Assembly: GCF_002246015.1 (NCBI RefSeq)
Contig: NZ_NOLJ01000001.1
Coordinates: 282,096-346,095 of the forward strand
Direction: 5' to 3'
DNA: 64,000 bases
DNA from: Nostoc sp. 'Peltigera membranacea cyanobiont' 210A
GTDB taxonomy: Bacteria; Cyanobacteriota; Cyanobacteriia; Cyanobacteriales; Nostocaceae
Under the pieces are notes generated by a model. It saw only the letters and a program-made list of their open reading frames with translations, was not told where the DNA came from and ran no database searches. Below are positions 1 to 64,000 of this stretch, piece by piece; within the stretch, counting starts at the first letter, position 1; each line of letters starts with the position of its first letter. Made by a program: the position numbers and the translations under genes.

Positions 1-35
1 CTGGTAAACTGGGGCCTTCTATATAAGCTCTTGTC

Positions 36-78
36 CCACACCTCCCACACCTCCCACACCTCCCACACCTCCCACACC
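36..78. repeat. Short tandem repeat, CCTCCCACA units
   Basis: About four to five copies of a 10-bp unit (CCTCCCACAC) lie in tandem just past the 3' end of the neighbouring minus-strand gene. This resembles the short tandemly repeated repetitive sequences common between genes in heterocystous cyanobacteria. No coding function is seen. Confidence 0.8.
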
Positions 79-132
79 CCTTGGATTTCTCACAAGTAAG
101 AAATCCAGGTTAAAATCCATAACTCTTAACTC

Positions 133-1527
133 TTAACTCTCAACTCCTAACTCCTCTAACCGTCGCAGTTGAATTTGATGCAGGCGTGGACCAACAATCG
201 ATACCACGGTGAATTCGAGATTTTGATAACAAAAGATTTCGCCAATGGCCGGAATTTTCTGTAACTCATACAGCAAAAAGCCCCCTAGTGTTTGATATTC
301 TCTGGTCAGGGGCAAATTGAGATGCAAAATCTCGTTGAGGTCTTCAAGGTTGATTTGTGCTTGCACCAAAAATTTCTGCTCATCTAACATCTGAATCAGT
401 AAGTCTTCACTGCTTTCAGATTCGCTGGGGCCGCCAATAATTTCGGCAATGACATCTTTGATTGTCACTAGTCCCACAGTACCGCCAAATTCATTCACTA
501 CCATGACCATAGCGGGTTTCTCTTGCTGCATCATGGGCAAAAGTTCACTCAAGGCCGTATGTTCTGGAACAAACCGGGCGGGACGCATCCAAGGCTGGAT
601 CTGTGTCTCTAAACTGAGGTTTCCGACTGCCAAAGGTTGTGCCAAATCTTTAAAATAAACAATACCGCGAACATCGTCTAAAGATTCACCAATCACGGGA
701 TAGCGAGAGTAACCAGTAGAAGCCATTTCCCTGAGTAATGTCTGGAAGCTAGCATCTTTTGGCAGTGTGATAATACTGGTGCGCGGGATCATCACATCTT
801 GCGCCATGACATCTCCAAACTCGAAGACATTATTGAGCAATTCTCGCTCTGCACGCTGTAAACCAGTAGACCCCCATTCTGTAGAGATGATCAGTTGCAA
901 TTCTTCGGGAGTTACAGGCGGACGCCAGCCTTGACCTGTGTATTGGATGCCAAAAATTCGTAATAAAAAACGAGTTGATTGGTTAAGAATCCAGATGAAG
1001 GGGCCAAAAAAACGCACGATCGCTTTTACCGGAGGCCCCAAAAACCTCGCTAGCTGTTCTGAGTACAGCATGGCTAAGGATTTGGGGCATAATTCTCCGA
1101 TCACAATTTGCAAATAGGCAATCAAGAAAAAGGCGATAGGAATTGATAGGGAATGGGCGAGGAAGGTAGTCATCCCACTGGGTAAAGGCCAGGATCTTAA
1201 CCAGGCATTCACTAGCACAACAATCGTACTTTCGCCAATCCATCCCAGTGCCAAACTAGAGAGGGTAATGCCTAACTGGGTGGTAGATAGCAGTCTGTCA
1301 ATACTGCGTTGTAACATTTCTACAGCGATCGCTGGAATATCCCCAGCCTTAACTAGCTGGTGAATACGCGATCGCCGCACACTCACCATCGAAAATTCCG
1401 CCGTCACAAAAAAGGCATTTATGGCAATCAGTAGTAGCACTGATAACAACCGCAGCGCCACTTCTATCAAACTCAAATTAGGAAAACCACTCACCACCAA
1501 AGCTCGTGTAAAACTCACGCCCTCCAT
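133..1527 (-). CDS. CNNM/HlyC-CorC family membrane protein (hemolysin-like, CBS domains)
   Basis: A 464-residue integral membrane protein. The first 200 residues form a DUF21-type domain with several hydrophobic segments, including one running through IAINAFFVTAEFSMVSVRRS, a typical opening for this family. A CBS pair follows at about 230-360 (MIPRTSIITLP, then the GGTVGLVTIKDVIAEIIG stretch), and a CorC/HlyC C-terminal domain ends the protein. Length and order match the family, which is linked to Mg2+ or Co2+ transport or homeostasis; the name hemolysin is historical. It stands alone on the minus strand with tandem repeats on both sides. The exact substrate cannot be read from the sequence. 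Confidence 0.9.
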   Translation of the reverse strand: MEGVSFTRALVVSGFPNLSLIEVALRLLSVLLLIAINAFFVTAEFSMVSVRRSRIHQLVKAGDIPAIAVEMLQRSIDRLLSTTQLGITLSSLALGWIGESTIVVLVNAWLRSWPLPSGMTTFLAHSLSIPIAFFLIAYLQIVIGELCPKSLAMLYSEQLARFLGPPVKAIVRFFGPFIWILNQSTRFLLRIFGIQYTGQGWRPPVTPEELQLIISTEWGSTGLQRAERELLNNVFEFGDVMAQDVMIPRTSIITLPKDASFQTLLREMASTGYSRYPVIGESLDDVRGIVYFKDLAQPLAVGNLSLETQIQPWMRPARFVPEHTALSELLPMMQQEKPAMVMVVNEFGGTVGLVTIKDVIAEIIGGPSESESSEDLLIQMLDEQKFLVQAQINLEDLNEILHLNLPLTREYQTLGGFLLYELQKIPAIGEIFCYQNLEFTVVSIVGPRLHQIQLRRLEELGVES

Positions 1528-1529
1528 TT

Positions 1530-1622
1530 AAGGGGATTGGGGATTGGGTATCAGGGATTGGGTATTGGGAAGAATTCAGTCCCTAGTCCCCAGTCCCCAG
1601 TCCCCAGTCCCCAGCCCCCGAT
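1530..1622. repeat. Short tandem heptamer repeats (GGGATTG and CCCAGTC types)
   Basis: GGGGATT/GGGTATT units are followed by a run of about five CCCAGTC units. They fill the gap between two minus-strand genes. These are typical cyanobacterial STRR sequences. Confidence 0.8.
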
Positions 1623-1628
1623 ACCCAA

Positions 1629-2330
1629 CTACCTTTCTACAGGAATATTCAATGCCTCTAGCTTCAATTGTTGAGCGGGATAATCAGTGAGAGCAAGTGA
1701 TATTTTCTTGACATCATCAAGTAAAGCTGTAGGAATGCTCACTGTACCTGAAAATGCTGGCCCATTTACAGGCAATTCTGTTGGTAAACCCTCTGTACTT
1801 GCACTCAGGGTTCGTCCTTTGTCATCGGTAACATCTAAAAAACTATACAGGAAGCGCACAGAATCCTTACCTTTGTTCTGCATTTTCACTTTCAGTAGTA
1901 AATCACCACCAGAGTAGCGAGCAGATTGCACAGTCATTGTTACACCCTGGCTTTGGGCAGTAACTGGAAAACCTGGTAGGGGCTTTTCTTCAACTACTTC
2001 TGGGGGTTTTTCCTCTGGCTTCTGCTTGCTGCTATTGGTTTCTTCATCATCTTCTTCTGGCTTTTCCGATTTAGCGGCTTTGGTCTTACCCTCAATTCGC
2101 GCCTTGACAATTTTCAGAATTTCTTCCTCTTTTAATAGCACTAGCCCTCCCTGTTGGGAGTTATTTGCCTTATTGCTGGCAAATTTGGTTGTAGGACGCC
2201 CATCTGGTGTAGTCACGCCTTTAAGTGCTGAACTCCCCAGTTCAAAGCCCAAAAACGCGCTCACAGAACCTGCTCCCATCATCATAATTAACAAAATCAA
2301 AGTAAGAAGTACAGTAGAATTTATTTTCAT
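1629..2330 (-). CDS. Membrane-anchored hypothetical protein with C-terminal beta domain
   Basis: I choose the ATG at 2330 (MKINSTVLLTLILL) rather than the upstream codon at 2393, because it begins right at a hydrophobic signal or anchor segment (residues about 5-26). After it come a Gly/Ser-containing stretch, a charged Lys/Glu-rich linker (about 60-125, with EKPEEDDEETN) and a C-terminal domain (about 130-233) with alternating hydrophobic residues and polar turns. The last part resembles DUF4352/TRF2-like beta-sandwich domains of exported proteins, but this is only an impression. Predicted extracytoplasmic and membrane-tethered. No function is recognised. It is not obviously in an operon. 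Confidence 0.7.
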   Translation of the reverse strand: MKINSTVLLTLILLIMMMGAGSVSAFLGFELGSSALKGVTTPDGRPTTKFASNKANNSQQGGLVLLKEEEILKIVKARIEGKTKAAKSEKPEEDDEETNSSKQKPEEKPPEVVEEKPLPGFPVTAQSQGVTMTVQSARYSGGDLLLKVKMQNKGKDSVRFLYSFLDVTDDKGRTLSASTEGLPTELPVNGPAFSGTVSIPTALLDDVKKISLALTDYPAQQLKLEALNIPVER

Positions 2331-2626
2331 CGCTGACAAGCTATCACAATAGAATGCTGGTCTATTTAAGAATAGTGAAGCTTTTGACCTCAATCCTTAA
2401 AGGAACTTAATCAATATTAGTTTGTACTATATCTATGATCAAATTATGTAGTATAAAAATCTAATAAACTATTGTCCAGTATTCACACGTGTTAAATTTG
2501 TGCTATATTCATGGAATTGGCTAAACTCAGTGCGTGAGGTATTTTTCTCACCCTAAAATTAGCAAATAAGGTTGACCTAAGAGCTGAAGTAATTTTCTCG
2601 TAGCAACCCACAACCGAAAAAAACAA

Positions 2627-2699
2627 GCGCCTTTGGCCGATTGGGGAGGCAACGAACTCATAATTCGTCTTCAGGCTGGTTCGATTCCAGCAGGGCGCA
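2627..2699 (+). tRNA. tRNA with anticodon CAT (elongator Met, or Ile2)
   Basis: A cloverleaf can be drawn: acceptor GCGCCTT pairs with AGGGCGC (one G-T pair), the anticodon stem is ACGAA/TTCGT with loop CTCATAA (anticodon CAT at 2659-2661), the T arm is GCTGG-TTCGATT-CCAGC, and the discriminator base is A. The first pair is G-C and the anticodon stem lacks the GGG/CCC run of initiators, so this is not initiator tRNA. Elongator Met and lysidine-modified Ile2 cannot be told apart by eye. CCA is not encoded. Confidence 0.85.
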
Positions 2700-2726
2700 C
2701 TGAATCATCAAAAAGTAGTAATAGAG

Positions 2727-2766
2727 GGCATTGGGCATTGGGTATGGGGCATAGGGCATGGGCATT
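2727..2766. repeat. Heptamer tandem repeat (GGGCATT type)
   Basis: Imperfect tandem copies of GGGCATT/GGGTATG/GGGCATA lie between the tRNA and the next gene. STRR type; nothing coding is seen. Confidence 0.75.
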
Positions 2767-2836
2767 TATACTGAACATTGCTGAAGTGTTGGTTAGTAAT
2801 CATTCTCCCTTGCTTCCCACTCCCCAATCCCCAATC

Positions 2837-3268
2837 TTACCGAGATGGTAATGTTTCAAACCTGAATTCTGTTCCTACTTTGAGTTTGTTGCTATAGCGA
2901 GGAGACACAAGCAGCGATGTGTCATAAGGATTTGGTAAATCAGGAGTACGAATATAAGGATCGTTGCCAACTTGCTGAGTCAGGGCATCATGATATAAAG
3001 TATTAACCAAATTAGCGTCGCGGGCAATTTCATTTTCTGGGAAGGAACCACCGAAACTAGAACCAGATCCAAAAAATGAGTCTAGCTGACGCTTGAGGCC
3101 GCCATTTTCGTAGAAATTGCCATCGTGACGAAAATAAGCTCGTTCAAATACATCATTCATAGTTTCAGAATTGGGTGTTGCCGTTTGGGCAGATGCAATA
3201 GAGGGAAAAGCAATACCAGCAGCAAGCAGCACCAATAAACCACCAAAGGTTTTAAATTTTATACACAC
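2837..3268 (-). CDS. Small secreted hypothetical protein
   Basis: 143 residues with a clear signal peptide (about 1-28, ending SIASAQT). The start is GTG at 3268, chosen because GAGGAG lies 8 nt upstream on the minus strand and because the signal peptide begins there. The mature part is rich in Asn, Asp, Gly and aromatic residues (YFRHDGNFYENGG) and has a Gly/Ser-rich stretch (FFGSGSSFGGSF). No domain is recognised. It is transcribed divergently from pyrE. The function is unknown; the mature protein is probably periplasmic. Confidence 0.75.
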   Translation of the reverse strand: MCIKFKTFGGLLVLLAAGIAFPSIASAQTATPNSETMNDVFERAYFRHDGNFYENGGLKRQLDSFFGSGSSFGGSFPENEIARDANLVNTLYHDALTQQVGNDPYIRTPDLPNPYDTSLLVSPRYSNKLKVGTEFRFETLPSR

Positions 3269-3374
3269 GTTTCTGACTCCTCAACTTTTGCTTTGGGCGA
3301 ATCTTAATTTATGCTGAAGTTCAGAACTCTGATGAGTTCAACCTTTGGTGTAGCACAACTTTTAATGTTTTGTA

Positions 3375-3998
3375 ATGACGTATCCTACTGAAACTCTTAC
3401 CCACTCAGATATTTGGGCAACCACTTCTGATTTGACCACTTTACGACACAAGCTACTAGATTTATTTTGCCAACTCGCTTATCAAGAGGGTGATTTTCTC
3501 CTATCTTCTGGGCTGCGTAGTTCTTATTACGTCAATAAGACACAGGTAACACTCCATCCTCAAGGCGCTTTAGCAGTCGGACGATTACTATTTCCTTTAT
3601 TACCTGTAGATACACAGGCTGTAGGTGGTTTAACAATGGGAGCCGATCCAATTGTGACAGCAGTGAGTATAGTTTCTGTTTATGAAAACCGCCCAATACC
3701 AGCGCTGATTATTCGCAAGGAAGCCAAGGGTTATGGGACAAGAGCTTATATAGAAGGCCCCAGTTTACCAGAGGGCGCAAAAGTAGTAGTTTTGGAAGAT
3801 GTAGTCACAACTGGGCAATCTGCTCTAAAAGCGGTTGAGCGTCTTAAAGATGCAGGTTATACCGTAAATCAAGTAATTTCACTGGTAGATCGACAACAAG
3901 GGGGAGGTGAGTTGTACCAGTCAGCGGGGTTGAAGTTTGAAACTTTGTTTTCGATTCAGGAAGTTCAAGAACGCTACCGACAACTTGCAAATTCATGA
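3375..3998 (+). CDS. pyrE: Orotate phosphoribosyltransferase
   Basis: 207 residues, the usual PyrE length. It transfers phosphoribosyl from PRPP to orotate, giving OMP in pyrimidine biosynthesis in the cytosol. The PRPP-binding motif of type I PRTases is visible as VVVLEDVVTTGQSALKAVERL, with IIRKEAKGYGT upstream (the catalytic loop Lys region). The N-terminal part (LASQEGDFLLSSGLRSSYYVNKTQ-like stretch) fits the family. A small hypothetical gene follows 16 bp downstream and may be co-transcribed. Confidence 0.93.
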   Translation: MTYPTETLTHSDIWATTSDLTTLRHKLLDLFCQLAYQEGDFLLSSGLRSSYYVNKTQVTLHPQGALAVGRLLFPLLPVDTQAVGGLTMGADPIVTAVSIVSVYENRPIPALIIRKEAKGYGTRAYIEGPSLPEGAKVVVLEDVVTTGQSALKAVERLKDAGYTVNQVISLVDRQQGGGELYQSAGLKFETLFSIQEVQERYRQLANS

Positions 3999-4014
3999 AC
4001 AAAAGGAGATAAAT

Positions 4015-4344
4015 ATGCAAGCAACAGTATCTACAGAACTAACACAAGAAAAAGTCGATAAAGCTGTGAATGCAATTCTTGAAGTACTAGGAAAGCCAGA
4101 AAATGATTTACATTACAAAGCGTTAACAGCTTTTCAGAGTGGCGATTATCAAACTGTAAAGAGACTGGCATCTACCAACTTGACTGATGATTACTGCAAA
4201 GCTTTGGGATATCTGGGAGGAGCGCTGAAGCTGACTCCAAACACGGATACTATTTTGGCGGAATCGGCTCGTAGTGCAGCTGAATTTGTCAAAGAAAAAG
4301 CATTGCAGCACCTTGGTATTAAGATCGCTGATGCTTTGAATTAA
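4015..4344 (+). CDS. Small hypothetical protein downstream of pyrE
   Basis: 109 residues starting at the ATG at 4015, supported by AAAGGAG at 4002-4008; a longer reading would overlap pyrE and has no such site. The protein is soluble and mostly helical (EKVDKAVNAILEVLG, then QTVKRLASTNLTDDYCKALGYLG). No transmembrane segment or known motif is seen. It sits 16 bp behind pyrE and just before a hairpin terminator, so the two probably form one transcript. The function is not recognised. Confidence 0.75.
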   Translation: MQATVSTELTQEKVDKAVNAILEVLGKPENDLHYKALTAFQSGDYQTVKRLASTNLTDDYCKALGYLGGALKLTPNTDTILAESARSAAEFVKEKALQHLGIKIADALN

Positions 4345-4385
4345 CCAATGCAATAAGCTTGCGCAATCGCTTTAAATAAATTAAA

Positions 4386-4417
4386 AAACCCTCCTGAAAA
4401 ACTTTTCAAGAGGGTTT
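4386..4417. terminator. Intrinsic terminator hairpin
   Basis: AAACCCTC (4386-4393) pairs with GAGGGTTT (4410-4417). The loop between them is itself nearly self-complementary (CTGAAAAAC/TTTTCAAG). A-runs on one side and Ts on the other let it work for the plus-strand pyrE unit and possibly in both directions. Confidence 0.8.
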
Positions 4418-4429
4418 GTATAGTAATTA

Positions 4430-4530
4430 TACCAATTCAATTAATGATTGCAACACATCCTTGGGTAAAGACGCGATGAATCGCGTCTCTACAAATGGTC
4501 TATTTGTCGCATTATTTTTTTAAATTGGTA
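4430..4530. mobile_element. MITE-like 101-bp element, family TACCAATT, copy A
   Basis: It starts TACCAATTCAATTAATG and ends AAATTGGTA. A central palindrome, GACGCGAT-GA-ATCGCGTC, lies in the middle. The reverse complement of 52965-53065 matches it with only about three differences in 101 bp. No protein is encoded. Target duplication is not evident. Confidence 0.75.
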
Positions 4531-4684
4531 TTACTTTTTCCGGCTTACTGTAGTAACAAAAGCTGTTTACGGACGCGATCGCTTCCGTTATGGATGGAAG
4601 AAACAAGTCTAATCCTCTTCCCTTCTGCCTGGTTGTTGAGCGTAGTCGAAACACTGCCTCCTGCCTTGTTTCTTAGGAGAGGGA

Positions 4685-6223
4685 TTACTTCATCGGTAAG
4701 GTGAGGGTGAATGCTGTTTGACCAGAAGGTGTTAAATCAAGAGTAAGGTCGCCACGATGTGCCCTGGCAATTTCCCGTGCTAGGCTCAGTCCTAGTCCGA
4801 TTCCTTCTACCTTGCGGTTACGTGAGGGATCGCCGCGATAAAATCGGTCAAAAATACGTTCGCGTTCACGTTCACGTGCGCCGTAGGCATCGCTTAAGGG
4901 AATATCTTTTGATGCATTGACAATGGTGACGTGAAGAGTTATTGGAGTTTGATGAGCGCGAATTTGTATCCAGCCGTTGGCGAGATTGTATTTAATTGCA
5001 TTACTAAATAGATTTTGCAAAACTTGAATTAAAAGATCGCGATCGCCTTTTACTCGCAACCCATCAGTAAAGTCAGTTTCCACAGTCAAATGGGGAGCTA
5101 GCATTTCCACATCTTCTAGCATCTCCATCAGCAACTCAGACATATCCACTTCAACCAGATACAAGCTCATTTTTCCGGCATCTGCCAGAGATAGCAACAA
5201 GAGTTTTCGCATAATTCCACTCAGGCGGCGCACTTCATCTAACAAATTGCTTAAGCGCTGTTGTACTTCACTACCGGGATCGACCTGTTGGAGTGTTCGT
5301 TCTAGTTCGCCTTGCAAAATAGTCAGTGGGGTTTTTAGTTCATGAGCCGCGTCACCACTAAAGCGGGAAGCTTGGGTAAAACTACGTTCCAAGCGTGACA
5401 ACATTAGGTTAAACACCTGAATCAGTTCGACAAATTCAACATCAGTTGTCCCAATGGGAATCCGCTGATCTAGCCCTTTGACAGTTACCTGTTGAATTAC
5501 GCCCGTTAATTGCCGGATGGGACGTAAAGCACCACCAGAAACTAACCATGCTCCCACCGCAACCAACAGCAGCGCTCCCGGAATTGAAACCAGGAAGATA
5601 TTGCGAATGGTAGCCATTTCTTGATCTACGGCTTGTAAGCTAATGGCAATGGCAATCTGAGCATTGGGAAATTTAACTGCCCCAATCCGCCAGACTGCTG
5701 TTGTTGTCCGCTCTGTGACAAATTGAGGTGGGCGTGGACGAATCAGTGGTGGTCGCTCGAAGGATGGATTTGTATTAGAGGGTAAAGGTGGTGGTTCTCT
5801 CTTCGGGGGCGGTAGTAGAGGTGTCAATTGCAGACGCTTCAGCAACAGACGATTCACCTCAACATCGGCAGGTAGGGAGTTGGATTGATAAAGTATATTG
5901 TTATTTGTGTCCAGCACCACCAGGGCGACAGGGGTTTTTGTATTGGTTCCGAAGGAATAAGATAATGAATCTTCGTAAAACTGCCATCGGGAGCGATCGC
6001 GTGAGTTTTCTCTTCTGGGAAAGACTGCGCCAGCGGGAGGTTCCTCTCGTGGAGGGAAGTTCGGAGTTGCCCGCATCAAGTGATTTAATAATTCTGCATC
6101 CAGGCGGCTAATCTTAGCATTGTAAATCTGAAACCAGGAAACCGCGCCAAATCCGACTAATGTGCTGCCCGCTAGAGCCGCAGACAACAGAGCAATGCGG
6201 AGTCGAAACGAAGGGAGTTTCAT
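4685..6223 (-). CDS. Sensor histidine kinase of an OmpR-type two-component system
   Basis: 512 residues. A transmembrane helix lies at about 8-30. A roughly 170-residue periplasmic domain follows, with a Pro/Arg-rich insert (PPPKREPPPLPSN, PPLIRPRPPQF). A second transmembrane helix is at about 205-225, then HAMP. The HisKA domain carries the phosphorylatable His in DAAHELKTPLTIL, and the HATPase_c domain has its N-box in QNLFSNAIKYN and a GIGLGLSLAREI box. It probably senses an envelope or metal signal and phosphorylates the regulator encoded just upstream, with which it overlaps by 4 bp (ATGA). Oddity: the usual D/N-x-G-x-G region reads VNASKDIPLSDAYGAR, without the glycines, and includes coding from a genomic repeat (see findings). 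The signal is unknown. Confidence 0.9.
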   Translation of the reverse strand: MKLPSFRLRIALLSAALAGSTLVGFGAVSWFQIYNAKISRLDAELLNHLMRATPNFPPREEPPAGAVFPRRENSRDRSRWQFYEDSLSYSFGTNTKTPVALVVLDTNNNILYQSNSLPADVEVNRLLLKRLQLTPLLPPPKREPPPLPSNTNPSFERPPLIRPRPPQFVTERTTTAVWRIGAVKFPNAQIAIAISLQAVDQEMATIRNIFLVSIPGALLLVAVGAWLVSGGALRPIRQLTGVIQQVTVKGLDQRIPIGTTDVEFVELIQVFNLMLSRLERSFTQASRFSGDAAHELKTPLTILQGELERTLQQVDPGSEVQQRLSNLLDEVRRLSGIMRKLLLLSLADAGKMSLYLVEVDMSELLMEMLEDVEMLAPHLTVETDFTDGLRVKGDRDLLIQVLQNLFSNAIKYNLANGWIQIRAHQTPITLHVTIVNASKDIPLSDAYGARERERERIFDRFYRGDPSRNRKVEGIGLGLSLAREIARAHRGDLTLDLTPSGQTAFTLTLPMK

Positions 6224-6903
6224 GATGAAGAATCTGGCTTGCGAAATCGATATCCAACCCCTCGAATGCTTTCAATCCAGACTACTTCATCAAGAGGGTC
6301 AATTTTTTTACGAATTCGCTGGATACAAACATCCACAACGTTGGTGTTGGGGTTAAAGTCGTAGCCCCAAACGTGTTCCAAAATTTGGGTACGAGTGAAA
6401 ACCCGTCCGGGAGAACGCATGAGATATTCTAGAAGATTAAACTCGCGGCTGGTGAGTTCTATGGCCTGGTGATTGCAAGTTACTTCCCTAGTGATGCGAT
6501 CGAGTTTGATCGGCCCAACGCAAACTAGATTTTGGCGGTCGCTTACACTTCGGCGCACAACGGCATGAATTCTAGCCGCTAACTCTTCCACAAAAAACGG
6601 TTTAGCGATATAGTCATCCGCTCCCAAATTTAGCCCTTGCAAGCGATCGTCTAGTTCATTCCGAGCCGTCAGCAAAATCACCGGAGCGTTCCGACCTTGC
6701 CGCCGTAATAGTTTTAGAATCGATAGTCCATCTTTTCCCGGCATCATAATGTCGAGTACGATCGCATCATATTCGTTGTCTAATGCCCGCAGATATCCAT
6801 CATCACCGTTATCGCAGTAGTCTACAACAAATCCCTGCTCCTTTAATCCAGCCCGGACAAAGTTAGCAATTTTCGCTTCATCTTCAACAAACAGAACGTT
6901 CAC
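6220..6903 (-). CDS. OmpR/PhoB-family response regulator
   Basis: 227 residues. The receiver domain (1-115) has acidic residues EDE near position 7, the phosphorylated Asp in IVLDIMMPGKDG, the conserved Thr/Ser in VILLTARN, and Lys in DYIAKPF. The winged-helix DNA-binding domain (130-222) has the typical LTSREFNLLEYLMRSPGRVFTR and VRGVGYRFR-like ending. It is the partner of the histidine kinase that follows with a 4-bp overlap. The divergent intergenic region carries an AAATTACA/TGTAATTT palindrome plus a third half-site, repeated upstream of the next but one gene; these are likely operators for this regulator. Confidence 0.93.
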   Translation of the reverse strand: MNVLFVEDEAKIANFVRAGLKEQGFVVDYCDNGDDGYLRALDNEYDAIVLDIMMPGKDGLSILKLLRRQGRNAPVILLTARNELDDRLQGLNLGADDYIAKPFFVEELAARIHAVVRRSVSDRQNLVCVGPIKLDRITREVTCNHQAIELTSREFNLLEYLMRSPGRVFTRTQILEHVWGYDFNPNTNVVDVCIQRIRKKIDPLDEVVWIESIRGVGYRFRKPDSSS

Positions 6904-6955
6904 AAGTTTTATTAATTCATATATTCTTCTATTCTAAATTCATTATTTTTTATTC

Positions 6956-7018
6956 AAATTACAAAACTGTAATTTAGAAAATAAGAAAGTTGTAATTTTG
7001 AGGTGGCTCAATTAGAAA
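6956..7018 (+). promoter_or_regulatory. Predicted regulator-binding region and promoter, copy 1
   Basis: AAATTACA (6956-6963) and TGTAATTT (6968-6975) form a palindrome. A third TGTAATTT lies at 6991-6998, 23 bp after the second half-site, where the -35 would be relative to a weak -10 TAGAAA at 7013-7018. The same geometry recurs at 7385-7447. Inferred to be bound by the neighbouring OmpR-type regulator. Confidence 0.55.
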
Positions 7019-7051
7019 TATGAACACCCTAGCTTTTGAAGGTTGATTTTT

Positions 7052-7321
7052 ATGAATATTCGTCGAATCTTAGCCGTAGCAGCGATTCCTTTTTTGATTG
7101 GTACATTCGGTTTTGTTGCACCCAATCAGGCAAATGCCGCTAATCCATCTCATCGGAACGCCGAGATTTCACAACAGCCCAACAAACGGCAAATATCTGA
7201 GAAAAAACCACAAATCAGACATTCTAAACCCCGTCCACATCAGAAAAAGCGTACTCCCCAACGTCCCCAAGCTCATAATCAAGAAGCAGTTCAAAACCGG
7301 GTAGAACGCAATAACCGTTAA
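7052..7321 (+). CDS. Small secreted basic protein, target candidate of the two-component system
   Basis: The ATG at 7052 follows GAAGG (7038-7042) at good spacing; the TTG nine bases earlier is less likely. The 89-residue product has a signal peptide (MNIRRILAVAAIPFLIGTFGF, cut near ANA-A). A very basic mature part of about 60 residues follows, rich in Lys, Arg, His, Gln and Pro (KPRPHQKKRTPQRPQ). The signal peptide is closely similar to that of the next gene (7468), so the pair looks like a duplication with later divergence. The mature part has no recognisable domain. Probably periplasmic; function unknown. Confidence 0.7.
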   Translation: MNIRRILAVAAIPFLIGTFGFVAPNQANAANPSHRNAEISQQPNKRQISEKKPQIRHSKPRPHQKKRTPQRPQAHNQEAVQNRVERNNR

Positions 7322-7384
7322 TTAATGCACCCTTGCATTTCGCCTCGCCTTTAGTGGCGATCTCGTCAGAGTATTGTTGTTTCT

Positions 7385-7447
7385 AAATTACAGTTTTGTA
7401 ATTTAGAAACAGGGCAGACTGTTATTTTGAGAAGACTTAATTAGAAA
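7385..7447 (+). promoter_or_regulatory. Predicted regulator-binding region and promoter, copy 2
   Basis: AAATTACA (7385-7392), TGTAATTT (7397-7404) and TGTTATTT (7420-7427) keep the spacing of copy 1, and TAGAAA (7442-7447) is again 22 bp after the start of the third half-site. The flanking ATTAGAAATAT is also shared. Confidence 0.55.
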
Positions 7448-7467
7448 TATAAACCTTTGGAGATTTA

Positions 7468-8121
7468 ATGATGAATATTCGTAGAGTACTAGTGGTGACA
7501 GCGATTCCTGTTCTGGTTGGCACATTTGGTTTTCTTTCACTCAATCAAGCAAATGCTGCTAATCAATTCGAGCGAATTGCACAGGCGCAACAACCACCCA
7601 ATCAACCATCAAACGAACGGCCGCGTCCACCCAGACCTGATTTTGCAGCCGCAGCAACAAAATTAGGAGTTACAGAAGCACAGTTAAAGGCGGCGTTAGG
7701 AGTTCCTGCCAATCCGCCAAATCCAGGCGATCGCAGTCAGCGTCCACCCAGACCTGATTTTGCAGCCGCAGCAACAAAATTAGGAGTTACAGAAGCACAG
7801 TTAAAGGCAGCGTTGGGAGTTCCTGCCAATCCGCCAAATCCAGGCGATCGCAGTCAACGCCCACACAGACCTGATTTTAAAGCCGCAGCGACAAAATTAG
7901 GAGTTACAGAAGCTCAGCTAAAGGGAGCGTTAGGAGTTCCAGCCAATCCGCCAAATCCAGGCGATCGCAGTCAACGTCCACCCAGACCTGATTTTAAAGC
8001 CGCAGCAGCAAAGCTGGGTGTCACTGAACAACAGTTGATTGACGCGCTAGGTGTTCCACCTCATCCTCCTGGCGATGGCGGAGCCTCTCCCCAAGGAAAC
8101 CGTCCTAATCAACCAAAATAG
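7468..8121 (+). CDS. Secreted protein with four tandem LGVT-x-x-QL repeats
   Basis: 217 residues. The signal peptide (about 1-31, MNIRRVLVVTAIPVLVGTFGF) is paralogous to that of the gene at 7052. After a Gln/Pro-rich stretch come four tandem units of about 39 residues (about 117 bp each). Each has a PRPDFxAAAxKLGVTExQLxxALGVP core and a NPPNPGDRSQRP linker. The repeats differ little, which suggests recent duplication. LGVTExQLxxAL modules occur in many secreted bacterial proteins and are predicted to be small helical units. GGAG lies a few bases before the ATGATG start. The upstream regulatory region duplicates that of the neighbour, so both are probably controlled by the adjacent response regulator. 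Function unknown. Confidence 0.8.
   Translation: MMNIRRVLVVTAIPVLVGTFGFLSLNQANAANQFERIAQAQQPPNQPSNERPRPPRPDFAAAATKLGVTEAQLKAALGVPANPPNPGDRSQRPPRPDFAAAATKLGVTEAQLKAALGVPANPPNPGDRSQRPHRPDFKAAATKLGVTEAQLKGALGVPANPPNPGDRSQRPPRPDFKAAAAKLGVTEQQLIDALGVPPHPPGDGGASPQGNRPNQPK
7630..8075 (+). repeat. 117-bp coding tandem repeat, four units
   Basis: Units start near CCACCCAGACCTGATTTT; the first two are almost identical over their length. Three of the four inter-unit linkers carry GGCGATCGC, a HIP1 site. Confidence 0.8.
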
Positions 8122-8137
8122 TAAATAGACTACGCGG

Positions 8138-8375
8138 TAGGGGCGCAAGGCCTTACACATAGGTGTCAACTTAACGCTAAACCCGCTTGGTGAGAACGTT
8201 TTGCCCTCACCCCCAGCCCCTCTCCCATCCGTGAGAGGGGAGCTAGACATTCAATTCCCCTTCTCCTTTGGGAGAAGGGGTTAGGGGATGAGGGCGTGAG
8301 GGATTTGCAAAACGCCTGTCCGATATAGTTTTTGGCTTAAGTTGACACCAATGGGCCTTGCGCTCCTACGACAGG
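8138..8375. mobile_element. MITE-like inverted-repeat element (GGTGTCAACTTAA ends)
   Basis: GGTGTCAACTTAA (8162-8174) pairs with TTAAGTTGACACC (8337-8349). Outside these, GTAGGGGCGCAAGGCC on the left matches the complement of GGGCCTTGCGCTCCTAC on the right, so the palindrome extends to about 8138-8375. The interior holds CCCCTCTCC/GGAGAAGGGG hairpins and no credible gene. The rest of the gap to aspS at 8641 shows nothing I recognise. Confidence 0.6.
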
Positions 8376-8640
8376 TGTGATTCTAATACTGCTCGGTTAA
8401 AGGGAAAAAGGAGTGGAAGGCTAGATATATAAGGCTTTTCTCCTTTAAAATGAGTCCCTTTCCCCCAAAACCCGACAAGTATTGGGTGTGGTTCAAATAC
8501 ATGAAAACTGCTGTATATATAGTGTGAGATTATTTGATTTTTTCTTTCACCAGAACTACTACAATTACTATTGATGCTAGATAATGGGAAGGCTTTGACA
8601 TTTTCTTGCCAATCTAGCCCGGAAACAATAACTAAGACTT

Positions 8641-10428
8641 ATGCGAACTCACTATTGCGGCGAACTCCGAAAAGAACATATTGGAGAAACTGTTACCTTT
8701 TACGGATGGGTAGACCGTCGCCGCGATCATGGTGGTGTGATATTTTTAGATTTACGCGATCGCTCTGGAATTGTCCAAATCGTCAGCGATCCGCAACGCA
8801 CCCCAGATTCTTACGAATATGCGAATGCCCTACGAAATGAATATGTTGTCAAAATCACTGGTAGGGTAACACAACGTCCCGAAGAATCGTTGAATACCCG
8901 CATCCCCACAGGCGAGGTAGAAATCTACGCCGATAAAATTGAACTACTCAATGCTGTTCGCAAACAGTTACCTTTCCAAGTTTCTGTAGCTGACACCGAG
9001 ACAGTACGAGAAGACTTACGGCTGAAATATCGTTATTTGGATTTGCGACGCGAACGTATGGCGCAAAATTTGCAACTGCGTCATCAAATTGTCAAAGCCA
9101 TGCGTCGTTATTTAGAAGATTTGGAAGGTTTTATCGAAGTCGAAACCCCAATTCTTACCCGTTCTACCCCCGAAGGAGCGCGGGATTACGTTCTACCCAG
9201 TCGCGTCAATCCTGGTGAGTGGTATGCTTTGCCGCAATCACCCCAGCTATTTAAACAATTGCTGATGGTATCCGGCTTAGATAGATATTATCAGATTGCC
9301 CGTTGCTTTCGTGACGAAGACTTACGCGCCGACAGACAACCAGAATTCACCCAGTTGGACATGGAAATGAGCTTCATGTCCCAAGAAGAAATTATCGAAC
9401 TAAATGAGAATTTAGTTTGCCATATCTACAAAACAGTTAAAGGGATTGAGTTACAGCGTCCTTTCCCCCGTCTTACTTATGCTGAGGGGATGGAACGCTA
9501 CGGTAGTGATAAACCAGATACACGCTATGGTTTGGAATTAGTTGATGTCTCAGATATCGTCAAAGACTCTGGTTTCAAAGTCTTTCGGGACACTGTTACC
9601 AATGGTGGTATCGTCAAAATCCTCCCCATTCCCAACGGTAACGATGTAATTTCTAATGTCCGCATTAAACCAGGTGGCGATTTATTTAAAGAAGCCAGCG
9701 AAGCCGGTGCTAAAGGTTTAGCTTATATCCGCGTCAGAGATGATGGCGAAATTGACACCATTGGGGCGATTAAAGACAACTTAAGCGAAGAACAAAAACA
9801 AGAAATTTTGCGCCGTACAGGTGCAAAAGCTGGACATTTGCTGTTGTTTGGGGCAGGGGAAGCTGCTACAGTTAATAAAACTTTAGATAGATTACGACAA
9901 GCGATCGCTAGAGAATTTGACTTAATCGATCCCGAAAAAATCAACTTGCTGTGGATCACAGATTTCCCGATGTTCGAGTGGAATGCTGACGAAAAGCGCC
10001 TAGAAGCATTACACCACCCGTTCACAGCACCGCATCCTGATGATTTGAGCGACTTAAAGACTGCACGCGCCCAAGCTTACGACTTAATACTCAACGGGGT
10101 AGAAGTTGGCGGCGGAAGTCTGCGGATTTATCAGCGAGAAATTCAACAGCAAGTGTTTGAAGCGATTGGGTTATCTCCTGAAGAAGCACAAAGTAAATTT
10201 GGCTTTCTTTTAGAAGCATTTGAATATGGTACACCGCCGCATGGTGGCATCGCCTACGGTTTAGATCGTTTGGTAATGTTGCTAGCTGGAGAAGAATCGA
10301 TTCGGGATGTCATTGCTTTTCCAAAGACACAACAAGCACGTTGTTTGTTAACAGATGCGCCTTCGAGTGTAGATGCTAAACAGTTGAAAGAATTACACGT
10401 TGCTTCGACTTATAAACCAAAGTCTTAA
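8641..10428 (+). CDS. aspS: Aspartyl-tRNA synthetase
   Basis: 595 residues, the usual bacterial length. It charges tRNA-Asp with aspartate in the cytosol. The N-terminal OB-fold anticodon-binding domain (1-110) begins [32 protein letters not shown]. Class II motif 2 is seen in [23 protein letters not shown]. The bacterial GAD insert domain lies at about 290-420. Motif 3 appears near the C-terminus as [27 protein letters not shown]. It is a single gene, with a roughly 520-bp gap holding a repeat element before it. Confidence 0.97.
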
Positions 10429-10439
10429 CTCGACTTTAT

Positions 10440-10661
10440 CAAGGAAGGCAGGAGGCAGAGGGCAGAAGGCAGGAGGAAAACTGCCCGACGCTCACAGACT
10501 CGCTTGCCGCCGGCGCTATCAGCAAGAACTGCTGCGACCAAATGGGTCTTGGGTTTAAGACCCCCACTGAATAAGAATTCAGTGGCTTCAATTCAGGAGG
10601 GGTCGAATCCCATAAGTGAATTGCTCTTTCTGCCTCCTGCCTCCTGCCTCCTGCCTCCTTC
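10440..10661. repeat. Tandem repeats and stacked hairpins in the aspS downstream gap
   Basis: Short GGCAGAGG/GGCAGGAG-like repeats at the start and four CTGCCTC units at 10630-10660 frame a structured core. The core has GGGTCTT (10544-10550) pairing with AAGACCC (10557-10563), then CCACTGAAT (10564-10572) pairing with ATTCAGTGG (10577-10585). No gene is seen; it could fold as RNA or act as a terminator for aspS. Confidence 0.6.
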
Positions 10662-10751
10662 AAAACTGCTGATGGGAAGACAACATCATATTAGAGGGGA
10701 CTGAAAGAGAAGAACCAACCAAAAATAGCGATCGCTTCCAAGCATCTCAAA

Positions 10752-11045
10752 CTACTCAACCTGAAGCTTCTCAACCAAAACTTTCTGCCCACGGTGGAAA
10801 TGAGAACAGTCTAACTTAGTCTTTAGCCGGAAGTTCAGCAGGTCATAGCGAGGTTCCCCATCTGGATGACTTGCCCTTGGTGGGATATCGAGTGCTTCGA
10901 TTGGATAACCGCCAATTGTGGAATCTGGAGTCACCCTAAAACTCAAACCCGGTAACTCAAGACGCTTGACTACAATGTTCCGCAAATGACGAGAATGGTG
11001 CATCACAAGCTCAACCTCAACTTCAATATAAATTAGCAACGCCAT
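10752..11045 (-). CDS. Small hypothetical protein
   Basis: About 97 residues if it starts at the ATG at 11045 (MALLIYIEVEVELVMHH); the upstream codon at 11069 would add eight residues with no support. The sequence is soluble, with a beta-rich start and an even mix of charged residues (VRHLRNIVVKRLELPG-like stretch; DIPPRASHPDGEPRYD). No domain is recognised. It lies alone on the minus strand, tail to tail with aspS. The roughly 380-bp gap to its right (to 11425) holds nothing I recognise. Confidence 0.55.
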   Translation of the reverse strand: MALLIYIEVEVELVMHHSRHLRNIVVKRLELPGLSFRVTPDSTIGGYPIEALDIPPRASHPDGEPRYDLLNFRLKTKLDCSHFHRGQKVLVEKLQVE

Positions 11046-11425
11046 TATTGTATTTTTTAGTATTTTCAACAGCTTTTAAAGGCAACAAAGATACAAGTAA
11101 GTACCTGTAACTTTGGTGAGCAACAGGCTGTAATTACTTTTTTATCTTCAGCACCAAACGGAAGCCAATGAGCTATTTATTATCATTTCACTAAAGACTA
11201 TCAACGGCATTGGAAGTGGGGTTGTTGCAGGGTTGAACATTTAAAAAAGCTCAATAAAAACCCTTGCAAAGGTTAAGTGCTTGATGGAACCTATTGTATT
11301 TGATGAAGTTCGGAATGCAAAGAATATTTGCATTTAATCTCATTTATTCATTAGCTCTGAATGCAATTTGCTAGAATTACTATAGTTTTTGTTTCTGAGA
11401 TTTGGAAGAAATCTAGCATTTTATT

Positions 11426-11806
11426 ATGATTATGCGCCTTCCCAAAATTGCTGCGACCTTTCTGGTTGCTAGTCTTAGTATTGGTACACTTTTGAGTATT
11501 GCTGCCCCAGCTTCGGCTCAAGAGATAATAACTTGTTCAAGCCAAAATAATCGAAGGAATACTTGTTCGGTAGATACAAGAGGCAGAGTGAGGCTTGTTA
11601 GGCAATTGTCTAACACCAGTTGTAGAGGGAATTGGGGCTATCGGAGAAATCGTATTTGGGTGAAAAATGGTTGCCGAGCTGAGTTTTCAGTTGGCGATCG
11701 CAGAAACGACAGATATGACAGAGATAATAGAAACGATAGATATGATAGAAACGATAGATATGACAGATATGACAGAGATAATAGAAACGACAGATATGAC
11801 AGATAG
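11426..11806 (+). CDS. Secreted DUF3011-like protein with an RNDRYDRD repeat tail
   Basis: 126 residues with a signal peptide (about 1-31, ending APASAQE). A compact Cys-containing domain follows (about 32-90; ITCSSQNNRRNTC, SNTSCRGNWGY, WVKNGCRAEF). The spacing of its four Cys and the RGRVRLVRQLS element match DUF3011 proteins of bacteria, which are exported and of unknown role. The last 35 residues are tandem Asn-Asp-Arg-Tyr-Asp-Arg units coded by a minisatellite. ATG at 11426 or 11432 could be used; both precede the same signal peptide. Confidence 0.75.
   Translation: MIMRLPKIAATFLVASLSIGTLLSIAAPASAQEIITCSSQNNRRNTCSVDTRGRVRLVRQLSNTSCRGNWGYRRNRIWVKNGCRAEFSVGDRRNDRYDRDNRNDRYDRNDRYDRYDRDNRNDRYDR
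11698..11806 (+). repeat. Coding minisatellite (AACGACAGATATGACAGA units)
   Basis: 12- to 18-bp units run to the stop codon of the DUF3011 gene and encode its charged tail. Confidence 0.8.
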
Positions 11807-12151
11807 GAGACTGGGTGTTGCATTAATATAGTTAAACAGATAGTTAAGCAGAATAGTTAAGCAGAAATTAAGAAACTTACTTCTGAATTCTGAATTCTGA
11901 CTCCTGAATTCTGCTGTATTTTGACTTTTCAAACATCCTCTTGTGATTGACGAATAAAAAAATACTCAACTACTTCTTGTGAGGTGGGCTTCTCGCTATT
12001 AGCGTCAACTTAAGGCAGATACCCTGTCAAGTCTTTTTTGTGTCTCTTGCTAATGCGATCGCTTCTTCTTTTGTAGAGAAGCGATCGCAGTGCTTATTTT
12101 ATAGTCGCAGATAAGATAAGAGAGTAACATGCTCCTCACACACAAGTAGCA
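11807..12151. other. Intergenic region with small repeats
   Basis: It holds CTGAATTCTGAATTCTGACTC-like tandem copies near 11880-11915, a GCGTCAACTTAAGGC remnant near 12003 resembling the end of the 8162 element, and a hairpin GCGATCGCTTC/GAAGCGATCGC at about 12055-12088 made from two HIP1 sites. No gene is seen. Confidence 0.6.
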
Positions 12152-13432
12152 ATGACCTCAACCCTGCGGAAATTTCCCCGTCTCAATGCTCCGACGCTGC
12201 ACCAGTTGCCCAATGGTTTGACAATCATTGCCGAGCAAATGCCAGTTGAAGCCGTAAACCTCAACTTATGGATAAAAGTTGGCTCTGCTGTAGAACCTGA
12301 TGCCATTAACGGCATGGCTCACTTTTTAGAACACATGATTTTTAAAGGAACAGAACGACTCGCTAGCGGCGAATTTGAACGTCGAATTGAAGAACGGGGT
12401 GCTGTTACCAATGCTGCTACTAGCCAAGACTATACTCATTACTATATAACTACTGCCCCCAAAGATTTTGCCGAGCTTGCGCCACTACAAATAGATGTAG
12501 TATCGAATGCGAGTATTCCTGATGATGCCTTTGAACGTGAGCGATTGGTAGTTTTAGAAGAAATTAGGCGTTCAGAAGATAATCCCCAACGGCGTACATA
12601 TCGGCGGGCGATGGAGACAGCCTTCGATCGGCTACCCTATCGCCGTCCGGTATTGGGGCCAGAATCGGTGATTGCCGGACTGAAACCCCAGCAGATGCGG
12701 GATTTTCATGCTAATTGGTATCAACCGCAGTCAATTACTGCTGTAGCTGTAGGCAATTTGCCAGTAGAAGAATTAATTGCAACTGTTGCAGAAGGATTTA
12801 CAAAAACTACTCCCCAGCCCAGTACAGACGGGATTAATCGCGTCTCTCCCCTTAATCCTGAATCACCATTTACAGAAATTGTCCGTCGAGAATTTATCGA
12901 TGAAAGTCTGCAACAAGCAAGGCTAGTGATGGTTTGGCGAGTTCCAGGAATGACTCAGTTAGATCGTACCTATGGATTGGATGTTTTAGCCGGAATTTTG
13001 GGACACGGACGGACATCAAGACTGGTGAGGGATTTACGGGAGGAACGGGGATTAGTTTCTTCGATTTCTGTGAGCAACATGAGCAACGAGCTACAAGGGA
13101 TATTTTATATTTCAGCTAAATGTGCAGTGGAAAATTTAGCAATTGTAGAAGATGCGATCGCTCAACACATTAGCAAACTACAGACAGAATTGATCGCAGA
13201 ATCAGAAATTGCTCGTATACGGCAGCGAGTAGCTAACAGATTTATATTTAGCAACGAAACACCAAGCGATCGCTCTGGGTTGTATGGTTATTATCAGTCT
13301 TTGGTGGGAGATTTGGAACCCGCCTTTAACTACCCAGCGATAATTCAGAGCCAAGACGCAACAGACTTGATGCAAGTAGCCAAAGAGTATCTATCTCCTA
13401 GCTCTTATGGTGTAGTTTTTGTCAAGCCGTAA
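12152..13432 (+). CDS. M16 family zinc peptidase (processing-protease-like)
   Basis: 426 residues, a one-unit M16 protein. The inverted zinc motif HxxEH is present as AHFLEHMIFKGT (about residues 56-60), with the downstream Glu region in LEEIRRSEDNPQRRTYR. The second half has the family's substrate-chamber fold, including RLVRDLREERGLVSSI. It belongs to the class of insulinase or mitochondrial-processing-peptidase relatives. In cyanobacteria these occur as single copies or pairs and degrade or trim small proteins. No signal peptide is evident, so a cytosolic place is likely. Tandem CCCTGCCT repeats follow it. Confidence 0.9.
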   Translation: MTSTLRKFPRLNAPTLHQLPNGLTIIAEQMPVEAVNLNLWIKVGSAVEPDAINGMAHFLEHMIFKGTERLASGEFERRIEERGAVTNAATSQDYTHYYITTAPKDFAELAPLQIDVVSNASIPDDAFERERLVVLEEIRRSEDNPQRRTYRRAMETAFDRLPYRRPVLGPESVIAGLKPQQMRDFHANWYQPQSITAVAVGNLPVEELIATVAEGFTKTTPQPSTDGINRVSPLNPESPFTEIVRREFIDESLQQARLVMVWRVPGMTQLDRTYGLDVLAGILGHGRTSRLVRDLREERGLVSSISVSNMSNELQGIFYISAKCAVENLAIVEDAIAQHISKLQTELIAESEIARIRQRVANRFIFSNETPSDRSGLYGYYQSLVGDLEPAFNYPAIIQSQDATDLMQVAKEYLSPSSYGVVFVKP

Positions 13433-13444
13433 ATTAAAAGTTGG

Positions 13445-13562
13445 AAATAGGGCATGGGGCATTGGGCATTGGTAATTAATCAATAATTAATTATTCTTCC
13501 CCTGCATCCCCTGCCTCCCCTGCCTCCCCTGCCTCCCCTGCTCCCTCATCCCCCACTCCCCA
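13445..13562. repeat. Tandem repeats (GGGCATT, CCCCTGCCT)
   Basis: GGGCATGGGGCATTGGGC is followed by about five CCCCTGCCT units and CCCCACTCCCC, between the M16 gene and the next gene. STRR type. Confidence 0.8.
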
Positions 13563-13570
13563 ATTTAATC

Positions 13571-14434
13571 ATGTGGACTCAAATCGACGCCCATATTAGC
13601 CAGGTGACTGGCGAAAAATTTCAAAGTCAGCAACGGCGATCGGTTGGTGGCGGATGCATCAACCAAGGTTATGCTGTCTCTAATGGTGAGATAACCTATT
13701 TCGTCAAACTTAATCAAGCATCCCAAGTTGCAATGTTTGAAGCTGAGGCGTTGGGTTTAGAGCAAATGATCGCAACAGCTAGTATTCGCATCCCCAAACC
13801 AATTTGCTGGGGTACTGCTGATAATTCTAGCTACATCATCCTGGAATGGTTGGAACTTGGTAGCAGTAACAGCAAGTCATGGGAAGAGATGGGGCGCAAG
13901 TTAGCGGCAATGCATAAAGCTAGCAGCAGTCAAGGTTTTGGCTGGAAAATTAACAATACTATTGGTTCCACGCCGCAAATCAATACTTGGACAGCAGACT
14001 GGACGGAATTTTATATTAAACATCGCCTGGGTTATCAATTTCAGTTGGCAAGGCGACGGGGAGGTAATTTCCCCAAAGAAGACAAGCTATTAGCAGCTAT
14101 CCCTGAACTATTGGCAGATCATCAAGTACAACCATCCTTAGTACATGGCGATTTATGGGGTGGAAATGCTGGGTGTACTGCATGGGGAGAACCAGTGATA
14201 TTTGATCCAGCAACTTATTTTGCGGATAGAGAAGTTGATATCGCCATGACAGAATTATTTGGTGGGTTCCCCGCAGGGTTTTATAAGGGTTACAACGAGG
14301 TGTTTCCGTTAGATGCAGGCTATGAGCAAAGAAAAACGCTTTATAACCTGTATCACATTTTGAATCACTTCAATTTATTTGGGGCTAGTTACGATTCGCA
14401 AGCCAATAGGATGATTGACCAGATTTTACGATAA
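13571..14434 (+). CDS. Fructosamine kinase family protein (protein-ribulosamine 3-kinase-like)
   Basis: 287 residues with the APH/choline-kinase fold. The nucleotide-binding start has RRSVGGGCINQGYAVSNG, the catalytic loop is LVHGDLWGGNAG (HGDxxxxN), and the metal motif is VIFDPATYFADREVDIAM. The order and length match the fructosamine kinase family, which phosphorylates sugar adducts on protein lysines and so repairs glycation damage. The substrate in cyanobacteria is not certain. The next gene, a histidine phosphatase, lies about 130 bp downstream on the same strand. Confidence 0.9.
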   Translation: MWTQIDAHISQVTGEKFQSQQRRSVGGGCINQGYAVSNGEITYFVKLNQASQVAMFEAEALGLEQMIATASIRIPKPICWGTADNSSYIILEWLELGSSNSKSWEEMGRKLAAMHKASSSQGFGWKINNTIGSTPQINTWTADWTEFYIKHRLGYQFQLARRRGGNFPKEDKLLAAIPELLADHQVQPSLVHGDLWGGNAGCTAWGEPVIFDPATYFADREVDIAMTELFGGFPAGFYKGYNEVFPLDAGYEQRKTLYNLYHILNHFNLFGASYDSQANRMIDQILR

Positions 14435-14561
14435 GGGATGCGGATTGTGGTTGATTGGCTTTTTTGGTTGATTACTTTGTCCTGGTGTCACAGACTCGAT
14501 TGCGAGATTGATGGTATTTTATTTTTGCACAAACTCCTTTATCCCAATCGCGATACAAGCT

Positions 14562-15200
14562 ATGACACTTAATTTATATTTACTGCGACATGGAGAAACT
14601 ACCTTTAGTCAAAGTGGTAATTTCTGCGGTGAAACTGATGCGGAGTTGACTTCTGAAGGTATGCAGATGGCATCCGCTTTTGCCGATGTTTATCAACAAT
14701 TGAAGTGGGAAGGTGTTTATGTTAGCTCGATGAAGCGCGCAATTGCAACTGCCAAGCCATTTTGTGATGCTATCGGTATAGATATGCAGTTGCGTGACGG
14801 ACTTAGAGAAGGTAGTTACGGCGAATGGGAAACTAAGAGTAAATCGTTTGCCCAAGAGAATTACGCAGAAAACTATGTAAAATGGGTGACAGAACCCGCT
14901 TGGAATGCACCACTAGGTGGAGAAACTGCGGTAGATATTGCTAACCGTTCTATGCCTGTAATTGCTGAAATTCAAGAAAAACATCCCCAAGGTAATGTTT
15001 TAGTAGTTTCTCATAAAGCTACGATTCGGATTATGCTTTGCAGTTTACTGGGAATTGATTTGGGACGCTATCGCTATCGGGTGAATATTTTGGTCGCGTC
15101 GGTAAGTATGGTTAAATTTGATGTTAATGGCCCTTTGTTAGAAATATTAGGCGATCGCCATCATATACCCGATTGTATTCGCTCTCGTCCGGGAACATAA
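14562..15200 (+). CDS. Histidine phosphatase (phosphoglycerate mutase-like)
   Basis: 212 residues from the ATG at 14562 (MTLNLYLLRHGETTF), where the family always begins; the upstream extension is unlikely. The catalytic RHG motif is at about 8-10, and the second His is in VLVVSHKATIRIML. An Arg/Glu pair (LREGSYGEWE) is also typical. The substrate could be a phospho-sugar, alpha-ribazole-phosphate or another small phosphate ester; the sequence does not decide. It lies just behind the fructosamine-kinase-like gene. Confidence 0.88.
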   Translation: MTLNLYLLRHGETTFSQSGNFCGETDAELTSEGMQMASAFADVYQQLKWEGVYVSSMKRAIATAKPFCDAIGIDMQLRDGLREGSYGEWETKSKSFAQENYAENYVKWVTEPAWNAPLGGETAVDIANRSMPVIAEIQEKHPQGNVLVVSHKATIRIMLCSLLGIDLGRYRYRVNILVASVSMVKFDVNGPLLEILGDRHHIPDCIRSRPGT

Positions 15201-15251
15201 TAGTCTCTTAGGGACTTGCAAAAAATAAATTATCCCAAATTATTTCTAGAT

Positions 15252-15283
15252 TTGTAGGGGCGCAAGGCCTTGTGCCCCTACAA
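15252..15283. repeat. Perfect-armed hairpin (TTGTAGGGGC palindrome)
   Basis: TTGTAGGGGC pairs with GCCCCTACAA, and the inner GCAAGGCCTTGT is also self-complementary. The same GTAGGGGCGCAAGGCC string is at the end of the element at 8138. It could terminate the upstream gene or be a REP unit. Confidence 0.6.
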
Positions 15284-15464
15284 TTGGATATGTTTTTAAC
15301 TAGAAGGCGCTGCTTCGCCCGCCTTAAGAGCGATCGCGTGGGTTGACAAAGCCCTCAGTAAATAGGAGATTAATTTGATCGAGTGTGAGAATTTCTGCCC
15401 TGCCGAACCAATTTATTCTCATAGGTTCTAACCTATATTAGGCAAGATGCCTATCCCACAAGAC

Positions 15465-16328
15465 TTAACTCCTGGTTTCGATATCGTATAAATTGCAGAG
15501 GGTGAGGAGTTTTTGTTTAAGGCGATCGCGCAGACTCTCAGGTGATACAATCACGCAATCTTCCCAATACCGGGATACTTCTCGAATCAGCCAGAAAGGA
15601 TTAGCTACTCGCCGCACCACCTGACGCACATCATTATTCATGTCATCCTCAATATCATCTTCTTTCGGTTGATAGGCTTTAGCTAGCCAACCTCGAAAGT
15701 GTAATTGCACTTTTACATAATCAAGTTCACCCCGCCAATCTCCACTTGTAGGGACAACAGACTTAATTCGCTCAAAGCTTAAGCAACGATTGTGCCAAAG
15801 TTCGCTTAATTCTGGGATATCGTTTTCTACGTCTGCTGTCTCTTCGCACCAAATCATGAGATAGAAGCGTTTCTCAAAGAAGCGCACTTCAGCGTGACGA
15901 ACTTTGTAATCTAATTCCTGACCTTGAGAGTTGAAATAGAGAAGATAGAAAGGCTGTTTTGCTTTACTTAGCTCTTCTATCGTATTTCGCCATTCCTGGA
16001 TAGGTTGACTAAGTTGTTTCATCAGCAATTGACGAAGAGGCGTTTCGAGATTGCCCCGTTCTAGTAAAAGTGCAAGTACAGTTTGCGCTTCTCCTATGTG
16101 ACCTGCATCATTCAAAGCTTTTATAGCCTGCTGTAAGGCATTAATTTGGTTAGAGTCAAGCGTAAAGGGCTTTCCGACCTCTACAGATTGTTGTGCGATC
16201 GCCACTATTAAGCCCGAAATACTCGGTTCTTTGCCCCAAGTGATATTGAGTTGGCGAGCGATCGCTTCTAATTGTTCCTTAGTTCCTGGCGGAATTGACA
16301 GTGTAATCGTTTCTTTTTTTCTCGGCAT
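15465..16328 (-). CDS. WYL-domain transcriptional regulator linked to the type I-D cas locus
   Basis: 287 residues. A basic N-terminus (MPRKKETITLSIPPGTKEQLEAIAR) looks like a ribbon-helix-helix or similar DNA-binding start. A helical middle follows, and from about 115 a WYL-type domain (PFYLLYFNSQGQELDYKVRHAEVRFFEKRFYLMIWCEE) and a WCX-like C-terminus (RYWEDCVIVSPESLRDRL). It is divergent from the cas operon. WYL proteins of this kind sit beside cyanobacterial subtype I-D loci; Sll7009 of Synechocystis 6803 was described as a negative regulator of its I-D system. A similar role here is inferred. Confidence 0.85.
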   Translation of the reverse strand: MPRKKETITLSIPPGTKEQLEAIARQLNITWGKEPSISGLIVAIAQQSVEVGKPFTLDSNQINALQQAIKALNDAGHIGEAQTVLALLLERGNLETPLRQLLMKQLSQPIQEWRNTIEELSKAKQPFYLLYFNSQGQELDYKVRHAEVRFFEKRFYLMIWCEETADVENDIPELSELWHNRCLSFERIKSVVPTSGDWRGELDYVKVQLHFRGWLAKAYQPKEDDIEDDMNNDVRQVVRRVANPFWLIREVSRYWEDCVIVSPESLRDRLKQKLLTLCNLYDIETRS

Positions 16329-16444
16329 CTATAAATTGTAATTATACTATTGACAGAAATGGTATTTATAGCTATTTTATATGTATACCAAGTTAATCAA
16401 TAATTTCAATACCAAAAAACACAATGTTACTCGCTAGGCAGATA

Positions 16445-16473
16445 CGAAAAAAGCCAGAGCTATACCCTGGCTT
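16445..16473 (-). terminator. Minus-strand intrinsic terminator at the end of the mini-CRISPR
   Basis: AAGCCAG (16451-16457) and CTGGCTT (16467-16473) form the stem. Read on the minus strand, the hairpin is followed by TTTTTT. It would end a leftward transcript coming from the degenerate CRISPR repeats just to its right and so insulate the WYL gene. Confidence 0.65.
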
Positions 16474-16570
16474 GCAACCCCTGATAGGGATTTATAAAAT
16501 TGTGTTAACGCCTTGATCACATCTTTTCTACATTTTCAATCCCTGCTAGGGATTAGCGTACAGTTTCAAG
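16471..16570 (-). CRISPR. Degenerate two-repeat mini-CRISPR upstream of the cas operon
   Basis: On the minus strand, AATCCCTAGCAGGGATTGAAAA (split as AATCCCTAGCAGG + GATTGAAAA, 16533-16554) and AAATCCCTATCAGGGGTTGCAAG (split as AAATCCCTATC + AGGGGTTGCAAG, 16471-16493) resemble the 3' part of the array repeat, which ends AATCCCTATTAGGGATTGAAAC (split as AATCCCTATTAGG + GATTGAAAC). The upstream parts are diverged. About 26-30 bp of spacer-like DNA lies between them, beginning TGTAGAAAAGATGTGATC. A terminator follows at once. It could be a relic, or a working guide of the CreR/CreA kind. Confidence 0.6.
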
Positions 16571-16662
16571 GCTTCTTTAGTATACATCTCAAAAATTTCG
16601 GTGAACATTTTTTTGTAGAACTAGATTAACTTTATCATTTTTTTCCTACAGACAAGAATATG

Positions 16663-16675
16663 TTATATTCAGGAG
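16663..16675 (+). promoter_or_regulatory. Predicted -10 and ribosome-binding site of the toxin-antitoxin pair
   Basis: TTATAT/TATATT at 16663-16669 could be a -10; a good -35 is not seen. AGGAG at 16671-16675 lies 9 bases before the ATG at 16685. Confidence 0.45.
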
Positions 16676-16684
16676 AACTAAACC

Positions 16685-16936
16685 ATGAACGAACAAACAT
16701 TACTAGAAAGAATTACATTTAACCCCCAAATCTTTGGCGGTAAACCGATCATTCGAGGTCGTCGCCTAGCTGTTGAACATATTTTAGGAATGTTAGCAGT
16801 AGGAGATACTATTGAAACTTTGCTAGAAGCTTATCCCTGGCTAGAACGGGAAGATGTACAAGCCTGTTTAGTCTATGCACGAAGGTTAGTTGGTCATGAA
16901 CGAGTTGAACCTTTATTGATAGAGTATCCAAGGTGA
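16685..16936 (+). CDS. DUF433 antitoxin-like protein
   Basis: 83 residues. The DUF433 signature is clear: ITFNPQIFGGKPIIRGRRLAVEHILGMLAVGDTIETLLEAYPWLEREDVQACLVYAR. This small helix-turn-helix-like family is the usual partner of DUF5615 PIN-like toxins in cyanobacteria. It starts after a good AGGAG site and overlaps the next gene by 4 bp (GTGA), so the two are translationally coupled. It sits between the mini-CRISPR and cas10d. Confidence 0.88.
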   Translation: MNEQTLLERITFNPQIFGGKPIIRGRRLAVEHILGMLAVGDTIETLLEAYPWLEREDVQACLVYARRLVGHERVEPLLIEYPR

Positions 16937-17292
16937 AAATACTGCTAGATACTTGCATTAATGCTAGGGTGCGTATTGATTTACAAACAACTGGGTATGA
17001 TGTAGTTTGGTCTGGAGATTGGCCAAAAGATCCAGGTGACGAGGAAATTTTAGCAACCGCCTATCGTCAAGGTAGGATTTTAGTCACCCTTGATAAAGAT
17101 TTTGGAGAGTTAGCAATTCTGCGGGGAAATCCTCACTGTGGTATCTTGCGCTTAGTTAATCTCTCAACGAAAGAACAATCAATAGTTTGTTTGCGGGTAC
17201 TTCAGCTTTACGGAAACGAATTATTCTCTGGTGCAATTGTAACTGCTGAATTAGATAGAGTCAGAATTCGCCCACCTGAAAATAGGGCTTGA
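16933..17292 (+). CDS. DUF5615 PIN-like toxin
   Basis: 119 residues starting with GTG inside the stop of the DUF433 gene. PIN-like features: acidic LLDTCINARV at the start (Asp near 5), DVVWSGDWPKDPGDEEILATAYRQGRILVTLDKDFGELA with several conserved Asp/Glu residues at about 28-60, and a short C-terminal part. Known members are predicted RNases of toxin-antitoxin modules. The stop is 122 bp before cas10d on the same strand, so read-through into the cas operon is possible. RNase activity itself is inferred from the family. Confidence 0.85.
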   Translation: MKILLDTCINARVRIDLQTTGYDVVWSGDWPKDPGDEEILATAYRQGRILVTLDKDFGELAILRGNPHCGILRLVNLSTKEQSIVCLRVLQLYGNELFSGAIVTAELDRVRIRPPENRA

Positions 17293-17414
17293 AAATTTAT
17301 TCAATAAAAACTCGTACTAGTGGCACAAGAAATTAAGACAGACTATGGTGATTGTTGACCACTTGGTGAGAGTGAGTTTGGTATTAAATCTATTTACAAT
17401 TTATATCTCTCAAT

Positions 17415-20111
17415 ATGATTAAGCGCAGTCGGCTTTTAAATGCTCCTCCCAAAACCTTGGAGGAGCGTTATTTCAGTGAAATCCGCCCCCGGCTTTACGA
17501 AAATCATGCACATCACCATCAAACTGGTGTGAGAACGGGTACGACCCTTGCAGAGCATCTTGATTCTGCGTGTCAATTTCTTTTGACAGTTAGCCGAATA
17601 GCAGGAGTAGCAGAAGATAAAAGACCTTTGTTACTAGCAGCAACTGCTGTACATGACCTGAATAAATTAGAAGGTTCCCAAGGGCGTAATGTCAAAACCT
17701 TAGCGAGAAACCACGAATTTTTACAAGAACAACTTGAAAAAGCTTGCGTAATAAAATTCGTAGTTACAGAAGATGACTGGGAATTAGTTAGAAAACTAAT
17801 TGAACGTCATTCAGATCATCATGTGACCGATGGTTCAAGGTTTTTGCCCGAAGACGAGAATATTGACCGTTGGGCAGCGATGGTTACAGGTTCTGACTTA
17901 TTTGATTTAGGAATTCCAGAAGCAAAACGTTTTCGGAAAGTTCAAAATAAGTTAACTATTGCATTTAATCGACCTTCTAATCTTTTCAGAATACGCATAT
18001 CTGAAGACAAAGGCTATATTACAGCCCTATTGCTGGGTGCTTGCGAAGAGGTTTTAGAAAAGTATGGGTTAAATCCTTTAGCAATTTTCCCTGATGGCGA
18101 ACTTTTTGAAGGAGAAGCTTTACCAAATGTAGATTTTACAAAAGAAATAGCTGCTGTTTGGCAAAGTAAAATTGACCAAGTTTTTGGGAATAATATCGAA
18201 AGACTTGTCAGACCTACCAAGGATGGTATTAAAGTTACTTATCAAGCCATCCAACAAAACATTGAGGAAGTTTTGGTAAATGTTGAGGCTCTTTTAGAAA
18301 GGAAAAAAGCTGGATATAAATCAGACAAGATTGCTAAAGATGTAACTAAGTGGGGTGATGCTGCTGGTGCAGATGCACTAATAAAAGCGGCTGAACTTCA
18401 GTTATTACCTGTAAATAATGCAGAGGAATTTGCCATATCTGAAGGTTTAAAAGCAGCTTACCTCAGTTATAGAGAATCAGGATTAAGCCCTAAAGAAGTT
18501 TGGGATAAAATTGCTCATCATACGGGTATATCCGAACTTCAGCGTACTGCAATTGAGCCATTTAATGGTCAATATGGGCGACCTTTATTTGCTGCTAAGG
18601 CTGCTGTTAAAGGAATTGAGGGTATTAAAGAAGCTCTACAAGAATCTTTCCAACTAAGAAAGGAAAGTACACAAATATCTGAAGAAACAGAAGTATCTGA
18701 AGAAATGATTGCAGCCGTTAGCCGAATGGTAAATTTACCTTTTGCTATTCGGTTAAATGGAGCCAATGATTTAAATGCTTATGTAGAAGCAAATCCCAGA
18801 CAAAGATGCTCTTTAGGTTCTACTTCTACTGATATAGATGAGCTAATTTCAGATAATATGCCCCCTGGTACAAAAGTACAGGCTTTTTCTAATCGCTTAC
18901 CGGGTGGTATCAGTGCTGAACCGAAAAGACAAGCAGATTCAATTGCAGCTTTAGCTTACCAATTAATGGCAGTCGGTGCGAACTTTCCTGCTGTTAAAAA
19001 ACAAGACCCGCTTTATTTGCACTTAGCATTACCTAAAGGTTCTGCTCCAGAACTGTTGATAATTTGGCGTGAACTTTTAAAACAACTTGCAGCGACAAAT
19101 GCTGAAGGTGGTACTGTCACTATTGATGAATTAAAATTATATAAAGATAACCAGCTTGAATTTAAAGCTAACAAAGTAGTTGGTTTGGCATTGCCAAAGC
19201 GTCCTGATTTTGTTCATACATCTGTCATTATTCCTTTACTTTGGGGAGATGTTAATAGTTCTTTAGCTTTACTAAAATCACTGAGGCTTGCTTTAGAAAT
19301 TTCCTTGTCTTTAGATATTGGCTTTCCTTTTACCTTGAGTAGCAATCTAGAAGTTGAGTTATCTAATGATGTTTATGGACGAATAGAGGGAATTCCTTCT
19401 GCACTGCAAACTTTATTAGGAAATGGACAATATCAGCAACGCCAAGATGCAGAAAAAATTCTTGAGCGACTACGTTGCATTGGCAAACTAGCAACATCTA
19501 TTGCAAGTATTCAGAAAGCTGATGATTGTTTGTATGATTTGGCTCGTGCTTGTGTCAGACCAATTGAACTTTATTATGTCTTGCTACGTTGGACTCTGCG
19601 AGAACAAGATGAACCAAACTTGAGTGTTATTTGGAGTCGCATTTGTGAGCCGTTAAATACTTTACTGGAGAGCTTTATGCCGGATGAAAACTTACTCTTA
19701 ACTAAATATCTTCGAGAAGCTGCTCAAGTTGCAGCAGAGGGAAAAATTTGGGGAAGTTCTTTTAAACGAACTGCTCAAGCAGAACCGTTTACAGCTTTTA
19801 TTGCTGCTATTCGTTCTCAAAAGCCTTATTTGGGTTTAGATGTAATTTTTGCTGCTTTAGTACAGCAATATCATACTCGCTTAGACCGTATCCGTGAGCA
19901 TCACGTAGGTGCAACAAAGTATGAACAAATCAAGCGTTATTACGAGCTATTACGAAAACTTTATGAGGAGGTTTATTCAGCACGTCCTGAAAAGTTTTTA
20001 TCTGACCAAAAAACTTTAGAAGCTGCTTATTTATTCTTCCTTGAAGAAGCACGTAAACAACTAAAGAGTCAATCGGAAGATGAATCTATCGAAACGACTA
20101 CAACTGTTTAA
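17415..20111 (+). CDS. cas10d: Cas10d (Csc3), large subunit of subtype I-D Cascade with HD nuclease
   Basis: 898 residues. The N-terminal HD domain is visible: H48 in AEHLDSA, HD at 80-81 in TAVHDLNK, and IERHSDHHVTDG near 135. In subtype I-D this HD domain supplies the nuclease that is normally on Cas3. A Cys-containing region (NPRQRCSLGS) and a long, mostly helical C-terminal part with palm-like segments follow. No GGDD cyclase motif is seen, as expected for Cas10d rather than Cas10 of type III. First gene of the effector operon, csc2 follows 17 bp downstream. It recognises the PAM and binds DNA within Cascade. Confidence 0.95.
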   Translation: MIKRSRLLNAPPKTLEERYFSEIRPRLYENHAHHHQTGVRTGTTLAEHLDSACQFLLTVSRIAGVAEDKRPLLLAATAVHDLNKLEGSQGRNVKTLARNHEFLQEQLEKACVIKFVVTEDDWELVRKLIERHSDHHVTDGSRFLPEDENIDRWAAMVTGSDLFDLGIPEAKRFRKVQNKLTIAFNRPSNLFRIRISEDKGYITALLLGACEEVLEKYGLNPLAIFPDGELFEGEALPNVDFTKEIAAVWQSKIDQVFGNNIERLVRPTKDGIKVTYQAIQQNIEEVLVNVEALLERKKAGYKSDKIAKDVTKWGDAAGADALIKAAELQLLPVNNAEEFAISEGLKAAYLSYRESGLSPKEVWDKIAHHTGISELQRTAIEPFNGQYGRPLFAAKAAVKGIEGIKEALQESFQLRKESTQISEETEVSEEMIAAVSRMVNLPFAIRLNGANDLNAYVEANPRQRCSLGSTSTDIDELISDNMPPGTKVQAFSNRLPGGISAEPKRQADSIAALAYQLMAVGANFPAVKKQDPLYLHLALPKGSAPELLIIWRELLKQLAATNAEGGTVTIDELKLYKDNQLEFKANKVVGLALPKRPDFVHTSVIIPLLWGDVNSSLALLKSLRLALEISLSLDIGFPFTLSSNLEVELSNDVYGRIEGIPSALQTLLGNGQYQQRQDAEKILERLRCIGKLATSIASIQKADDCLYDLARACVRPIELYYVLLRWTLREQDEPNLSVIWSRICEPLNTLLESFMPDENLLLTKYLREAAQVAAEGKIWGSSFKRTAQAEPFTAFIAAIRSQKPYLGLDVIFAALVQQYHTRLDRIREHHVGATKYEQIKRYYELLRKLYEEVYSARPEKFLSDQKTLEAAYLFFLEEARKQLKSQSEDESIETTTTV

Positions 20112-20128
20112 ATAATTAGGAGTTTTTC

Positions 20129-21157
20129 ATGCCCATTTCAAAACTTTCCTCGGTTCTAGCAACAAGTTATGAGAACTTCCCCAAAGGACGTTTTATTACT
20201 TTAGTTGTTTTAAGGACAACCCATTCTGAAACTATCTTCCGCACAGAAGGTTCAGGTGAACCAATGTGTAGCGAGTTTGTCCAAGCTGGTTTAGAGGGTG
20301 AAAATCAAAAAACTATAATTCAACGCTTGGTAATGACTAAGCGTAAACAAGTCGCACCAGAAAGACGCTACGGACGAGAACATTTAAGAGCGCATGAGCT
20401 TTTATACACTAACCCTAAAGATGGCTCTCTTTGTTCCTTAAATACTAATGCACCTTGTGAAATGTGTGTAGATTGTTTCCTCTACGGCTTCGCGGCTGGT
20501 GGGGGCGGCGCTCAAAAAAGTCGCATTTGGACTGAAGACGCTTTTAGTATTTTACCTGCTAGTGATGTTGTAGGCGATCGCACCATAAACGCCATCTACG
20601 AAACTGGCACAATGCGCGATGAAAAAGGTAACGCATCAACAGCTTTAAATACCAGCGAATACATCAAACCAGGCGTGCATTTTCTAGATGTCGTCACCCT
20701 AAAAGATGTAACTGCGGATGAACTGCGTTATATCATCGGTAACATTCTGTTCACAAGTCGTTATGGTGCAGTTTCCAGTCGTGTTGGACGCATGGAAAAC
20801 GAGATATTAGGTGTATTTGGTAGTATTACCGAACTTCCTAGTTCTCTGGAACTTGTACAAGCTACCTATGACGTATTAGGTAAGCCTTTAGAACATCCCT
20901 TGAATATTAATCAATTAATTACAGCCAGCAAACAAGTAATTGCTAATTGGAAAAATAAGAGAGGGGTTTCTGTGCAACTATCTGAAGAAGAATTAGCAAA
21001 TTTGCTGACTGATGTAGAAACTAATTGGTCAGAAGCAGAACGTGATAATTTCCTCAAGCGTTTAACGCAATCCTATGAATCCTTCCGTCAGGTTGCACCT
21101 GAGAAGAAAAAGGCCAAAGCTAAAGCCAAGAATACACCAGTTGAAGTAGAGATTTAG
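20129..21157 (+). CDS. csc2: Csc2 (Cas7d), crRNA backbone subunit of subtype I-D Cascade
   Basis: 342 residues. The family start KGRFITLVVLRTTHSETIFRTEGSGEP and the Cys-rich LCSLNTNAPCEMCVDCFLYGFAAGGGGAQKSR stretch (a zinc-type element, about 110-140) are typical for Csc2. Several copies form the filament holding the crRNA. The C-terminus ends in a Lys/Ala-rich tail (EKKKAKAKAKNTP). AGGAG-like GGAG lies before the ATG. csc1 follows after 3 bp, so the genes are co-expressed. Confidence 0.96.
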   Translation: MPISKLSSVLATSYENFPKGRFITLVVLRTTHSETIFRTEGSGEPMCSEFVQAGLEGENQKTIIQRLVMTKRKQVAPERRYGREHLRAHELLYTNPKDGSLCSLNTNAPCEMCVDCFLYGFAAGGGGAQKSRIWTEDAFSILPASDVVGDRTINAIYETGTMRDEKGNASTALNTSEYIKPGVHFLDVVTLKDVTADELRYIIGNILFTSRYGAVSSRVGRMENEILGVFGSITELPSSLELVQATYDVLGKPLEHPLNINQLITASKQVIANWKNKRGVSVQLSEEELANLLTDVETNWSEAERDNFLKRLTQSYESFRQVAPEKKKAKAKAKNTPVEVEI

Positions 21158-21160
21158 GTT

Positions 21161-21919
21161 ATGTCAACAATCCCTTTTCAGCAGGCAAAACTTGTTGAAT
21201 TATACTGTCTTGAACCAGTCTTTTTTGCCTCTAGGGAGTTGTCTGATACCTATTACACTGAGGGGGTAATTGGGAATTATGCTCTTACCTATGCTTTAGG
21301 TTGGGTAAATTCCCCCTATCGCCTCCAAGGTCAGGCTACAGGACGACCAACCTACAAAGAAGATTTGCAACCAATAGCACAAGCTGGTTATATCTTACCA
21401 GCTTCACCAGTAGGTAGAGTTACATTCAGATTTGAACGTTTCAATGCTCTTTCTGATTCTTACTGGTATGCAATGACTAATAACCGTGTTGCTACGGCGC
21501 GGGAAGATTTACCATTACAACGCCAAGGGAAAAAACCAAGTTCATTTAGACCAAGTAATTTTCCGCAAACTGGAAGACTGCGGATGATTGAACGCAGAAA
21601 CAAATTTCAAACTTTGGTATTTGGAAATTACCAATTACCAAACTATATTCGCCTTGGTAAGTTCATGAGTAAAGTCAAGGTGAATGTGCTTAATGAATTT
21701 CCTGTGACTTTACTACCAGAAGGTGAATATCAAAGTCAACATTATCTAAATGCTGCTGATTTACCACAGCAAATAGAGGCTTTAGCGTTCGATTTAATTT
21801 CTATCCCTCCTGCACCCATCATTAAAAATCTTCGTTTTCGGGGCGCTGCTTGGCAAGTTGGAGAAATCGTTGTACCAGCAGGGTTACATTTTTGCGGCAG
21901 AGAAAGTAACAATGAGTAA
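21161..21919 (+). CDS. csc1: Csc1 (Cas5d-type), subtype I-D Cascade subunit
   Basis: 252 residues. The N-terminus (AKLVELYCLEPVFFASRELSDTYYTEGVIGNYALTYALGW) is the family hallmark. It is the Cas5-like RAMP protein that caps the 5' handle end of the crRNA in I-D Cascade. It overlaps the cas3 start by 8 bp (ATG at 21912 inside its last codons). Basic surface stretches such as RMIERRNKFQ are consistent with RNA binding. Confidence 0.95.
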   Translation: MSTIPFQQAKLVELYCLEPVFFASRELSDTYYTEGVIGNYALTYALGWVNSPYRLQGQATGRPTYKEDLQPIAQAGYILPASPVGRVTFRFERFNALSDSYWYAMTNNRVATAREDLPLQRQGKKPSSFRPSNFPQTGRLRMIERRNKFQTLVFGNYQLPNYIRLGKFMSKVKVNVLNEFPVTLLPEGEYQSQHYLNAADLPQQIEALAFDLISIPPAPIIKNLRFRGAAWQVGEIVVPAGLHFCGRESNNE

Positions 21920-24191
21920 TCAAAGATTAGTTATCAGATTAGAACCGCGCAGTATTTCAGCTTGTGCATCTTTGCCAGATGAACTCTCTTTTATGGGGAA
22001 TGCACTTCAGCATCAAGTTGATGTATTTGAAGAATCTAAGGATGCAGATATTATCCTTGATTTAGCACCAACTGGCACAGGTAAAACCAACGCAGGGCTA
22101 ACAGTATTAAAACATCAGCCAAATAAAAGTGCTGTTTACATTGCTCCAACTAATGCTTTAATTGAACAGCAAACAGAAGCAGCAAAAAAGTTTGTTAGTG
22201 ATGCTAACTTACCTCATATAGTCAAATCAGCTTCTGCGAAAGATATTAAAAGCTGGTCTAACGATAAAGTTGGCAGTCGTTCAGGGGAAAAGCTGTATAA
22301 CGTATTACGGAATCCAGCTACAGTCTTTCCTGATGTTGGGGCTAATACGCCCATCATTTTAGTCACAAATCCTGATATCTTTTACTATGCAACTTTCTTT
22401 GCATATAACAACCTAGATAGAGGTAATATTGCCAGTAGTTTTTACACCAAATTTTCGACAGTTATTTTTGATGAATTTCACCTCTACGATGCTAAACAGC
22501 TAGTAGGAATGTTGTTTTATCTCGCTTATTCTCAAGTTTTCCGCTTTTTTCAGGACGGCCGTAAAATAGTTTTGCTAACAGCTACACCAGAACCAGCTTG
22601 TGAATTAGCATTGCAGAATTTAAAACAGGCTGGTGTTAAGATAGCAAGAATTGATGGAGAAGTAGGTAATACTAATCTTTTACCGTCGCAAACAGCAGTT
22701 AATCTGGAATTAAGACCAAAACCAGATAGTAAGGAAGAGTGGTTAACAGAGTTAGTAGCAGAAGTTGTCCAACGTTTTCGAGACAGACCTGATGAAAATG
22801 GTGCTGTAATTCTGGACTCGCTTAATAATATTGATTGTCTATCAACTTTATTAAGACAGCAAGGACTTGGTGATTACATCGGACGTATTACAGGCCCTGC
22901 ACCCAAAAAAGATAGACAAAGGGCTATGCAGTGTCAAATTATTTTGGCTACTAGCACTGTAGATGTAGGATTTAACTTTGGAAGACATCCTGAACCGAAA
23001 CGACAAAATTTAGATTGGTTGATTTTTTCAGCACGCGATCGCGCCGCATTTTGGCAGAGAATTGGTAGAGTAGGGCGTGTTTTGGGTAAATCAGAAACTA
23101 ATATTGATTCAGAAGCCATTGCTTACTTACCTGCTAACGCCTGGGAAGAAGGTTTAACCTCTCTAGATATTACTGGGGGACGTACAGCGCTAAAAGACTT
23201 ACTTGAAACACTTCCCTGTTTAGATAAGCCTTTTTTAAAAGCTTACTGGCGTTCAGAAGCATCTCTAGAAATTGCACGTCCTTTGTTATATCTGGAAGAA
23301 GTGTTTGAAAATATAGCAGGTGCTGAATTAATTCCAAAACTGTTTGAAACTTTAAAATCAGTTTTAGAAGGTAAACGCAATTGGGAAGACTATCGCCACA
23401 GAATGCAAGTTATACGAGGCGCTGAAAACATTGCTGACAAGTCTCTAGAAAAATTAAAAACAGGCTGGAAATATCTTAAAGGTGGTCAAGCTTTCGTCAA
23501 AACCTATATCAAGGTAAAATCCCCTGAAGAGTGGGATGATTTACGTTCTGGACGCACAACTTTAGAAGCATACGAGGATGTGTTTAAACAAGATAATGTA
23601 CTGGCTGAACTAAAAGAATTTGCTGAGGTTTTTAGTACAAGCTATGCACCATTATTTAGCTTTCGTTATAGTCTCTTTGAAAATTTGCCAATTCGTGACC
23701 CGCATAATTTAGTCACAGATGAATCTGAAGAAACACAGTTAGAACCTTTTCATCTATTGCGCTATTACGAATTTGCTCAAAATGGTGACTTTATCGAAAT
23801 CAAAAGTCGTGCTACCGAAACCTATAAACTGAGCTTTAGAATGCGTTATATTGGTAGCCGACAAGAGTTTGTTAATACAGAGCTAAATAAGTTAACAGCT
23901 TTTAAAAATTGTCAAGTTGTCCGCAGTATTGGAGAAGCAGTACGACCAACGCCTGAATTACAGGCATTGTCAAAACACTTGTTACCAGGAGTAATTATTT
24001 GCCCCAGAACTAATGCTGCTGCTCTTTTCCAATTACATAAACAAGGAATTATTTCCTATACCATAAATATTGTTTGCGATGATGCTGAAAAACAATATGA
24101 GTTTTTAGCAGGATTGTCAGGAATTTTAACAATGGCAATGAAGTTTAAACAGTTACGTCTCCCAGATGATGAAGTTTTTATTGCAGGATAA
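21912..24191 (+). CDS. cas3: Cas3' helicase without HD domain (subtype I-D)
   Basis: 759 residues from the ATG at 21912 (MSNQRLVIRLEPRS), which overlaps csc1 by 8 bp; an ATG at 21858 lies deep inside csc1 and is less likely. Superfamily 2 motifs: Walker A APTGTGKT (52-59), DEFH in VIFDEFHLYDAKQ (about 187), LLTATPEP (about 223), and motif VI FWQRIGRVGRV (about 380). There is no HD nuclease domain, as expected in I-D where Cas10d carries it. It unwinds target DNA after Cascade binding. A strong hairpin follows its stop codon. Confidence 0.95.
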   Translation: MSNQRLVIRLEPRSISACASLPDELSFMGNALQHQVDVFEESKDADIILDLAPTGTGKTNAGLTVLKHQPNKSAVYIAPTNALIEQQTEAAKKFVSDANLPHIVKSASAKDIKSWSNDKVGSRSGEKLYNVLRNPATVFPDVGANTPIILVTNPDIFYYATFFAYNNLDRGNIASSFYTKFSTVIFDEFHLYDAKQLVGMLFYLAYSQVFRFFQDGRKIVLLTATPEPACELALQNLKQAGVKIARIDGEVGNTNLLPSQTAVNLELRPKPDSKEEWLTELVAEVVQRFRDRPDENGAVILDSLNNIDCLSTLLRQQGLGDYIGRITGPAPKKDRQRAMQCQIILATSTVDVGFNFGRHPEPKRQNLDWLIFSARDRAAFWQRIGRVGRVLGKSETNIDSEAIAYLPANAWEEGLTSLDITGGRTALKDLLETLPCLDKPFLKAYWRSEASLEIARPLLYLEEVFENIAGAELIPKLFETLKSVLEGKRNWEDYRHRMQVIRGAENIADKSLEKLKTGWKYLKGGQAFVKTYIKVKSPEEWDDLRSGRTTLEAYEDVFKQDNVLAELKEFAEVFSTSYAPLFSFRYSLFENLPIRDPHNLVTDESEETQLEPFHLLRYYEFAQNGDFIEIKSRATETYKLSFRMRYIGSRQEFVNTELNKLTAFKNCQVVRSIGEAVRPTPELQALSKHLLPGVIICPRTNAAALFQLHKQGIISYTINIVCDDAEKQYEFLAGLSGILTMAMKFKQLRLPDDEVFIAG

Positions 24192-24197
24192 GTAATT

Positions 24198-24226
24198 AAA
24201 TTCTCGCACCATTGGTGCGAGAATTT
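24198..24226 (+). terminator. Hairpin behind cas3 (possible terminator or processing site)
   Basis: AAATTCTCGCACC (24198-24210) pairs perfectly with GGTGCGAGAATTT (24214-24226) around a 3-base loop ATT. Only TTT follows, so termination may be partial. It separates cas10d-csc2-csc1-cas3 from the oxygenase-cas6 unit. Confidence 0.65.
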
Positions 24227-24267
24227 GTAGAACATCGATTTATAAGCATATTTCTCTCATATCCCCA

Positions 24268-24888
24268 GTGAAACACTATCAACAACAAAGCAACGCCTTC
24301 CCCAGCGACTACCTAAACAACTTGTGGGGAGAAATCCAAGCTTGTCCTTACTTTGCTATCAACAACCTCAACCGCGATTTTATCGCCACCAAAGGATTTT
24401 CTGTAGTATTTCAGCGTTCTGGATTAGCAAAAGTAGAACAGCAGTTTCCCTACTTCAAACCTTACCTCGATTTGGCTCTCCAACCGAATTGTAATGCTTT
24501 TTACCTCAATCCTTTACAGCTAAAAGAAGGCTCCCGCGTCGATCCGCATATCGATCGCTCCTTACGTTCCTACAGCAAAACCATTGAACCACCTGCGGTT
24601 GTCAGCGTCCTTTATGTGCGCGTACCTGCGGATATGGAAGGGGGAGAATTGGTATTGCGATCGCACAAACGCCAACTTGGGCAAATTAAGCCCCAATTTA
24701 ATACTTTAGTTTATTTTCAAGGTGATTTAACCCATTCGGTTAACGCAGTCAAAACCCCAGGAAATCGCCTAAGTCTCGTTTGTGAACAGTATAGTTTGAG
24801 TGAAGCTGAACTCCAGGAAATCCCTGAGTTTACTGTAGAGTCAAGAATCACTCAGTCTACAACCAAAAAGAGAAAGTATGCCTCATAG
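24268..24888 (+). CDS. 2OG-Fe(II) oxygenase (prolyl-hydroxylase-like) inside the cas locus
   Basis: 206 residues starting with GTG at 24268. The iron ligands fit the family: H94 and D96 in VDPHIDRS, H156 in FQGDLTHSVNAV, and R167 in PGNRLSLVCEQY to hold 2-oxoglutarate. The double-stranded beta-helix between them (VVSVLYVRVPADMEGGELVLRSH) fits prolyl-4-hydroxylase-type enzymes. It overlaps the cas6 start by 11 bp, so both are translated from one mRNA. Such an enzyme is not a core Cas protein. It could hydroxylate a protein or nucleic acid, or simply be a passenger; the substrate is unknown. The HIP1 and codon context look like the neighbours'. Confidence 0.88.
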   Translation: MKHYQQQSNAFPSDYLNNLWGEIQACPYFAINNLNRDFIATKGFSVVFQRSGLAKVEQQFPYFKPYLDLALQPNCNAFYLNPLQLKEGSRVDPHIDRSLRSYSKTIEPPAVVSVLYVRVPADMEGGELVLRSHKRQLGQIKPQFNTLVYFQGDLTHSVNAVKTPGNRLSLVCEQYSLSEAELQEIPEFTVESRITQSTTKKRKYAS

Positions 24889-25723
24889 TTTAGTGTTGAA
24901 TTTGCTACCTCAATCGCCCATTCCACCCCAATATCTCACAGGTAGACATCTCCACGCCCTATTTTTAACCCTCGTTAGTTCTGTAGATACCACATTGGGC
25001 GATCGCTTGCACGATTCCACTGCTGATAAAGCCTTCACCCTCTCCCCTCTACAAATTACTAATACAAACTCCCCCCTTTTAAAGGGAGGTAAGGGAGGAT
25101 CTAAATTGCAATACTCACATCAACAACCCATTCCCGCCGGAACTCCTTGTTGGTGGCGCATCTCTTTATTAGATGACACTCTATTTAGCAAACTTACCCA
25201 ACTCTGGTTAAATCTTAATCCCAATCGTCCTTGGCATCTTGGCCCGGCTGACTTGTATATTACAAGCATTCAAGGTACACCGCAATCTATTCAACCTTGG
25301 GCAAATGCTAGTACTTATGCTCAATTATACGAAGAAGCCAGCGATTGTAATTCTTCCATTAACCTTAACTTTTCCACGCCTACCGCCTTTCGTCAAGGAC
25401 AGTATGATACTACTCTTCCTACTAGAGAATCTGTTTTCAATTCCCTACTTTCGCGGTGGAATAAGTACAGTGGTATAGAATTTACTCAGATTGCGATCGA
25501 GTCAATATTTCCCTCATTTGTCAATATTCACACAGAAATATTAGCTGATTCCCGCAGCAAATTTATTGGCATTATTGGCGAAGTTACTTATAAAATTTTA
25601 GGGGCAGTTGAACCAATACAAATTAAGCAAATTAACGCTTTAGCTGACTTTGCTCTGTATGCAGGAATTGGTCGCAAAACAACAATGGGTATGGGAATGA
25701 CGCGACGGTTGTATTCTCCCTAA
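24878..25723 (+). CDS. cas6: Cas6 crRNA-processing endoribonuclease
   Basis: 281 residues. The RAMP fold is indicated by the N-terminal strand (MPHSLVLNLLPQSPIPPQYLTGRHLHALFLTLV) and the glycine-rich C-terminal loop GIGRKTTMGMGMTRR. It cuts the repeat transcript to leave an 8-nt 5' handle (ATTGAAAC). His residues for catalysis may be H25/H27 in GRHLHALF, an inference. Oddity: residues about 65-78 (NSPLLKGGKGG) are coded by a repeat, CTCCCCCCTTTTAAAGGGAG, that occurs between genes elsewhere in this window. ATG at 24878 overlaps the oxygenase gene. Confidence 0.92.
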   Translation: MPHSLVLNLLPQSPIPPQYLTGRHLHALFLTLVSSVDTTLGDRLHDSTADKAFTLSPLQITNTNSPLLKGGKGGSKLQYSHQQPIPAGTPCWWRISLLDDTLFSKLTQLWLNLNPNRPWHLGPADLYITSIQGTPQSIQPWANASTYAQLYEEASDCNSSINLNFSTPTAFRQGQYDTTLPTRESVFNSLLSRWNKYSGIEFTQIAIESIFPSFVNIHTEILADSRSKFIGIIGEVTYKILGAVEPIQIKQINALADFALYAGIGRKTTMGMGMTRRLYSP

Positions 25724-25754
25724 TTTCAATAATCATTTCAAAACCACCTAAGTT

Positions 25755-26348
25755 ATGAATCAAACTGAATATATTTCCATTGCGGCATTGAATCAATATG
25801 CCTATTGTCCGCATCGCTGTTGGCGAATGTTTTGTGCAGGAGAATTTACCGATAACCAATATACAATTGAAGGTACAACTTTACACGATCGCGTCCACAC
25901 TACAGGCGATGGACAGCGAGGAGAAACTTGGCAAGTTCGGGCAATTTGGCTGAAGTCTGAGCAATACAAACTCATCGGCAAATCTGACTTAATTGAAGCC
26001 GAATCTGGTCAAGTTTATCCAGTGGAATACAAACGAGGACGTAAAGGCGAATGGGATAACGATGAGTTACAAGTTTGTGCCCAAGCGTTATGTTTAGAAG
26101 AAATGACAGGACAACCAGTTAACACTGGATATATCTATTATGCCCACTCGCATCAACGGCAATTAGTAGAGATTAATCAAGAGTTGAGAAAGAATGCGAT
26201 CGCTACTATTCAATCTGTGACAAATCTTCTAGAAACAGGAGCAATGCCAAAACCAGTTTACAGCAAACGCTGCCAAGGATGCAGTCTTTATTCGCAATGT
26301 TTACCCAAAGCAACAGATAAAGTCGAAAGTTATCAAGAAGTAAATTAA
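25755..26348 (+). CDS. cas4: Cas4 exonuclease (PD-(D/E)XK with iron-sulfur cluster)
   Basis: 197 residues. The iron-sulfur cysteines are C18 (with C22 and C27 nearby, YCPHRCWRMFC) and C173, C176, C182 (CQGCSLYSQC). The nuclease core shows Asp in LIGKSDLIE and the E-x-K element in VYPVEYKRGRKGEW, followed by QVCAQALCLEE. Cas4 trims pre-spacers and selects the PAM end during adaptation with Cas1-Cas2. It starts 31 bp after cas6. A MITE is inserted directly behind its stop codon. Confidence 0.94.
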   Translation: MNQTEYISIAALNQYAYCPHRCWRMFCAGEFTDNQYTIEGTTLHDRVHTTGDGQRGETWQVRAIWLKSEQYKLIGKSDLIEAESGQVYPVEYKRGRKGEWDNDELQVCAQALCLEEMTGQPVNTGYIYYAHSHQRQLVEINQELRKNAIATIQSVTNLLETGAMPKPVYSKRCQGCSLYSQCLPKATDKVESYQEVN

Positions 26349-26357
26349 ATCATACCC

Positions 26358-26461
26358 CAATACAGTTCAGAATGAGCAACAAAACCATCATGTAGAGACG
26401 CGATTTATCGCGTCTTGAAAGACCAATTATCTACACCAATAACCCTTGCTAAACCGTATTT
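26358..26461. mobile_element. MITE-like element, family CAATAC, copy in the cas4-cas1 gap
   Basis: It starts CAATACAGTTCAGAATGAGC and ends AACCGTATTT. The central palindrome is GACGCGAT-TT-ATCGCGTC. Direct repeats AATCATACCC (26348-26357) and AATTATACCC (26462-26471) flank it, a 10-bp target duplication with one change. The reverse complement of 45457-45549 is a clear relative. The insertion begins at the last base of the cas4 stop codon region. Confidence 0.75.
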
Positions 26462-26519
26462 AATTATACCCGATAAATCTATTTATCCAAGCCAAAATTA
26501 TTACTAGGAAGAATCAAAA

Positions 26520-27524
26520 ATGGGAACAGTTTACGTAACACAAACCGATGCTTTTATCGGTAAAGTTGACGAACGTCTCACCGTCAAAGCTGAACAAAAA
26601 ACAATCTTGGATATCCCTTTAATTAAAATAGAGGGAATTGTAGTACTAGGACGGGCTACTATTTCTCCCGCCGTCGTCAGTGAACTTTTAGAACGTCACA
26701 TTTGTTTAACATTTCTCACACAAAACGGACGATATTTGGGGCGTTTAGAACCAGAAGTTACCAAAAATATCTTTGTTCGTAAAGCCCAATGGCAAGCTGT
26801 GGGAGAATCACAACCAGCAATACATTTAGTCAGGGGATTTGTCCGGGGTAAATTGAAAAATTACCGCCATAGCTTACTTCGCACTCAGCGAGAATATCCT
26901 GATGTTGACCTGAATAATAACATCACTCGATTGGAAAACGCGATCGCACCAATCGAAAAAACTAGCAGTATTGATTCCCTCAGAGGTTTAGAAGGTGCTG
27001 GTAGTGCAGCCTATTTCGGTTGCTTTCAACAGCTAATCAAAACCTCAGAATTTCAATTTGAAGCCAGACGCCGCCGCCCACCAACCGATCCAGTTAATGC
27101 GTTACTGAGTTTTGGGTATTCATTGCTACGTCATGATGTGCAAAGTGCTTTAAATATTGTTGGCTTCGATCCCTATCTAGGATACTTACACGTCGAGCGT
27201 TATGGTAGACCTTCCCTAGCCTTAGATTTGATGGAAGAATTTCGTCCTTTAATAGTAGATGCTGTAGTGTTGTCGCTGATTAACAAGCGATCGCTAACCT
27301 CAACTGATTTTACCACCGAACCGCTCAGTGGTGCCGTGTCTTTAACCAAAGAAGGACTGCATACATTTCTTCGCGCCTATCAACAAAAGAAACTATCGAG
27401 TTTCAAACATCCAGTTTTGGGAAACAAATGCACCTACCAAGAATCCTTTGAAATTCAAGCGAGGTTACTGGCTAAATACCTCATGAACGAAATCGATAAA
27501 TATCCTCCTTTAATTCTCAAATAA
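26520..27524 (+). CDS. cas1: Cas1 integrase
   Basis: 334 residues. The metal-binding catalytic triad can be placed: E158 in GLEGAGSAAYFGCF, H224 in LGYLHVERYGRPSLALDL, and D236/E239 in the following DLMEEFRP. The N-terminal beta-sandwich start MGTVYVTQTDAFIGKVDERL is typical. With Cas2 it inserts new spacers at the leader end of the array. It lies 171 bp behind cas4 because of the inserted MITE, so its expression may depend on read-through or on a separate promoter. cas2 follows 13 bp later. Confidence 0.97.
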   Translation: MGTVYVTQTDAFIGKVDERLTVKAEQKTILDIPLIKIEGIVVLGRATISPAVVSELLERHICLTFLTQNGRYLGRLEPEVTKNIFVRKAQWQAVGESQPAIHLVRGFVRGKLKNYRHSLLRTQREYPDVDLNNNITRLENAIAPIEKTSSIDSLRGLEGAGSAAYFGCFQQLIKTSEFQFEARRRRPPTDPVNALLSFGYSLLRHDVQSALNIVGFDPYLGYLHVERYGRPSLALDLMEEFRPLIVDAVVLSLINKRSLTSTDFTTEPLSGAVSLTKEGLHTFLRAYQQKKLSSFKHPVLGNKCTYQESFEIQARLLAKYLMNEIDKYPPLILK

Positions 27525-27537
27525 CTCCCCCACTTCC

Positions 27538-27825
27538 ATGTATATTGTTGTCAGCTACGACATTCCAGAAGATAAGCGTCGGACTAAAATCCATTCGATT
27601 CTTAAGTCTTACGGACAATGGATGCAACTGAGTGTGTTTGAGTGCGATGTCACTCCCACTCAGTATGCTAAACTGCGATCGCGTTTAGCTAAATTGATTA
27701 AACCCGATACCGATAGCGTGCGTTTTTATTTTCTCTGTGGCTGTTGTCAGCGAAAAGTCGAACGTATTGGCGGAGAACAGCCACGAGACGAAACAATTTT
27801 CTTTGCTGAGTCTCCTTCTAGCTAG
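27538..27825 (+). CDS. cas2: Cas2
   Basis: 95 residues, the normal length. The ferredoxin-like start MYIVVSYDIPEDKRRTKIHSIL carries the conserved Asp (D8), and GQWMQLSVFECDVT and RFYFLCGCC follow as expected. Cas2 dimers bridge two Cas1 dimers in the integration complex. The leader and CRISPR array follow directly on the same strand. Confidence 0.96.
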   Translation: MYIVVSYDIPEDKRRTKIHSILKSYGQWMQLSVFECDVTPTQYAKLRSRLAKLIKPDTDSVRFYFLCGCCQRKVERIGGEQPRDETIFFAESPSS

Positions 27826-28093
27826 GTTCCTGTATCTCAAATGCGCGGAAGGGTAGGTGTAGAAATTTCACAACCAGAAAAAAGTGCTTCTATCCCAACT
27901 CCAGTAAGGATTTCAAGCCATTAGTCGCCTAATCCTAATCCGCGCAACCTCTGAAATGCTTACCAAAATGCGATTTCAGCCTTTAAATTTTCCTGGCGCT
28001 CTTTCCAAACGAATTCTCTAATGCTATGATTGCCCTTGAATCGCGCAACCGTACCTTGAAAACTAAATACAGCTTGCCTTTCAGGCTCCCGCT
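27826..28093 (+). promoter_or_regulatory. CRISPR leader with predicted promoter
   Basis: This 268-bp noncoding stretch lies between cas2 and the first repeat. A promoter can be suggested: -35 TTTCCA (28002-28007), 17-bp gap, -10 TATGAT (28025-28030), giving a start near 28037. CGCGCAACC occurs twice (about 27943 and 28042). New spacers should be added at its right-hand end. Confidence 0.65.
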
Positions 28094-29934
28094 ATTGCAA
28101 TTCATCAAAATCCCTATTAGGGATTGAAACTACTAACAAAGACCTTGAAGGAACTCCGCTCAATATTGCAATTCATCAAAATCCCTATTAGGGATTGAAA
28201 CGAGACTTTCAATCTATGACATTGCACAAATACAACATTGCAATTCATCAAAATCCCTATTAGGGATTGAAACGGAATTCATTATCTCTTTCAGTTGCAA
28301 GTAGTTAAGATTGCAATTCATCAAAATCCCTATTAGGGATTGAAACTTCTTGCCAATACCTTACTGTATATATGTTATAGTATTGCAATTCATCAAAATC
28401 CCTATTAGGGATTGAAACTCTTACATCAGCAATAATTGAGTCAATGACAACCAAAATTGCAATTCATCAAAATCCCTATTAGGGATTGAAACGATTAAGC
28501 ATTATCTTAAGGAGGGTGCTGAATTATTGCAATTCATCAAAATCCCTATTAGGGATTGAAACAAACTATTAACAAATTCAACCAACTTAACAAGAGCAAT
28601 TGCAATTCATCAAAATCCCTATTAGGGATTGAAACCGCGACAAAGTAAACGGAATCTTGTGCCGATTATTGCAATTCATCAAAATCCCTATTAGGGATTG
28701 AAACCCACTAGGTTTTCAATTTCTGCACCATTTTCTAATGATTGCAATTCATCAAAATCCCTATTAGGGATTGAAACACGAAATGAGCCACCAATAGCAC
28801 TGGCTTTTGAGTATTGCAATTCATCAAAATCCCTATTAGGGATTGAAACACGCTTACGTTGCACTCTATCAAGGTTGGAGTCCCAATAATTGCAATTCAT
28901 CAAAATCCCTATTAGGGATTGAAACGAGTAGTGCAATTTGCTCAGTGAAGAACTTTGCATTGCAATTCATCAAAATCCCTATTAGGGATTGAAACTGATT
29001 TCGATGTATCTAATCTACTCCCATGTCAACATTGCAATTCATCAAAATCCCTATTAGGGATTGAAACGGTGTCGAACAGTACACGAATTTAACAACGACA
29101 TGGATTGCAATTCATCAAAATCCCTATTAGGGATTGAAACCCGCAGGAATCCCCGTTGCAGTACTACGAACGAATTGCAATTCATCAAAATCCCTATTAG
29201 GGATTGAAACAATGACGACTGCTCAAATCAGAGAATATCTAGATTGCAATTCATCAAAATCCCTATTAGGGATTGAAACAAAACTGACTTCAAGCTGAAG
29301 CGTACCAGTCCAAGATTGCAATTCATCAAAATCCCTATTAGGGATTGAAACGTGGAAATCATGCCCCGCCTCATGTGCCGCAAGTGGATTGCAATTCATC
29401 AAAATCCCTATTAGGGATTGAAACCTGAAGAGGAAAAAAGGGAATATGTGCTTAATGCGATCGCAAATTGCAATTCATCAAAATCCCTATTAGGGATTGA
29501 AACCCTTTCGCCATAATTTTAGCATAATTCTATCCTATATTGCAATTCATCAAAATCCCTATTAGGGATTGAAACTTATGACTCAACCCATCTCTGTCAA
29601 ATGCAAGCTTATATTGCAATTCATCAAAATCCCTATTAGGGATTGAAACAAAGCATACAAAGCAAGGAAAACTGCGCGATCGCAATTGCAATTCATCAAA
29701 ATCCCTATTAGGGATTGAAACTAATGGTCGTTAGAGTATCGCAGGTGCAGCAAATAATTGCAATTCATCAAAATCCCTATTAGGGATTGAAACAGAATTA
29801 TCAGAGTTTTCATCAGCAATTTCTACGCATTGCAATTCATCAAAATCCCTATTAGGGATTGAAACATTGCTGAGAACCGAAATTGGAACGCAAGCGAATT
29901 GCAATTCATCAAAATCCCTATTAGTGATTAAAAC
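28094..29934 (+). CRISPR. Subtype I-D CRISPR array, 26 repeats and 25 spacers
   Basis: The 37-bp repeat begins ATTGCAATTCATCAAAATCC and ends CTATTAGGGATTGAAAC. All repeats I read are the same except the last (29898-29934), which ends TATTAGTGATTAAAAC, marking the leader-distal end. Repeat starts include 28094, 28165, 28237, 28310, 28382 and, at the end, 29757, 29829, 29898. Spacers are 32-39 bp, apart from one of 42 bp (29425-29466). The 3' ATTGAAAC becomes the crRNA handle, so the array is read on the plus strand, the same as the cas genes. Two spacers (ending near 29466 and 29684) contain GCGATCGC. Confidence 0.97.
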
Positions 29935-29944
29935 ATTTACTTAT

Positions 29945-29970
29945 AGGTGTTCGTTATTTACTGAACACCT
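29945..29970. terminator. Hairpin between the array and the FMN-reductase gene
   Basis: AGGTGTTC (29945-29952) pairs with GAACACCT (29963-29970) over a 10-base loop. It sits where the array transcript and the convergent minus-strand gene meet. No long U-run is present, so termination is only inferred. Confidence 0.5.
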
Positions 29971-29977
29971 GAAGAAT

Positions 29978-30556
29978 TTAGTTAAGCTTCAGCAATATCT
30001 TTGTTAAGCCATCGCCTAACCGCTCAATAGATTCTTGCTGTTTCGGATCTTTTAACGTGCCATCAGCATTAAAGGCTTCATAAGCTTTGGATACTGCTAC
30101 TTGGTCGGGAAGTACTAAAACTTTGATATTTCCCAAAATAGACCGCAGGTGAACCAACCCCCGCAAACCACCAAGAGCACCTGGAGAAGTACTCATAATC
30201 GTAGCAACTTTACCTGCAAAAGCAGCTAACGGTGCTTCGTTTGGTGCTGGACGGGATGCCCAGTCAATGGCATTCTTCAAAACTGCTGTGAGTGAACTAT
30301 TATATTCCGGCGAAGCAATCAGCAATCCTTGATGAGAAATCATCAAGTCCTTAAAAGTGTGGGCGTTGGCTGGTAGTCCTTCTTGAGCTTCCAAGTCTTC
30401 ATCATACAGAGGTAAAGGCAAATCGCGGAGGTCTATATAAGTCACTTCTGCACCTGCTGCCTTAGCGCCAGCCGCCGCGATTTTTACCAATTTTTTGTTG
30501 TAAGAATCAATCCGGGTGCTGCCTGCAAAGGCGAGGATTTTAGGTGTAGATGCCAT
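29978..30556 (-). CDS. NADPH-dependent FMN reductase family protein
   Basis: 192 residues from the ATG at 30556 (MASTPKILAFAGSTRIDSYNKKL); a 14-residue longer reading has no support. The flavodoxin-like fold is shown by the FMN phosphate loop AGSTRIDSYNKK and by LLIASPEYNSSLTAVLKNAIDW, the hallmark of ChrR/ArsH/azoreductase-like enzymes. It reduces quinones, chromate or other acceptors using NAD(P)H; the natural substrate is not known. It ends just beyond the CRISPR array and is not part of it. Confidence 0.9.
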   Translation of the reverse strand: MASTPKILAFAGSTRIDSYNKKLVKIAAAGAKAAGAEVTYIDLRDLPLPLYDEDLEAQEGLPANAHTFKDLMISHQGLLIASPEYNSSLTAVLKNAIDWASRPAPNEAPLAAFAGKVATIMSTSPGALGGLRGLVHLRSILGNIKVLVLPDQVAVSKAYEAFNADGTLKDPKQQESIERLGDGLTKILLKLN

Positions 30557-30660
30557 AATTCTAGATTGAATGGGAATAATTAACCTGTTCAGCTGCATTA
30601 TCCTGTTTTCAGGCGATCGCTATTTGCTACCTTTAGAGTTTCTTTACAAACTTTCTCATT

Positions 30661-31149
30661 ATGGCGAATTGGTCAGACTCTTATCTCGGCAAGTTACGAC
30701 AAATTTTAGGCGATCGCCTACTTCTATTATTTGGCACACGGGTGATTATTGAAGATAATTTGGGGCGTGTTTTATTGCAAAAGCGGAGTGATTTCAAACT
30801 TTGGGGGCTACCTGGCGGCTGTCCTGAAATAGGTGAATCTGCTGAAGAATGTTCAACACGAGAGGTTTTTGAAGAAACTGGTTTAACGGTTAAGCGTTTT
30901 GCAGCTGTGGGGTTTTCTTCCAACCCAGACTTTGAAGCTGTCACTTATCCTAATGGCGATCGCGTCCAAAATTTCATTTTAATTTTGCGAGCCGTTGAAT
31001 GGTCAGGCAGCCTCGCTTGCTTAGATGGAGAATCGCTGGCGCTGGAATTTTTTGATTTGGCTGACTTACCTACATTAATGCCAAACGATCGCCCCGTTTT
31101 AGAAAAGTTTCAAGAATACAAAAAAAGCGGCGAATTTCTGATGTTCTAA
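30661..31149 (+). CDS. Nudix hydrolase
   Basis: 162 residues. The Nudix box is complete: [24 protein letters not shown] (seen as [14 protein letters not shown] + [10 protein letters not shown]), which fits G-x5-E-x7-R-E-U-x-E-E-x-G-U. The N-terminal part has [26 protein letters not shown]. It cleaves a nucleoside diphosphate linked to another group; which one is not clear. Its 3' end overlaps the minus-strand ABC transporter gene by 4 bp in convergent orientation. Confidence 0.92.
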
Positions 31150-31880
31150 AGCATTTTTTCTAAGAATTGCTTGGCGCGATCGCACTGAGGATTTTGGAAA
31201 AACTCGCCAGGGGTAGTATCTTCTGCTAAACTTCCCTGGTCGAGGAACATAATTCGATTGGCAACTTCTCTGGCAAACCCCATTTCATGGGTGACAATCG
31301 CCATTGTCATTCCAGAAAGTGCTAAAGCTTTCATCACTTCCAGCACATCCTTAACCATTTCTGGATCTAATGCAGAGGTGGGTTCATCAAATAAAATCAT
31401 CTCTGGTTCCATTGCTAATGCACGAGCGATCGCTACTCGCTGTTTCTGTCCCCCAGATAGTTTGGATGGATAGACAGACACTTTTTCTTCTAAACCTACC
31501 TTAGCAAGCAATTCTAAGCCATGTTCTTCTGCTTTTTGCTTGTTTATTCCTTTTACCTTGATGGGTGCGTAGGTGACATTTTGCAGCACATTCATGTGGG
31601 GAAACAAATTAAAATGTTGAAATACCATCACCAAATGCTGGCGCACCTTAGCGATGTTTGCCTTGGGCTTGGTAATTTCTTGATCGTGAAAGTAGATTCT
31701 GCCTCTAGTGGGTTGTTCTAGTAAGTTTATGCATCGTAAAAAGGTAGACTTACCTGAACCAGAAGGGCCTAGTATGGCAACCACTTCTCCCTGATAAAAC
31801 TCAGTAGAAATATCTTTGAGTACGTCGAGTTTGCCAAAGGATTTAGATAAGAATTCCGTGCGAATTACTACATTATTCAC
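31146..31880 (-). CDS. Polar amino-acid ABC transporter, ATP-binding subunit
   Basis: 244 residues, the normal length for GlnQ-type ATPases. Walker [11 protein letters not shown]-loop [12 protein letters not shown], signature [15 protein letters not shown], and Walker [15 protein letters not shown] are all intact; the switch His is in IVTHEMGFA. It drives import through the fused binding protein/permease encoded just upstream, with an 8-bp overlap. The substrate is probably a polar amino acid such as Gln, Glu or Arg, but not determinable. Confidence 0.93.
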
Positions 31881-33357
31881 TTTCCCGTAACCTCCTTTCT
31901 AAAGCGGATGCACCCAAGGTCATACCCATTACCAAAACATAGTAGATTAACCCTGCAAATAGCAGTGGTTCAAAATAAATATATTTGTTTGCGCCAACAA
32001 TTTGGGCGCTGCGTAATATTTCCACCACGCCAATCGTTGACACCAGCGCGGAATCTTTGAGCAATCCGATAGTTTCATTTACCAATGCTGGGAGAATGTT
32101 CTTCAATGCTTGCGGCAAAATCACATCCCACATCATCAACCAATAGGGAACACCCATAGACATCGCCGCTTCACTTTGCCCTTTATCCACCGCTTGAATC
32201 CCACCCCTGATGGTTTCTGACATATAAGCGCCAGAATTCAGAGTAAAAGTTAGTACCCCAGCCGCCAATGCTGAAATATCATAGCCTGTAAGCTGGGGTG
32301 TTGCGTAGTAAACTAATGCCAACTGTAATAGCAAAGGTGTACCTCGAAAAACAGAGGTGTAGGCGTTAGCAACCCAGGTAAGCGGCTTGATGCCGAGAAT
32401 TTTTAATAGAGATAGGATTGTTCCCCAGATTAACCCCAAGGTTACAGATAATAGGGTAAACAACAAAGTTAAAGGGATTCCCCGCAGAATAAAGGGAATA
32501 TCTGGAAGAATTCTGGTGAAGTCGAGATTCAATCCGCCTTTGGCAGGAGTTGAGGATGCAGGTTTAGCGGTAGTGTTCTCTGAAAACCATTTGGCGACAA
32601 GTTTATTCAATGTGCCATCGTCCTTCATTTGTTGAAGGACTTTGTTAAACGGTTCTACAAAAGAAGAACCTTTGGGAAAAGCGATCGCTGATCCGCTTGC
32701 TTCCTGTGACGGAATAGTATTAAATTCTAAATCTGGGTTAGCTTGGGCGAATCCTTTAGCGACGGTATCCTCAACAATTGCTGCATCAATTCGCCCAGAT
32801 TTGATTTCTTGAACTACTTCCGGCACTTTATTGAGTTGCTTTAGCTGAATACCTGCAACTTTTTTAGCAATTTTTTGAGCATTTTGTTCTTGTATCGTTC
32901 CTAGTTGTACTCCAAGCTTTTTTCCTGATAAGTCTTGGGGCTGCTTCAGGTTGCTACCTTTAGGAGCGACAATTGTATCTTTAGCTTCGTAATAAATAAT
33001 TGAAAAATCAATATTTTTCTGACGTTCTGGAGTCGGAGTCATCCCAGCCATTACAAAGTCAGCGCGATTCGCTTGGAGTGCAGGAATTAACCCATTAAAA
33101 TCAGATTCCATTATCTGAAGTTTAAACCCTAGTTTTTCAGCAAGGGTTTTGGCAATATCTATATCAAAGCCAACGATTTGGCGATCGCCTCCTTTCGTAT
33201 CATAAAACTCATAAGGAGGATAATCTGGGGAAGTAATCATCGTCAGGGTGTCTTTCCCTAAAGGTGAAGCAGCTTTTAGAGAATTACTATGTCCGATGAT
33301 GCTGATTACTAATGCTACAAGTAATATTGTTGATAGCCATAGTTTCTTTTTCTTCAT
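31873..33357 (-). CDS. Amino-acid ABC transporter, fused substrate-binding protein and permease
   Basis: 494 residues from the ATG at 33357 ([19 protein letters not shown]), which opens a signal peptide; upstream codons fall in a genomic repeat. Residues about 40-265 are a periplasmic binding domain ([35 protein letters not shown]). From about 285 a HisM/GlnP-type permease domain with five or so hydrophobic helices begins ([20 protein letters not shown]) and holds the EAA-like loop [26 protein letters not shown]. Fusion of the two parts is known in GlnH-GlnP-type transporters. Acts with the ATPase at 31146. Confidence 0.92.
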
Positions 33358-33399
33358 AAGCTTGATAATTATATAATTTAAATTCTGCAACTTAAATGC

Positions 33400-33475
33400 G
33401 TAAATTCGTGGGGAATTGAGGGTGAAATTTAAACGCAAAGGTGCGCGGAGGGAAGCGCAGAGGTACGCGGAGAAT
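33400..33475. repeat. CGCAGAGG/ACGCAAAGG-type repeat
   Basis: AACGCAAAGGTGCGCGGAGG and GCGCAGAGGTACGCGGAG are copies of a motif that recurs at 40996-41020 and 50350-50465. Confidence 0.6.
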
Positions 33476-33512
33476 TTGTTATGAATTACTGGAATGTTGT
33501 AATTAGGGACTG

Positions 33513-34493
33513 TCAAATTCTTATTTTGGTCGTCTCCAGTAGCTTGACGCTGGCATAAATAGCATCAATATAAGGTGTGGGAATTTGAGTAAGTTTTCCC
33601 AATTCTGCTACCGCGCCAACAATGGCGTGTATTTCGGTGGGGCGTCTGGCTTCAATATCTTGTAGCATTGAGGTTTTGTGGGAACCAACGTTTTCTGCGC
33701 CATTAATTCGCTGTTCTAAAGTGATGCCAAACTTTATACCCAATTTTTCTGCGATCGCTTGAGTTTCTCTCATCATTTGTCGCGCTAGTTCACGGGTGAG
33801 GGGATAGCGACAAATATCCTCTAGAGTCGCACCAGTTAAGGCACTGATGGGATTAAACGCTACATTTCCCCACAACTTGATCCAAATTTCCGTGCGAATT
33901 TGATTGCGGATTGGTGCTTTGAATCCTGCTTGTTTTAAAGTCTGTGCTAATAATTGGATGCGTTCGGTTTTAGTGCCGTCGATTTCACCGAGAGTAAAGC
34001 GATCGCCTTCAATATGTTTAATTACACCTGGTTCAATTATCTCTGTTGCCGGGTAAACTACACAACCAATAGCACGTTCAGCACCGATACTAGCTTCAAT
34101 AATCCCATCTGGATCGACAGATTGAATCCGCGTACCTTCATACTTACCGCCATGCTGACGAAAGTACCACCAAGGAACGCCATTTTGGGCTGTCACCACC
34201 ATCGTGTAAGGATTGTAGAGTGCAGGGAGAAAAGGTGCGATCGCAGGAACACTGTGAGCCTTCACAGTTAAAATTACTACATCCTGTGGCCCAGCTGACT
34301 GAATATCGCTAGTTGCTAGAAATGGAGTAGCAATTTGGCTAGAACCATCTGCCATAAACAACTTCAGCCCATTTTTTTGAATTGCCTCCAAATGAGAACC
34401 ACGCGCGATTAATGTCACCTCTTCACCTGCCAGTGCCAATTTCGCCCCTAAATATCCACCAATCGCACCCGCGCCAACAATACAGATTTTCAT
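33513..34493 (-). CDS. 2-dehydropantoate 2-reductase family (ketopantoate reductase)
   Basis: 326 residues. The NADPH Rossmann motif GAGAIGGYLGAKLALAG starts the protein, followed by VTLIARGSHLEAI. The catalytic Lys region VILTVKAHSVPAI and the C-terminal helical domain (KLWGNVAFNPISALTGATLEDI, EIHAIVGAVAELG) match PanE/ApbA. PanE reduces 2-dehydropantoate to pantoate on the way to coenzyme A. Paralogues with other 2-oxo acids are common, so I give no symbol. It ends 156 bp before the fused transporter gene on the same strand. Confidence 0.88.
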   Translation of the reverse strand: MKICIVGAGAIGGYLGAKLALAGEEVTLIARGSHLEAIQKNGLKLFMADGSSQIATPFLATSDIQSAGPQDVVILTVKAHSVPAIAPFLPALYNPYTMVVTAQNGVPWWYFRQHGGKYEGTRIQSVDPDGIIEASIGAERAIGCVVYPATEIIEPGVIKHIEGDRFTLGEIDGTKTERIQLLAQTLKQAGFKAPIRNQIRTEIWIKLWGNVAFNPISALTGATLEDICRYPLTRELARQMMRETQAIAEKLGIKFGITLEQRINGAENVGSHKTSMLQDIEARRPTEIHAIVGAVAELGKLTQIPTPYIDAIYASVKLLETTKIRI

Positions 34494-34577
34494 TTAGCCA
34501 AAAAATATGATTTGTGGAAAACGGTATCCAGTTCAGTTCCCAGTAGTGAATTCTCCAGCTTAGAGTGGGAAGATTCA

Positions 34578-34640
34578 CAACTACTACTCATTACTCATTA
34601 CTCATTACTCATTACTCATTACTCAGCACTCATTACTCCT
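34578..34640. repeat. ACTCATT tandem repeats
   Basis: At least five copies of the 8-bp unit TACTCATT run up to the stop of the IMPase-like gene and include its last codons. Confidence 0.8.
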
Positions 34641-35501
34641 AAAACTTTGCAGCGCTTCTAATAAATCTTGATGAACAGATTTTGAGGCAGCTACAATCAA
34701 TCCAGGCAAACTATAGTTTTGACAAGTATGCAGTGGCGGTAAAGTCGAACCGTCGAGAGTAGTTACAATCCAGCCAGCCTCTTTTGCAATAAAAGCAAGT
34801 GCAGCACTATCAAGAAATTTGCCCGATTTGATAACTGCTCCACTCAAGTCGCCACTGAGAATACCATTAAGATTGGGAATTTGAATATCACTAGAGTAAT
34901 CAGCCGCTATATCGATTACTTTATATCGATCTTTTAATAAATGTGCGATGGAATTCATTCCCCATCCCAATAAAATAGAAGGTTTGGCAGATGTTATATC
35001 TAATGGGGCACAAGCTTCTAAGTTCATGTCCAGCGTGCCTTTAAAAGCACCTTCACCTCGAAGCGCGTAAAAATAAATGTTTTGGGCAGGAGAAATGGCA
35101 ATTACTGCTTCAAAGTCATCCGCATTTAGAATACTGAGAATAATTTGGTAATTAGAATGTCCATCCATATAAAACTTTGTGCCATCAATCGGGTCAAGTG
35201 TTACTAAGTAATCACCTTCTGAACCGAGTTCGGTAGCGCAAAAATATTTGGTATTATTAGAACTTTCATATTCTTCACCATAAAAGCGAATATCTGGGAA
35301 AGTGCCTAGTAATACTACTTCTACCAGATTTTGAATAGCCACATCTGCATCAGTAAGTGCAGCACTAAAAAAGTTGTTTGCTTGTTCTTTGGCAGGAAGT
35401 GCAGCAATTTTTGGTTGTAGAAAATTGGCATAGGCTGCTGCTACTTTGAGATGGGGGAGTAAAGTCTCTAAAATTAATCGAGTAGTTGGTGTTGTGGACA
35501 T
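34623..35501 (-). CDS. Inositol monophosphatase family protein
   Basis: 292 residues. The metal motif DPIDGTKFYMDGHSNYQI (about 113-130) and the upstream EEYESSN element are typical of IMPase/FBPase-like phosphatases; a C-terminal WIVTTLDGSTLPPL part is close to, but not the same as, the WDxAA motif (here SGKFLDSAALAFIAKEAG). Substrates in the family include inositol phosphates, histidinol phosphate and PAP; none can be chosen. The last codons overlap the ACTCATT tandem repeats. Confidence 0.85.
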   Translation of the reverse strand: MSTTPTTRLILETLLPHLKVAAAYANFLQPKIAALPAKEQANNFFSAALTDADVAIQNLVEVVLLGTFPDIRFYGEEYESSNNTKYFCATELGSEGDYLVTLDPIDGTKFYMDGHSNYQIILSILNADDFEAVIAISPAQNIYFYALRGEGAFKGTLDMNLEACAPLDITSAKPSILLGWGMNSIAHLLKDRYKVIDIAADYSSDIQIPNLNGILSGDLSGAVIKSGKFLDSAALAFIAKEAGWIVTTLDGSTLPPLHTCQNYSLPGLIVAASKSVHQDLLEALQSFRSNEC

Positions 35502-35990
35502 TGCAGCAAACTCCTTTTAGAAATAATCTACCGTCCGCAGGGCGATAGAATTCTATATCTAGACAAAATTACGGTATCATTTGGATGCAATGATACCACC
35601 GTTGCTATATTACTTTAATCTGTATGTCTCAAAGAGCCTATAGAGAGATTGCAAGTTTTCTCATGAATTTAAGGGTTTAAAACCGAACGTCAACACTTAG
35701 TAAGCTGTTACGCATTTAAGTTGCACATCAACTGGTGAGGTTGTCCTAAGTCAATTGTCCTTTGTCCTTGGTAAACACAAATGACTAATACAACCCTTGG
35801 AGAGGCTGCGCCAACGGCTTCTCTACGAGACGCTACGCTTTTACGCAAAACTGTACTTAGCTAAAGTTATCCTACAAAAAGCAAGCTACAATCGGGCTTT
35901 AAATTCCTATTTGCAACTCTCTTTTCTACAAGACGCTACGCATAGCTTGCTTTCCTGTAAGGGTATAATTTTGAATTGTTATTGATGGTT
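35502..35990. other. Intergenic region with ACGAGACGCTACGC repeats
   Basis: No gene seen. From about 35795 to 35950 it holds copies of a repeat with CTCTACGAGACGCTACGC and CAAGACGCTACGCAT, a family also found near 46725, 55930 and 56380. A 62-codon open frame here is made of these repeats. Confidence 0.6.
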
Positions 35991-36596
35991 TTAGGAAACT
36001 TTTTCGAGCTTCTTCTGAGTAAATTTGGATAGATTGTGGCGTTTGAGTAATGAAGGTGCGCCAACAAGAGTACCAAGAAAGAGCAGGCTAAGGATAGAAG
36101 TGGGTTCAGGAACAGTGACTATGGTTGCAGAAAAACTAATAAGTAACTCACTATCTTCTAATCCCAAATTTTCAAAACCTGGTATGATTGGCGGCGCAGA
36201 AAAAACCTCTAAATAACCTGGTGTCGGCAAAAAACTCGCGAAAAATGGACTAGAATAGTTTCCTCCCGAAGTGGAATACCCAAAACCATCACCTGTTAAC
36301 TGCTGAGTGTTAAGACTAATTAAATTATCAACATTAAAAGGTTCGTTTCCTGGTATTGGAGTCCCAGCGGGTTGCAGACCGGTAATTGTTTCACCATTTC
36401 GTGTACCAGTAATTCCAGAAATCAGGTAAAAACCCAAATCGTTAGGGGTGTCATTACTGGTGAAAGTACCGTTCGCCGCTATGCCAGTACCAGAATAATT
36501 CCAATTCCAACTTAAAGCAGAAGCGGCTGGCATTGTCCCGAAAACTAATCCAGATGTGGTGGCGAGGGCTATGGCAGATAGAGCTAGATTTTTCAT
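35991..36596 (-). CDS. PEP-CTERM sorting-domain protein
   Basis: 201 residues. Signal peptide at 1-27 (SAIALATTSGLVFGTMPAASA). The C-terminal sorting signal is VPEPTSILSLLFLGTLVGAPSLLKRH: the VPEP motif, a hydrophobic helix and a basic tail. The middle part is a beta-rich domain (WNWNYSGTGIAANGTFTSNDTPND) often seen in exported PEP-CTERM proteins of cyanobacteria. It is probably processed by an exosortase and placed at the cell envelope. No specific function is seen. Confidence 0.9.
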   Translation of the reverse strand: MKNLALSAIALATTSGLVFGTMPAASALSWNWNYSGTGIAANGTFTSNDTPNDLGFYLISGITGTRNGETITGLQPAGTPIPGNEPFNVDNLISLNTQQLTGDGFGYSTSGGNYSSPFFASFLPTPGYLEVFSAPPIIPGFENLGLEDSELLISFSATIVTVPEPTSILSLLFLGTLVGAPSLLKRHNLSKFTQKKLEKVS

Positions 36597-36672
36597 GGAA
36601 GTCGTTACTGCGATCGTTCCCGTGTATTATACGGAAATTAGGAAAGATAGTATTATCAATCTTGCCTATTTA

Positions 36673-37434
36673 CTAACAGCGATGCCTACGGCGGGCTACG
36701 CCTACGCATAGCCATACCAAAGCAGCATCAACATTACTAACCTGCTCGCCTGGCGGTATCGCTGGACGATTTACCATCACAACCTTCACGCCTAGTTCTC
36801 GCGCGGCAATAATCTTGGGCTTTGTGGCATCGCCACCGCTATTTTTACTGACGATGGTATCAATGTTATTCTCAATCAGAATTTGTCTCTCATTATTGAG
36901 GGTAAAAGGCCCGCGATCGCACAATACCATCCCCGGCGGTACTAAAGCATCTTCGCCAGGAGGGTCAATCATCCGCATCAAAAACCAAATTTTCTCCAAA
37001 TGAGCAAAAGCAGCGAGTTCTTGCCTACCAACGGTCAAAAATACGCGCTGTGCCTGATTTTGCAGGGTTGTTGCTGCGACTTCAACATTATCAACTTCAA
37101 TCCAGCGATCGCCACTTTCTTTTTCCCAAGGCGGACGGATTAACATCAGACGGGGGACTCCAACTTCCGTTGCCGCATCTGCCGCATTGAAGGAAATCTG
37201 AGTAGCGAAAGGATGGGTTGCATCAATTAATAAGTCGATTTGCATGACTCGCAGATAGCTAGCCAATCCAGCCACACCCCCGAAGCCTCCAACCCGCAAA
37301 TCGCCCAGCGGTACTGACGGTTCGCGGGTGCGGCCAGCAAGAGAAGTTATTACTTCTAACCCTTGGATAGTAGTAACTTTGGCAGCTAGTTCTGCTGCAT
37401 CACCCGTCCCACCCAGAATCAAAACGCGCATCAT
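36673..37434 (-). CDS. cobK: Precorrin-6A (cobalt-precorrin-6A) reductase-like protein
   Basis: 253 residues from the ATG at 37434 (MMRVLILGGTGDAAELAAKV). CobK features: GGTGDAAEL, LLIDATHPFATQISFNAADAA, IWFLMRMIDPPGE and IDTIVSKNSGGDATKPKIIAARELGVKVVMVNRPAIP. The enzyme reduces a double bond of precorrin-6A in corrin synthesis. It is on the same strand as cobA, cbiX-like and the DUF1636 gene, with a MITE in between. The last about 10 residues (VARRRHRC) are coded by a TACGCCTACGC-type genomic repeat and may not be native. Confidence 0.85.
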   Translation of the reverse strand: MMRVLILGGTGDAAELAAKVTTIQGLEVITSLAGRTREPSVPLGDLRVGGFGGVAGLASYLRVMQIDLLIDATHPFATQISFNAADAATEVGVPRLMLIRPPWEKESGDRWIEVDNVEVAATTLQNQAQRVFLTVGRQELAAFAHLEKIWFLMRMIDPPGEDALVPPGMVLCDRGPFTLNNERQILIENNIDTIVSKNSGGDATKPKIIAARELGVKVVMVNRPAIPPGEQVSNVDAALVWLCVGVARRRHRC

Positions 37435-37496
37435 TAGATATCTTGTAAAAGTCCCTAACACCCCACCCCTTAATCTCCTCCCCAAAGCATCGCGAT

Positions 37497-37655
37497 GGTG
37501 TACACACAAGTCGAATTACCCCCCTTAATCCCCCCTTATAAAGGGGGGAAACAGGAAATTCAGTTCCCTCCCCTTTATAAGGGGAGGGTTAGGGAGGGGT
37601 AAAACTTATGCTTAAACCCATAATGATTAAACTGTTTCAGACTTGTGTGTACACC
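37497..37655. mobile_element. MITE-like element, family GGTGTACACACAAGTC, copy 1
   Basis: GGTGTACACACAAGTC (37497-37512) pairs with GACTTGTGTGTACACC (37640-37655). The interior has mirrored C-rich and G-rich blocks (CCCCCCTTATAAAGGGGGG). CAAAGCATC flanks it on both sides (37483-37491 and 37657-37665), though with a few extra bases next to the left end. It lies between cobK and the DUF1636 gene. Confidence 0.75.
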
Positions 37656-37702
37656 GCAAAGCATCAGGATGGGGTTCAAATTTTGTGATTTATGCAAGAG
37701 GT

Positions 37703-38122
37703 TTATTGAGATAAAGGTGGAATCTTTGCTAAAATGCCCTTTTTCATTGCTTCTGGACGCTCTGACCAAGGCAGTAAACCATCTGCTTTAGCATAGTATT
37801 GACTAGCACATTCCAGTACCGCAGAGGCACTGCCATCAACGGCTAAATCACCAAATAAATATGTTAATTTGCCTTTGGCACTAAAGGCGACTACACAAGA
37901 ACGATTACAAGCACTCATGCATTCAACTTCCTGAATCGGGAATCGATCTCGTAATTCCCAATCTTGTGCCAGCTGCTGAAGTTGGTGTAAAAGTTTTTCA
38001 CCACCACTTTCACCTAAGCGTTTTCCATTTTGCCAAACACTGGCACAGGTTTTGCAAACAAATAAAGTATGTTCAGCAACTTCCATTGGACTGGTTGGGG
38101 AAATATTTACAGTCGTAGTCAT
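37703..38122 (-). CDS. DUF1636 protein under cobalamin riboswitch control
   Basis: 139 residues from the ATG at 38122 (MTTTVNISPTSPMEVAEHTLF); a longer frame would run into the riboswitch. Cys-x2-Cys (FVCKTCASVW) and VECMSACNRSCVVAF give four or more conserved cysteines, as in thioredoxin-like ferredoxins; this is the DUF1636 pattern. The family is found with cobalamin genes and is thought to take part in cobalt or B12 metabolism, perhaps as an iron-sulfur protein. The riboswitch directly upstream supports the link. Confidence 0.85.
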   Translation of the reverse strand: MTTTVNISPTSPMEVAEHTLFVCKTCASVWQNGKRLGESGGEKLLHQLQQLAQDWELRDRFPIQEVECMSACNRSCVVAFSAKGKLTYLFGDLAVDGSASAVLECASQYYAKADGLLPWSERPEAMKKGILAKIPPLSQ

Positions 38123-38160
38123 CTGTACCTCGCAGATATGTGAAACTAATAAATCTATTT

Positions 38161-38310
38161 CGGCGGGCATCCTGACTCACTCAATTTGAGATTTTCGATT
38201 TAGTTCCTGAATCTCACATTGGTTCACAGTTGCGGGACAGCGCCGGATTTGCACCGAACTTTCCCCGTTACCTCTGGTAGCTGACTCCCACCAGAACCGA
38301 ATCACCTTAT
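38161..38310 (-). ncRNA. Cobalamin (B12) riboswitch
   Basis: On the minus strand the conserved core is clear: GGGAAAGTTCGGTGCAAATC, then CGGCGCTGTCCCGCAACTGTG, and GAGTCAGGATGCC near the 3' end. Upstream GGTGGGAGTCAGCTACC completes the fold. It ends about 40 bases before the DUF1636 start codon and should reduce expression when adenosylcobalamin or a relative is bound. Exact ends are estimates. Confidence 0.93.
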
Positions 38311-38365
38311 CGATCATACACTAGGGTTATCGGAGAATACGAAACAACAAGCTTTTCGCCAACTA

Positions 38366-39145
38366 TCAAACTGGGCGGCAGCCAGACAAAATACTGTGCA
38401 TCTTCACTACTTGTCCAATAACTGCGATCGCAGGCGCGTCAAATCCAGTTTCCTCTACCTGTGTGACTATTGTTTCCAATGTCCCAATTAATTCTTCTTG
38501 TTCTGGGCGCGTACCCCAGCGCACCAAAGCAATGAGCGTTTCTAAATTCAACCCAGCGGTAATTAATTCTTCCACAATATAAGGCAGATTGTGAATTCCC
38601 ATATAAATTACAATGGTTTCGGAACCGTGAGCGATCGCACTCCAATTCACTTGCGGTCTATACTTACCCGCCGCTTCATGACCAGTTACAAATATGACTG
38701 ACGAACTATACAGCCGATGTGTCAAAGGAATACCTGAGTATGCTGCTGCTGCAATTCCCGAAGTGATACCCGGCACTACTTCCGTTGATATTCCAGCTTT
38801 GACTAATTCTTCCATCTCTTCGCCACCGCGACCAAAAATAAAGGGATCGCCACCCTTGAGTCGCACTACAATTGCACGATCCTGCGCTTTATCAATCAGC
38901 AATTGAGTTGTTTCTGACTGCAACAACGAATGTCTCCCCGCACGTTTACCAGCATTAATTTGCTCGGCTTGAGGATTAATCATAGCCAGAATTGCCGGAC
39001 TCACTAAGGCATCATAGATGACTACATCTGCACATTCCAACAAACCTTTCGCCTTCAGGGTAATTAATCCTGGATCTCCTGGCCCCGCACCTACTAAATA
39101 AACCTTTCCCAAATACTTGTTCTCCTGTTTTTCTATGCGGTTCAT
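38366..39145 (-). CDS. cobA: Uroporphyrinogen-III C-methyltransferase
   Basis: 259 residues from the ATG at 39145 (MNRIEKQENKYLGKVYLVGAG), which overlaps the stop of the upstream cbiX-like gene as ATGA. The motifs GAGPGDPGLITLKAKGLLECADVV and VVRLKGGDPFIFGRGGEEMEEL are those of SUMT. It adds two methyl groups to uroporphyrinogen III to give precorrin-2, the branch point to sirohaem and B12. No CysG-type dehydrogenase or HemD fusion is present. Confidence 0.95.
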   Translation of the reverse strand: MNRIEKQENKYLGKVYLVGAGPGDPGLITLKAKGLLECADVVIYDALVSPAILAMINPQAEQINAGKRAGRHSLLQSETTQLLIDKAQDRAIVVRLKGGDPFIFGRGGEEMEELVKAGISTEVVPGITSGIAAAAYSGIPLTHRLYSSSVIFVTGHEAAGKYRPQVNWSAIAHGSETIVIYMGIHNLPYIVEELITAGLNLETLIALVRWGTRPEQEELIGTLETIVTQVEETGFDAPAIAVIGQVVKMHSILSGCRPV

Positions 39146-39867
39146 CTCTGTGTTAAATCCCAAATTAGCTCGGCTAATTCTGCACTTGCTCCCAAGGGCT
39201 GCGCCAATTGGAAATTCACCGCAGAAAATTGTAATTTTAGCTCTTCTATTGAGGTGGCGATCGCATCGGTTATTCCACCAGCGAATAAAAAGTATGGCAA
39301 GATTGCAATTTCTCGATAACCAGCAGTTACTAACTCTTTCACTCGTGATTCTAAACTAGGAGGCCCAGCCCAATAAGCAGTCACGGCTCCCAAACTCGCC
39401 GCCATTGCTTCCACACTTTCTTGCGAACCTGGGCGACGGCTACCATGAGCTAAGAGAATCCATGCTTCTGCTTTGATAGCAGCTATTTGCTTTGCCAACA
39501 ATTTCTCTAAATTAGGATGAGAGCCTAAATATGGTTGCAACTCAATGATAGTATCTTGACCAGCAGCCTGTTGTGCGAGTGCTACTTCGGCGGGAATGTC
39601 TGTCATCAGATGCACTCCCGGCAGTAAAAATAGCGGTACAATTTTGAGGCGATTCTCATTTTGAGACTGTGGGCAATCGCCAAAAGCGCTTTTAGCAAAT
39701 TGTTGAATCTGCTCGTGTAAAGGTTGAGAACTCATTTCTAAAGCAGCGATGCCAACCAAATGTTCGCTTGACAATTTCTGACATACCAGACTAGCTAGTT
39801 GCTGCATAGCAATTTCTGGGCGGCGATCGCGACTTCCGTGAGATAATAACAGATAGGCAGATGACAT
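39142..39867 (-). CDS. Sirohydrochlorin chelatase (CbiX/SirB family, two-domain form)
   Basis: 241 residues made of two similar halves. Each half has a His-Gly-Ser motif: YLLLSHGSRDRRPE at the start and WILLAHGSRRPGSQE at about 125. HL in PGVHLMTDIPAEV also fits the metal site. It inserts cobalt or iron into sirohydrochlorin. The 4-bp overlap with cobA, and the riboswitch and cobK nearby, favour a role in B12 or sirohaem synthesis. Which metal is used cannot be told. Confidence 0.88.
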   Translation of the reverse strand: MSSAYLLLSHGSRDRRPEIAMQQLASLVCQKLSSEHLVGIAALEMSSQPLHEQIQQFAKSAFGDCPQSQNENRLKIVPLFLLPGVHLMTDIPAEVALAQQAAGQDTIIELQPYLGSHPNLEKLLAKQIAAIKAEAWILLAHGSRRPGSQESVEAMAASLGAVTAYWAGPPSLESRVKELVTAGYREIAILPYFLFAGGITDAIATSIEELKLQFSAVNFQLAQPLGASAELAELIWDLTQR

Positions 39868-39987
39868 CGGTAAAGCTCGAACTTTCAGTTACTATATCTT
39901 ACTTAAGATTAAGCCGGGGTTCATAAGTACTCTGGTAATTATTGAAACTATTATCAATTACTAAACAGAATTATTCTTAATCACTTT

Positions 39988-40111
39988 TACAGCAGATTTC
40001 AAGTTGTAAAGTACACAACTATTCGTTTCAAAAGCAGGTATAAAGCTTGTTTTTATTCTGTTAGCGCAGCCGATTCTGACTCCTGAATTCTCACTCCTGA
40101 ATTCTGCTGTA
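39988..40111. repeat. MITE-like repeat, family TACAGCAGATTTC, copy 1
   Basis: It begins TACAGCAGATTTCAAGTTG and ends GAATTCTGCTGTA, giving short inverted ends (TACAGCA/TGCTGTA). It shares CTGTTAGCGCAGCC and other blocks with 41550-41651. Direct repeats CTCCTGAATTCT lie inside the right end. Confidence 0.5.
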
Positions 40112-40133
40112 TATTCTTCCCCTGCTGCTTACC

Positions 40134-40517
40134 TTATTGTTCTTCGGCAGTGTAAGTATAAAATTGATCAAAAGCTCCTACCGTTTCAAATTTGTATGAA
40201 GGTATCCAAGAATTTATTTTTAAATTTGTACGGTAAACACTAAAAATAAGGAAATCTTGCCTTTCTGTAGTCTTGGCAATAATTTCTTGGATTTGTGGGT
40301 TAGCCGAGTCAACTAACTTATCACAATTAAAACGGATTAAATTTTCTATAATATTCGTAGTTTTTTTACATACATCGGTTTTTAAGTATTTTGTCAGGCG
40401 TTGAACTGCATATTCTTCATATTCAACTTGACTGGGATTGGTTTTCGCCATTGTCACACCCAAGGCGGCGAGGCCTACTGCTGCTCCAGTATACGCAATG
40501 ATGGTCAATGGTTTCAT
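40134..40517 (-). CDS. DUF4359-like hypothetical protein
   Basis: 127 residues from the ATG at 40517 (MKPLTIIAYTGAAVGLAALGV), which starts at a signal or anchor segment; the longer reading adds an acidic tail before it. Two Cys (DVCKKTT, FNCDKLV) and the aromatic C-terminus (IPSYKFETVGAFDQFYTYTAEE) fit a small family seen in cyanobacteria, which I believe is DUF4359. Predicted to be exported or membrane-attached. It is divergent from tRNA-His. Function unknown. Confidence 0.7.
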   Translation of the reverse strand: MKPLTIIAYTGAAVGLAALGVTMAKTNPSQVEYEEYAVQRLTKYLKTDVCKKTTNIIENLIRFNCDKLVDSANPQIQEIIAKTTERQDFLIFSVYRTNLKINSWIPSYKFETVGAFDQFYTYTAEEQ

Positions 40518-40640
40518 ATTTGCCAAGTAAAATTCGTTGTAATCGTTAGATTCCAGAGACTCTAAATCAACCAAGTCCGTTCCTTGAACAAAAACTCTTG
40601 ATCGATTGCCAAATTATTGCTATAATTCAAATTGTTGAAT

Positions 40641-40714
40641 GGCGAGCGTAGCCAAGTGGTTAAGGCAGTGGTTTGTGGTACCACCATTCGTGGGTTCGAT
40701 TCCCATCGTTCGCC
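40641..40714 (+). tRNA. tRNA-His (GTG)
   Basis: Acceptor GCGAGCG (40642-40648) pairs with CGTTCGC (40707-40713), and the extra G(-1) at 40641 faces C73 at 40714, the mark of tRNA-His. The anticodon stem GTGGT/ACCAC holds the loop TTGTGGT (anticodon GTG). The T arm is GTGGG-TTCGATT-CCCAT. Confidence 0.95.
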
Positions 40715-40945
40715 CTATATAATCTTATATTGATATATATTCCTATATAAAGATCCGTTTTGGTTCTGAACATTCATAACCATTACTTTAGCAATGATTT
40801 GTTGTATACGAGTTCATAGACTTGGAAGGTTTACAAATCTATAATAATTCATTAGTTTATCTTATAAAGAAGTTGATGTATATAAGCAAATCTACTTTTT
40901 AGCAACTTCTCTACGAGACGGGCTAAAGATAGAGAACCTATTACT

Positions 40946-41058
40946 CAATACGGTTCAGTTAAGGCTAAAACTCTTTGTCAAAGTCAACTTTTTTAACGAA
41001 CCGCAGAGGCGCAGAGGAAACAGAGAGAAGAGAAAAAATGCTTAACTGAACCGTATTG
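40946..41058. mobile_element. MITE-like element, family CAATAC, with perfect 10-bp target duplication
   Basis: The 18-bp ends CAATACGGTTCAGTTAAG (40946-40963) and CTTAACTGAACCGTATTG (41041-41058) are exact inverted copies. ACCTATTACT stands on both sides (40936-40945 and 41059-41068), so insertion into this 10-bp target is directly visible. The interior has no gene but carries a CGCAGAGGCGCAGAGG repeat. Confidence 0.9.
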
Positions 41059-41127
41059 ACCTATTACTACGCTATCAGACTAAACAAATGCTCATAATTC
41101 TCTGGAGCCTGAGCTATTTATATTAAG

Positions 41128-41158
41128 AATTCCCGACTTCTCCAAGAAATCGGGAATT
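41128..41158. terminator. Hairpin AATTCCCGA/TCGGGAATT
   Basis: AATTCCCGA (41128-41136) pairs with TCGGGAATT (41150-41158), with TTCTCCAAGAA inside able to extend the fold. It lies 30 bp behind the small membrane-protein gene and could terminate it. Confidence 0.55.
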
Positions 41159-41189
41159 TGAGTGTCAGAAGTTTTTGAACGCACATTTG

Positions 41190-41306
41190 TTAAAAAATGC
41201 CTAGAAGAACGATCAAAGTCAGCCCACAGAAGGCAAGTAAAGACATAATCAGAATGTTGCCTATACTGTGGTCAGAAGCTGTTAACTTATCTGTATTGGT
41301 AGCCAT
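41190..41306 (-). CDS. 38-residue single-pass membrane protein
   Basis: A short frame on the minus strand: MATNTDKLTASDHSIGNI, then LIMSLLAFCGLTLIVLLGIF and a stop. The first half is polar, the second a single transmembrane helix of about 19 residues that runs to the C-terminus. Cyanobacteria have many such small membrane subunits in photosystems, cytochrome b6f and NDH-1; this one matches none that I remember. The terminator-like hairpin behind it supports a real gene. No strong ribosome-binding site is visible. Confidence 0.5.
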   Translation of the reverse strand: MATNTDKLTASDHSIGNILIMSLLAFCGLTLIVLLGIF

Positions 41307-42005
41307 ATAAAATTGACCAAATTTAAACAACTTTTGCCTAAATTATAACTATGGCAAATCAATATTAGTCTGTTTTTAAACAAAAATTGATTTTAATTAA
41401 TTTAAGTTAAACTAAATAGTTAAACTTCAGCAAAACTATTAACTTTTATTTCAATTCTTTAAAAAGAGATTATGGCAAGACTATTACTTATTCCCAAAAT
41501 TAACATAATACAGGAATCATATTTTATTTTTTAAATTATTTACCTTACATACAACAGATTTCAAGTTTGTGAACTACACAAGCTATGAAAGCCTATTTTA
41601 CTTCTGTTAGCGCAGCCTATTCTGATTATATAAATTCTGAATTATGCTGTATGTGCCGATCGTCAAAATATACGCAAATAAATGATATAGTAAATATTAC
41701 ATTAAGCAATTGAGAGCGTGATAATTTGTGCCCCAAATCTTCTGATGCAGTTATTTACTAACATCTATCAAAAGAAATAAAAATTGTATTCCTTTAGTGA
41801 GATCCAAAAATACTGAGTCATAGATACTTTAAGTAAAGTAGAACATGATTTAAGTGCCTGCTGAAAATTTGATACTTGTAGGTACACAGATAAATTATAT
41901 TTATCTGTGTTGTTTCGTGTTTATATATGTCTAACAAAAGGTAGAGGCTTATTTGTCTCGCCTAGAAAGTTAACAATGCAAACATCGTCATTTAGTGGAG
42001 TTGCT
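41307..42005. other. Long upstream region of sucrose synthase
   Basis: About 700 bp with low GC content and no credible gene. It holds the MITE-like repeat at 41550-41651. Several TATAAT-like hexamers occur, but I cannot choose a promoter. The in-frame ATGs at 41907 and 41976 would extend sucrose synthase, but homologues start at the ATG at 42006. Confidence 0.5.
41550..41651. repeat. MITE-like repeat, family TACARCAGATTTC, copy 2
   Basis: It begins TACAACAGATTTCAAG and ends TTATGCTGTA. CTGTTAGCGCAGCC, TTCTGATT and the overall order match 39988-40111. Confidence 0.5.
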
Positions 42006-44426
42006 ATGTCTGAATTGCTTCAAGCAGTCTTAGATAGTGAAGAAAAAAGTGATTTACGTTCCTTTATTAGTGAATTACGCCAACAAGAAAAGAAGTACTT
42101 GCTACGGAACGACATACTCAATGTATATAATGAGTATTGCTCCAAATCCCAGAAACCTGAAGGCTTTTACACTTCCTCCGAGTTAGGCAAACTCATTTAC
42201 TATACTCAGGAAATAATTCAGGAGGACTCAAACTTCTGTTTCATCATCCGTTCTAAGATTGCCAGCCAAGAAGTTTATTGGTTGACATCAGACTTGAGCA
42301 TTGAGCCGATGACGGTGCAGGATTTGTTGGATTTGCGCGATCGCTTGGTGAACAAATATCATCCCAACGAGGGCGACCTGCTAGAATTGGACTTCGGCCC
42401 CTTTTATGACTACACCCCAATCATCCGCGACCCCAAAAATATTGGTAAGGGGGTGCAATTTCTCAACCGCTATCTATCCAGCAAAATCTTTCAAGACTCC
42501 AAACAATTGCTGGACAGCTTATTGAATTTCTTGCGCCTGCACCACTACAACGGTGTTCAACTGCTAATCAACGATCGCATTCAATCACAGCAGCAACTTT
42601 CCGAGCAAGTTAAGAAAGCTATCAGTTTTGTTAATAATCGCCCCACAGATGAACCCTACGAACAATTCCGCTTCCAATTGCAGTCAATGGGTTTTGAGCC
42701 GGGTTGGGGTAACACCGCAGCGCGAGTGCAGGAAACCCTAAATATTCTCGATGAATTGATTGATTCTGCCGATCCTCAGACCCTAGAAGCATTCATTTCT
42801 CGCATCCCGATGATTTTTAGAATCGTCTTGGTATCAGTTCACGGTTGGTTTGGGCAAGAGGGAGTTTTAGGGCGTCCCGATACCGGTGGTCAGGTAGTTT
42901 ACGTCCTTGACCAGGCAAAGAGCCTAGAGAAGCAGCTACAAGAAGATGTCCTGCTTGCGGGTTTAGAAAAATTGAATGTCGAGCCAAAGGTAATTATTCT
43001 CACCCGTTTGATTCCCAATAGTGATGGTACCCTTTGTAATCAACGGCTAGAAAAAGTCCACGATACCGAAAATGCCTGGATTTTGCGAGTGCCTTTACGG
43101 GAATTTAATCCTAACATGACTCAAAACTGGATTTCTCGGTTTGAGTTTTGGCCTTATCTAGAAACCTACGCCATTGATTCAGAAAGAGAACTGCTAGCAG
43201 AGTTTCAAGGTAGACCAGACTTAATAGTTGGTAACTATACTGATGGGAATTTAGTGGCGTTTTTGCTGGCGCGACGGCTGAAAGTTACTCAATGCAATGT
43301 TGCCCATGCTTTGGAAAAATCTAAATACTTGTTCAGTAACCTCTACTGGCAAGAATTAGAAGAGAAATATCATTTTTCCTTGCAATTCACCGCTGATTTG
43401 ATTGCGATGAATGCTGCCAATTTTGTGATTAGCAGCACCTACCAAGAAATTGTCGGAACACCAGATAGTGTGGGACAGTACGAATCTTATAAGTGCTTCA
43501 CTATGCCGGAGTTGTATCATGTTACTAATGGCATTGAATTATTTAGTCCCAAATTTAATGTCGTACCACCGGGAGTAAATGAAAATAATTACTTCCCCTA
43601 CACCCGAAATAAAGACCGCGTGGAGAGCGATCGCCAACGCCTTGCAGAAACCCTCTTTACTCTGGAAGACCCCACACAAATCTTTGGCAAACTAGACGAT
43701 CCTAACAAGCGCCCTCTCTTCTCAATGGCGCGTCTTGACCACATTAAAAACCTCACAGGTTTAGCTGAATGCTATGGTCAAAGTAAAGAATTACAAGAGC
43801 ATTGCAACTTAATTTTGGTAGCGGGTAAATTACGCGTCGAAGAATCAGGCGACAACGAAGAACGTGACGAAATTATCAAACTCTACCAAATAATTGATCA
43901 GTACAATCTCCACGGAAAGATTCGTTGGCTGGGTGTGCGCCTGACTAAAACTGATTCTGGTGAAATTTACCGAGTCATTGCCGATCGTCAAGGAATTTTT
44001 GTACAACCAGCTTTATTTGAAGCTTTTGGTTTAACAATTTTAGAGGCGATGGTTTCAGGATTACCAACTTTTGCCACCCAATTTGGTGGGCCATTAGAGA
44101 TTATTCAAGATAAGGTTAATGGCTTTTTGATTAACCCGACAAATTTAGAGGAAACAGCCACAAAAATTGTGGAATTCATCACTAAATGCGAGCAAAATCC
44201 TAACTATTGGAATGAAATTGCCCAGCGAGGAATTGAGCGAGTTTACAGCACCTATACTTGGAAAATTCACACTAGCAAGCTGCTATCATTAGCACGGATT
44301 TATGGCTTCTGGAACTTTACTTCCAAGGAAAATCGGGAAGATTTATTGCGCTATATCGAGGCTTTGTTCTATTTAATTTACAAACCAAGAGCGCAACAGC
44401 TATTAGAACAGCATAAACACCGTTAG
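42006..44426 (+). CDS. susA: Sucrose synthase
   Basis: 806 residues from the ATG at 42006 (MSELLQAVLDSEEKSDLRSFI), where Nostoc sucrose synthases begin. It reversibly splits sucrose with UDP or ADP into fructose and NDP-glucose and is used for carbon flow in diazotrophic filaments. A cellular-targeting/regulatory N-terminus (1-250) precedes the GT-B domain with LVSVHGWFGQEGVLGRPDTGGQVVYVLDQ and, in the C-terminal half, the E-x7-E motif of GT4 enzymes (EAFGLTILEAMVSGLPTFAT). The N-terminal extension possible in the frame is unlikely. A monocistronic unit. Confidence 0.96.
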   Translation: MSELLQAVLDSEEKSDLRSFISELRQQEKKYLLRNDILNVYNEYCSKSQKPEGFYTSSELGKLIYYTQEIIQEDSNFCFIIRSKIASQEVYWLTSDLSIEPMTVQDLLDLRDRLVNKYHPNEGDLLELDFGPFYDYTPIIRDPKNIGKGVQFLNRYLSSKIFQDSKQLLDSLLNFLRLHHYNGVQLLINDRIQSQQQLSEQVKKAISFVNNRPTDEPYEQFRFQLQSMGFEPGWGNTAARVQETLNILDELIDSADPQTLEAFISRIPMIFRIVLVSVHGWFGQEGVLGRPDTGGQVVYVLDQAKSLEKQLQEDVLLAGLEKLNVEPKVIILTRLIPNSDGTLCNQRLEKVHDTENAWILRVPLREFNPNMTQNWISRFEFWPYLETYAIDSERELLAEFQGRPDLIVGNYTDGNLVAFLLARRLKVTQCNVAHALEKSKYLFSNLYWQELEEKYHFSLQFTADLIAMNAANFVISSTYQEIVGTPDSVGQYESYKCFTMPELYHVTNGIELFSPKFNVVPPGVNENNYFPYTRNKDRVESDRQRLAETLFTLEDPTQIFGKLDDPNKRPLFSMARLDHIKNLTGLAECYGQSKELQEHCNLILVAGKLRVEESGDNEERDEIIKLYQIIDQYNLHGKIRWLGVRLTKTDSGEIYRVIADRQGIFVQPALFEAFGLTILEAMVSGLPTFATQFGGPLEIIQDKVNGFLINPTNLEETATKIVEFITKCEQNPNYWNEIAQRGIERVYSTYTWKIHTSKLLSLARIYGFWNFTSKENREDLLRYIEALFYLIYKPRAQQLLEQHKHR

Positions 44427-44490
44427 TTTGTCATTTGTCATTTGTCATTAGCTAAAGACTAAAGACAAATGACTAAGGACAATAAACAAA
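44427..44490. repeat. TTTGTCA/GACAAAT short repeats
   Basis: Tandem TTTGTCA copies followed by complementary GACTAAAGACAAATGAC copies, able to fold into a hairpin behind susA. Confidence 0.7.
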
Positions 44491-44493
44491 TAA

Positions 44494-45045
44494 CTAAATT
44501 GTCAACGCACTCCAAGTTCGTTGACCAACTACTCCATCTACACCTAAATTTTGCTGGTTTTGAAAGGCTTTGACAGCAGTCTCTGTTAGTGCGCCAAAAA
44601 TCCCATCTACTCTCACAGCATAACCGTTAGTCACTAATAACTGTTGTAAGGCTCTGACAGCAATACCAGAACTACCGAAATAAAGAGTTGGTAGTTGGCT
44701 ACTAAACTTCTGGAACCGTCCTGTAGCCTTTGTACGAACTTTAGCTTCAGACTGAGAAGACTTCTTAGGCTTACCTAAGTTAGAAGAAACTAGTCCCAGA
44801 TTCTTTTTGCTGATTTTCTGAAGTATGTGTTCTTTTTCTGGTTTCAGCACTGAGAGAGAAGCCTGGGAAATCTCATCTGTCTGCATAAATTCAGGTGGTG
44901 TAACTTTAGCAGCTATCTCTAACTGACTCTGTTTTGACTGGTTTACGTCATTTTCCATCTGAAATAATTGCTGCTGTGGCAAACTGGCCCCAGATGCTTG
45001 TCTTATTGTCAACACGCCCGTCATCATCAGGCCAATTTCAGTCAT
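44494..45045 (-). CDS. Peptidoglycan-binding domain protein
   Basis: 183 residues. The C-terminal 60 residues are a PG_binding_1 domain: GSSGIAVRALQQLLVTNGYAVRVDGIFGALTETAVKAFQNQQNLGVDGVVGQRTWSAL (with the usual VDGIFGxxT and VDGxVGxxTW signs). The first 120 residues are low-complexity, with many Gln, Ser and Lys (QTDEISQASLSVLKPEKEH) and no clear signal peptide. Proteins of this build bind cell wall and may be part of a wall-modifying complex; no catalytic domain is present here. It converges with susA. Confidence 0.88.
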   Translation of the reverse strand: MTEIGLMMTGVLTIRQASGASLPQQQLFQMENDVNQSKQSQLEIAAKVTPPEFMQTDEISQASLSVLKPEKEHILQKISKKNLGLVSSNLGKPKKSSQSEAKVRTKATGRFQKFSSQLPTLYFGSSGIAVRALQQLLVTNGYAVRVDGIFGALTETAVKAFQNQQNLGVDGVVGQRTWSALTI

Positions 45046-45846
45046 TTTAGCTTATTTTACTTCAACCAATATTTCTTTTAACCAACAGTTGTTGTCCGGG
45101 ATAGTACATACTGACCAAATAAAAAAGTCATGTACTAATTTTTCCACCTAATATTTTCATGTTCATATTTGCTCACCTCCGATTCCATTAATCAGATTAA
45201 TATCATTAATCAAGCCATCAAGTTATCAGACATACTATCTAAATCAATGGTTTAGACAATAACATACTATACGATCGCCTGGGAATGCCATCAAACAAAT
45301 TTACTTAGTTATATTTGGATCGTGCTTGGTATGCTGATGTTGCTTTTATCATGTTTATACTGCGAGTAACAATACTACTGAATTCATCGAGTCAGTTTTT
45401 AACTATTGATTAAAAGCTCTTAATTTCAAATACTTTTTATCAATCACAACTTATGTCAATACGCTTGGGTTAAGGATTATTGGTTTTTGAAGACGCGATA
45501 AATCGCGTCTCTACAATAAGGGTTTTGTTGCTCATTCTGAACTGTATTGCAACTTATGTCGCTCTTTCAATCTATTCTCGGAAAGCGCACATTTTAACCT
45601 CAAAAGAATGAAACCGCACAACCTTGTTGCACGGTATGGAATTTGAGTTAAAGTTTAGATAGTACATGAAAAAATTACACAGGGGCACTGAACATAATGT
45701 TTGTGCAATTCTCTTGTCTAATCTGTGTTAATTTTTATATCATTTTGAAACTTTGACAAAGAATGCACCTTAACCAAAAAGTGTGTAGGCGTAGGCCGCC
45801 CTTAGATATCGCTTAGTACTCTCATTTGTGGATATTGAAAAACTTT
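45046..45846. other. Long intergenic region with a MITE
   Basis: 800 bp without a credible gene. It includes the CAATAC-family element at 45457-45549. GTGTAGGCGTAGGCCGCCC near 45782 resembles the TACGCCTACGC repeat type. The rest shows nothing I recognise. Confidence 0.6.
45457..45549. mobile_element. MITE-like element, family CAATAC, with 10-bp duplication
   Basis: It starts CAATACGCTTGGGTTAAGG and ends CAGAATGAG-complement then ACTGTATTG. CAACTTATGT flanks it on both sides exactly (45447-45456 and 45550-45559). The centre has the GACGCGAT-AA-ATCGCGTC palindrome. It is a reverse-oriented relative of the copy at 26358-26461. Confidence 0.85.
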
Positions 45847-46563
45847 TTACCTTTTTTCATCTCGCCACAAAGCAATACCGCCTAATAAACCAGTGATATT
45901 GGGGATGAGTTTGACATTTAACGGTAGCTGGAAATTCACTCTTACAGCTTCACCACCGCCAATGTAAAGGTAGTCATAATTAAACAGATGTTGCAAAGAT
46001 GCGATCGCTTTTTCTAAACGCCTGTTCCATCTTTTCTCACCAATTTTTTCTAACTCTGCACGCCCCAATTGCTGCTCAAAAGTCTCTCCTTTACGAAACG
46101 GATGATGCCCCATTTCCATATTTGGCACCAGCTTACCATCTACAAATAAAGCCGAACCAAACCCCGTACCCAGAGTAATCACCAATTCGACACCCTTACC
46201 TGCGATCGCACCAAATCCCTGCATATCCGCATCATTAATCACCCGTACAGGCTTGTTTAAGTGTTTTAATAATGCTGTTTCCAAATCAAATCCGATCCAA
46301 TCTGGATGTAAGTTTACGGCTGTTTCCGTGACTCCACATCGTACTACACCGGGAAAACCGACCGAAACGCGATGAAATTCACCTTGAGCCGCTGCTAACA
46401 CCACAATTGCATTAATTACAACCTCCGGTGTCGCCGGTTGGGGCGTATCTAAACGCGCCCTTTCCGTTACAGGATGCCCTGTAATATCCAAAACCATAGC
46501 TTTAACGCCGCTACCGCCAATATCAACCGATAGGGTACGAATCGATCCATTTTCTTCAACCAT
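45847..46563 (-). CDS. ppgK: Polyphosphate glucokinase (ROK family)
   Basis: 238 residues. The ROK ATP-binding start LSVDIGGSGVKAMVLD and the catalytic VRVINDADMQGFGA are visible, as are GVELVITLGTGFGSALFVDG and HHPFRKGETFEQQLG. The family uses polyphosphate, sometimes ATP, to phosphorylate glucose. The length and the DIGGSG start fit PpgK rather than ATP-only ROK glucokinases (about 300 residues). It lies near sucrose synthase but on the other strand. Confidence 0.88.
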   Translation of the reverse strand: MVEENGSIRTLSVDIGGSGVKAMVLDITGHPVTERARLDTPQPATPEVVINAIVVLAAAQGEFHRVSVGFPGVVRCGVTETAVNLHPDWIGFDLETALLKHLNKPVRVINDADMQGFGAIAGKGVELVITLGTGFGSALFVDGKLVPNMEMGHHPFRKGETFEQQLGRAELEKIGEKRWNRRLEKAIASLQHLFNYDYLYIGGGEAVRVNFQLPLNVKLIPNITGLLGGIALWRDEKR

Positions 46564-46910
46564 TGATTTACATCCTTGTTAATGCTTGTTATTTCGTTAT
46601 TAATTATGCTCTGCTGCATTTGATAATATCTTGGATGTTTGGAGAGTCTTTAGATTGGTGGAGAGTGGGCAGATGCAGTAAATTTTTCCCCTCTGCCCCT
46701 CCGCTCCCCGGTCACTGAGCGTAGCTCTCGTAGAGAAGTGCTGCCACTCTGCCTCTTTACCCTATGCCCAAAGTTAAAAATCCCATACATTCAATGCCGG
46801 ACAGCATCTAGATTTGTTAATCTAAGAATAATAGAGATAGTACTGGCGTAGCTGCTTAAAATCTATCAGGCAGCAAATTTCTATTAAAAGTAATAATAAG
46901 AGAAAGAATT
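46564..46910. other. Intergenic region with repeat fragments
   Basis: No gene. GGTCACTGAGCGTAGC and CTCGTAGAGAAGTGC near 46711-46742 are repeats also found at 56370-56420. CCCCTCTGCCCCTCCG is a short tandem stretch. Confidence 0.6.
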
Positions 46911-47414
46911 ATGACGGCGTTTGAACCTCAAAGCATCCGCTCGTATAGCCAAGAAGATGTCCAACAAATTCTGCACTTAGCGATCGCTCGTCAAGCAGAT
47001 GATAAAGACACAGAATTTTCTTATGAGCATATATTAGAAATTGCTGCTGAGTTAGAAATTTCACCTGAGTCTTTAAAATTAGCAGAAAGCGATTGGGTAG
47101 CACAACAGGGGCAACTCCAACAGCGAAAAGCTTTTGACGCCTACCGCATCAGAAGATTTCAGAAACGCCTAAGCAAATATGCAATTTCCACTGGTTTTTT
47201 TATACTGCTTGATTTAATCACCGGTGGTGGAATTTCTTGGTCGCTGTACATTTTACTATTCTGCGGATTGCCTGTAGCGCTTGATGTCTGGAATACCTTT
47301 CAAATTAAAGGCGAAGAGTATGAAATGGCATTCCAAAAATGGAGTCGCAATCATCAGATTAAGAAAACCATCAGCACGGTTTTGAATAAGTGGTTTAAGG
47401 TTTTACAGGCTTAA
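46911..47414 (+). CDS. 2TM-domain protein
   Basis: 167 residues. The cytosolic first half is helical (SYSQEDVQQILHLAIARQADDKD, YEHILEIAAELEISPESLKLAESDW), similar to the N-termini of cyanobacterial 2TM proteins. Two hydrophobic helices follow at about 94-115 and 117-135 (GFFILLDLITGG, LYILLFCGLPVALDVWN), and the tail is basic. The family's function is unknown; it may be a membrane-bound sensor or regulator. AAGAGAAAG precedes the ATG as a weak ribosome-binding site. Confidence 0.85.
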   Translation: MTAFEPQSIRSYSQEDVQQILHLAIARQADDKDTEFSYEHILEIAAELEISPESLKLAESDWVAQQGQLQQRKAFDAYRIRRFQKRLSKYAISTGFFILLDLITGGGISWSLYILLFCGLPVALDVWNTFQIKGEEYEMAFQKWSRNHQIKKTISTVLNKWFKVLQA

Positions 47415-47465
47415 TCAAAACTTTCCCTAACCCTAACCCATTTCTACTTAATTCCCCCCAGAAAC

Positions 47466-47621
47466 CTACGGTGTACACACAAGTCTGAAATAGCTGATTA
47501 ACCAGGGTTTTACCCCACCCTAACCCTCCCCTTGGAAAGGGGAGGGAACTAGATTTTCCGGTTTCCCCCCAATGCATCGGGGGGATTAAGGGGGGTAATT
47601 CGACTTGTGTGTACACCGTAA
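47466..47621. mobile_element. MITE-like element, family GGTGTACACACAAGTC, copy 2
   Basis: Ends are TACGGTGTACACACAAGTC (47467-47485) and GACTTGTGTGTACACCGTA (47602-47620). CCCAGAAAC flanks it on both sides (47457-47465 and 47622-47630), an exact 9-bp duplication. Inside are mirrored C/G-rich blocks as in copy 1, in the opposite order. Confidence 0.88.
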
Positions 47622-47654
47622 CCCAGAAACGGGGAGAATATTTTGCGATCAAAC

Positions 47655-48221
47655 TTAACTAGATACTGAATTAGCCGCCTCAGAAACCTTCTCGGCTGGG
47701 GGAAAGCCACCCATACGAATCTCAGAAGTGAAGGAAGTGATACTAAATCCACCAAAACTCTTGAGGACATTTACCCGCATTCGCAAATTGGGGCTAGCAA
47801 ACCACAGGCGTTCCTCTGAGGAGATGGTTTCATCCTCTGTAGTTAGGATTAAAGCACCATCGCTGTCAAATTTATAGCGTCCGGGAACTGGAGTTTTATT
47901 GGCATCAACTATTTCTTGGAGTAACCTGCCTTGGGTCGGATTATCCGCATCAGGTACCGAAACTAACACAGTTGAACCAGTGTGTTTTGCTTGATCCTTT
48001 TCCATTGTGCCGTTCCAGGTAATTTTGGTAGCACAGGAAGCAGAACTAGGATTAATATTGTAACTTTGACACAGCTTGATGACTTCTGGATGATCTAATG
48101 CCAGCGCCTCAATGATGATATCTGACTTGCTATGTTCCGATTGGTTAAAAGCCAAATGTTGACTAGTACGATGAGAAAACCATTTACCAGTACTTAACTG
48201 AAAAAACTCTTCAATATTCAT
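47655..48221 (-). CDS. Phycobiliprotein lyase, CpcS/CpcU family
   Basis: 188 residues. The start [25 protein letters not shown] is the hallmark of CpcS/CpeS-type bilin lyases, a lipocalin-like fold. [34 protein letters not shown] near the end carries the conserved WFASPNLR element. The family attaches phycocyanobilin to cysteine of phycobiliprotein beta subunits (or alpha subunits of allophycocyanin). CpcS and CpcU are close paralogues and I do not choose between them. The next minus-strand gene upstream is a HEAT-repeat protein. Confidence 0.92.
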
Positions 48222-48296
48222 GAATGAAATTACCCTGCATCAAAATGCTAAAATTCCCACTTAATTATTATTAAAAGGTAACAGGAGGCTTTAATA

Positions 48297-48977
48297 TTAA
48301 GCTTGATTGCCTATTTCTTCAAGCTTCTTGAGGCCAATTCTGGCTGCCTCAGCAACGTTGAAATGATTATCTTTTTCCAGGTATTTTAAAGCTGAGACAC
48401 TCTTGGGAGTGGGAAGATTTCCCAAGGCTTCTGCCAAACGCTGCCTGACTAACCAATCATCTGATTGGGCGAAACGCAGGATCTTATCTACAGACTCGAT
48501 GTCTTGAATTTCTCCCAGTGCAGAGATTGCAGCTTGTTGTAACACTACTTCTTTGCTATCCAATGCCTGAAGAAGAATTTGACGGGCACGAGGATCTTTA
48601 ATATTACCTAGAGAAACGGCTGCACTAAAACGTACTAGCCAATCAGTATCTTCATAAAATGCCCGTGAAAGCACCTCAAAGGCTCTGGCATCACCCAAAT
48701 ATCCTAAAGCACCGGCGGCATCAGCGCGTATACCATAATCGGGGTCATTTTCGAGAATTTTTACCAAAATAGAATAACATTCTGGTGTTGGCTTGATTCC
48801 CAGAGCAAATATTGCCATCGATCGCAGTTGCAAAGATTCATCATCTAGTACCTTTTTAATCAAAGGGACTGCATCCTCAGCCGCAACATGACGCAGATTA
48901 GCAAGGGCTACCATGCGATCGCGTAAATTCGGACTTTCTAGCTGAGTAGAAATTTCTTGTAAGCTTAGAGCTGCCAT
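48297..48977 (-). CDS. HEAT-repeat protein, NblB/CpcE-like
   Basis: 226 residues made of about six HEAT-like units of roughly 30 residues (for example DSESLQLRSMAIFALGIKP-like, DYGIRADAAGALGYLGDARAFEVL, WLVRFSAAVSLGNIKDPRARQIL, WLVRQRLAEALGNLPTPKSVSAL). Such PBS-lyase HEAT proteins include bilin lyases CpcE/CpcF and the phycobilisome-degradation factor NblB. Its length and position beside a CpcS-type lyase favour a role with phycobilisomes. Which one is not decided by the sequence. Confidence 0.85.
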   Translation of the reverse strand: MAALSLQEISTQLESPNLRDRMVALANLRHVAAEDAVPLIKKVLDDESLQLRSMAIFALGIKPTPECYSILVKILENDPDYGIRADAAGALGYLGDARAFEVLSRAFYEDTDWLVRFSAAVSLGNIKDPRARQILLQALDSKEVVLQQAAISALGEIQDIESVDKILRFAQSDDWLVRQRLAEALGNLPTPKSVSALKYLEKDNHFNVAEAARIGLKKLEEIGNQA

Positions 48978-49314
48978 TTAGTTCAAAGCGTTTTCTTTAC
49001 TTATCTTAATTTACTCGATCTATTCATCAGGCTGTGGACATTAGTGAAGTAGGAGTTTGGCGACTTTACAAAATGGCTCAATTATGAGTGAAGAATAAAC
49101 AAATATTACTTACGTGAGATTATATATTGAATTTAGCAGTAATTAAGGGATAATCTTCAAAGCTTCAGTCGCTTGTTTTTTGTTGAATAATAGATGTAGG
49201 GCGATCGCACCTTGTCACCAAAAATCACAGTTTTCCCTCAAACATAGCTCTGTATCTACCCTCTTACGCTAAAGTTGCATAAGAACGTGCATCTAGAGCC
49301 AGGAGGAAAGAATT
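48978..49314. other. Divergent intergenic region
   Basis: 337 bp with no gene. A HIP1-like GGGCGATCGC lies near 49199. No clear operator is seen. Confidence 0.5.
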
Positions 49315-50322
49315 GTGAAAGCAGTCTTGATGACAGCAGCTGGCAGTCCCGAAGTTCTGCAAGTACAGGATGTGCCAAACCCTGCTGTTCCTGTAGGGAA
49401 TACTGAACTTTTAGTGCGTTTGGTGGCGGCTGGCATCAACCCCATTGACACTAAACTTCGGAGTCGAGGCACTTTCTACCCCGATCGGACGCCAACAATT
49501 TTAGGATGTGATGGTGCAGGTATTGTGGAAGCTGTGGGTGCTGGCGTTCAGCGTTTTCACGCAGGTGATGAAGTATATTTTTGCTATGGTGGCTTAGGCG
49601 CACACCAAGGAAATTACGCTGAATATACCGTTGTGGATGAGCGATTTGTGGCACGTAAACCCGCGTCTATCTCCTTTGCCGAAGCAGCAGCAGCGCCTTT
49701 AGTATTAATCACCGCCTGGGAAGCGTTATATGAACGGGGACGATTAGAACCTGGGGAACGGGTTTTGATTCATGCGGGTGCTGGTGGTGTCGGCCATGTA
49801 GCAATTCAATTGGCGAAACTCAAAGGTGCTACTGTTTCCACCACAGTGGGTTCTGAGGAAAAAGCTAATTTCGTCAAAGAACTCGGTGCAGATAATGTCA
49901 TTTTTTACAAACAAACAGACTTTGTGCAAGCGGTATTAGATTGGACTGGTGGCGAAGGCGTAGACTTGGCTTTTGATACCGTAGGCGGCGAAACCTTTCA
50001 CAAAACCTTCCCCGCAGTGCGAGTCTATGGCGATATTGTGACAATTCTCGAACCAGATGCCAACACCGTTTGGAAAACTGCTAGAACTCGCAACCTCCGC
50101 ATTGGTTTAGAATTCATGTTGGCACCAGCATTGCTAGGATTACAAGATAGTCTCCACCATCATGCAGAAATTCTCGAACAATCTGCCACCTGGATCGATG
50201 AAGGCAAATTAAAAATCCATGTGAGTCACAAATTTCCCTTAAAAGAAGCAGCTAAAGCCCACCAATTAATTGAAAGTGGGTCTGTGGCAGGTAAAATTGT
50301 TCTGCTGATTAGTGACGAATGA
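49315..50322 (+). CDS. Zinc-independent MDR-family oxidoreductase (quinone-reductase-like)
   Basis: 335 residues starting with GTG at 49315, supported by AGGAGGAAAG just before it. The medium-chain dehydrogenase fold shows LLVRLVAAGINPIDTKLRSRG, DGAGIVEAVGAGVQRFHAGDEVYF and the NADPH site VLIHAGAGGVGHVAIQLAKLKGA. Catalytic-zinc Cys/His ligands are lacking, as in quinone oxidoreductases. It reduces quinones or enones with NADPH; the substrate is not known. The next gene begins 9 bp downstream and may be co-transcribed. Confidence 0.9.
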   Translation: MKAVLMTAAGSPEVLQVQDVPNPAVPVGNTELLVRLVAAGINPIDTKLRSRGTFYPDRTPTILGCDGAGIVEAVGAGVQRFHAGDEVYFCYGGLGAHQGNYAEYTVVDERFVARKPASISFAEAAAAPLVLITAWEALYERGRLEPGERVLIHAGAGGVGHVAIQLAKLKGATVSTTVGSEEKANFVKELGADNVIFYKQTDFVQAVLDWTGGEGVDLAFDTVGGETFHKTFPAVRVYGDIVTILEPDANTVWKTARTRNLRIGLEFMLAPALLGLQDSLHHHAEILEQSATWIDEGKLKIHVSHKFPLKEAAKAHQLIESGSVAGKIVLLISDE

Positions 50323-50331
50323 TCGAACAAT

Positions 50332-52590
50332 TTGCATAATTTATCTTTTAAACGCAAAGGCACGCAGAGGTTAAACGCAAAGGTACACAAAGGAGTTTCT
50401 CTGCGTACCTCCGCGCTTCCCTTCTCTGCGAGACGCTTTGCGATAGCGTTCCTTTGCGTTTTACTTCTCCTCCTCCTCCCCCTACCAGCTTCGGCAGCAC
50501 AAACACAACCAGAACGCACACCCTTAACCCTAGAATTATTACAAGAACGACTACGCACACCCACACTCCGCGAAGGAAATTTAACCGTAGATTTGCAGAA
50601 AATGGCGATCGATTTACGCCCAGAAAACGCCAGCTTTCGTGATGCTTTTTACCAACTGCTGCGAAAAGAACTTGGAACAAAACCTCTAGGTTTAGACCTC
50701 AGCTATGCTTTGATTCTGGGGGATTTTGTCGGCAGCGATTTGGGTTTAAGAACACTACTGTATGCAAAAGCGATCGCACCTATTTTCACCGCTACCGAAC
50801 AAGAAAAACTAGAACGTTTGCGCTTCGTTTGTCTAGAGTCACTGGCGATCGCTTTACCCAACTCTAAAGATTGTCGATCGCTTCTGGGAACAGAGTCAAC
50901 CCCAGCCAGTGAAATCGCCGTCTTTCGTGGTGTCTTAACACTGGTGCAAACTCGCTTCAACGGCGAAGTGAAGTTCTCCAATACTTTTTTTCTTCAGTCT
51001 GTTGATGCCCAAGGTGCAACTTTTCTCCAACCCACTAACTGGACTGAAACCAGATTTGCTCGTCCCGTTAGTTTCACCAGTGCTAACTTCCAGCAATCAA
51101 GCAATTTTCAGGGCAGTATATTTTTTGAAAAAGCTAACTTTAAAAAAATTAAATTTCGGGAACTGGCTGATTTTCAAGGTAGTATCTTTGAGACAACTGC
51201 CAACTTTAACCAAGCAACTTTTAAACAATTGGCTAAATTCAGTAGTGTCCAATGGCAAGGAAATGCTGATTTTTCTGAAGTGGATTTTGCCAATCAAGCC
51301 CAGTTTACTAAAGCAGGTTTTAATCAGTTCCTCCTTTTAACAGAAGCGACTTTTGAGCAAGCTGTAAGCTTCCGAGAAACAGACTTTAACCAATTGGTAA
51401 ATCTGCAAGGTGCAAATATTCTTAACCAAGCAGATTTTAGTGATGCGAGGTTTGCTAAAGAGGCTTGTTTAAGCGTACCTGGTTTAACTTTTAACTCCAA
51501 CAAAGCGAAAATTTTAGGTAATCCCGGTGAAATTGGTCAGATGTTCTGCATCCCAACATTGCAAGGGAATCAAAACGTCTTGCGGAATTTGGGGCAAAAT
51601 TTCCGTCAGCAACAGCAAGTAGCCGATGCTAATGAACTGGAATACACAAAACAACGACTGCGATTAATCGAGTTTGGGCATCGTTTGACGGCTACAAATA
51701 TTAATAGTGCAACTGTTGCAAGTTTGATTAACCTGGGTTTTTCTGCAACTCAAGCCCAAGCGATCGCCCAGCGTCGTCTGGTAAAATCCTTTCGTAACAG
51801 TAGTGAGTTACTTACCATAGCAGACATCGATTTAGAAAAATATACCCAACTAAGCGATCGCTTAATTGTTGGCGAAACCCTTTCTATACTTGGGTGGTTG
51901 CTGCAAGCTTGGAGTTGGTTGGCGTTGAGTGTACTGCTGTTGTTGAGTGGCTATGGGACAAATTTTTGGTTAGTCTTTGGTGTGGGAGGATTAGCGATCG
52001 CTTATTTCGGCCTACTATTTTGGCTAGTAGATCGCTATCGTCGGCTGCATCCCGTACCAATTATTCCCACATCTTACGAAACCATTTCGATATTAGTCAG
52101 TTTTAGCGTTTTAGAATTCTTCAGCTTACTAGCGATCTTTCGTAATGCTGAACAACCTTGGCTGACATTGGGGTGTCTTTTGATAATTATTGTCCCCGTC
52201 CCAATGGCTTTATTGATCCGACTTTACCAACAAGGTCGTTATCATGACTTAATGGATGTTTCTTACTTCACAGAAGACGGCACATTTCGCCAGTTACGAT
52301 TATTGATTGGGCGTTTGCCAGTGATACCAAGGAATCAGACATTTCGGGAACGATATATGCCCTTGTTGTGCGATCGCCGTTGGAACTGGCTCAACTACTA
52401 TGATTTTAGCCTCAACAATCTAGTTAAATTAGGATTTAATGATATTCGCCTGCGAGATGAACATTTACCAGGTATTATCTCTGCACTAGCTTGGTATCAA
52501 TGGAGTTTGGGTTTAATTTATATCACCCTAGTTTTGTGGACACTTTCGCGTACAATTCCCGGATTGAATTTGCTGATTTATCTAAAGTAA
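50332..52590 (+). CDS. Pentapeptide-repeat membrane protein with HhH segment
   Basis: 752 residues. The only start available is ATG 50332: no other ATG, GTG or TTG occurs in frame before the signal peptide. Residues 1-33 are basic and coded by a genomic repeat; a signal sequence (about 36-58, FAIAFLCVLLLLLLPLPASAA) follows. A helical region comes next, then pentapeptide repeats at about 205-380 (FSNTFF, ANFQQSSNF, ADFQGSIFETTANF), forming a right-handed beta-helix. A ComEA-like helix-hairpin-helix stretch (ASLINLGFSATQAQAIAQRRL) sits near 460. Several hydrophobic segments at about 515-625 and 730-750 anchor it. It likely sits in the membrane with the beta-helix outside. Role unknown. Confidence 0.85.
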   Translation: MHNLSFKRKGTQRLNAKVHKGVSLRTSALPFSARRFAIAFLCVLLLLLLPLPASAAQTQPERTPLTLELLQERLRTPTLREGNLTVDLQKMAIDLRPENASFRDAFYQLLRKELGTKPLGLDLSYALILGDFVGSDLGLRTLLYAKAIAPIFTATEQEKLERLRFVCLESLAIALPNSKDCRSLLGTESTPASEIAVFRGVLTLVQTRFNGEVKFSNTFFLQSVDAQGATFLQPTNWTETRFARPVSFTSANFQQSSNFQGSIFFEKANFKKIKFRELADFQGSIFETTANFNQATFKQLAKFSSVQWQGNADFSEVDFANQAQFTKAGFNQFLLLTEATFEQAVSFRETDFNQLVNLQGANILNQADFSDARFAKEACLSVPGLTFNSNKAKILGNPGEIGQMFCIPTLQGNQNVLRNLGQNFRQQQQVADANELEYTKQRLRLIEFGHRLTATNINSATVASLINLGFSATQAQAIAQRRLVKSFRNSSELLTIADIDLEKYTQLSDRLIVGETLSILGWLLQAWSWLALSVLLLLSGYGTNFWLVFGVGGLAIAYFGLLFWLVDRYRRLHPVPIIPTSYETISILVSFSVLEFFSLLAIFRNAEQPWLTLGCLLIIIVPVPMALLIRLYQQGRYHDLMDVSYFTEDGTFRQLRLLIGRLPVIPRNQTFRERYMPLLCDRRWNWLNYYDFSLNNLVKLGFNDIRLRDEHLPGIISALAWYQWSLGLIYITLVLWTLSRTIPGLNLLIYLK
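50346..50466. repeat. ACGCAAAGG/CGCAGAGG genomic repeat used as coding sequence
   Basis: Direct copies AAACGCAAAGGCACGCAGAGG (as AAACGCAAAGG + CACGCAGAGG) and AAACGCAAAGGTACACAAAGG (as AAACGCAAAGG + TACACAAAGG), then the inverse copy CTCTGCGTACCTCCGCGC, CTCTGCGAGACGC and CCTTTGCGTTTT. Relatives at 33430-33475 and 41000-41020 are noncoding. Here the repeat encodes the N-terminus of the pentapeptide protein. Confidence 0.75.
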
Positions 52591-53356
52591 TCCCTTCACT
52601 GAAGTTTTTTTCGCTGCACTTCGTAGCGGTACTAATATGATGCAAGATAACTAGGTCGGCGTAAATAATTATCGTTGGGATAAAGCAGCGAATAGGGGCA
52701 GAAGGCAGGCACAAAAAGCGTTTAAACCTTGTTTGCTTTTATTCACACAGTTTCCTTTTATTGTGCCAAACTACCTCTTATAGGGTGGAACTAACTGTGC
52801 TGTTTATTGTTATCAGTCTTGCGCTACAACGTTGGTTAAAACTGATAAAACCCAGGATAAATGCAGATAAATGAAATATCTAAAAATTTGGTAAATTTAT
52901 CAAAAGATTATTCATTGCAATATAATGTTTAACCCAAATTTAATTTTATTATCCAAATATTTTATACCAATTTGAAAAAAGAATGCGACAAATAGACCAT
53001 TTGTAGAGACGCGATTCATCGCGTCTTTACCCAAGGATGTGTTGCAATCATTAATTGAGTTGGTATTAGTTAAGTTTTTTAAATCATTGTCTACAAATAT
53101 CTAAAAATTTGATCAACACATCAAAATATTTTTCATTGTCCTTCAAAATCAAATTATATAAATTGTAGGTGTGAGTAGCACTGATTAAAAATAGATTATC
53201 TTTGCTAAGTGAAGATAACCAAATAATCTAATAGCTACTAACTAGTTCTGCTAACAAAAAGACAACAATAAAGTTATAAAGCACACTTGATTTTTGTCTA
53301 TTTGTATGTTGCGTTCTAGCAAAATTTTGATCAAAACAATAAGAGGATTAATCCTA
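52591..53356. other. Long intergenic region with a MITE
   Basis: About 770 bp at low GC. The 101-bp element lies at 52965-53065. Otherwise no gene or clear signal is seen; an A/T-rich stretch just before 53357 may hold the promoter of the next gene. Confidence 0.6.
52965..53065. mobile_element. MITE-like 101-bp element, family TACCAATT, copy B (inverse)
   Basis: Starts TACCAATTTGAAAAAAG and ends AATTGAGTTGGTA. The reverse complement matches 4430-4530 with about three changes, all near the ends. The centre is GACGCGAT-TC-ATCGCGTC. Confidence 0.75.
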
Positions 53357-54112
53357 ATGGCAGAAGATTTGAGTAATAGCAGTAGCGGTAACTCCTCTAC
53401 TAGTGGGAACAATCCAATTGAACAATCACCCTTTGGTCGCTTGGAAGTAGTCGTCGGTAAGGAAGGCGTCAAAAATCTATTCAGTGGTGTTGGTAATGCA
53501 GAAGGTGGCGGTAGCCCATTTGGTGGTGGTGCTGCTGGCAGTCAGCCTGAGTTAGCCTATGGTGGTAATCCTTTCGCTGGCGACAACTTCTGGAATATCT
53601 TTGCAGGCGGTGTAAACCCATCTACAGTTGGTGGTAGCCCATCCACAGGCGGCGGTATCCCATCCACAGGCGGCGGTATCCCATCCACAGGTGGCGGTAT
53701 CCCATCCACAGGCGGCGCTATCCCATCCACAGGCGGCGCTATCCCATCCACAGGCGGCGGAAACCAAGGTAGTGGCGACCCTTTGACTGGTAGTAGCAGC
53801 CAGACCTATGGTATTAGCACAACTGAAATACCGGACGGGTTCACTTTGAGGGCTACTATTGACAAGCTAGTTAACTCAAAGCTTGACAAGGAAGTGGGTG
53901 GTGGACAAACTTCGCCATTTCCTACAGGTGGACAAATTTCGCCATTTCCTACAGGTGGACAAACTTCGCCATTTCCTACAGGTGGACAAACCTCGCCATT
54001 TCCTACTGATGGACAAACCTCGCCATTTCCTACAGGTGGACAAACCTCGCCATTTCCTACAGGTGGACAAACCTCGCCATTTCCTACAGGTGGACAAAAC
54101 CCCTTCGCTTAA
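53357..54112 (+). CDS. Low-complexity protein with PSTGGG and SPFPTGGQT repeats
   Basis: 251 residues from the ATG at 53357 (MAEDLSNSSSGNSSTSGNNP), with AAGAGG nearby upstream; the longer reading from 53294 has an unlikely basic head. The first 60 residues have QSPFGRLEVVVGKEGVKNLFSG. Seven PSTGGxx units (21-bp repeat) follow, then a short unique stretch (TTEIPDGFTLRATIDKLVNSK), then eight SPFPTGGQ units (27-bp repeat) to the C-terminus. No signal peptide or anchor is seen. It resembles the next gene in the NPFAG and QSPF motifs. Probably a structural or surface-related protein; unknown function. Confidence 0.65.
   Translation: MAEDLSNSSSGNSSTSGNNPIEQSPFGRLEVVVGKEGVKNLFSGVGNAEGGGSPFGGGAAGSQPELAYGGNPFAGDNFWNIFAGGVNPSTVGGSPSTGGGIPSTGGGIPSTGGGIPSTGGAIPSTGGAIPSTGGGNQGSGDPLTGSSSQTYGISTTEIPDGFTLRATIDKLVNSKLDKEVGGGQTSPFPTGGQISPFPTGGQTSPFPTGGQTSPFPTDGQTSPFPTGGQTSPFPTGGQTSPFPTGGQNPFA
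53640..54105 (+). repeat. 21-bp and 27-bp coding tandem repeats
   Basis: 53640-53760 has six to seven units of CCATCCACAGGCGGCGGTAT and 53905-54105 has eight units of CCATTTCCTACAGGTGGACA. Little divergence suggests active expansion. Confidence 0.85.
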
Positions 54113-54448
54113 TACAATATTTGCGAAAATAAACAGATAAATAGAAGGGAACAATGATGAGTTCTTCAGTACATAGTATGCTAGTACAGTTTGGCGCAAA
54201 TAAACAAATTATTCGATAAACCAGAAAAGCGTGTATTATCGCTGATGTGCCTTCTGCCTTATTGTACTAGTTTGCTATTTTACGCCCAAAACTCTTCTCA
54301 GGTAAAGGTTTAGGCAATATCTTCTGTTAGTTGGACGGTAAGATTATTAAAGCCTTTATTTTAGAGAGATTTTGAGTTTCGCAAATTCATAATTGGTATA
54401 AGAAGTACTGAAGACTTCATAATTTTTTAACTAGAAATAGGAGAATTA
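54113..54448. other. Gap between the two low-complexity genes
   Basis: 336 bp with no gene. AGGAG at 54439-54443 serves the next gene. Nothing else is recognised. Confidence 0.5.
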
Positions 54449-55777
54449 GTGCCAATGGAAGCGTCTGCTGTCAATCCCATAAATGGTGCATTTAATCCAT
54501 TAAGTGCAGGTGGCGCTAGCAACCTATATAGCGGTAATTCCTTTGCTGCCAATGATAGTTTGTCTGCTGCTAAAGGCAGCCTGTTGACGGGTGGTAGCAA
54601 TCTGTTATTAGGTAACGGTAACAATCCTATTCCAGGTGGCGGTATTAACCCGTTTGCAGGTGATGGTGGCAGTGGGCTTCAGAAATTAATCTTTGAGCGA
54701 TTAAAGTTAGTTCTGGGTGATAACTATTTCAAGGGTATTGACAACACATTAGCAGGAGGTAGTAACCCGTTTGCAGGCAGTGGTTATCCGATCGCAGGTG
54801 GGGCTACCAATCCGTTTGCAGGCAGCAGTAATCCGATCGCAGGTGGCACTACTAACCCATTTGCAGGCAGCAGTAATCCGATCGCAGGTGCTGGAAGTCT
54901 GCTTCAACAATCGCCTTTCGATCCATTGAAAGAAGTTCTTGGTAACAATATACCCTTTAGTAACACTGGCAATACATCTAATTCAGGTAGCCAAACCTTT
55001 AATCAGAGCAACGCACCGGTTGGGAAAGGTAACAAGAACTTTGGTAATAATAACGCAACTATTGGTAATTTTAACTCGGATTATGGCAGTAACAGTGCAA
55101 CCATTGGTAATGGTAACTGGAACTTTAATAATGACAACGCAACCATTGGTAATGGCAACTGGCTATTTGGAAAGAGTAACACAACCCTTGGCAATGGCAA
55201 CTGGGATTGGGACAACGGCAGTAATAATGCAACACTAGGTAATGGAAATTGGCACTTCGGCAGTGACAACGCAACCATTGGAAACGGCAATTGGGACTTC
55301 GGCACTGATAACACAATTATTGGTAATGGTAACTGGGTTTTTACCAATGGAAATGAAATTATTGGTAATGGCAATTGGTTAACAAAGACTGATAACACAA
55401 AGATTGGAAACATCAACAATATCAGCAGTTTAAAGTTATCCCCATTAGGGATAAAAACTGATGTTAACAATCTGATTGACTCTCTTATAGGTAAAATAGG
55501 TCAAAATTTTCTTGGGTTCACGGGAGATTTTGATGTATCAAGTAGCCAAACCTTTAACCGCCTCATCTCTTCTAAAAGTGTTGGTAATGACACTAATATA
55601 TCTAAGGATATTGAGCAACTTTTGGCATCACTCAGCCCAATTCAAGAAAATTTCATCAATTATCAGCCTGTGCAAAACCCTCAACCTGTCTCAGAATCTG
55701 CTTCTTCAGTGTCGTTGGTAGTAATGGGAATAGTATGTTTGCTGTTGTCACTGTTCAAAAAACAACAGTACTGTTAA
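54449..55777 (+). CDS. Asn/Gly-rich repeat protein with TIGNGNW units and a C-terminal helix
   Basis: 442 residues. GTG at 54449 is 5 bases after AGGAG; ATG at 54455 is the alternative. N-terminal third: Asn/Gly/Ser low complexity with NPFAGSSNPIAGG repeats and a helical insert QKLIFERLKLVLGDNYFKG. Middle (about 195-320): roughly eight units of 15-18 residues with the core ATIGNGNWxFGxDN, alternating hydrophobic and polar in a way that suits a beta-solenoid. C-terminal part: a short helical region, then a hydrophobic helix (SLVVMGIVCLLLSLF) and KKQQ, like a sorting or membrane anchor. No signal peptide is evident. Function unknown. Confidence 0.7.
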   Translation: MPMEASAVNPINGAFNPLSAGGASNLYSGNSFAANDSLSAAKGSLLTGGSNLLLGNGNNPIPGGGINPFAGDGGSGLQKLIFERLKLVLGDNYFKGIDNTLAGGSNPFAGSGYPIAGGATNPFAGSSNPIAGGTTNPFAGSSNPIAGAGSLLQQSPFDPLKEVLGNNIPFSNTGNTSNSGSQTFNQSNAPVGKGNKNFGNNNATIGNFNSDYGSNSATIGNGNWNFNNDNATIGNGNWLFGKSNTTLGNGNWDWDNGSNNATLGNGNWHFGSDNATIGNGNWDFGTDNTIIGNGNWVFTNGNEIIGNGNWLTKTDNTKIGNINNISSLKLSPLGIKTDVNNLIDSLIGKIGQNFLGFTGDFDVSSSQTFNRLISSKSVGNDTNISKDIEQLLASLSPIQENFINYQPVQNPQPVSESASSVSLVVMGIVCLLLSLFKKQQYC

Positions 55778-56487
55778 CGTAAATTCAATTCTTCTAATAC
55801 CAATTTGAAAAATGATTGCGACAGATGGAAAACTGAAACACTTATCCAATGGATGTTTCACAATCCAAAATCTAAAATCGTTCGACTGAGCGACTTGCCT
55901 TGAGCGTATCGCTAAAGCGAAAGCTCCGCTAACGCGTAGCGTCTCGTAGAGAAGTCGAAAGGAGCCGAAGTCTAAAATCCAAAATGGTATAAGCTGATTG
56001 TGATCGCATTTTCTGTAGGAGCATCCCACTTTTTTGTATGTCATTGCGAGCAAAACAAAGTGAAGCAAAGCGATCGCAAAATCTCCAACTAAGAACTAGT
56101 CCATGCAATTGCTTGTCTGCGACACGCTGCGCGATCGCAATGACAGTTATTCTCTCAGTGCAAAATAAAAACTGGGATGCACCCCTTTCTGTTTGTCTAC
56201 CAGGTTGACTTACAGCAGTAATTAGCGAAAATTGATGCTGTCCGCGCCAAGCTATGCTCATGGAGACGGTTTGCGATGTCTACGATGGTCACTGATCGGC
56301 TGGTGAGCGGCTTGCCCTGAGCGCAGTCGAAGGGAGTCGAACCATGTCGTACCCCTCCGGGGAAGCAAGCTACGCGCAGCGTCTCGTAGAGAAGTGCGGT
56401 CACTGAGCGTAGCCGAAGTGACGCGCTATAGAGCAACTCATAAGTTAATTACAACAATTGTTGCAATGATTTAAACGTTTCTTATAC
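55778..56487. other. Repeat-rich intergenic region
   Basis: 710 bp with no credible gene. TACCAATTTGAAAAATGATTG at 55799-55819 (as TACCAATTTGAAAAAT + GATTG) is a lone end of the TACCAATT family. From 55880 to 56420 it holds ACTGAGCG, CTCGTAGAGAAG, CGCGTAGCGTCTCGTAGAG and CTGAGCGCAGTCGAAG repeats, all seen at other places in the window. Confidence 0.65.
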
Positions 56488-56757
56488 ATGAAGGAGCAAT
56501 TGTTGCAAAGCATGAAGCCTTTGCAGCAACTGCTTATACCTTTCTTGGAAATACTTAAACCTTTCTTATACATGAAGGAGCAATTGTTGCAAAGTATGAA
56601 GCATTTGCAGCAACTGCTTATATCTTTCTTGGAAATACTTAAACCTTTCTTATATATGAAAGAGCAATTGTTGCAAACGCTTCAATTTTGGCAACTAGTT
56701 TCCAGGGTTAAGCGAGTTACGAGTGCTGATACCAAGGAAAGGGGAGACAAAGCATAG
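56488..56757 (+). repeat. 84-bp tandem repeat with an open frame
   Basis: Three units start at 56488, 56572 and 56656, each with ATGAAGGAGCAATTGTTGCA. The unit is 28 codons long and keeps one frame (89 residues, MKEQLLQSMKPLQQLLIPFLEILKPFLY repeated). The encoded peptide is amphipathic to hydrophobic. Between units 1 and 2 there are about three base changes. Inverted CAACAATTGTTG copies also occur at 56450-56461. A gene is possible but no clear ribosome-binding site is seen; it may be only a repeat. Confidence 0.5.
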
Positions 56758-56909
56758 CTTTGGCTCTTTGGGGTGCAATGATTGTAGGAATCCTAACTAA
56801 TTTCCTTTCCTTGCGCGCGGAGTTTTATGAGTCCTATAGCTGTATTTGCTAAATTTGATAGGCGATCGCTTAAAATTTAAAAGTTGGTGATTGTTATCTG
56901 CCCAAAACA

Positions 56910-58256
56910 ATGTCTCAGTCAAGTTTTCAGCGTGCAAATACTCTTAAAGCGGCTTTTTTGGCTTGTAATGTTGAGCCGCTTGAACCAGCAGAAATGGAAC
57001 GGTATTATGTCGATCTGTCGCTGGTGCGGAAAACTTCGGCTATTGATAATGTCAGTACAGTTTTGGATTTTCAAGAAGCAGGTGATTTTACAACAATTTT
57101 ATTTACCGGACATCGCGGTTGTGGAAAAAGTACAGAGTTAAAAAAAATTCAGAGTCTTTGGGAAAATAATTATCGGGTTATTTATTTGGAAGCGAATGAA
57201 GAGACAGATATTAATGATACCCGGTATACAGATTTATATTTAATTGTAATTAAACAAGTTGAATTTGAATTACGAAAATTAGGTTTGACTTTTAATCAAG
57301 CTTTATTAAAAACTTTTGAATCATGGTTTAAAGACATTACTCAAGAAAACGAGCAAAGTGTCGAAAAATCAGTCAACGTCGAGGCAGAAGCCACTCTCAG
57401 CCCTACTGCGCCATTTATCGCCAAACTAATGGTCAAATTGCTGGCACAAATTAAAGGCTCGGACAAGCAAAAAACAACTATTCGGCAAACTCTAGAAAAA
57501 GATTTATCTCGCCTCAAATCTGATACTAATCTGTTATTAAGCGACGCTTACGCAAAATTGCGGCAAAAATTTCCTCAATGTAAAGGCTTATTAATTATCT
57601 TCGATAATTTGGATCGGGTTCCTCCTGTCGTAGCAGAACACTTGTTCTTTGATTATGCGGCTCAGATGCAAGAATTAAATTGTACAATCATTTATACAGT
57701 ACCAATTTCAATTCTTTGCTCGCCGAAAAATCCCCTGAATCAATTTGATGGTAATCCTCATATTGTGCCGATGATTAATATCTATGAATTTGAGCGGCAT
57801 AAATGCGATCTAGATTATAATCAGACGGGCTTAGATGCGATGGCAAGTGTAATTGAAAAGCGGGTTGATATTGATGCAATTTTCGAGAGCCGTAATCAAT
57901 TATTAGAATTAGCAAAAGCAAGTGGTGGACACGTGCGCCAGTTAATGCAAATGATGCGCTCTGCATGTCAAACAGCGAGTACCAAAAAACACGCAAAAAT
58001 TATGTCCGAAGATATAGAGTATGCAGTTAAACAGCAACAATTTAGTTTTGAGCGGTTTATTCCTGAAGAACATTACGCTCATTTGGCTCAGGTTTGCTTA
58101 ACTAAAAATGTCAGTAAAGATGAAATTGGGCAATTAATGTTATTTAATACTTCCGTATTGGAATATAACGGTGATAAACGGTGGAATTATCCAAATCCAG
58201 TGGTGAAGCGAAATGAGTTCTTCCAAGAAGCTCTCCAATCAGCACAAAAACAGTGA
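56910..58256 (+). CDS. AAA/STAND-like P-loop ATPase, first gene of an ATPase-TPR pair
   Basis: 448 residues. Walker A is GHRGCGKST at about 67-75, and Walker B with an Asp pair is LLIIFDNLDRV at about 226-236. Segments after this (LNCTIIYTVPISILCSPK as a sensor strand; SGGHVRQLMQMMRSACQTA as a small helical domain) fit ORC/STAND-type AAA ATPases. A helical C-terminus ends in YNGDKRWNYPNPVV, a winged-helix-like stretch common in this class. It overlaps the following TPR gene by 44 bp in another frame, so the two are probably made together. A single-gene fusion of such parts is the usual STAND design; here the parts are split. Confidence 0.82.
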   Translation: MSQSSFQRANTLKAAFLACNVEPLEPAEMERYYVDLSLVRKTSAIDNVSTVLDFQEAGDFTTILFTGHRGCGKSTELKKIQSLWENNYRVIYLEANEETDINDTRYTDLYLIVIKQVEFELRKLGLTFNQALLKTFESWFKDITQENEQSVEKSVNVEAEATLSPTAPFIAKLMVKLLAQIKGSDKQKTTIRQTLEKDLSRLKSDTNLLLSDAYAKLRQKFPQCKGLLIIFDNLDRVPPVVAEHLFFDYAAQMQELNCTIIYTVPISILCSPKNPLNQFDGNPHIVPMINIYEFERHKCDLDYNQTGLDAMASVIEKRVDIDAIFESRNQLLELAKASGGHVRQLMQMMRSACQTASTKKHAKIMSEDIEYAVKQQQFSFERFIPEEHYAHLAQVCLTKNVSKDEIGQLMLFNTSVLEYNGDKRWNYPNPVVKRNEFFQEALQSAQKQ

Positions 58257-60390
58257 ACTTCAAGCCGAAATAGGTAAATTTATTGCCTATAATCAAGATG
58301 AATTTGCTGAATTAGTGACATTTGTCGATTTTGCAGAAAAATTTACATTAGGTTTTATTGAAATTAACTTTTCGCCCGATATAGACTTATTAATTGCTGG
58401 ATTGCAACAGAATCCTCAATGCCAAGAAATCCAATTTGTAGTTTTAGATTTTCCTGATAGAAATTTACGATTTTTGCGGGATGAATTGGTGGAGCAATTA
58501 GCCAAAATTACTAAAGAAACAAATAAAAAACTTGTTTTATTAATTCGGAACTTAGAAAAATCGATTGGTGTGTTTGGAGATTATCCACCAGTTTTACAGG
58601 ATTTAAACTTCGTCCGCGATTCCTATCGAAAAACTGTACCTCATCCACTTTTATTTATCTTGCCAGATTATGCGATTTCGCGGTTAGCAAAATTTGCACC
58701 TGATTTTTGGGCTTGGAAATCAGGTTTATTTCGCTTTAAAACTACAGAATTGAGTAGAGATAGGGCAATTGCCAATACTCTGAATGCAGACACAGATATA
58801 GAACGCTTACCAACACCAAAACAACAAGAACGTATCGATTTATTACATAGTTTGTTGATGGAATATCACCCAACTGGAGAAATACCCCGCCCAGAACATC
58901 TCCGCAATTGCTGTAATATTTTAAATGAATTGGGCAAAGCATATTTAAGCCAGCACAAACCAATCAAAGCTAGAGAATATTTAGAAAAAGCTGGGGAAAT
59001 TACCAAGCAATTTCCTGATTATTCCTTACAAATCGAAGTTATCAATCAGTTAGGTAAAAGCTATCAGCAGCAACGACAATTTGAAAGTGCAAACAGCTAT
59101 CATCAACAAGCTTTAGATATTGCCAAAAAGCAGAATAATCGTCGTGCTGTCGCTAATTCCTTGCATTATTTAGGTAATGCCTCTCTGGATATGCGACAGT
59201 TCCACCAGGCACGGGATTATTATCAACAAGCCCTGGAAATCAAAATCGAATTTGGCGATCGCTATTGGAGTGCTAGCACTTACCACCACTTGGGAATGGT
59301 TGCCCAAGAGTTGCGCCAATACGACCAGGCACGGAATTATTATCAACAAGCCCTGGAAATCACAATCGAATTTGGCGATCGCTATTGGAGTGCTAGCACT
59401 TACCACCAGTTGGGAATCGTTGCCCAACGGTTGCGGGAATACGACCAGGCACGGGATTATTATCAACAAGCCCTAGAAATATATATCGAATTTGGCGATC
59501 GCTATTCGAGTGCTAGCACTTACCACAATTTGGGAAGCGTTGCCCAAGAGTCGCGGGAATACGACCAGGCACGGGATTATTATCAACAAGCCCTGGAAAT
59601 CAAAATCGAATTTGGCGATCGCTATGCGAGTGCCAGCACTTACCACCAGTTGGGAAGGATTGCCGAAGAGTTGCGGGAATACGACCAGGCACGGGATTAT
59701 TATCAACAAGCCCTAGAAATATATATCGAATTTGGCGATCGCTATTCGAGTGCTAGCACTTACCACCAGTTGGGAATCGTTGCCCAACGGTTGCGGGAAT
59801 ACGACCAGGCACGGGATTATTATCAACAAGCCCTGGAAATCAAAATCGAATTTGGCGATCGCTATTCGAGTGCTAGCACTTACCACAACTTGGGATACCT
59901 TGCCCAAGAGTTGCGGGAATACGACCAGGCACGGGATTATTATCAACAAGCCCTGGAAATATATATCGAATTTGGCGATCGCTATTCGAGTGCTAACACT
60001 TACCACAACTTGGGAATCGTTGCCCAAGAGTTGCGGGAATACGACCAGGCACGGGATTATTATCAACAAGCCCTGGAAATATATATCGAATTTGGCGATC
60101 GTTATGAGTGTGCTAGCACTTACCACCAGTTGGGAAAGGTTGCCCAACAGTTGCGGGAATACGACCAGGCACGGGATTATTATCAACAAGCCCTGGAAAT
60201 CAAAATCGAATTTGGCGATCGCTATTCGCAAGCTCTCACGCTTCATTGTTTAGGAACGGTTGCACAAGCAGAGGAAAACTATGCAGAGGCTAGGGCTAAT
60301 TTGCAGACAGCGTTGGAGATATATGTTGAGTATCAGGATGAATATTGGTCTAAGGTAGTACGAGAGATTTTAGAGGGTTTACCGGAGTAA
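58213..60390 (+). CDS. TPR protein with nine near-identical repeats, partner of the ATPase
   Basis: 725 residues. The first 200 residues (IGKFIAYNQDEFAELVTFVDFAEKF, LVLLIRNLEKSIGVFGDYPPVLQDLN) look like a P-loop-less ATPase-like domain: Walker-B-like strand present, no Walker A seen. From about 230 tetratricopeptide repeats start, two to three diverged ones first. Nine 40-residue units of almost the same sequence follow (DQARDYYQQALEIxIEFGDRYxSASTYHxLGxVAQxLREY), then a diverged end. TPR arrays bind proteins or peptides. Together with the overlapping ATPase gene this could be a signalling or defence module. That role is inferred. Confidence 0.8.
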   Translation: MSSSKKLSNQHKNSELQAEIGKFIAYNQDEFAELVTFVDFAEKFTLGFIEINFSPDIDLLIAGLQQNPQCQEIQFVVLDFPDRNLRFLRDELVEQLAKITKETNKKLVLLIRNLEKSIGVFGDYPPVLQDLNFVRDSYRKTVPHPLLFILPDYAISRLAKFAPDFWAWKSGLFRFKTTELSRDRAIANTLNADTDIERLPTPKQQERIDLLHSLLMEYHPTGEIPRPEHLRNCCNILNELGKAYLSQHKPIKAREYLEKAGEITKQFPDYSLQIEVINQLGKSYQQQRQFESANSYHQQALDIAKKQNNRRAVANSLHYLGNASLDMRQFHQARDYYQQALEIKIEFGDRYWSASTYHHLGMVAQELRQYDQARNYYQQALEITIEFGDRYWSASTYHQLGIVAQRLREYDQARDYYQQALEIYIEFGDRYSSASTYHNLGSVAQESREYDQARDYYQQALEIKIEFGDRYASASTYHQLGRIAEELREYDQARDYYQQALEIYIEFGDRYSSASTYHQLGIVAQRLREYDQARDYYQQALEIKIEFGDRYSSASTYHNLGYLAQELREYDQARDYYQQALEIYIEFGDRYSSANTYHNLGIVAQELREYDQARDYYQQALEIYIEFGDRYECASTYHQLGKVAQQLREYDQARDYYQQALEIKIEFGDRYSQALTLHCLGTVAQAEENYAEARANLQTALEIYVEYQDEYWSKVVREILEGLPE
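59206..60240 (+). repeat. 120-bp coding tandem repeat (TPR units), about nine copies
   Basis: Units keep a strict 120-bp period; each carries GCACGGGATTATTATCAACA and TTTGGCGATCGCTAT (a HIP1 site, one unit has GATCGTT). Most differences between units fall at a few fixed positions. Confidence 0.92.
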
Positions 60391-60395
60391 AAGGA

Positions 60396-60506
60396 TCTGG
60401 GCGATGTGCGATGTCTAACGACAAGCCGCGTTGCGTCTACGCATTTGGGTTTGTGGGGAAGGGCGATCGCGTTTGCTTGATTGGTTTGTGGAGGTGCGAT
60501 CGCTAT
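60396..60506. repeat. Repeat block with GATGTCTAACGACAAGCC, left copy
   Basis: GCGATGTCTAACGACAAGCC and TTGGGTTTGTGGGGAAGGG plus GGAGGTGCGATCGC occur here and again at 61050-61175, so the parDE remnant is bracketed by related repeats. Confidence 0.65.
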
Positions 60507-60798
60507 TCATTCTATACTTGGTGTAATTTCCTGTGCCCCGTGTATAACAGCAAGTACATCAATTTGTTCGGGCTTGATGTAATAGATAATTCGATATGAA
60601 CCTTCAATAACTTCCCGAATTTGCTCGGTTTCAAACTCTGGTACAATTCGACCAGATAGAGGGAAATTCGCAAGCTGCTGGGAACGTTTGGTTATACGGT
60701 CAATAATCCTGGTTGCGTACCGAGGTGAATTCTGGGCAGTGATAAGTATAAATTGCAGATAGGTTTTCTACGGCTGTTTCTGTCCAAAAAACTTTCAC
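60507..60798 (-). pseudogene. ParE/RelE-type toxin, frameshifted
   Basis: The frame opens with GTG at 60798, overlapping the antitoxin stop as GTGA. It reads VKVFWTETAVENLSAIYTY, then hits a stop at about 35 codons. In the shifted frame the protein continues as ITAQNSPRYATRIIDRITKR, SQQLANFPLSGRIVPEFE and REVIEGSYRIIYYIKPEQID, ending at 60507-60509. This is a normal ParE toxin of about 97 residues with a 2-bp deletion (or +1) near 60742. It should be inactive. Confidence 0.8.
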
Positions 60799-60983
60799 TC
60801 TGGTAGTCCAAATTTTGCCCTAACTTCCTGTACGGAAATTACTTTACCAGCTTGACTCTCAGCAAGTCCAGCTTCCACAACTTGCCTAACATAAATCTCA
60901 TACATGAGGTCATCCCATGTTGAGTTAGCAGGTAATTTATCAATTAGCTTTCGAGCTTCTTCTTTAATATTGAGCTTTTCCAT
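60795..60983 (-). CDS. ParD-like antitoxin, partner of the broken toxin
   Basis: 62 residues, intact: MEKLNIKEEARKLIDKLPAN, STWDDLMYEIYVRQVVEAGLAESQAG and KVISVQEVRAKFGLPE. The length, the helical N-terminus, and the VISVQEVRAKFG end are typical of small antitoxins that precede ParE/RelE toxins. It overlaps the toxin start by 4 bp. With the toxin gene broken it may remain as an orphan antitoxin. Confidence 0.78.
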   Translation of the reverse strand: MEKLNIKEEARKLIDKLPANSTWDDLMYEIYVRQVVEAGLAESQAGKVISVQEVRAKFGLPE

Positions 60984-61049
60984 AGAGATTACAGATAACT
61001 TGCTTTTCTATATTGTATGCTCAACGGGAATCGCGTTTGGGGTTTGTGG

Positions 61050-61180
61050 AGGTGCGATGTCTAACGACAAGCCCTTCGGGTTCGGGGGTTCGCAATCGAC
61101 GGGAACCGCCAAGACTGCGACCCCCTCACCGCGTTACATCTACGGGTATTGGGTTTGTGGGGAGGTGCGATCGCTTTCCA
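61050..61180. repeat. Repeat block with GATGTCTAACGACAAGCC, right copy
   Basis: Shares GCGATGTCTAACGACAAGCC and TTGGGTTTGTGGGGAGG with 60396-60506, with an extra block (TTCGGGTTCGGGGGTTCGC) inside. No gene here. Confidence 0.65.
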
Positions 61181-61229
61181 GTTATCCTTAAAAGTTACAA
61201 TGAGTATGGTATTTACAGGAAAGGTAGAA

Positions 61230-61445
61230 ATGACTGCAAAAGACAAAATTCACGCTGAAATTGATAGTCTTAACGAAGAATATCTAGATGAACTATATCT
61301 TTTAATCCAAGATTTTGCCCAATCTAAACAACATCTGAAAAAACCGAGTTTCATGTCAAAATTAAAACAAATTAAGATAAATGCTCCAGAGGATTTCGCT
61401 AGCAATCTTGATTCTTATCTAGCTAAGGATGAGGGTGAGAAATAA
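61230..61445 (+). CDS. Antitoxin-like small protein upstream of a PIN toxin
   Basis: 71 residues if it starts at the ATG at 61230 (MTAKDKIHAEIDSLNEEYLDE), which follows GGAAAGG; ATGs at 61200 and 61206 would add ten or eight residues. The sequence EEYLDELYLLIQDFAQSKQ is typical of DUF2281/VapB-like antitoxins in cyanobacteria. The C-terminus (NLDSYLAKDEGEK) overlaps the PIN toxin start by 17 bp. It likely neutralises that toxin and represses the operon. Confidence 0.75.
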   Translation: MTAKDKIHAEIDSLNEEYLDELYLLIQDFAQSKQHLKKPSFMSKLKQIKINAPEDFASNLDSYLAKDEGEK

Positions 61446-61839
61446 AATCTTTGTTGATACGTTATTTGTGGTAGCACTAATTAATCAGCGTGACCAATAT
61501 CACCAGCGAGCCTCCGAATTAGCCGATAGCTTAGAAACTCAACTCTTAATCACAACTGATGCAGTACTTTTAGAAATTGGTAATGCACTAGCTCGTAACT
61601 ACAAAAATGAGGCTGTTGAAATTATCGAGCATTTTTTTGGCTCAGATGAAGTGGAAATTGTGCGACTCACTCCAGAATTATTCGCACAAGCATTCACACT
61701 TCACAAAACCCATCAAGATAAAGCATGGGGTTTAGTTGATTGTATTTCGTTTGTAGTTATGAAGCAAGCTGAAGTTTCTCAAGCTTTAACTTTTGATCAG
61801 CATTTTGTACAAGCAGGTTTTCAAGCTTTAATGAGATAA
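61429..61839 (+). CDS. VapC-like PIN-domain toxin
   Basis: 136 residues. PIN acidic residues: KIFVDTLFVVALINQRD (Asp near 10), TTDAVLLEIGNALAR (Asp and Glu near 44-49), WGLVDCISFVVMKQ (Asp near 104) and LTFDQHFVQAGF (Asp near 123). The spacing is that of VapC RNases. Transcribed with the small antitoxin gene that it overlaps by 17 bp. Its RNA target is unknown. Confidence 0.88.
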   Translation: MRVRNKIFVDTLFVVALINQRDQYHQRASELADSLETQLLITTDAVLLEIGNALARNYKNEAVEIIEHFFGSDEVEIVRLTPELFAQAFTLHKTHQDKAWGLVDCISFVVMKQAEVSQALTFDQHFVQAGFQALMR

Positions 61840-61912
61840 GTTGGAAACTGAGTTGGTTTTGTTCACCACTAGAAGTATGATATAAAACTCATATTTAATT
61901 TTTGAAATATAC

Positions 61913-62049
61913 GTAGTGACGTGTCAAGGCTAAAATGTTGCAATAAATTTTCTTGTGGGGCGGGCATCTTGCCCGCCAATTAGGACGGGCTAGAAGCCCA
62001 TCCCACAAGAGTTTGCTAATGCACAAATTTAGTCTTGACACGCCACTAC
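61913..62049. mobile_element. MITE-like element (GTAGTGAC...GTGTCAAG ends)
   Basis: GTAGTGACGTGTCAAGGCTAAA (as GTAGTGACGTG + TCAAGGCTAAA, 61913-61934) pairs with TTTAGTCTTGACACGCCACTAC (as TTTAGTCTTGA + CACGCCACTAC, 62028-62049), two mismatches in 22 bp. Inside is a large hairpin CTTGTGGGGCGGGC/CCCACAAG. No target duplication is seen. Confidence 0.7.
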
Positions 62050-62136
62050 TTCAATTACATTACTTTAGTTTTGTGGACTCTTTCCCGGACAATTCTTGAG
62101 TTGAATTTGCAAATAAACCTCAAGTAGCGGCAAATG

Positions 62137-64000
62137 TCAAGCGATCATTCCCTTTTCGATGTTATCTGTGCCAGTGCGAACCTCATCAAGATTTTCCGGT
62201 AGAAATCCACCCGCTTGCATTTTCCATAACCTGTAGTAAGCACCGCCGAGTGCCAGCAGTTTGGCGTGGGAACCATCTTCGATAATCCGACCTTTGTCGA
62301 ACACCAAAATTCTATCTAGATGGACGATGGTAGATAATCGATGAGCTACTACGATCACCGTTTTCCCATTCATTGCTAAGTCGAGGGTATCCTGGATTGC
62401 TTTTTCGGTAATTGAATCGAGGCTTGAGGTGGCTTCATCTAAAATCAGAATCGGCGCATCTTTGAGGATTACCCGCGCGATCACAATGCGCTGTCTTTGC
62501 CCCCCAGACAACTTAACGCCACGTTCGCCTACCAGAGAATTGTAACCATCCTTACTTTGGACGATGAAATCGTGAGCATGAGCCTTTCGCGAAGCCTCAA
62601 TTACTTCCTCATCGGTTGCATCCAAGCGTCCATAACGAATATTTTCTAGCAAAGTGCGATGGAACAGAGACGGATCTTGGGGAATTAAGCTGATCTGAGC
62701 GTGTAAAGCATCCTGAGTCATATCTCGAATATCGACTCCATCAATGATAATCTGTCCAGATTGTGGGTCGAATAAACGCAGAATCAGATTGACAAAGGTG
62801 GATTTTCCAGAACCGGACAAGCCCACCAGTCCGATACGTTGTCCCGCTTGGATGGTGACAGAAAGGTTGTTGAAAACTTTCTTCTCATCTGTGTAGTTGA
62901 AATTCACCCGCCGAAACTCAATCTTACCTTGAGTGATTGAGTGGGCGATCGCTTTCTCGCGATCGACCAATTCGTGGGGTTGAACGATGGTGAAAACACC
63001 ATTGGCGACATTACCAACGTGTTCAAAAAATTCCAGAAAGCGGCGGCTCAAATTACGCGCTTCACTGATGATCAACAGTGATAAGCTAGTTGCTACAACG
63101 AAATCAGCAGTAGCGATCGCTCCTTGACTCCAAAGAGAGAGTGAGTAATACAGGGTGCTGATTTTCAGAATGGCTGCTGAGATGAACTGAAACCAGCGAA
63201 TTCGCTCCGAGTACCAGTTGGACTCTCTCACGTGTTTGAGTTCGTGCCTTAATTGCTCATTTAAATAACGTCGTTCAAAACCAAAGCGAGCAAATAGTCG
63301 GCTACTAGTGAGATTTGTGACTGTATCTACAATGATGCCAGTTGTCTCACTTCTGGCGGCTGCGGCTTTCCGGGAGTAAAATCGGCAGCGAGTTGCCAGC
63401 CAGAACGAAATACTGATGAAGAGAACTGCCCATATTCCCACGAGTGCAGCCAGTGGAGGATAGGCGCGATACAGTATCGTCGTGGCGACGGAATACACAA
63501 CAATTACTGGCATAAATTCAGTAATCATCATTTGCATCGTCTGGGTAACACCCAGAGAAGTTTCGCTAATCCGATGTGCCAATGCCCCGGAAAAACTGCT
63601 GCTTAAGTAGCGATGTGAATGGTGCTGTAAATAGGCATATAGCGATCGCACTATGTGCTGCCGGTGGATTGGATGGAGGATTGTCTGCAAAAGTCCAGCC
63701 GATCGCCCGAAAACCACTTCACCCACACTCAAGCCGATGAACAGCATCAGGGGTTGCTTCATGGCATCAAAAATCGGCTTGCTGTCGCCCGTTGATCGCG
63801 TCACGCCCCGGATGATCTCGCCAATAGCATAAGGCAACATGATGCCACAAGTTGCGTGTATTACCTCCAGGATCACCATTAACACATACCACCAGCGAAA
63901 CTGGTTAACGAAATACAAAATGAACCGGAATGGAGTTGATGGCAAATCTGGTGCATCAGGGGCACGTTGAAAGGATTTGGATTGTCTGGCCTTTTTCGTC
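62137..64000 (-). CDS. ABC exporter, permease-ATPase fusion (5' end beyond the window)
   Basis: At least 602 residues read from the TTG at 63945, but the frame stays open to the window edge (KKARQSKSFQRAPDAPDLPS upstream), so the true start lies outside. A six-helix transmembrane domain fills the first 310 residues or so (WWYVLMVILEVIHATCG, FIGLSVGEVVFG). The ATPase follows with Walker A GLSGSGKST, signature LSGGQRQRIVIARVI, Walker B ILILDEATSSLDS and switch VVAHRLSTI. It is a half-transporter that acts as a dimer; substrates include lipids, peptides or drugs. The specific cargo is not known. Confidence 0.92.
   Translation of the reverse strand, partial: TKKARQSKSFQRAPDAPDLPSTPFRFILYFVNQFRWWYVLMVILEVIHATCGIMLPYAIGEIIRGVTRSTGDSKPIFDAMKQPLMLFIGLSVGEVVFGRSAGLLQTILHPIHRQHIVRSLYAYLQHHSHRYLSSSFSGALAHRISETSLGVTQTMQMMITEFMPVIVVYSVATTILYRAYPPLAALVGIWAVLFISISFWLATRCRFYSRKAAAARSETTGIIVDTVTNLTSSRLFARFGFERRYLNEQLRHELKHVRESNWYSERIRWFQFISAAILKISTLYYSLSLWSQGAIATADFVVATSLSLLIISEARNLSRRFLEFFEHVGNVANGVFTIVQPHELVDREKAIAHSITQGKIEFRRVNFNYTDEKKVFNNLSVTIQAGQRIGLVGLSGSGKSTFVNLILRLFDPQSGQIIIDGVDIRDMTQDALHAQISLIPQDPSLFHRTLLENIRYGRLDATDEEVIEASRKAHAHDFIVQSKDGYNSLVGERGVKLSGGQRQRIVIARVILKDAPILILDEATSSLDSITEKAIQDTLDLAMNGKTVIVVAHRLSTIVHLDRILVFDKGRIIEDGSHAKLLALGGAYYRLWKMQAGGFLPENLDEVRTGTDNIEKGMIA

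Follow-up and report, generated by a model that had tools for sequence, protein, structure and literature searches.

A predicted CreR-type guide RNA antisense to a type I-D CRISPR-Cas operon in Nostoc, with a PAM-flanked match in the promoter region of the same operon

In Nostoc sp. 'Peltigera membranacea cyanobiont' 210A, a 64,000-nt stretch of contig NZ_NOLJ01000001.1 (“the window”, whose positions are used throughout) carries an operon with a complete type I-D CRISPR-Cas set (cas10d, csc2, csc1, cas3', cas6, cas4, cas1, and cas2). The genes around the site of interest and the associated array are the following:

15465..16328, minus strand: WYL-type regulator gene (PADLOC WYL, E 1e-9; Pfam WCX)
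16685..16936, plus strand: putative antitoxin gene (DUF433), the first one past the target described below (PF04255, E 8.7e-23)
16933..17292, plus strand: DUF5615 gene, putative PIN-like toxin (PF18480, E 7.4e-19)
17415..20111, plus strand: cas10d (PADLOC Cas10_Id, 1763 bits)
20129..27825, plus strand: csc2, csc1, cas3', a 2OG-Fe(II) oxygenase gene, cas6, cas4, cas1, cas2 (family searches)
28094..29865, plus strand: canonical type I-D array of 25 identical 37-bp repeats (repeat comparison)

The DUF433 protein is presumably the antitoxin of the small gene pair and the DUF5615 protein its PIN-like toxin; the latter also gives weak matches to Mut7-C and PIN, both below the cut-off. The oxygenase gene (24268-24888) sits between cas3' and cas6 within the I-D operon and has relatives in 24 of 110 I-D loci, 100 of which were covered for at least 8.5 kb downstream; these relatives occur in both Cas10d lineages.

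Between the WYL gene and the DUF433 gene, the minus strand holds a two-repeat unit (“mini-CRISPR”) composed of the following elements:

16579..16584, minus strand: TATACT, putative -10 element for transcription of the mini-CRISPR; the psi-R1 core follows 24 nt downstream
16569-16533, minus strand: psi-R1, degenerate CRISPR repeat (37-mer; 22-nt core 16554-16533), hairpin and TTGAAA end retained
16508..16532, minus strand: guide spacer, 25 nt (gap between the two 37-mers)
16507-16471, minus strand: psi-R2, degenerate CRISPR repeat (37-mer; 22-nt core 16492-16471), identified by core match
16447..16473, minus strand: intrinsic terminator immediately after psi-R2, with a 10-bp stem and six T

The similarity to the array repeat resides in the 3' cores, which are identical to the core of the array repeat at 19 of 22 positions in psi-R1 and at 18 of 22 in psi-R2; elsewhere in the window, both strands considered, only two non-array places reach at least 16/22, namely 55437 on the plus strand (18/22) and the opposite strand of psi-R2 (16/22). 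Similarity over the full 37 bp was rejected as evidence by itself, since it is not significant, whereas that of the cores is; the 37-mers score 23/37 (psi-R1) and 22/37 (psi-R2), no better than the chance maxima in the window, which reach 24, and their 5' halves are, thus, regarded as lost. A lone repeat-like sequence occupies 55422-55458 on the plus strand (24/37 overall, core 18/22). The guide spacer, with its 25 nt, differs from the spacers of the array in the window, which are 32-42 nt long. The terminator stem spans 16473-16451 and the six T finish at 16447 (fold z -4.17), and a T-run at the matching offset from psi-R2 is found in 11 of the 12 loci belonging to the spacer families of the window and of TAGTGACAT. 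At the other end of the unit, the mini-CRISPR would be transcribed from the TATACT at 16584-16579; a TATA(A/C/T)T motif 24-25 nt from the psi-R1 core is present in 12 of the 43 target-bearing loci introduced below, all of them among the 19 that share the window's Cas10d lineage.

Much of this arrangement had been recognised in an initial annotation made from the sequence alone. Its two degenerate minus-strand repeats with a preserved 3' core, its terminator hairpin with six Ts at once behind them, and its placement of the unit between the WYL regulator and the toxin-antitoxin/cas genes are borne out by the core comparison, the terminator fold, and the family searches of the neighbours, respectively, and the intact array, placed about 12 kb away on the other strand, indeed lies on the plus strand at about 11.5 kb. 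The stretch of about 26-30 bp of unique DNA proposed there between the repeats slightly overestimates the true gap of 25 bases. Fold prediction, which the annotation had recommended, gives the hairpin of the array repeat for both copies, with an identical fold and -8.7 kcal/mol for psi-R1, -7.2 for psi-R2, and -7.8 for the array repeat.

The spacer has a match upstream of the DUF433 gene, for which three further features are needed:

16627..16650, minus strand: target protospacer, pairing with spacer positions 1-5, 7-9, 11, 14-17, and 19-21
16651..16653, minus strand: PAM GTC (GAC on the plus strand), from the sequence
16664..16669, plus strand: TATATT, putative -10 element of the promoter of DUF433-DUF5615-cas10d (sequence reading)

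With the spacer start set by the repeat, the spacer TGTAGAAAAGATGTGATCAAG aligns with the target TGTAGGAAAAAAATGATAAAG at 16650-16630 (minus strand), GTC preceding; mismatches fall on positions 6, 10, 12, 13, and 18, resulting in a match of 13/15 when positions 1-17 minus 6 and 12 are counted. The published type I-D PAM is GTN according to the accessible text of two articles (PMC9123187; PMC10212523). By a measure that was picked after the match had been noticed, shuffled spacers were equally good at GTN sites in 2 of 100,000 cases in the intergenic region (16555-16684) and in 16 of 100,000 cases in 15871-17414. The pattern GTYTGTAGNAAAGANGTGAT, with at most two mismatches, has one site in the 8.3-Mb genome, which is the target itself, and its reversed form has 0 + 2 sites genome-wide; since the reversed pattern yields two, the single site is evidence of specificity more than of significance. 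Another seed-like match, TGTAGAA near 16617 (plus strand), was rejected, as it has no GTN PAM and pairs poorly past position 7.

The match falls in the promoter region ahead of the DUF433-DUF5615-cas10d genes, the promoter itself being read from the sequence. The PAM is ten bases from the putative -10 TATATT, which would place bound Cascade over the -35 region, and the corresponding -35 position of the putative operon promoter falls within the protospacer. A consensus promoter scan did not list this promoter, whose -35 is poor; the spacing from the PAM to a TATA(A/C/T)T motif is similar in related loci. The gene directly after the target is the non-cas gene DUF433, and cas10d starts 762 bp past the PAM on the same strand. 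No terminator-like site was found on the plus strand in the interval between DUF5615 and cas10d; cas10d may have a promoter of its own, separate from that of DUF433.

For comparison, 110 distinct I-D loci including the window (48 + 27 + 34 + 1) were compiled from a genome scan giving 24 loci and from searches of genomes of the same phylum; 7 duplicates of 55 loci were removed, as were 6 of 40 loci with no clear cas10d frame (L151, L157, L164, L167, L169, L172), and 40 regions from a Csc2 match list were chosen by strength, the weaker matches being left out. Up to 3.5 kb upstream of cas10d was scanned on both strands. Repeats with three or more copies in one locus were treated as arrays and left out, in the survey as well as in the controls, and a target had to match at no fewer than 9 of 10 seed positions and 12 of 15 positions overall, with no PAM imposed. 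An array end (L104) and two plus-strand array pairs of L106 were left out of the spacer-target comparison.

A non-array repeat-like site is present in 52 of the 110 loci, and in 43 of the 110 its spacer matches the locus's own upstream region. The best target is flanked by GTC in 25 loci and by GTT in 18, i.e., by GTY in 43/43 although the search imposed no PAM; likewise, the unit is antisense to cas10d in 43/43. A second repeat (at least 14/22) accompanies the first in 38 of these loci, while five are without a clear one. Units occur in 19 of the 77 loci of the window's Cas10d lineage and in 24 of the 33 of the other, and in 17 of the former 19 the unit spacer measures 22-27 nt, the exceptions being L137 (17 nt) and L106 (43 nt). 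The window's match ranks among the weaker ones, with mismatches at positions 10 and 13 as well. Within the 3.5 kb upstream, no repeat-like site was found in 58/110 loci and a site but no target in 9/110; hence, the guide device is not universal. In four loci (L150, L152, L158, L159), repeat sites of 21-22/22 upstream of cas10d have no target in the region, and their targets may lie elsewhere. A looser scan, with the repeat threshold at 13/22, was set aside; it returned many chance matches with other PAMs, and the best one had GTC/GTT in 42 of 63 loci. L113/L114 have a palindromic match, which was not used.

In a 49-locus subset, the WYL gene starts 552-2886 bp from cas10d in the 14 loci with a unit; 35 loci have no two-repeat unit, and in 22 of these it starts 160-282 bp from cas10d. 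These distances suggest two possible regulatory layouts.

Several controls bear on the guide-target matches of the set. Shuffled spacers gave any match in 71 of 1480 trials, four of the 71 with GTN, and spacers swapped between families gave, at 13/15 or better, 0 GTN and 26 other matches in 1606 tests. When, at this threshold, the spacer start was shifted from -4 to +5, GTN appeared solely at zero, the nine shifted starts yielding 2-16 other matches. Omission of positions 6 and 12 leaves 38 GTY and 3 other matches at 13/15 or better, and omission of eight other position pairs leaves 13-18 GTY and 2-5 other. The hit criterion disregarded positions 6 and 12 and all positions past 17; it partly builds in the profile of 6-nt periodicity, but not the phase, offset, and swap controls. 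The match rates at positions 6, 12, and 18 (0.21, 0.28, and 0.21) are near chance, which is a lack of constraint and not proof of avoidance.

The 43 spacers fall into 16 families at one similarity threshold and into 12 at a looser one. Among related spacers, changes are found on both sides of the pairing: position 2 of L085 is A in both spacer and target, where the window carries G, and seed differences are shared by spacer and target at position 4 in L124/L129 and at position 9 in L144/L145. Pairwise seed differences are matched in 61 of 67 cases, a count partly helped by the hit criterion. In L085 (G058), a single spacer matches two sites upstream of cas10d, at distances of 1610 and 1411 bp, each flanked by GTC. 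Decay is evident in close relatives, with L018 having kept the unit and lost promoter, target, and DUF433, L001 lacking the target as well as the initial bases of the spacer, and L002 and L082 having lost psi-R1 and the target. As the layout of L018 demonstrates, the unit can outlive its target, and cas10d must use another promoter there.

The first ORF after the target is small and winged-helix-like in the largest group (n = 20, 12 of them listed), a coiled-coil-like small ORF in 11 loci, and of an MNYSVEYIAHK type in five, with others elsewhere; the winged-helix-like and coiled-coil-like labels are a reading of the sequence by eye. Pfam comparison of three small first ORFs left two without a match and one with sub-cut-off matches alone, and the MNYSVEYIAHK ORF has no Pfam match. 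Unnamed ORF families of 50-100 aa head guide-matched operons (e.g., L098, L140, and L003), and regulators, toxins, or other small effectors are possible identities. In many loci, TA-like genes and then cas10d follow the first ORF; the cargo between target and cas10d is often TA-like, comprising DUF433/DUF5615, nucleotidyltransferase-like genes (one tested, Pfam Polbeta), and further genes read by eye as HEPN- or DUF1016-like. Since L003, L006, and L010 carry just a lone 56-aa ORF before cas10d, with no DUF433/DUF5615, the TA genes are optional, which favours CreR-type autorepression of cas with the TA genes as cargo.

Type I-D loci on plasmids provide further candidates. Plasmid pAQ4 of the laboratory strain Picosynechococcus PCC 7002 (NC_010478.1, ~25400-25500, L181) has a clear predicted unit, with the spacer TTAGTGTTCATTGAGGG and the target GTG + TTAGTAATCATGGAGGG (14/15). 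Plasmid ABRG53e of Pseudanabaena ABRG5-3 (L182) has a weaker candidate (12/15, GTC), which ranked below two matches with no PAM or repeat. No unit was found in the 1.3 kb searched of Synechocystis pSYSA, where 88 bp separate the WYL gene from cas3, nor in the 0.9 kb searched of the Stanieria plasmid locus; pSYSA could serve as a natural negative to the pAQ4 unit.

Taken together, 16447-16584 on the minus strand very probably encodes a CreR-type guide RNA with which the I-D Cascade would repress its own TA-cas operon. The inferred steps would be these. A short transcript would begin near psi-R1 and end at the terminator; Cas6 would recognise the retained hairpins, resulting in a crRNA-like RNA with a 25-nt spacer; and the guide-loaded Cascade (Cas10d, Csc2, Csc1, Cas6) would bind GTC and seed at 16653-16627, thereby occupying the -35 region of the DUF433-DUF5615 promoter. 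Read-through from there would extend expression to cas10d and the remaining genes of the operon. The pairing being partial and the spacer short, we propose that bound Cascade blocks RNA polymerase with no cutting. Derepression of the operon would follow when Cascade is scarce, occupied by crRNAs from the array, or inhibited by an anti-CRISPR. The initial annotation had guessed at CreR or CreA from the degenerate repeats beside cas genes and had missed the decisive match between spacer and promoter; its guess is now supported by this PAM-flanked match, by the pairing kept in relatives, and by other I-D loci in which unrelated spacers each find a match upstream in their own locus. A comparison of relatives, as suggested there, gave same-spacer relatives that keep their own targets and a pairing maintained by two-sided seed changes.

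The alternatives differ in what the guide would be for. According to a CreA-like explanation (CreTA/CrePA), it would mainly restrain a toxin that leads the operon; loss or inhibition of Cascade would then release this toxin, rendering the cas locus addictive or abortive. The frequent TA-like cargo between target and cas10d fits this, as does the observation that none of the first ORFs examined looked cas-like, for most of them by eye. Yet there is no DUF433/DUF5615 between target and cas10d in L003, L006, and L010, the TA pair is retained in L004, L009, and L084 with no repeat-like site at all, and the window keeps guide and target without the small ORF that its same-spacer relative L093 has between target and DUF433. 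Moreover, the putative antitoxin DUF433 would be made together with the toxin, so that derepression need not be toxic. We consider a CreA-like role of this kind rather unlikely.

The initial annotation had named a plain relic as the main alternative, i.e., a decaying, functionless two-repeat array from an old CRISPR. Degeneracy of both repeats (23/37 and 22/37) is what this predicts, and decayed copies do exist in L001, L002, L018, and L082; for the window copy, a relic is disfavoured and appears highly improbable, given that this copy retains its hairpins, the TTGAAA end, the spacer phase, the terminator, and a PAM-flanked target and that same-spacer relatives as well as many unrelated spacers match their own targets. 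Even less credible, to the point of being nearly dismissible, is a short ordinary array or the homing guide of a CRISPR-transposon, the likeness to the promoter being a coincidence or an accidental self-acquisition. Type I-D CRISPR-associated transposons do occur in cyanobacteria (Hsieh and Peters 2023, as cited in the available part of PMC10651486), and such spacers are likely to have arisen by self-acquisition; however, after the shuffle, offset, and swap controls, coincidence is no longer tenable for the set, and cas3', cas1, cas2, and cas4 are present in the window.

CreR-type autorepression, the preferred explanation, could also be combined with a CreA-like function. It is conceivable, albeit doubtful, that the cyanobacterial I-D Cascade commonly polices one promoter heading both a TA/small-protein cargo and the cas genes, with CreR and CreA united in one guide. 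If true, shortage or inhibition of Cascade would switch on the resupply of cas and an addiction/abortive module together. RNA-guided autoregulation of cas would, by the preferred explanation, extend to subtype I-D, a type I/III hybrid. The 43 guide-target pairs reveal which PAM (GTC/GTT) evolution has employed with I-D and at which positions it has tolerated mismatches. If Cascade is swamped by other guides during I-D editing or CRISPRi, the expression of cas and TA genes may be disturbed.

CRISPR-derived RNA regulatory elements were reportedly predicted widely by Shmakov et al. in 2023 (NAR), in the form of conserved mini-arrays that are partly complementary to the promoters of cas or cargo genes and belong mostly to type I. 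Our literature search for an I-D case of CreR type returned none in titles and abstract openings, which is not proof of absence; of two I-D reviews, the searched text of PMC11903412 does not mention CreR, mini-CRISPR, self-targeting, or WYL, and that of PMC10212523 does not mention autoregulation or self-targeting.

Among the known systems, the CreA guide of type I-B CreTA modules resembles the unit in the window in having two divergent repeats flanking its spacer and in pairing beside the PAM by positions 1-5 and 7-11, with 6 and 12 not involved (accessible sections of PMC8501985). It differs in that it represses a small RNA toxin, while the target in the window would drive protein-coding genes into cas10d, the first of them being DUF433. 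CrePA, described together with CreTA in the consulted portion of PMC12737573, involves a Cascade-repressed protein toxin and is a possible reading of the cargo in the window. DUF433/DUF5615, however, resemble a protein pair, in which a protein would act as antitoxin to the putative toxin, and L003, L006, and L010 do without DUF433/DUF5615. Closest is CreR (Liu et al. 2023, Cell Host Microbe, as related in the accessible text of PMC13131331, PMC12737573, and PMC12948488), a mini-CRISPR whose spacer of limited complementarity to the cas promoter is read as a means of Cascade autorepression. The window, too, has two repeat-like sequences around one spacer near cas genes, with limited complementarity to the adjacent promoter region, a GTC PAM, and a paired seed. 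CreR, however, is reported for types I-B, I-E, and V-A in the part of PMC13131331 available, whereas the present unit belongs to type I-D with a GTY PAM, and TA-like or small-ORF cargo comes first after its target.
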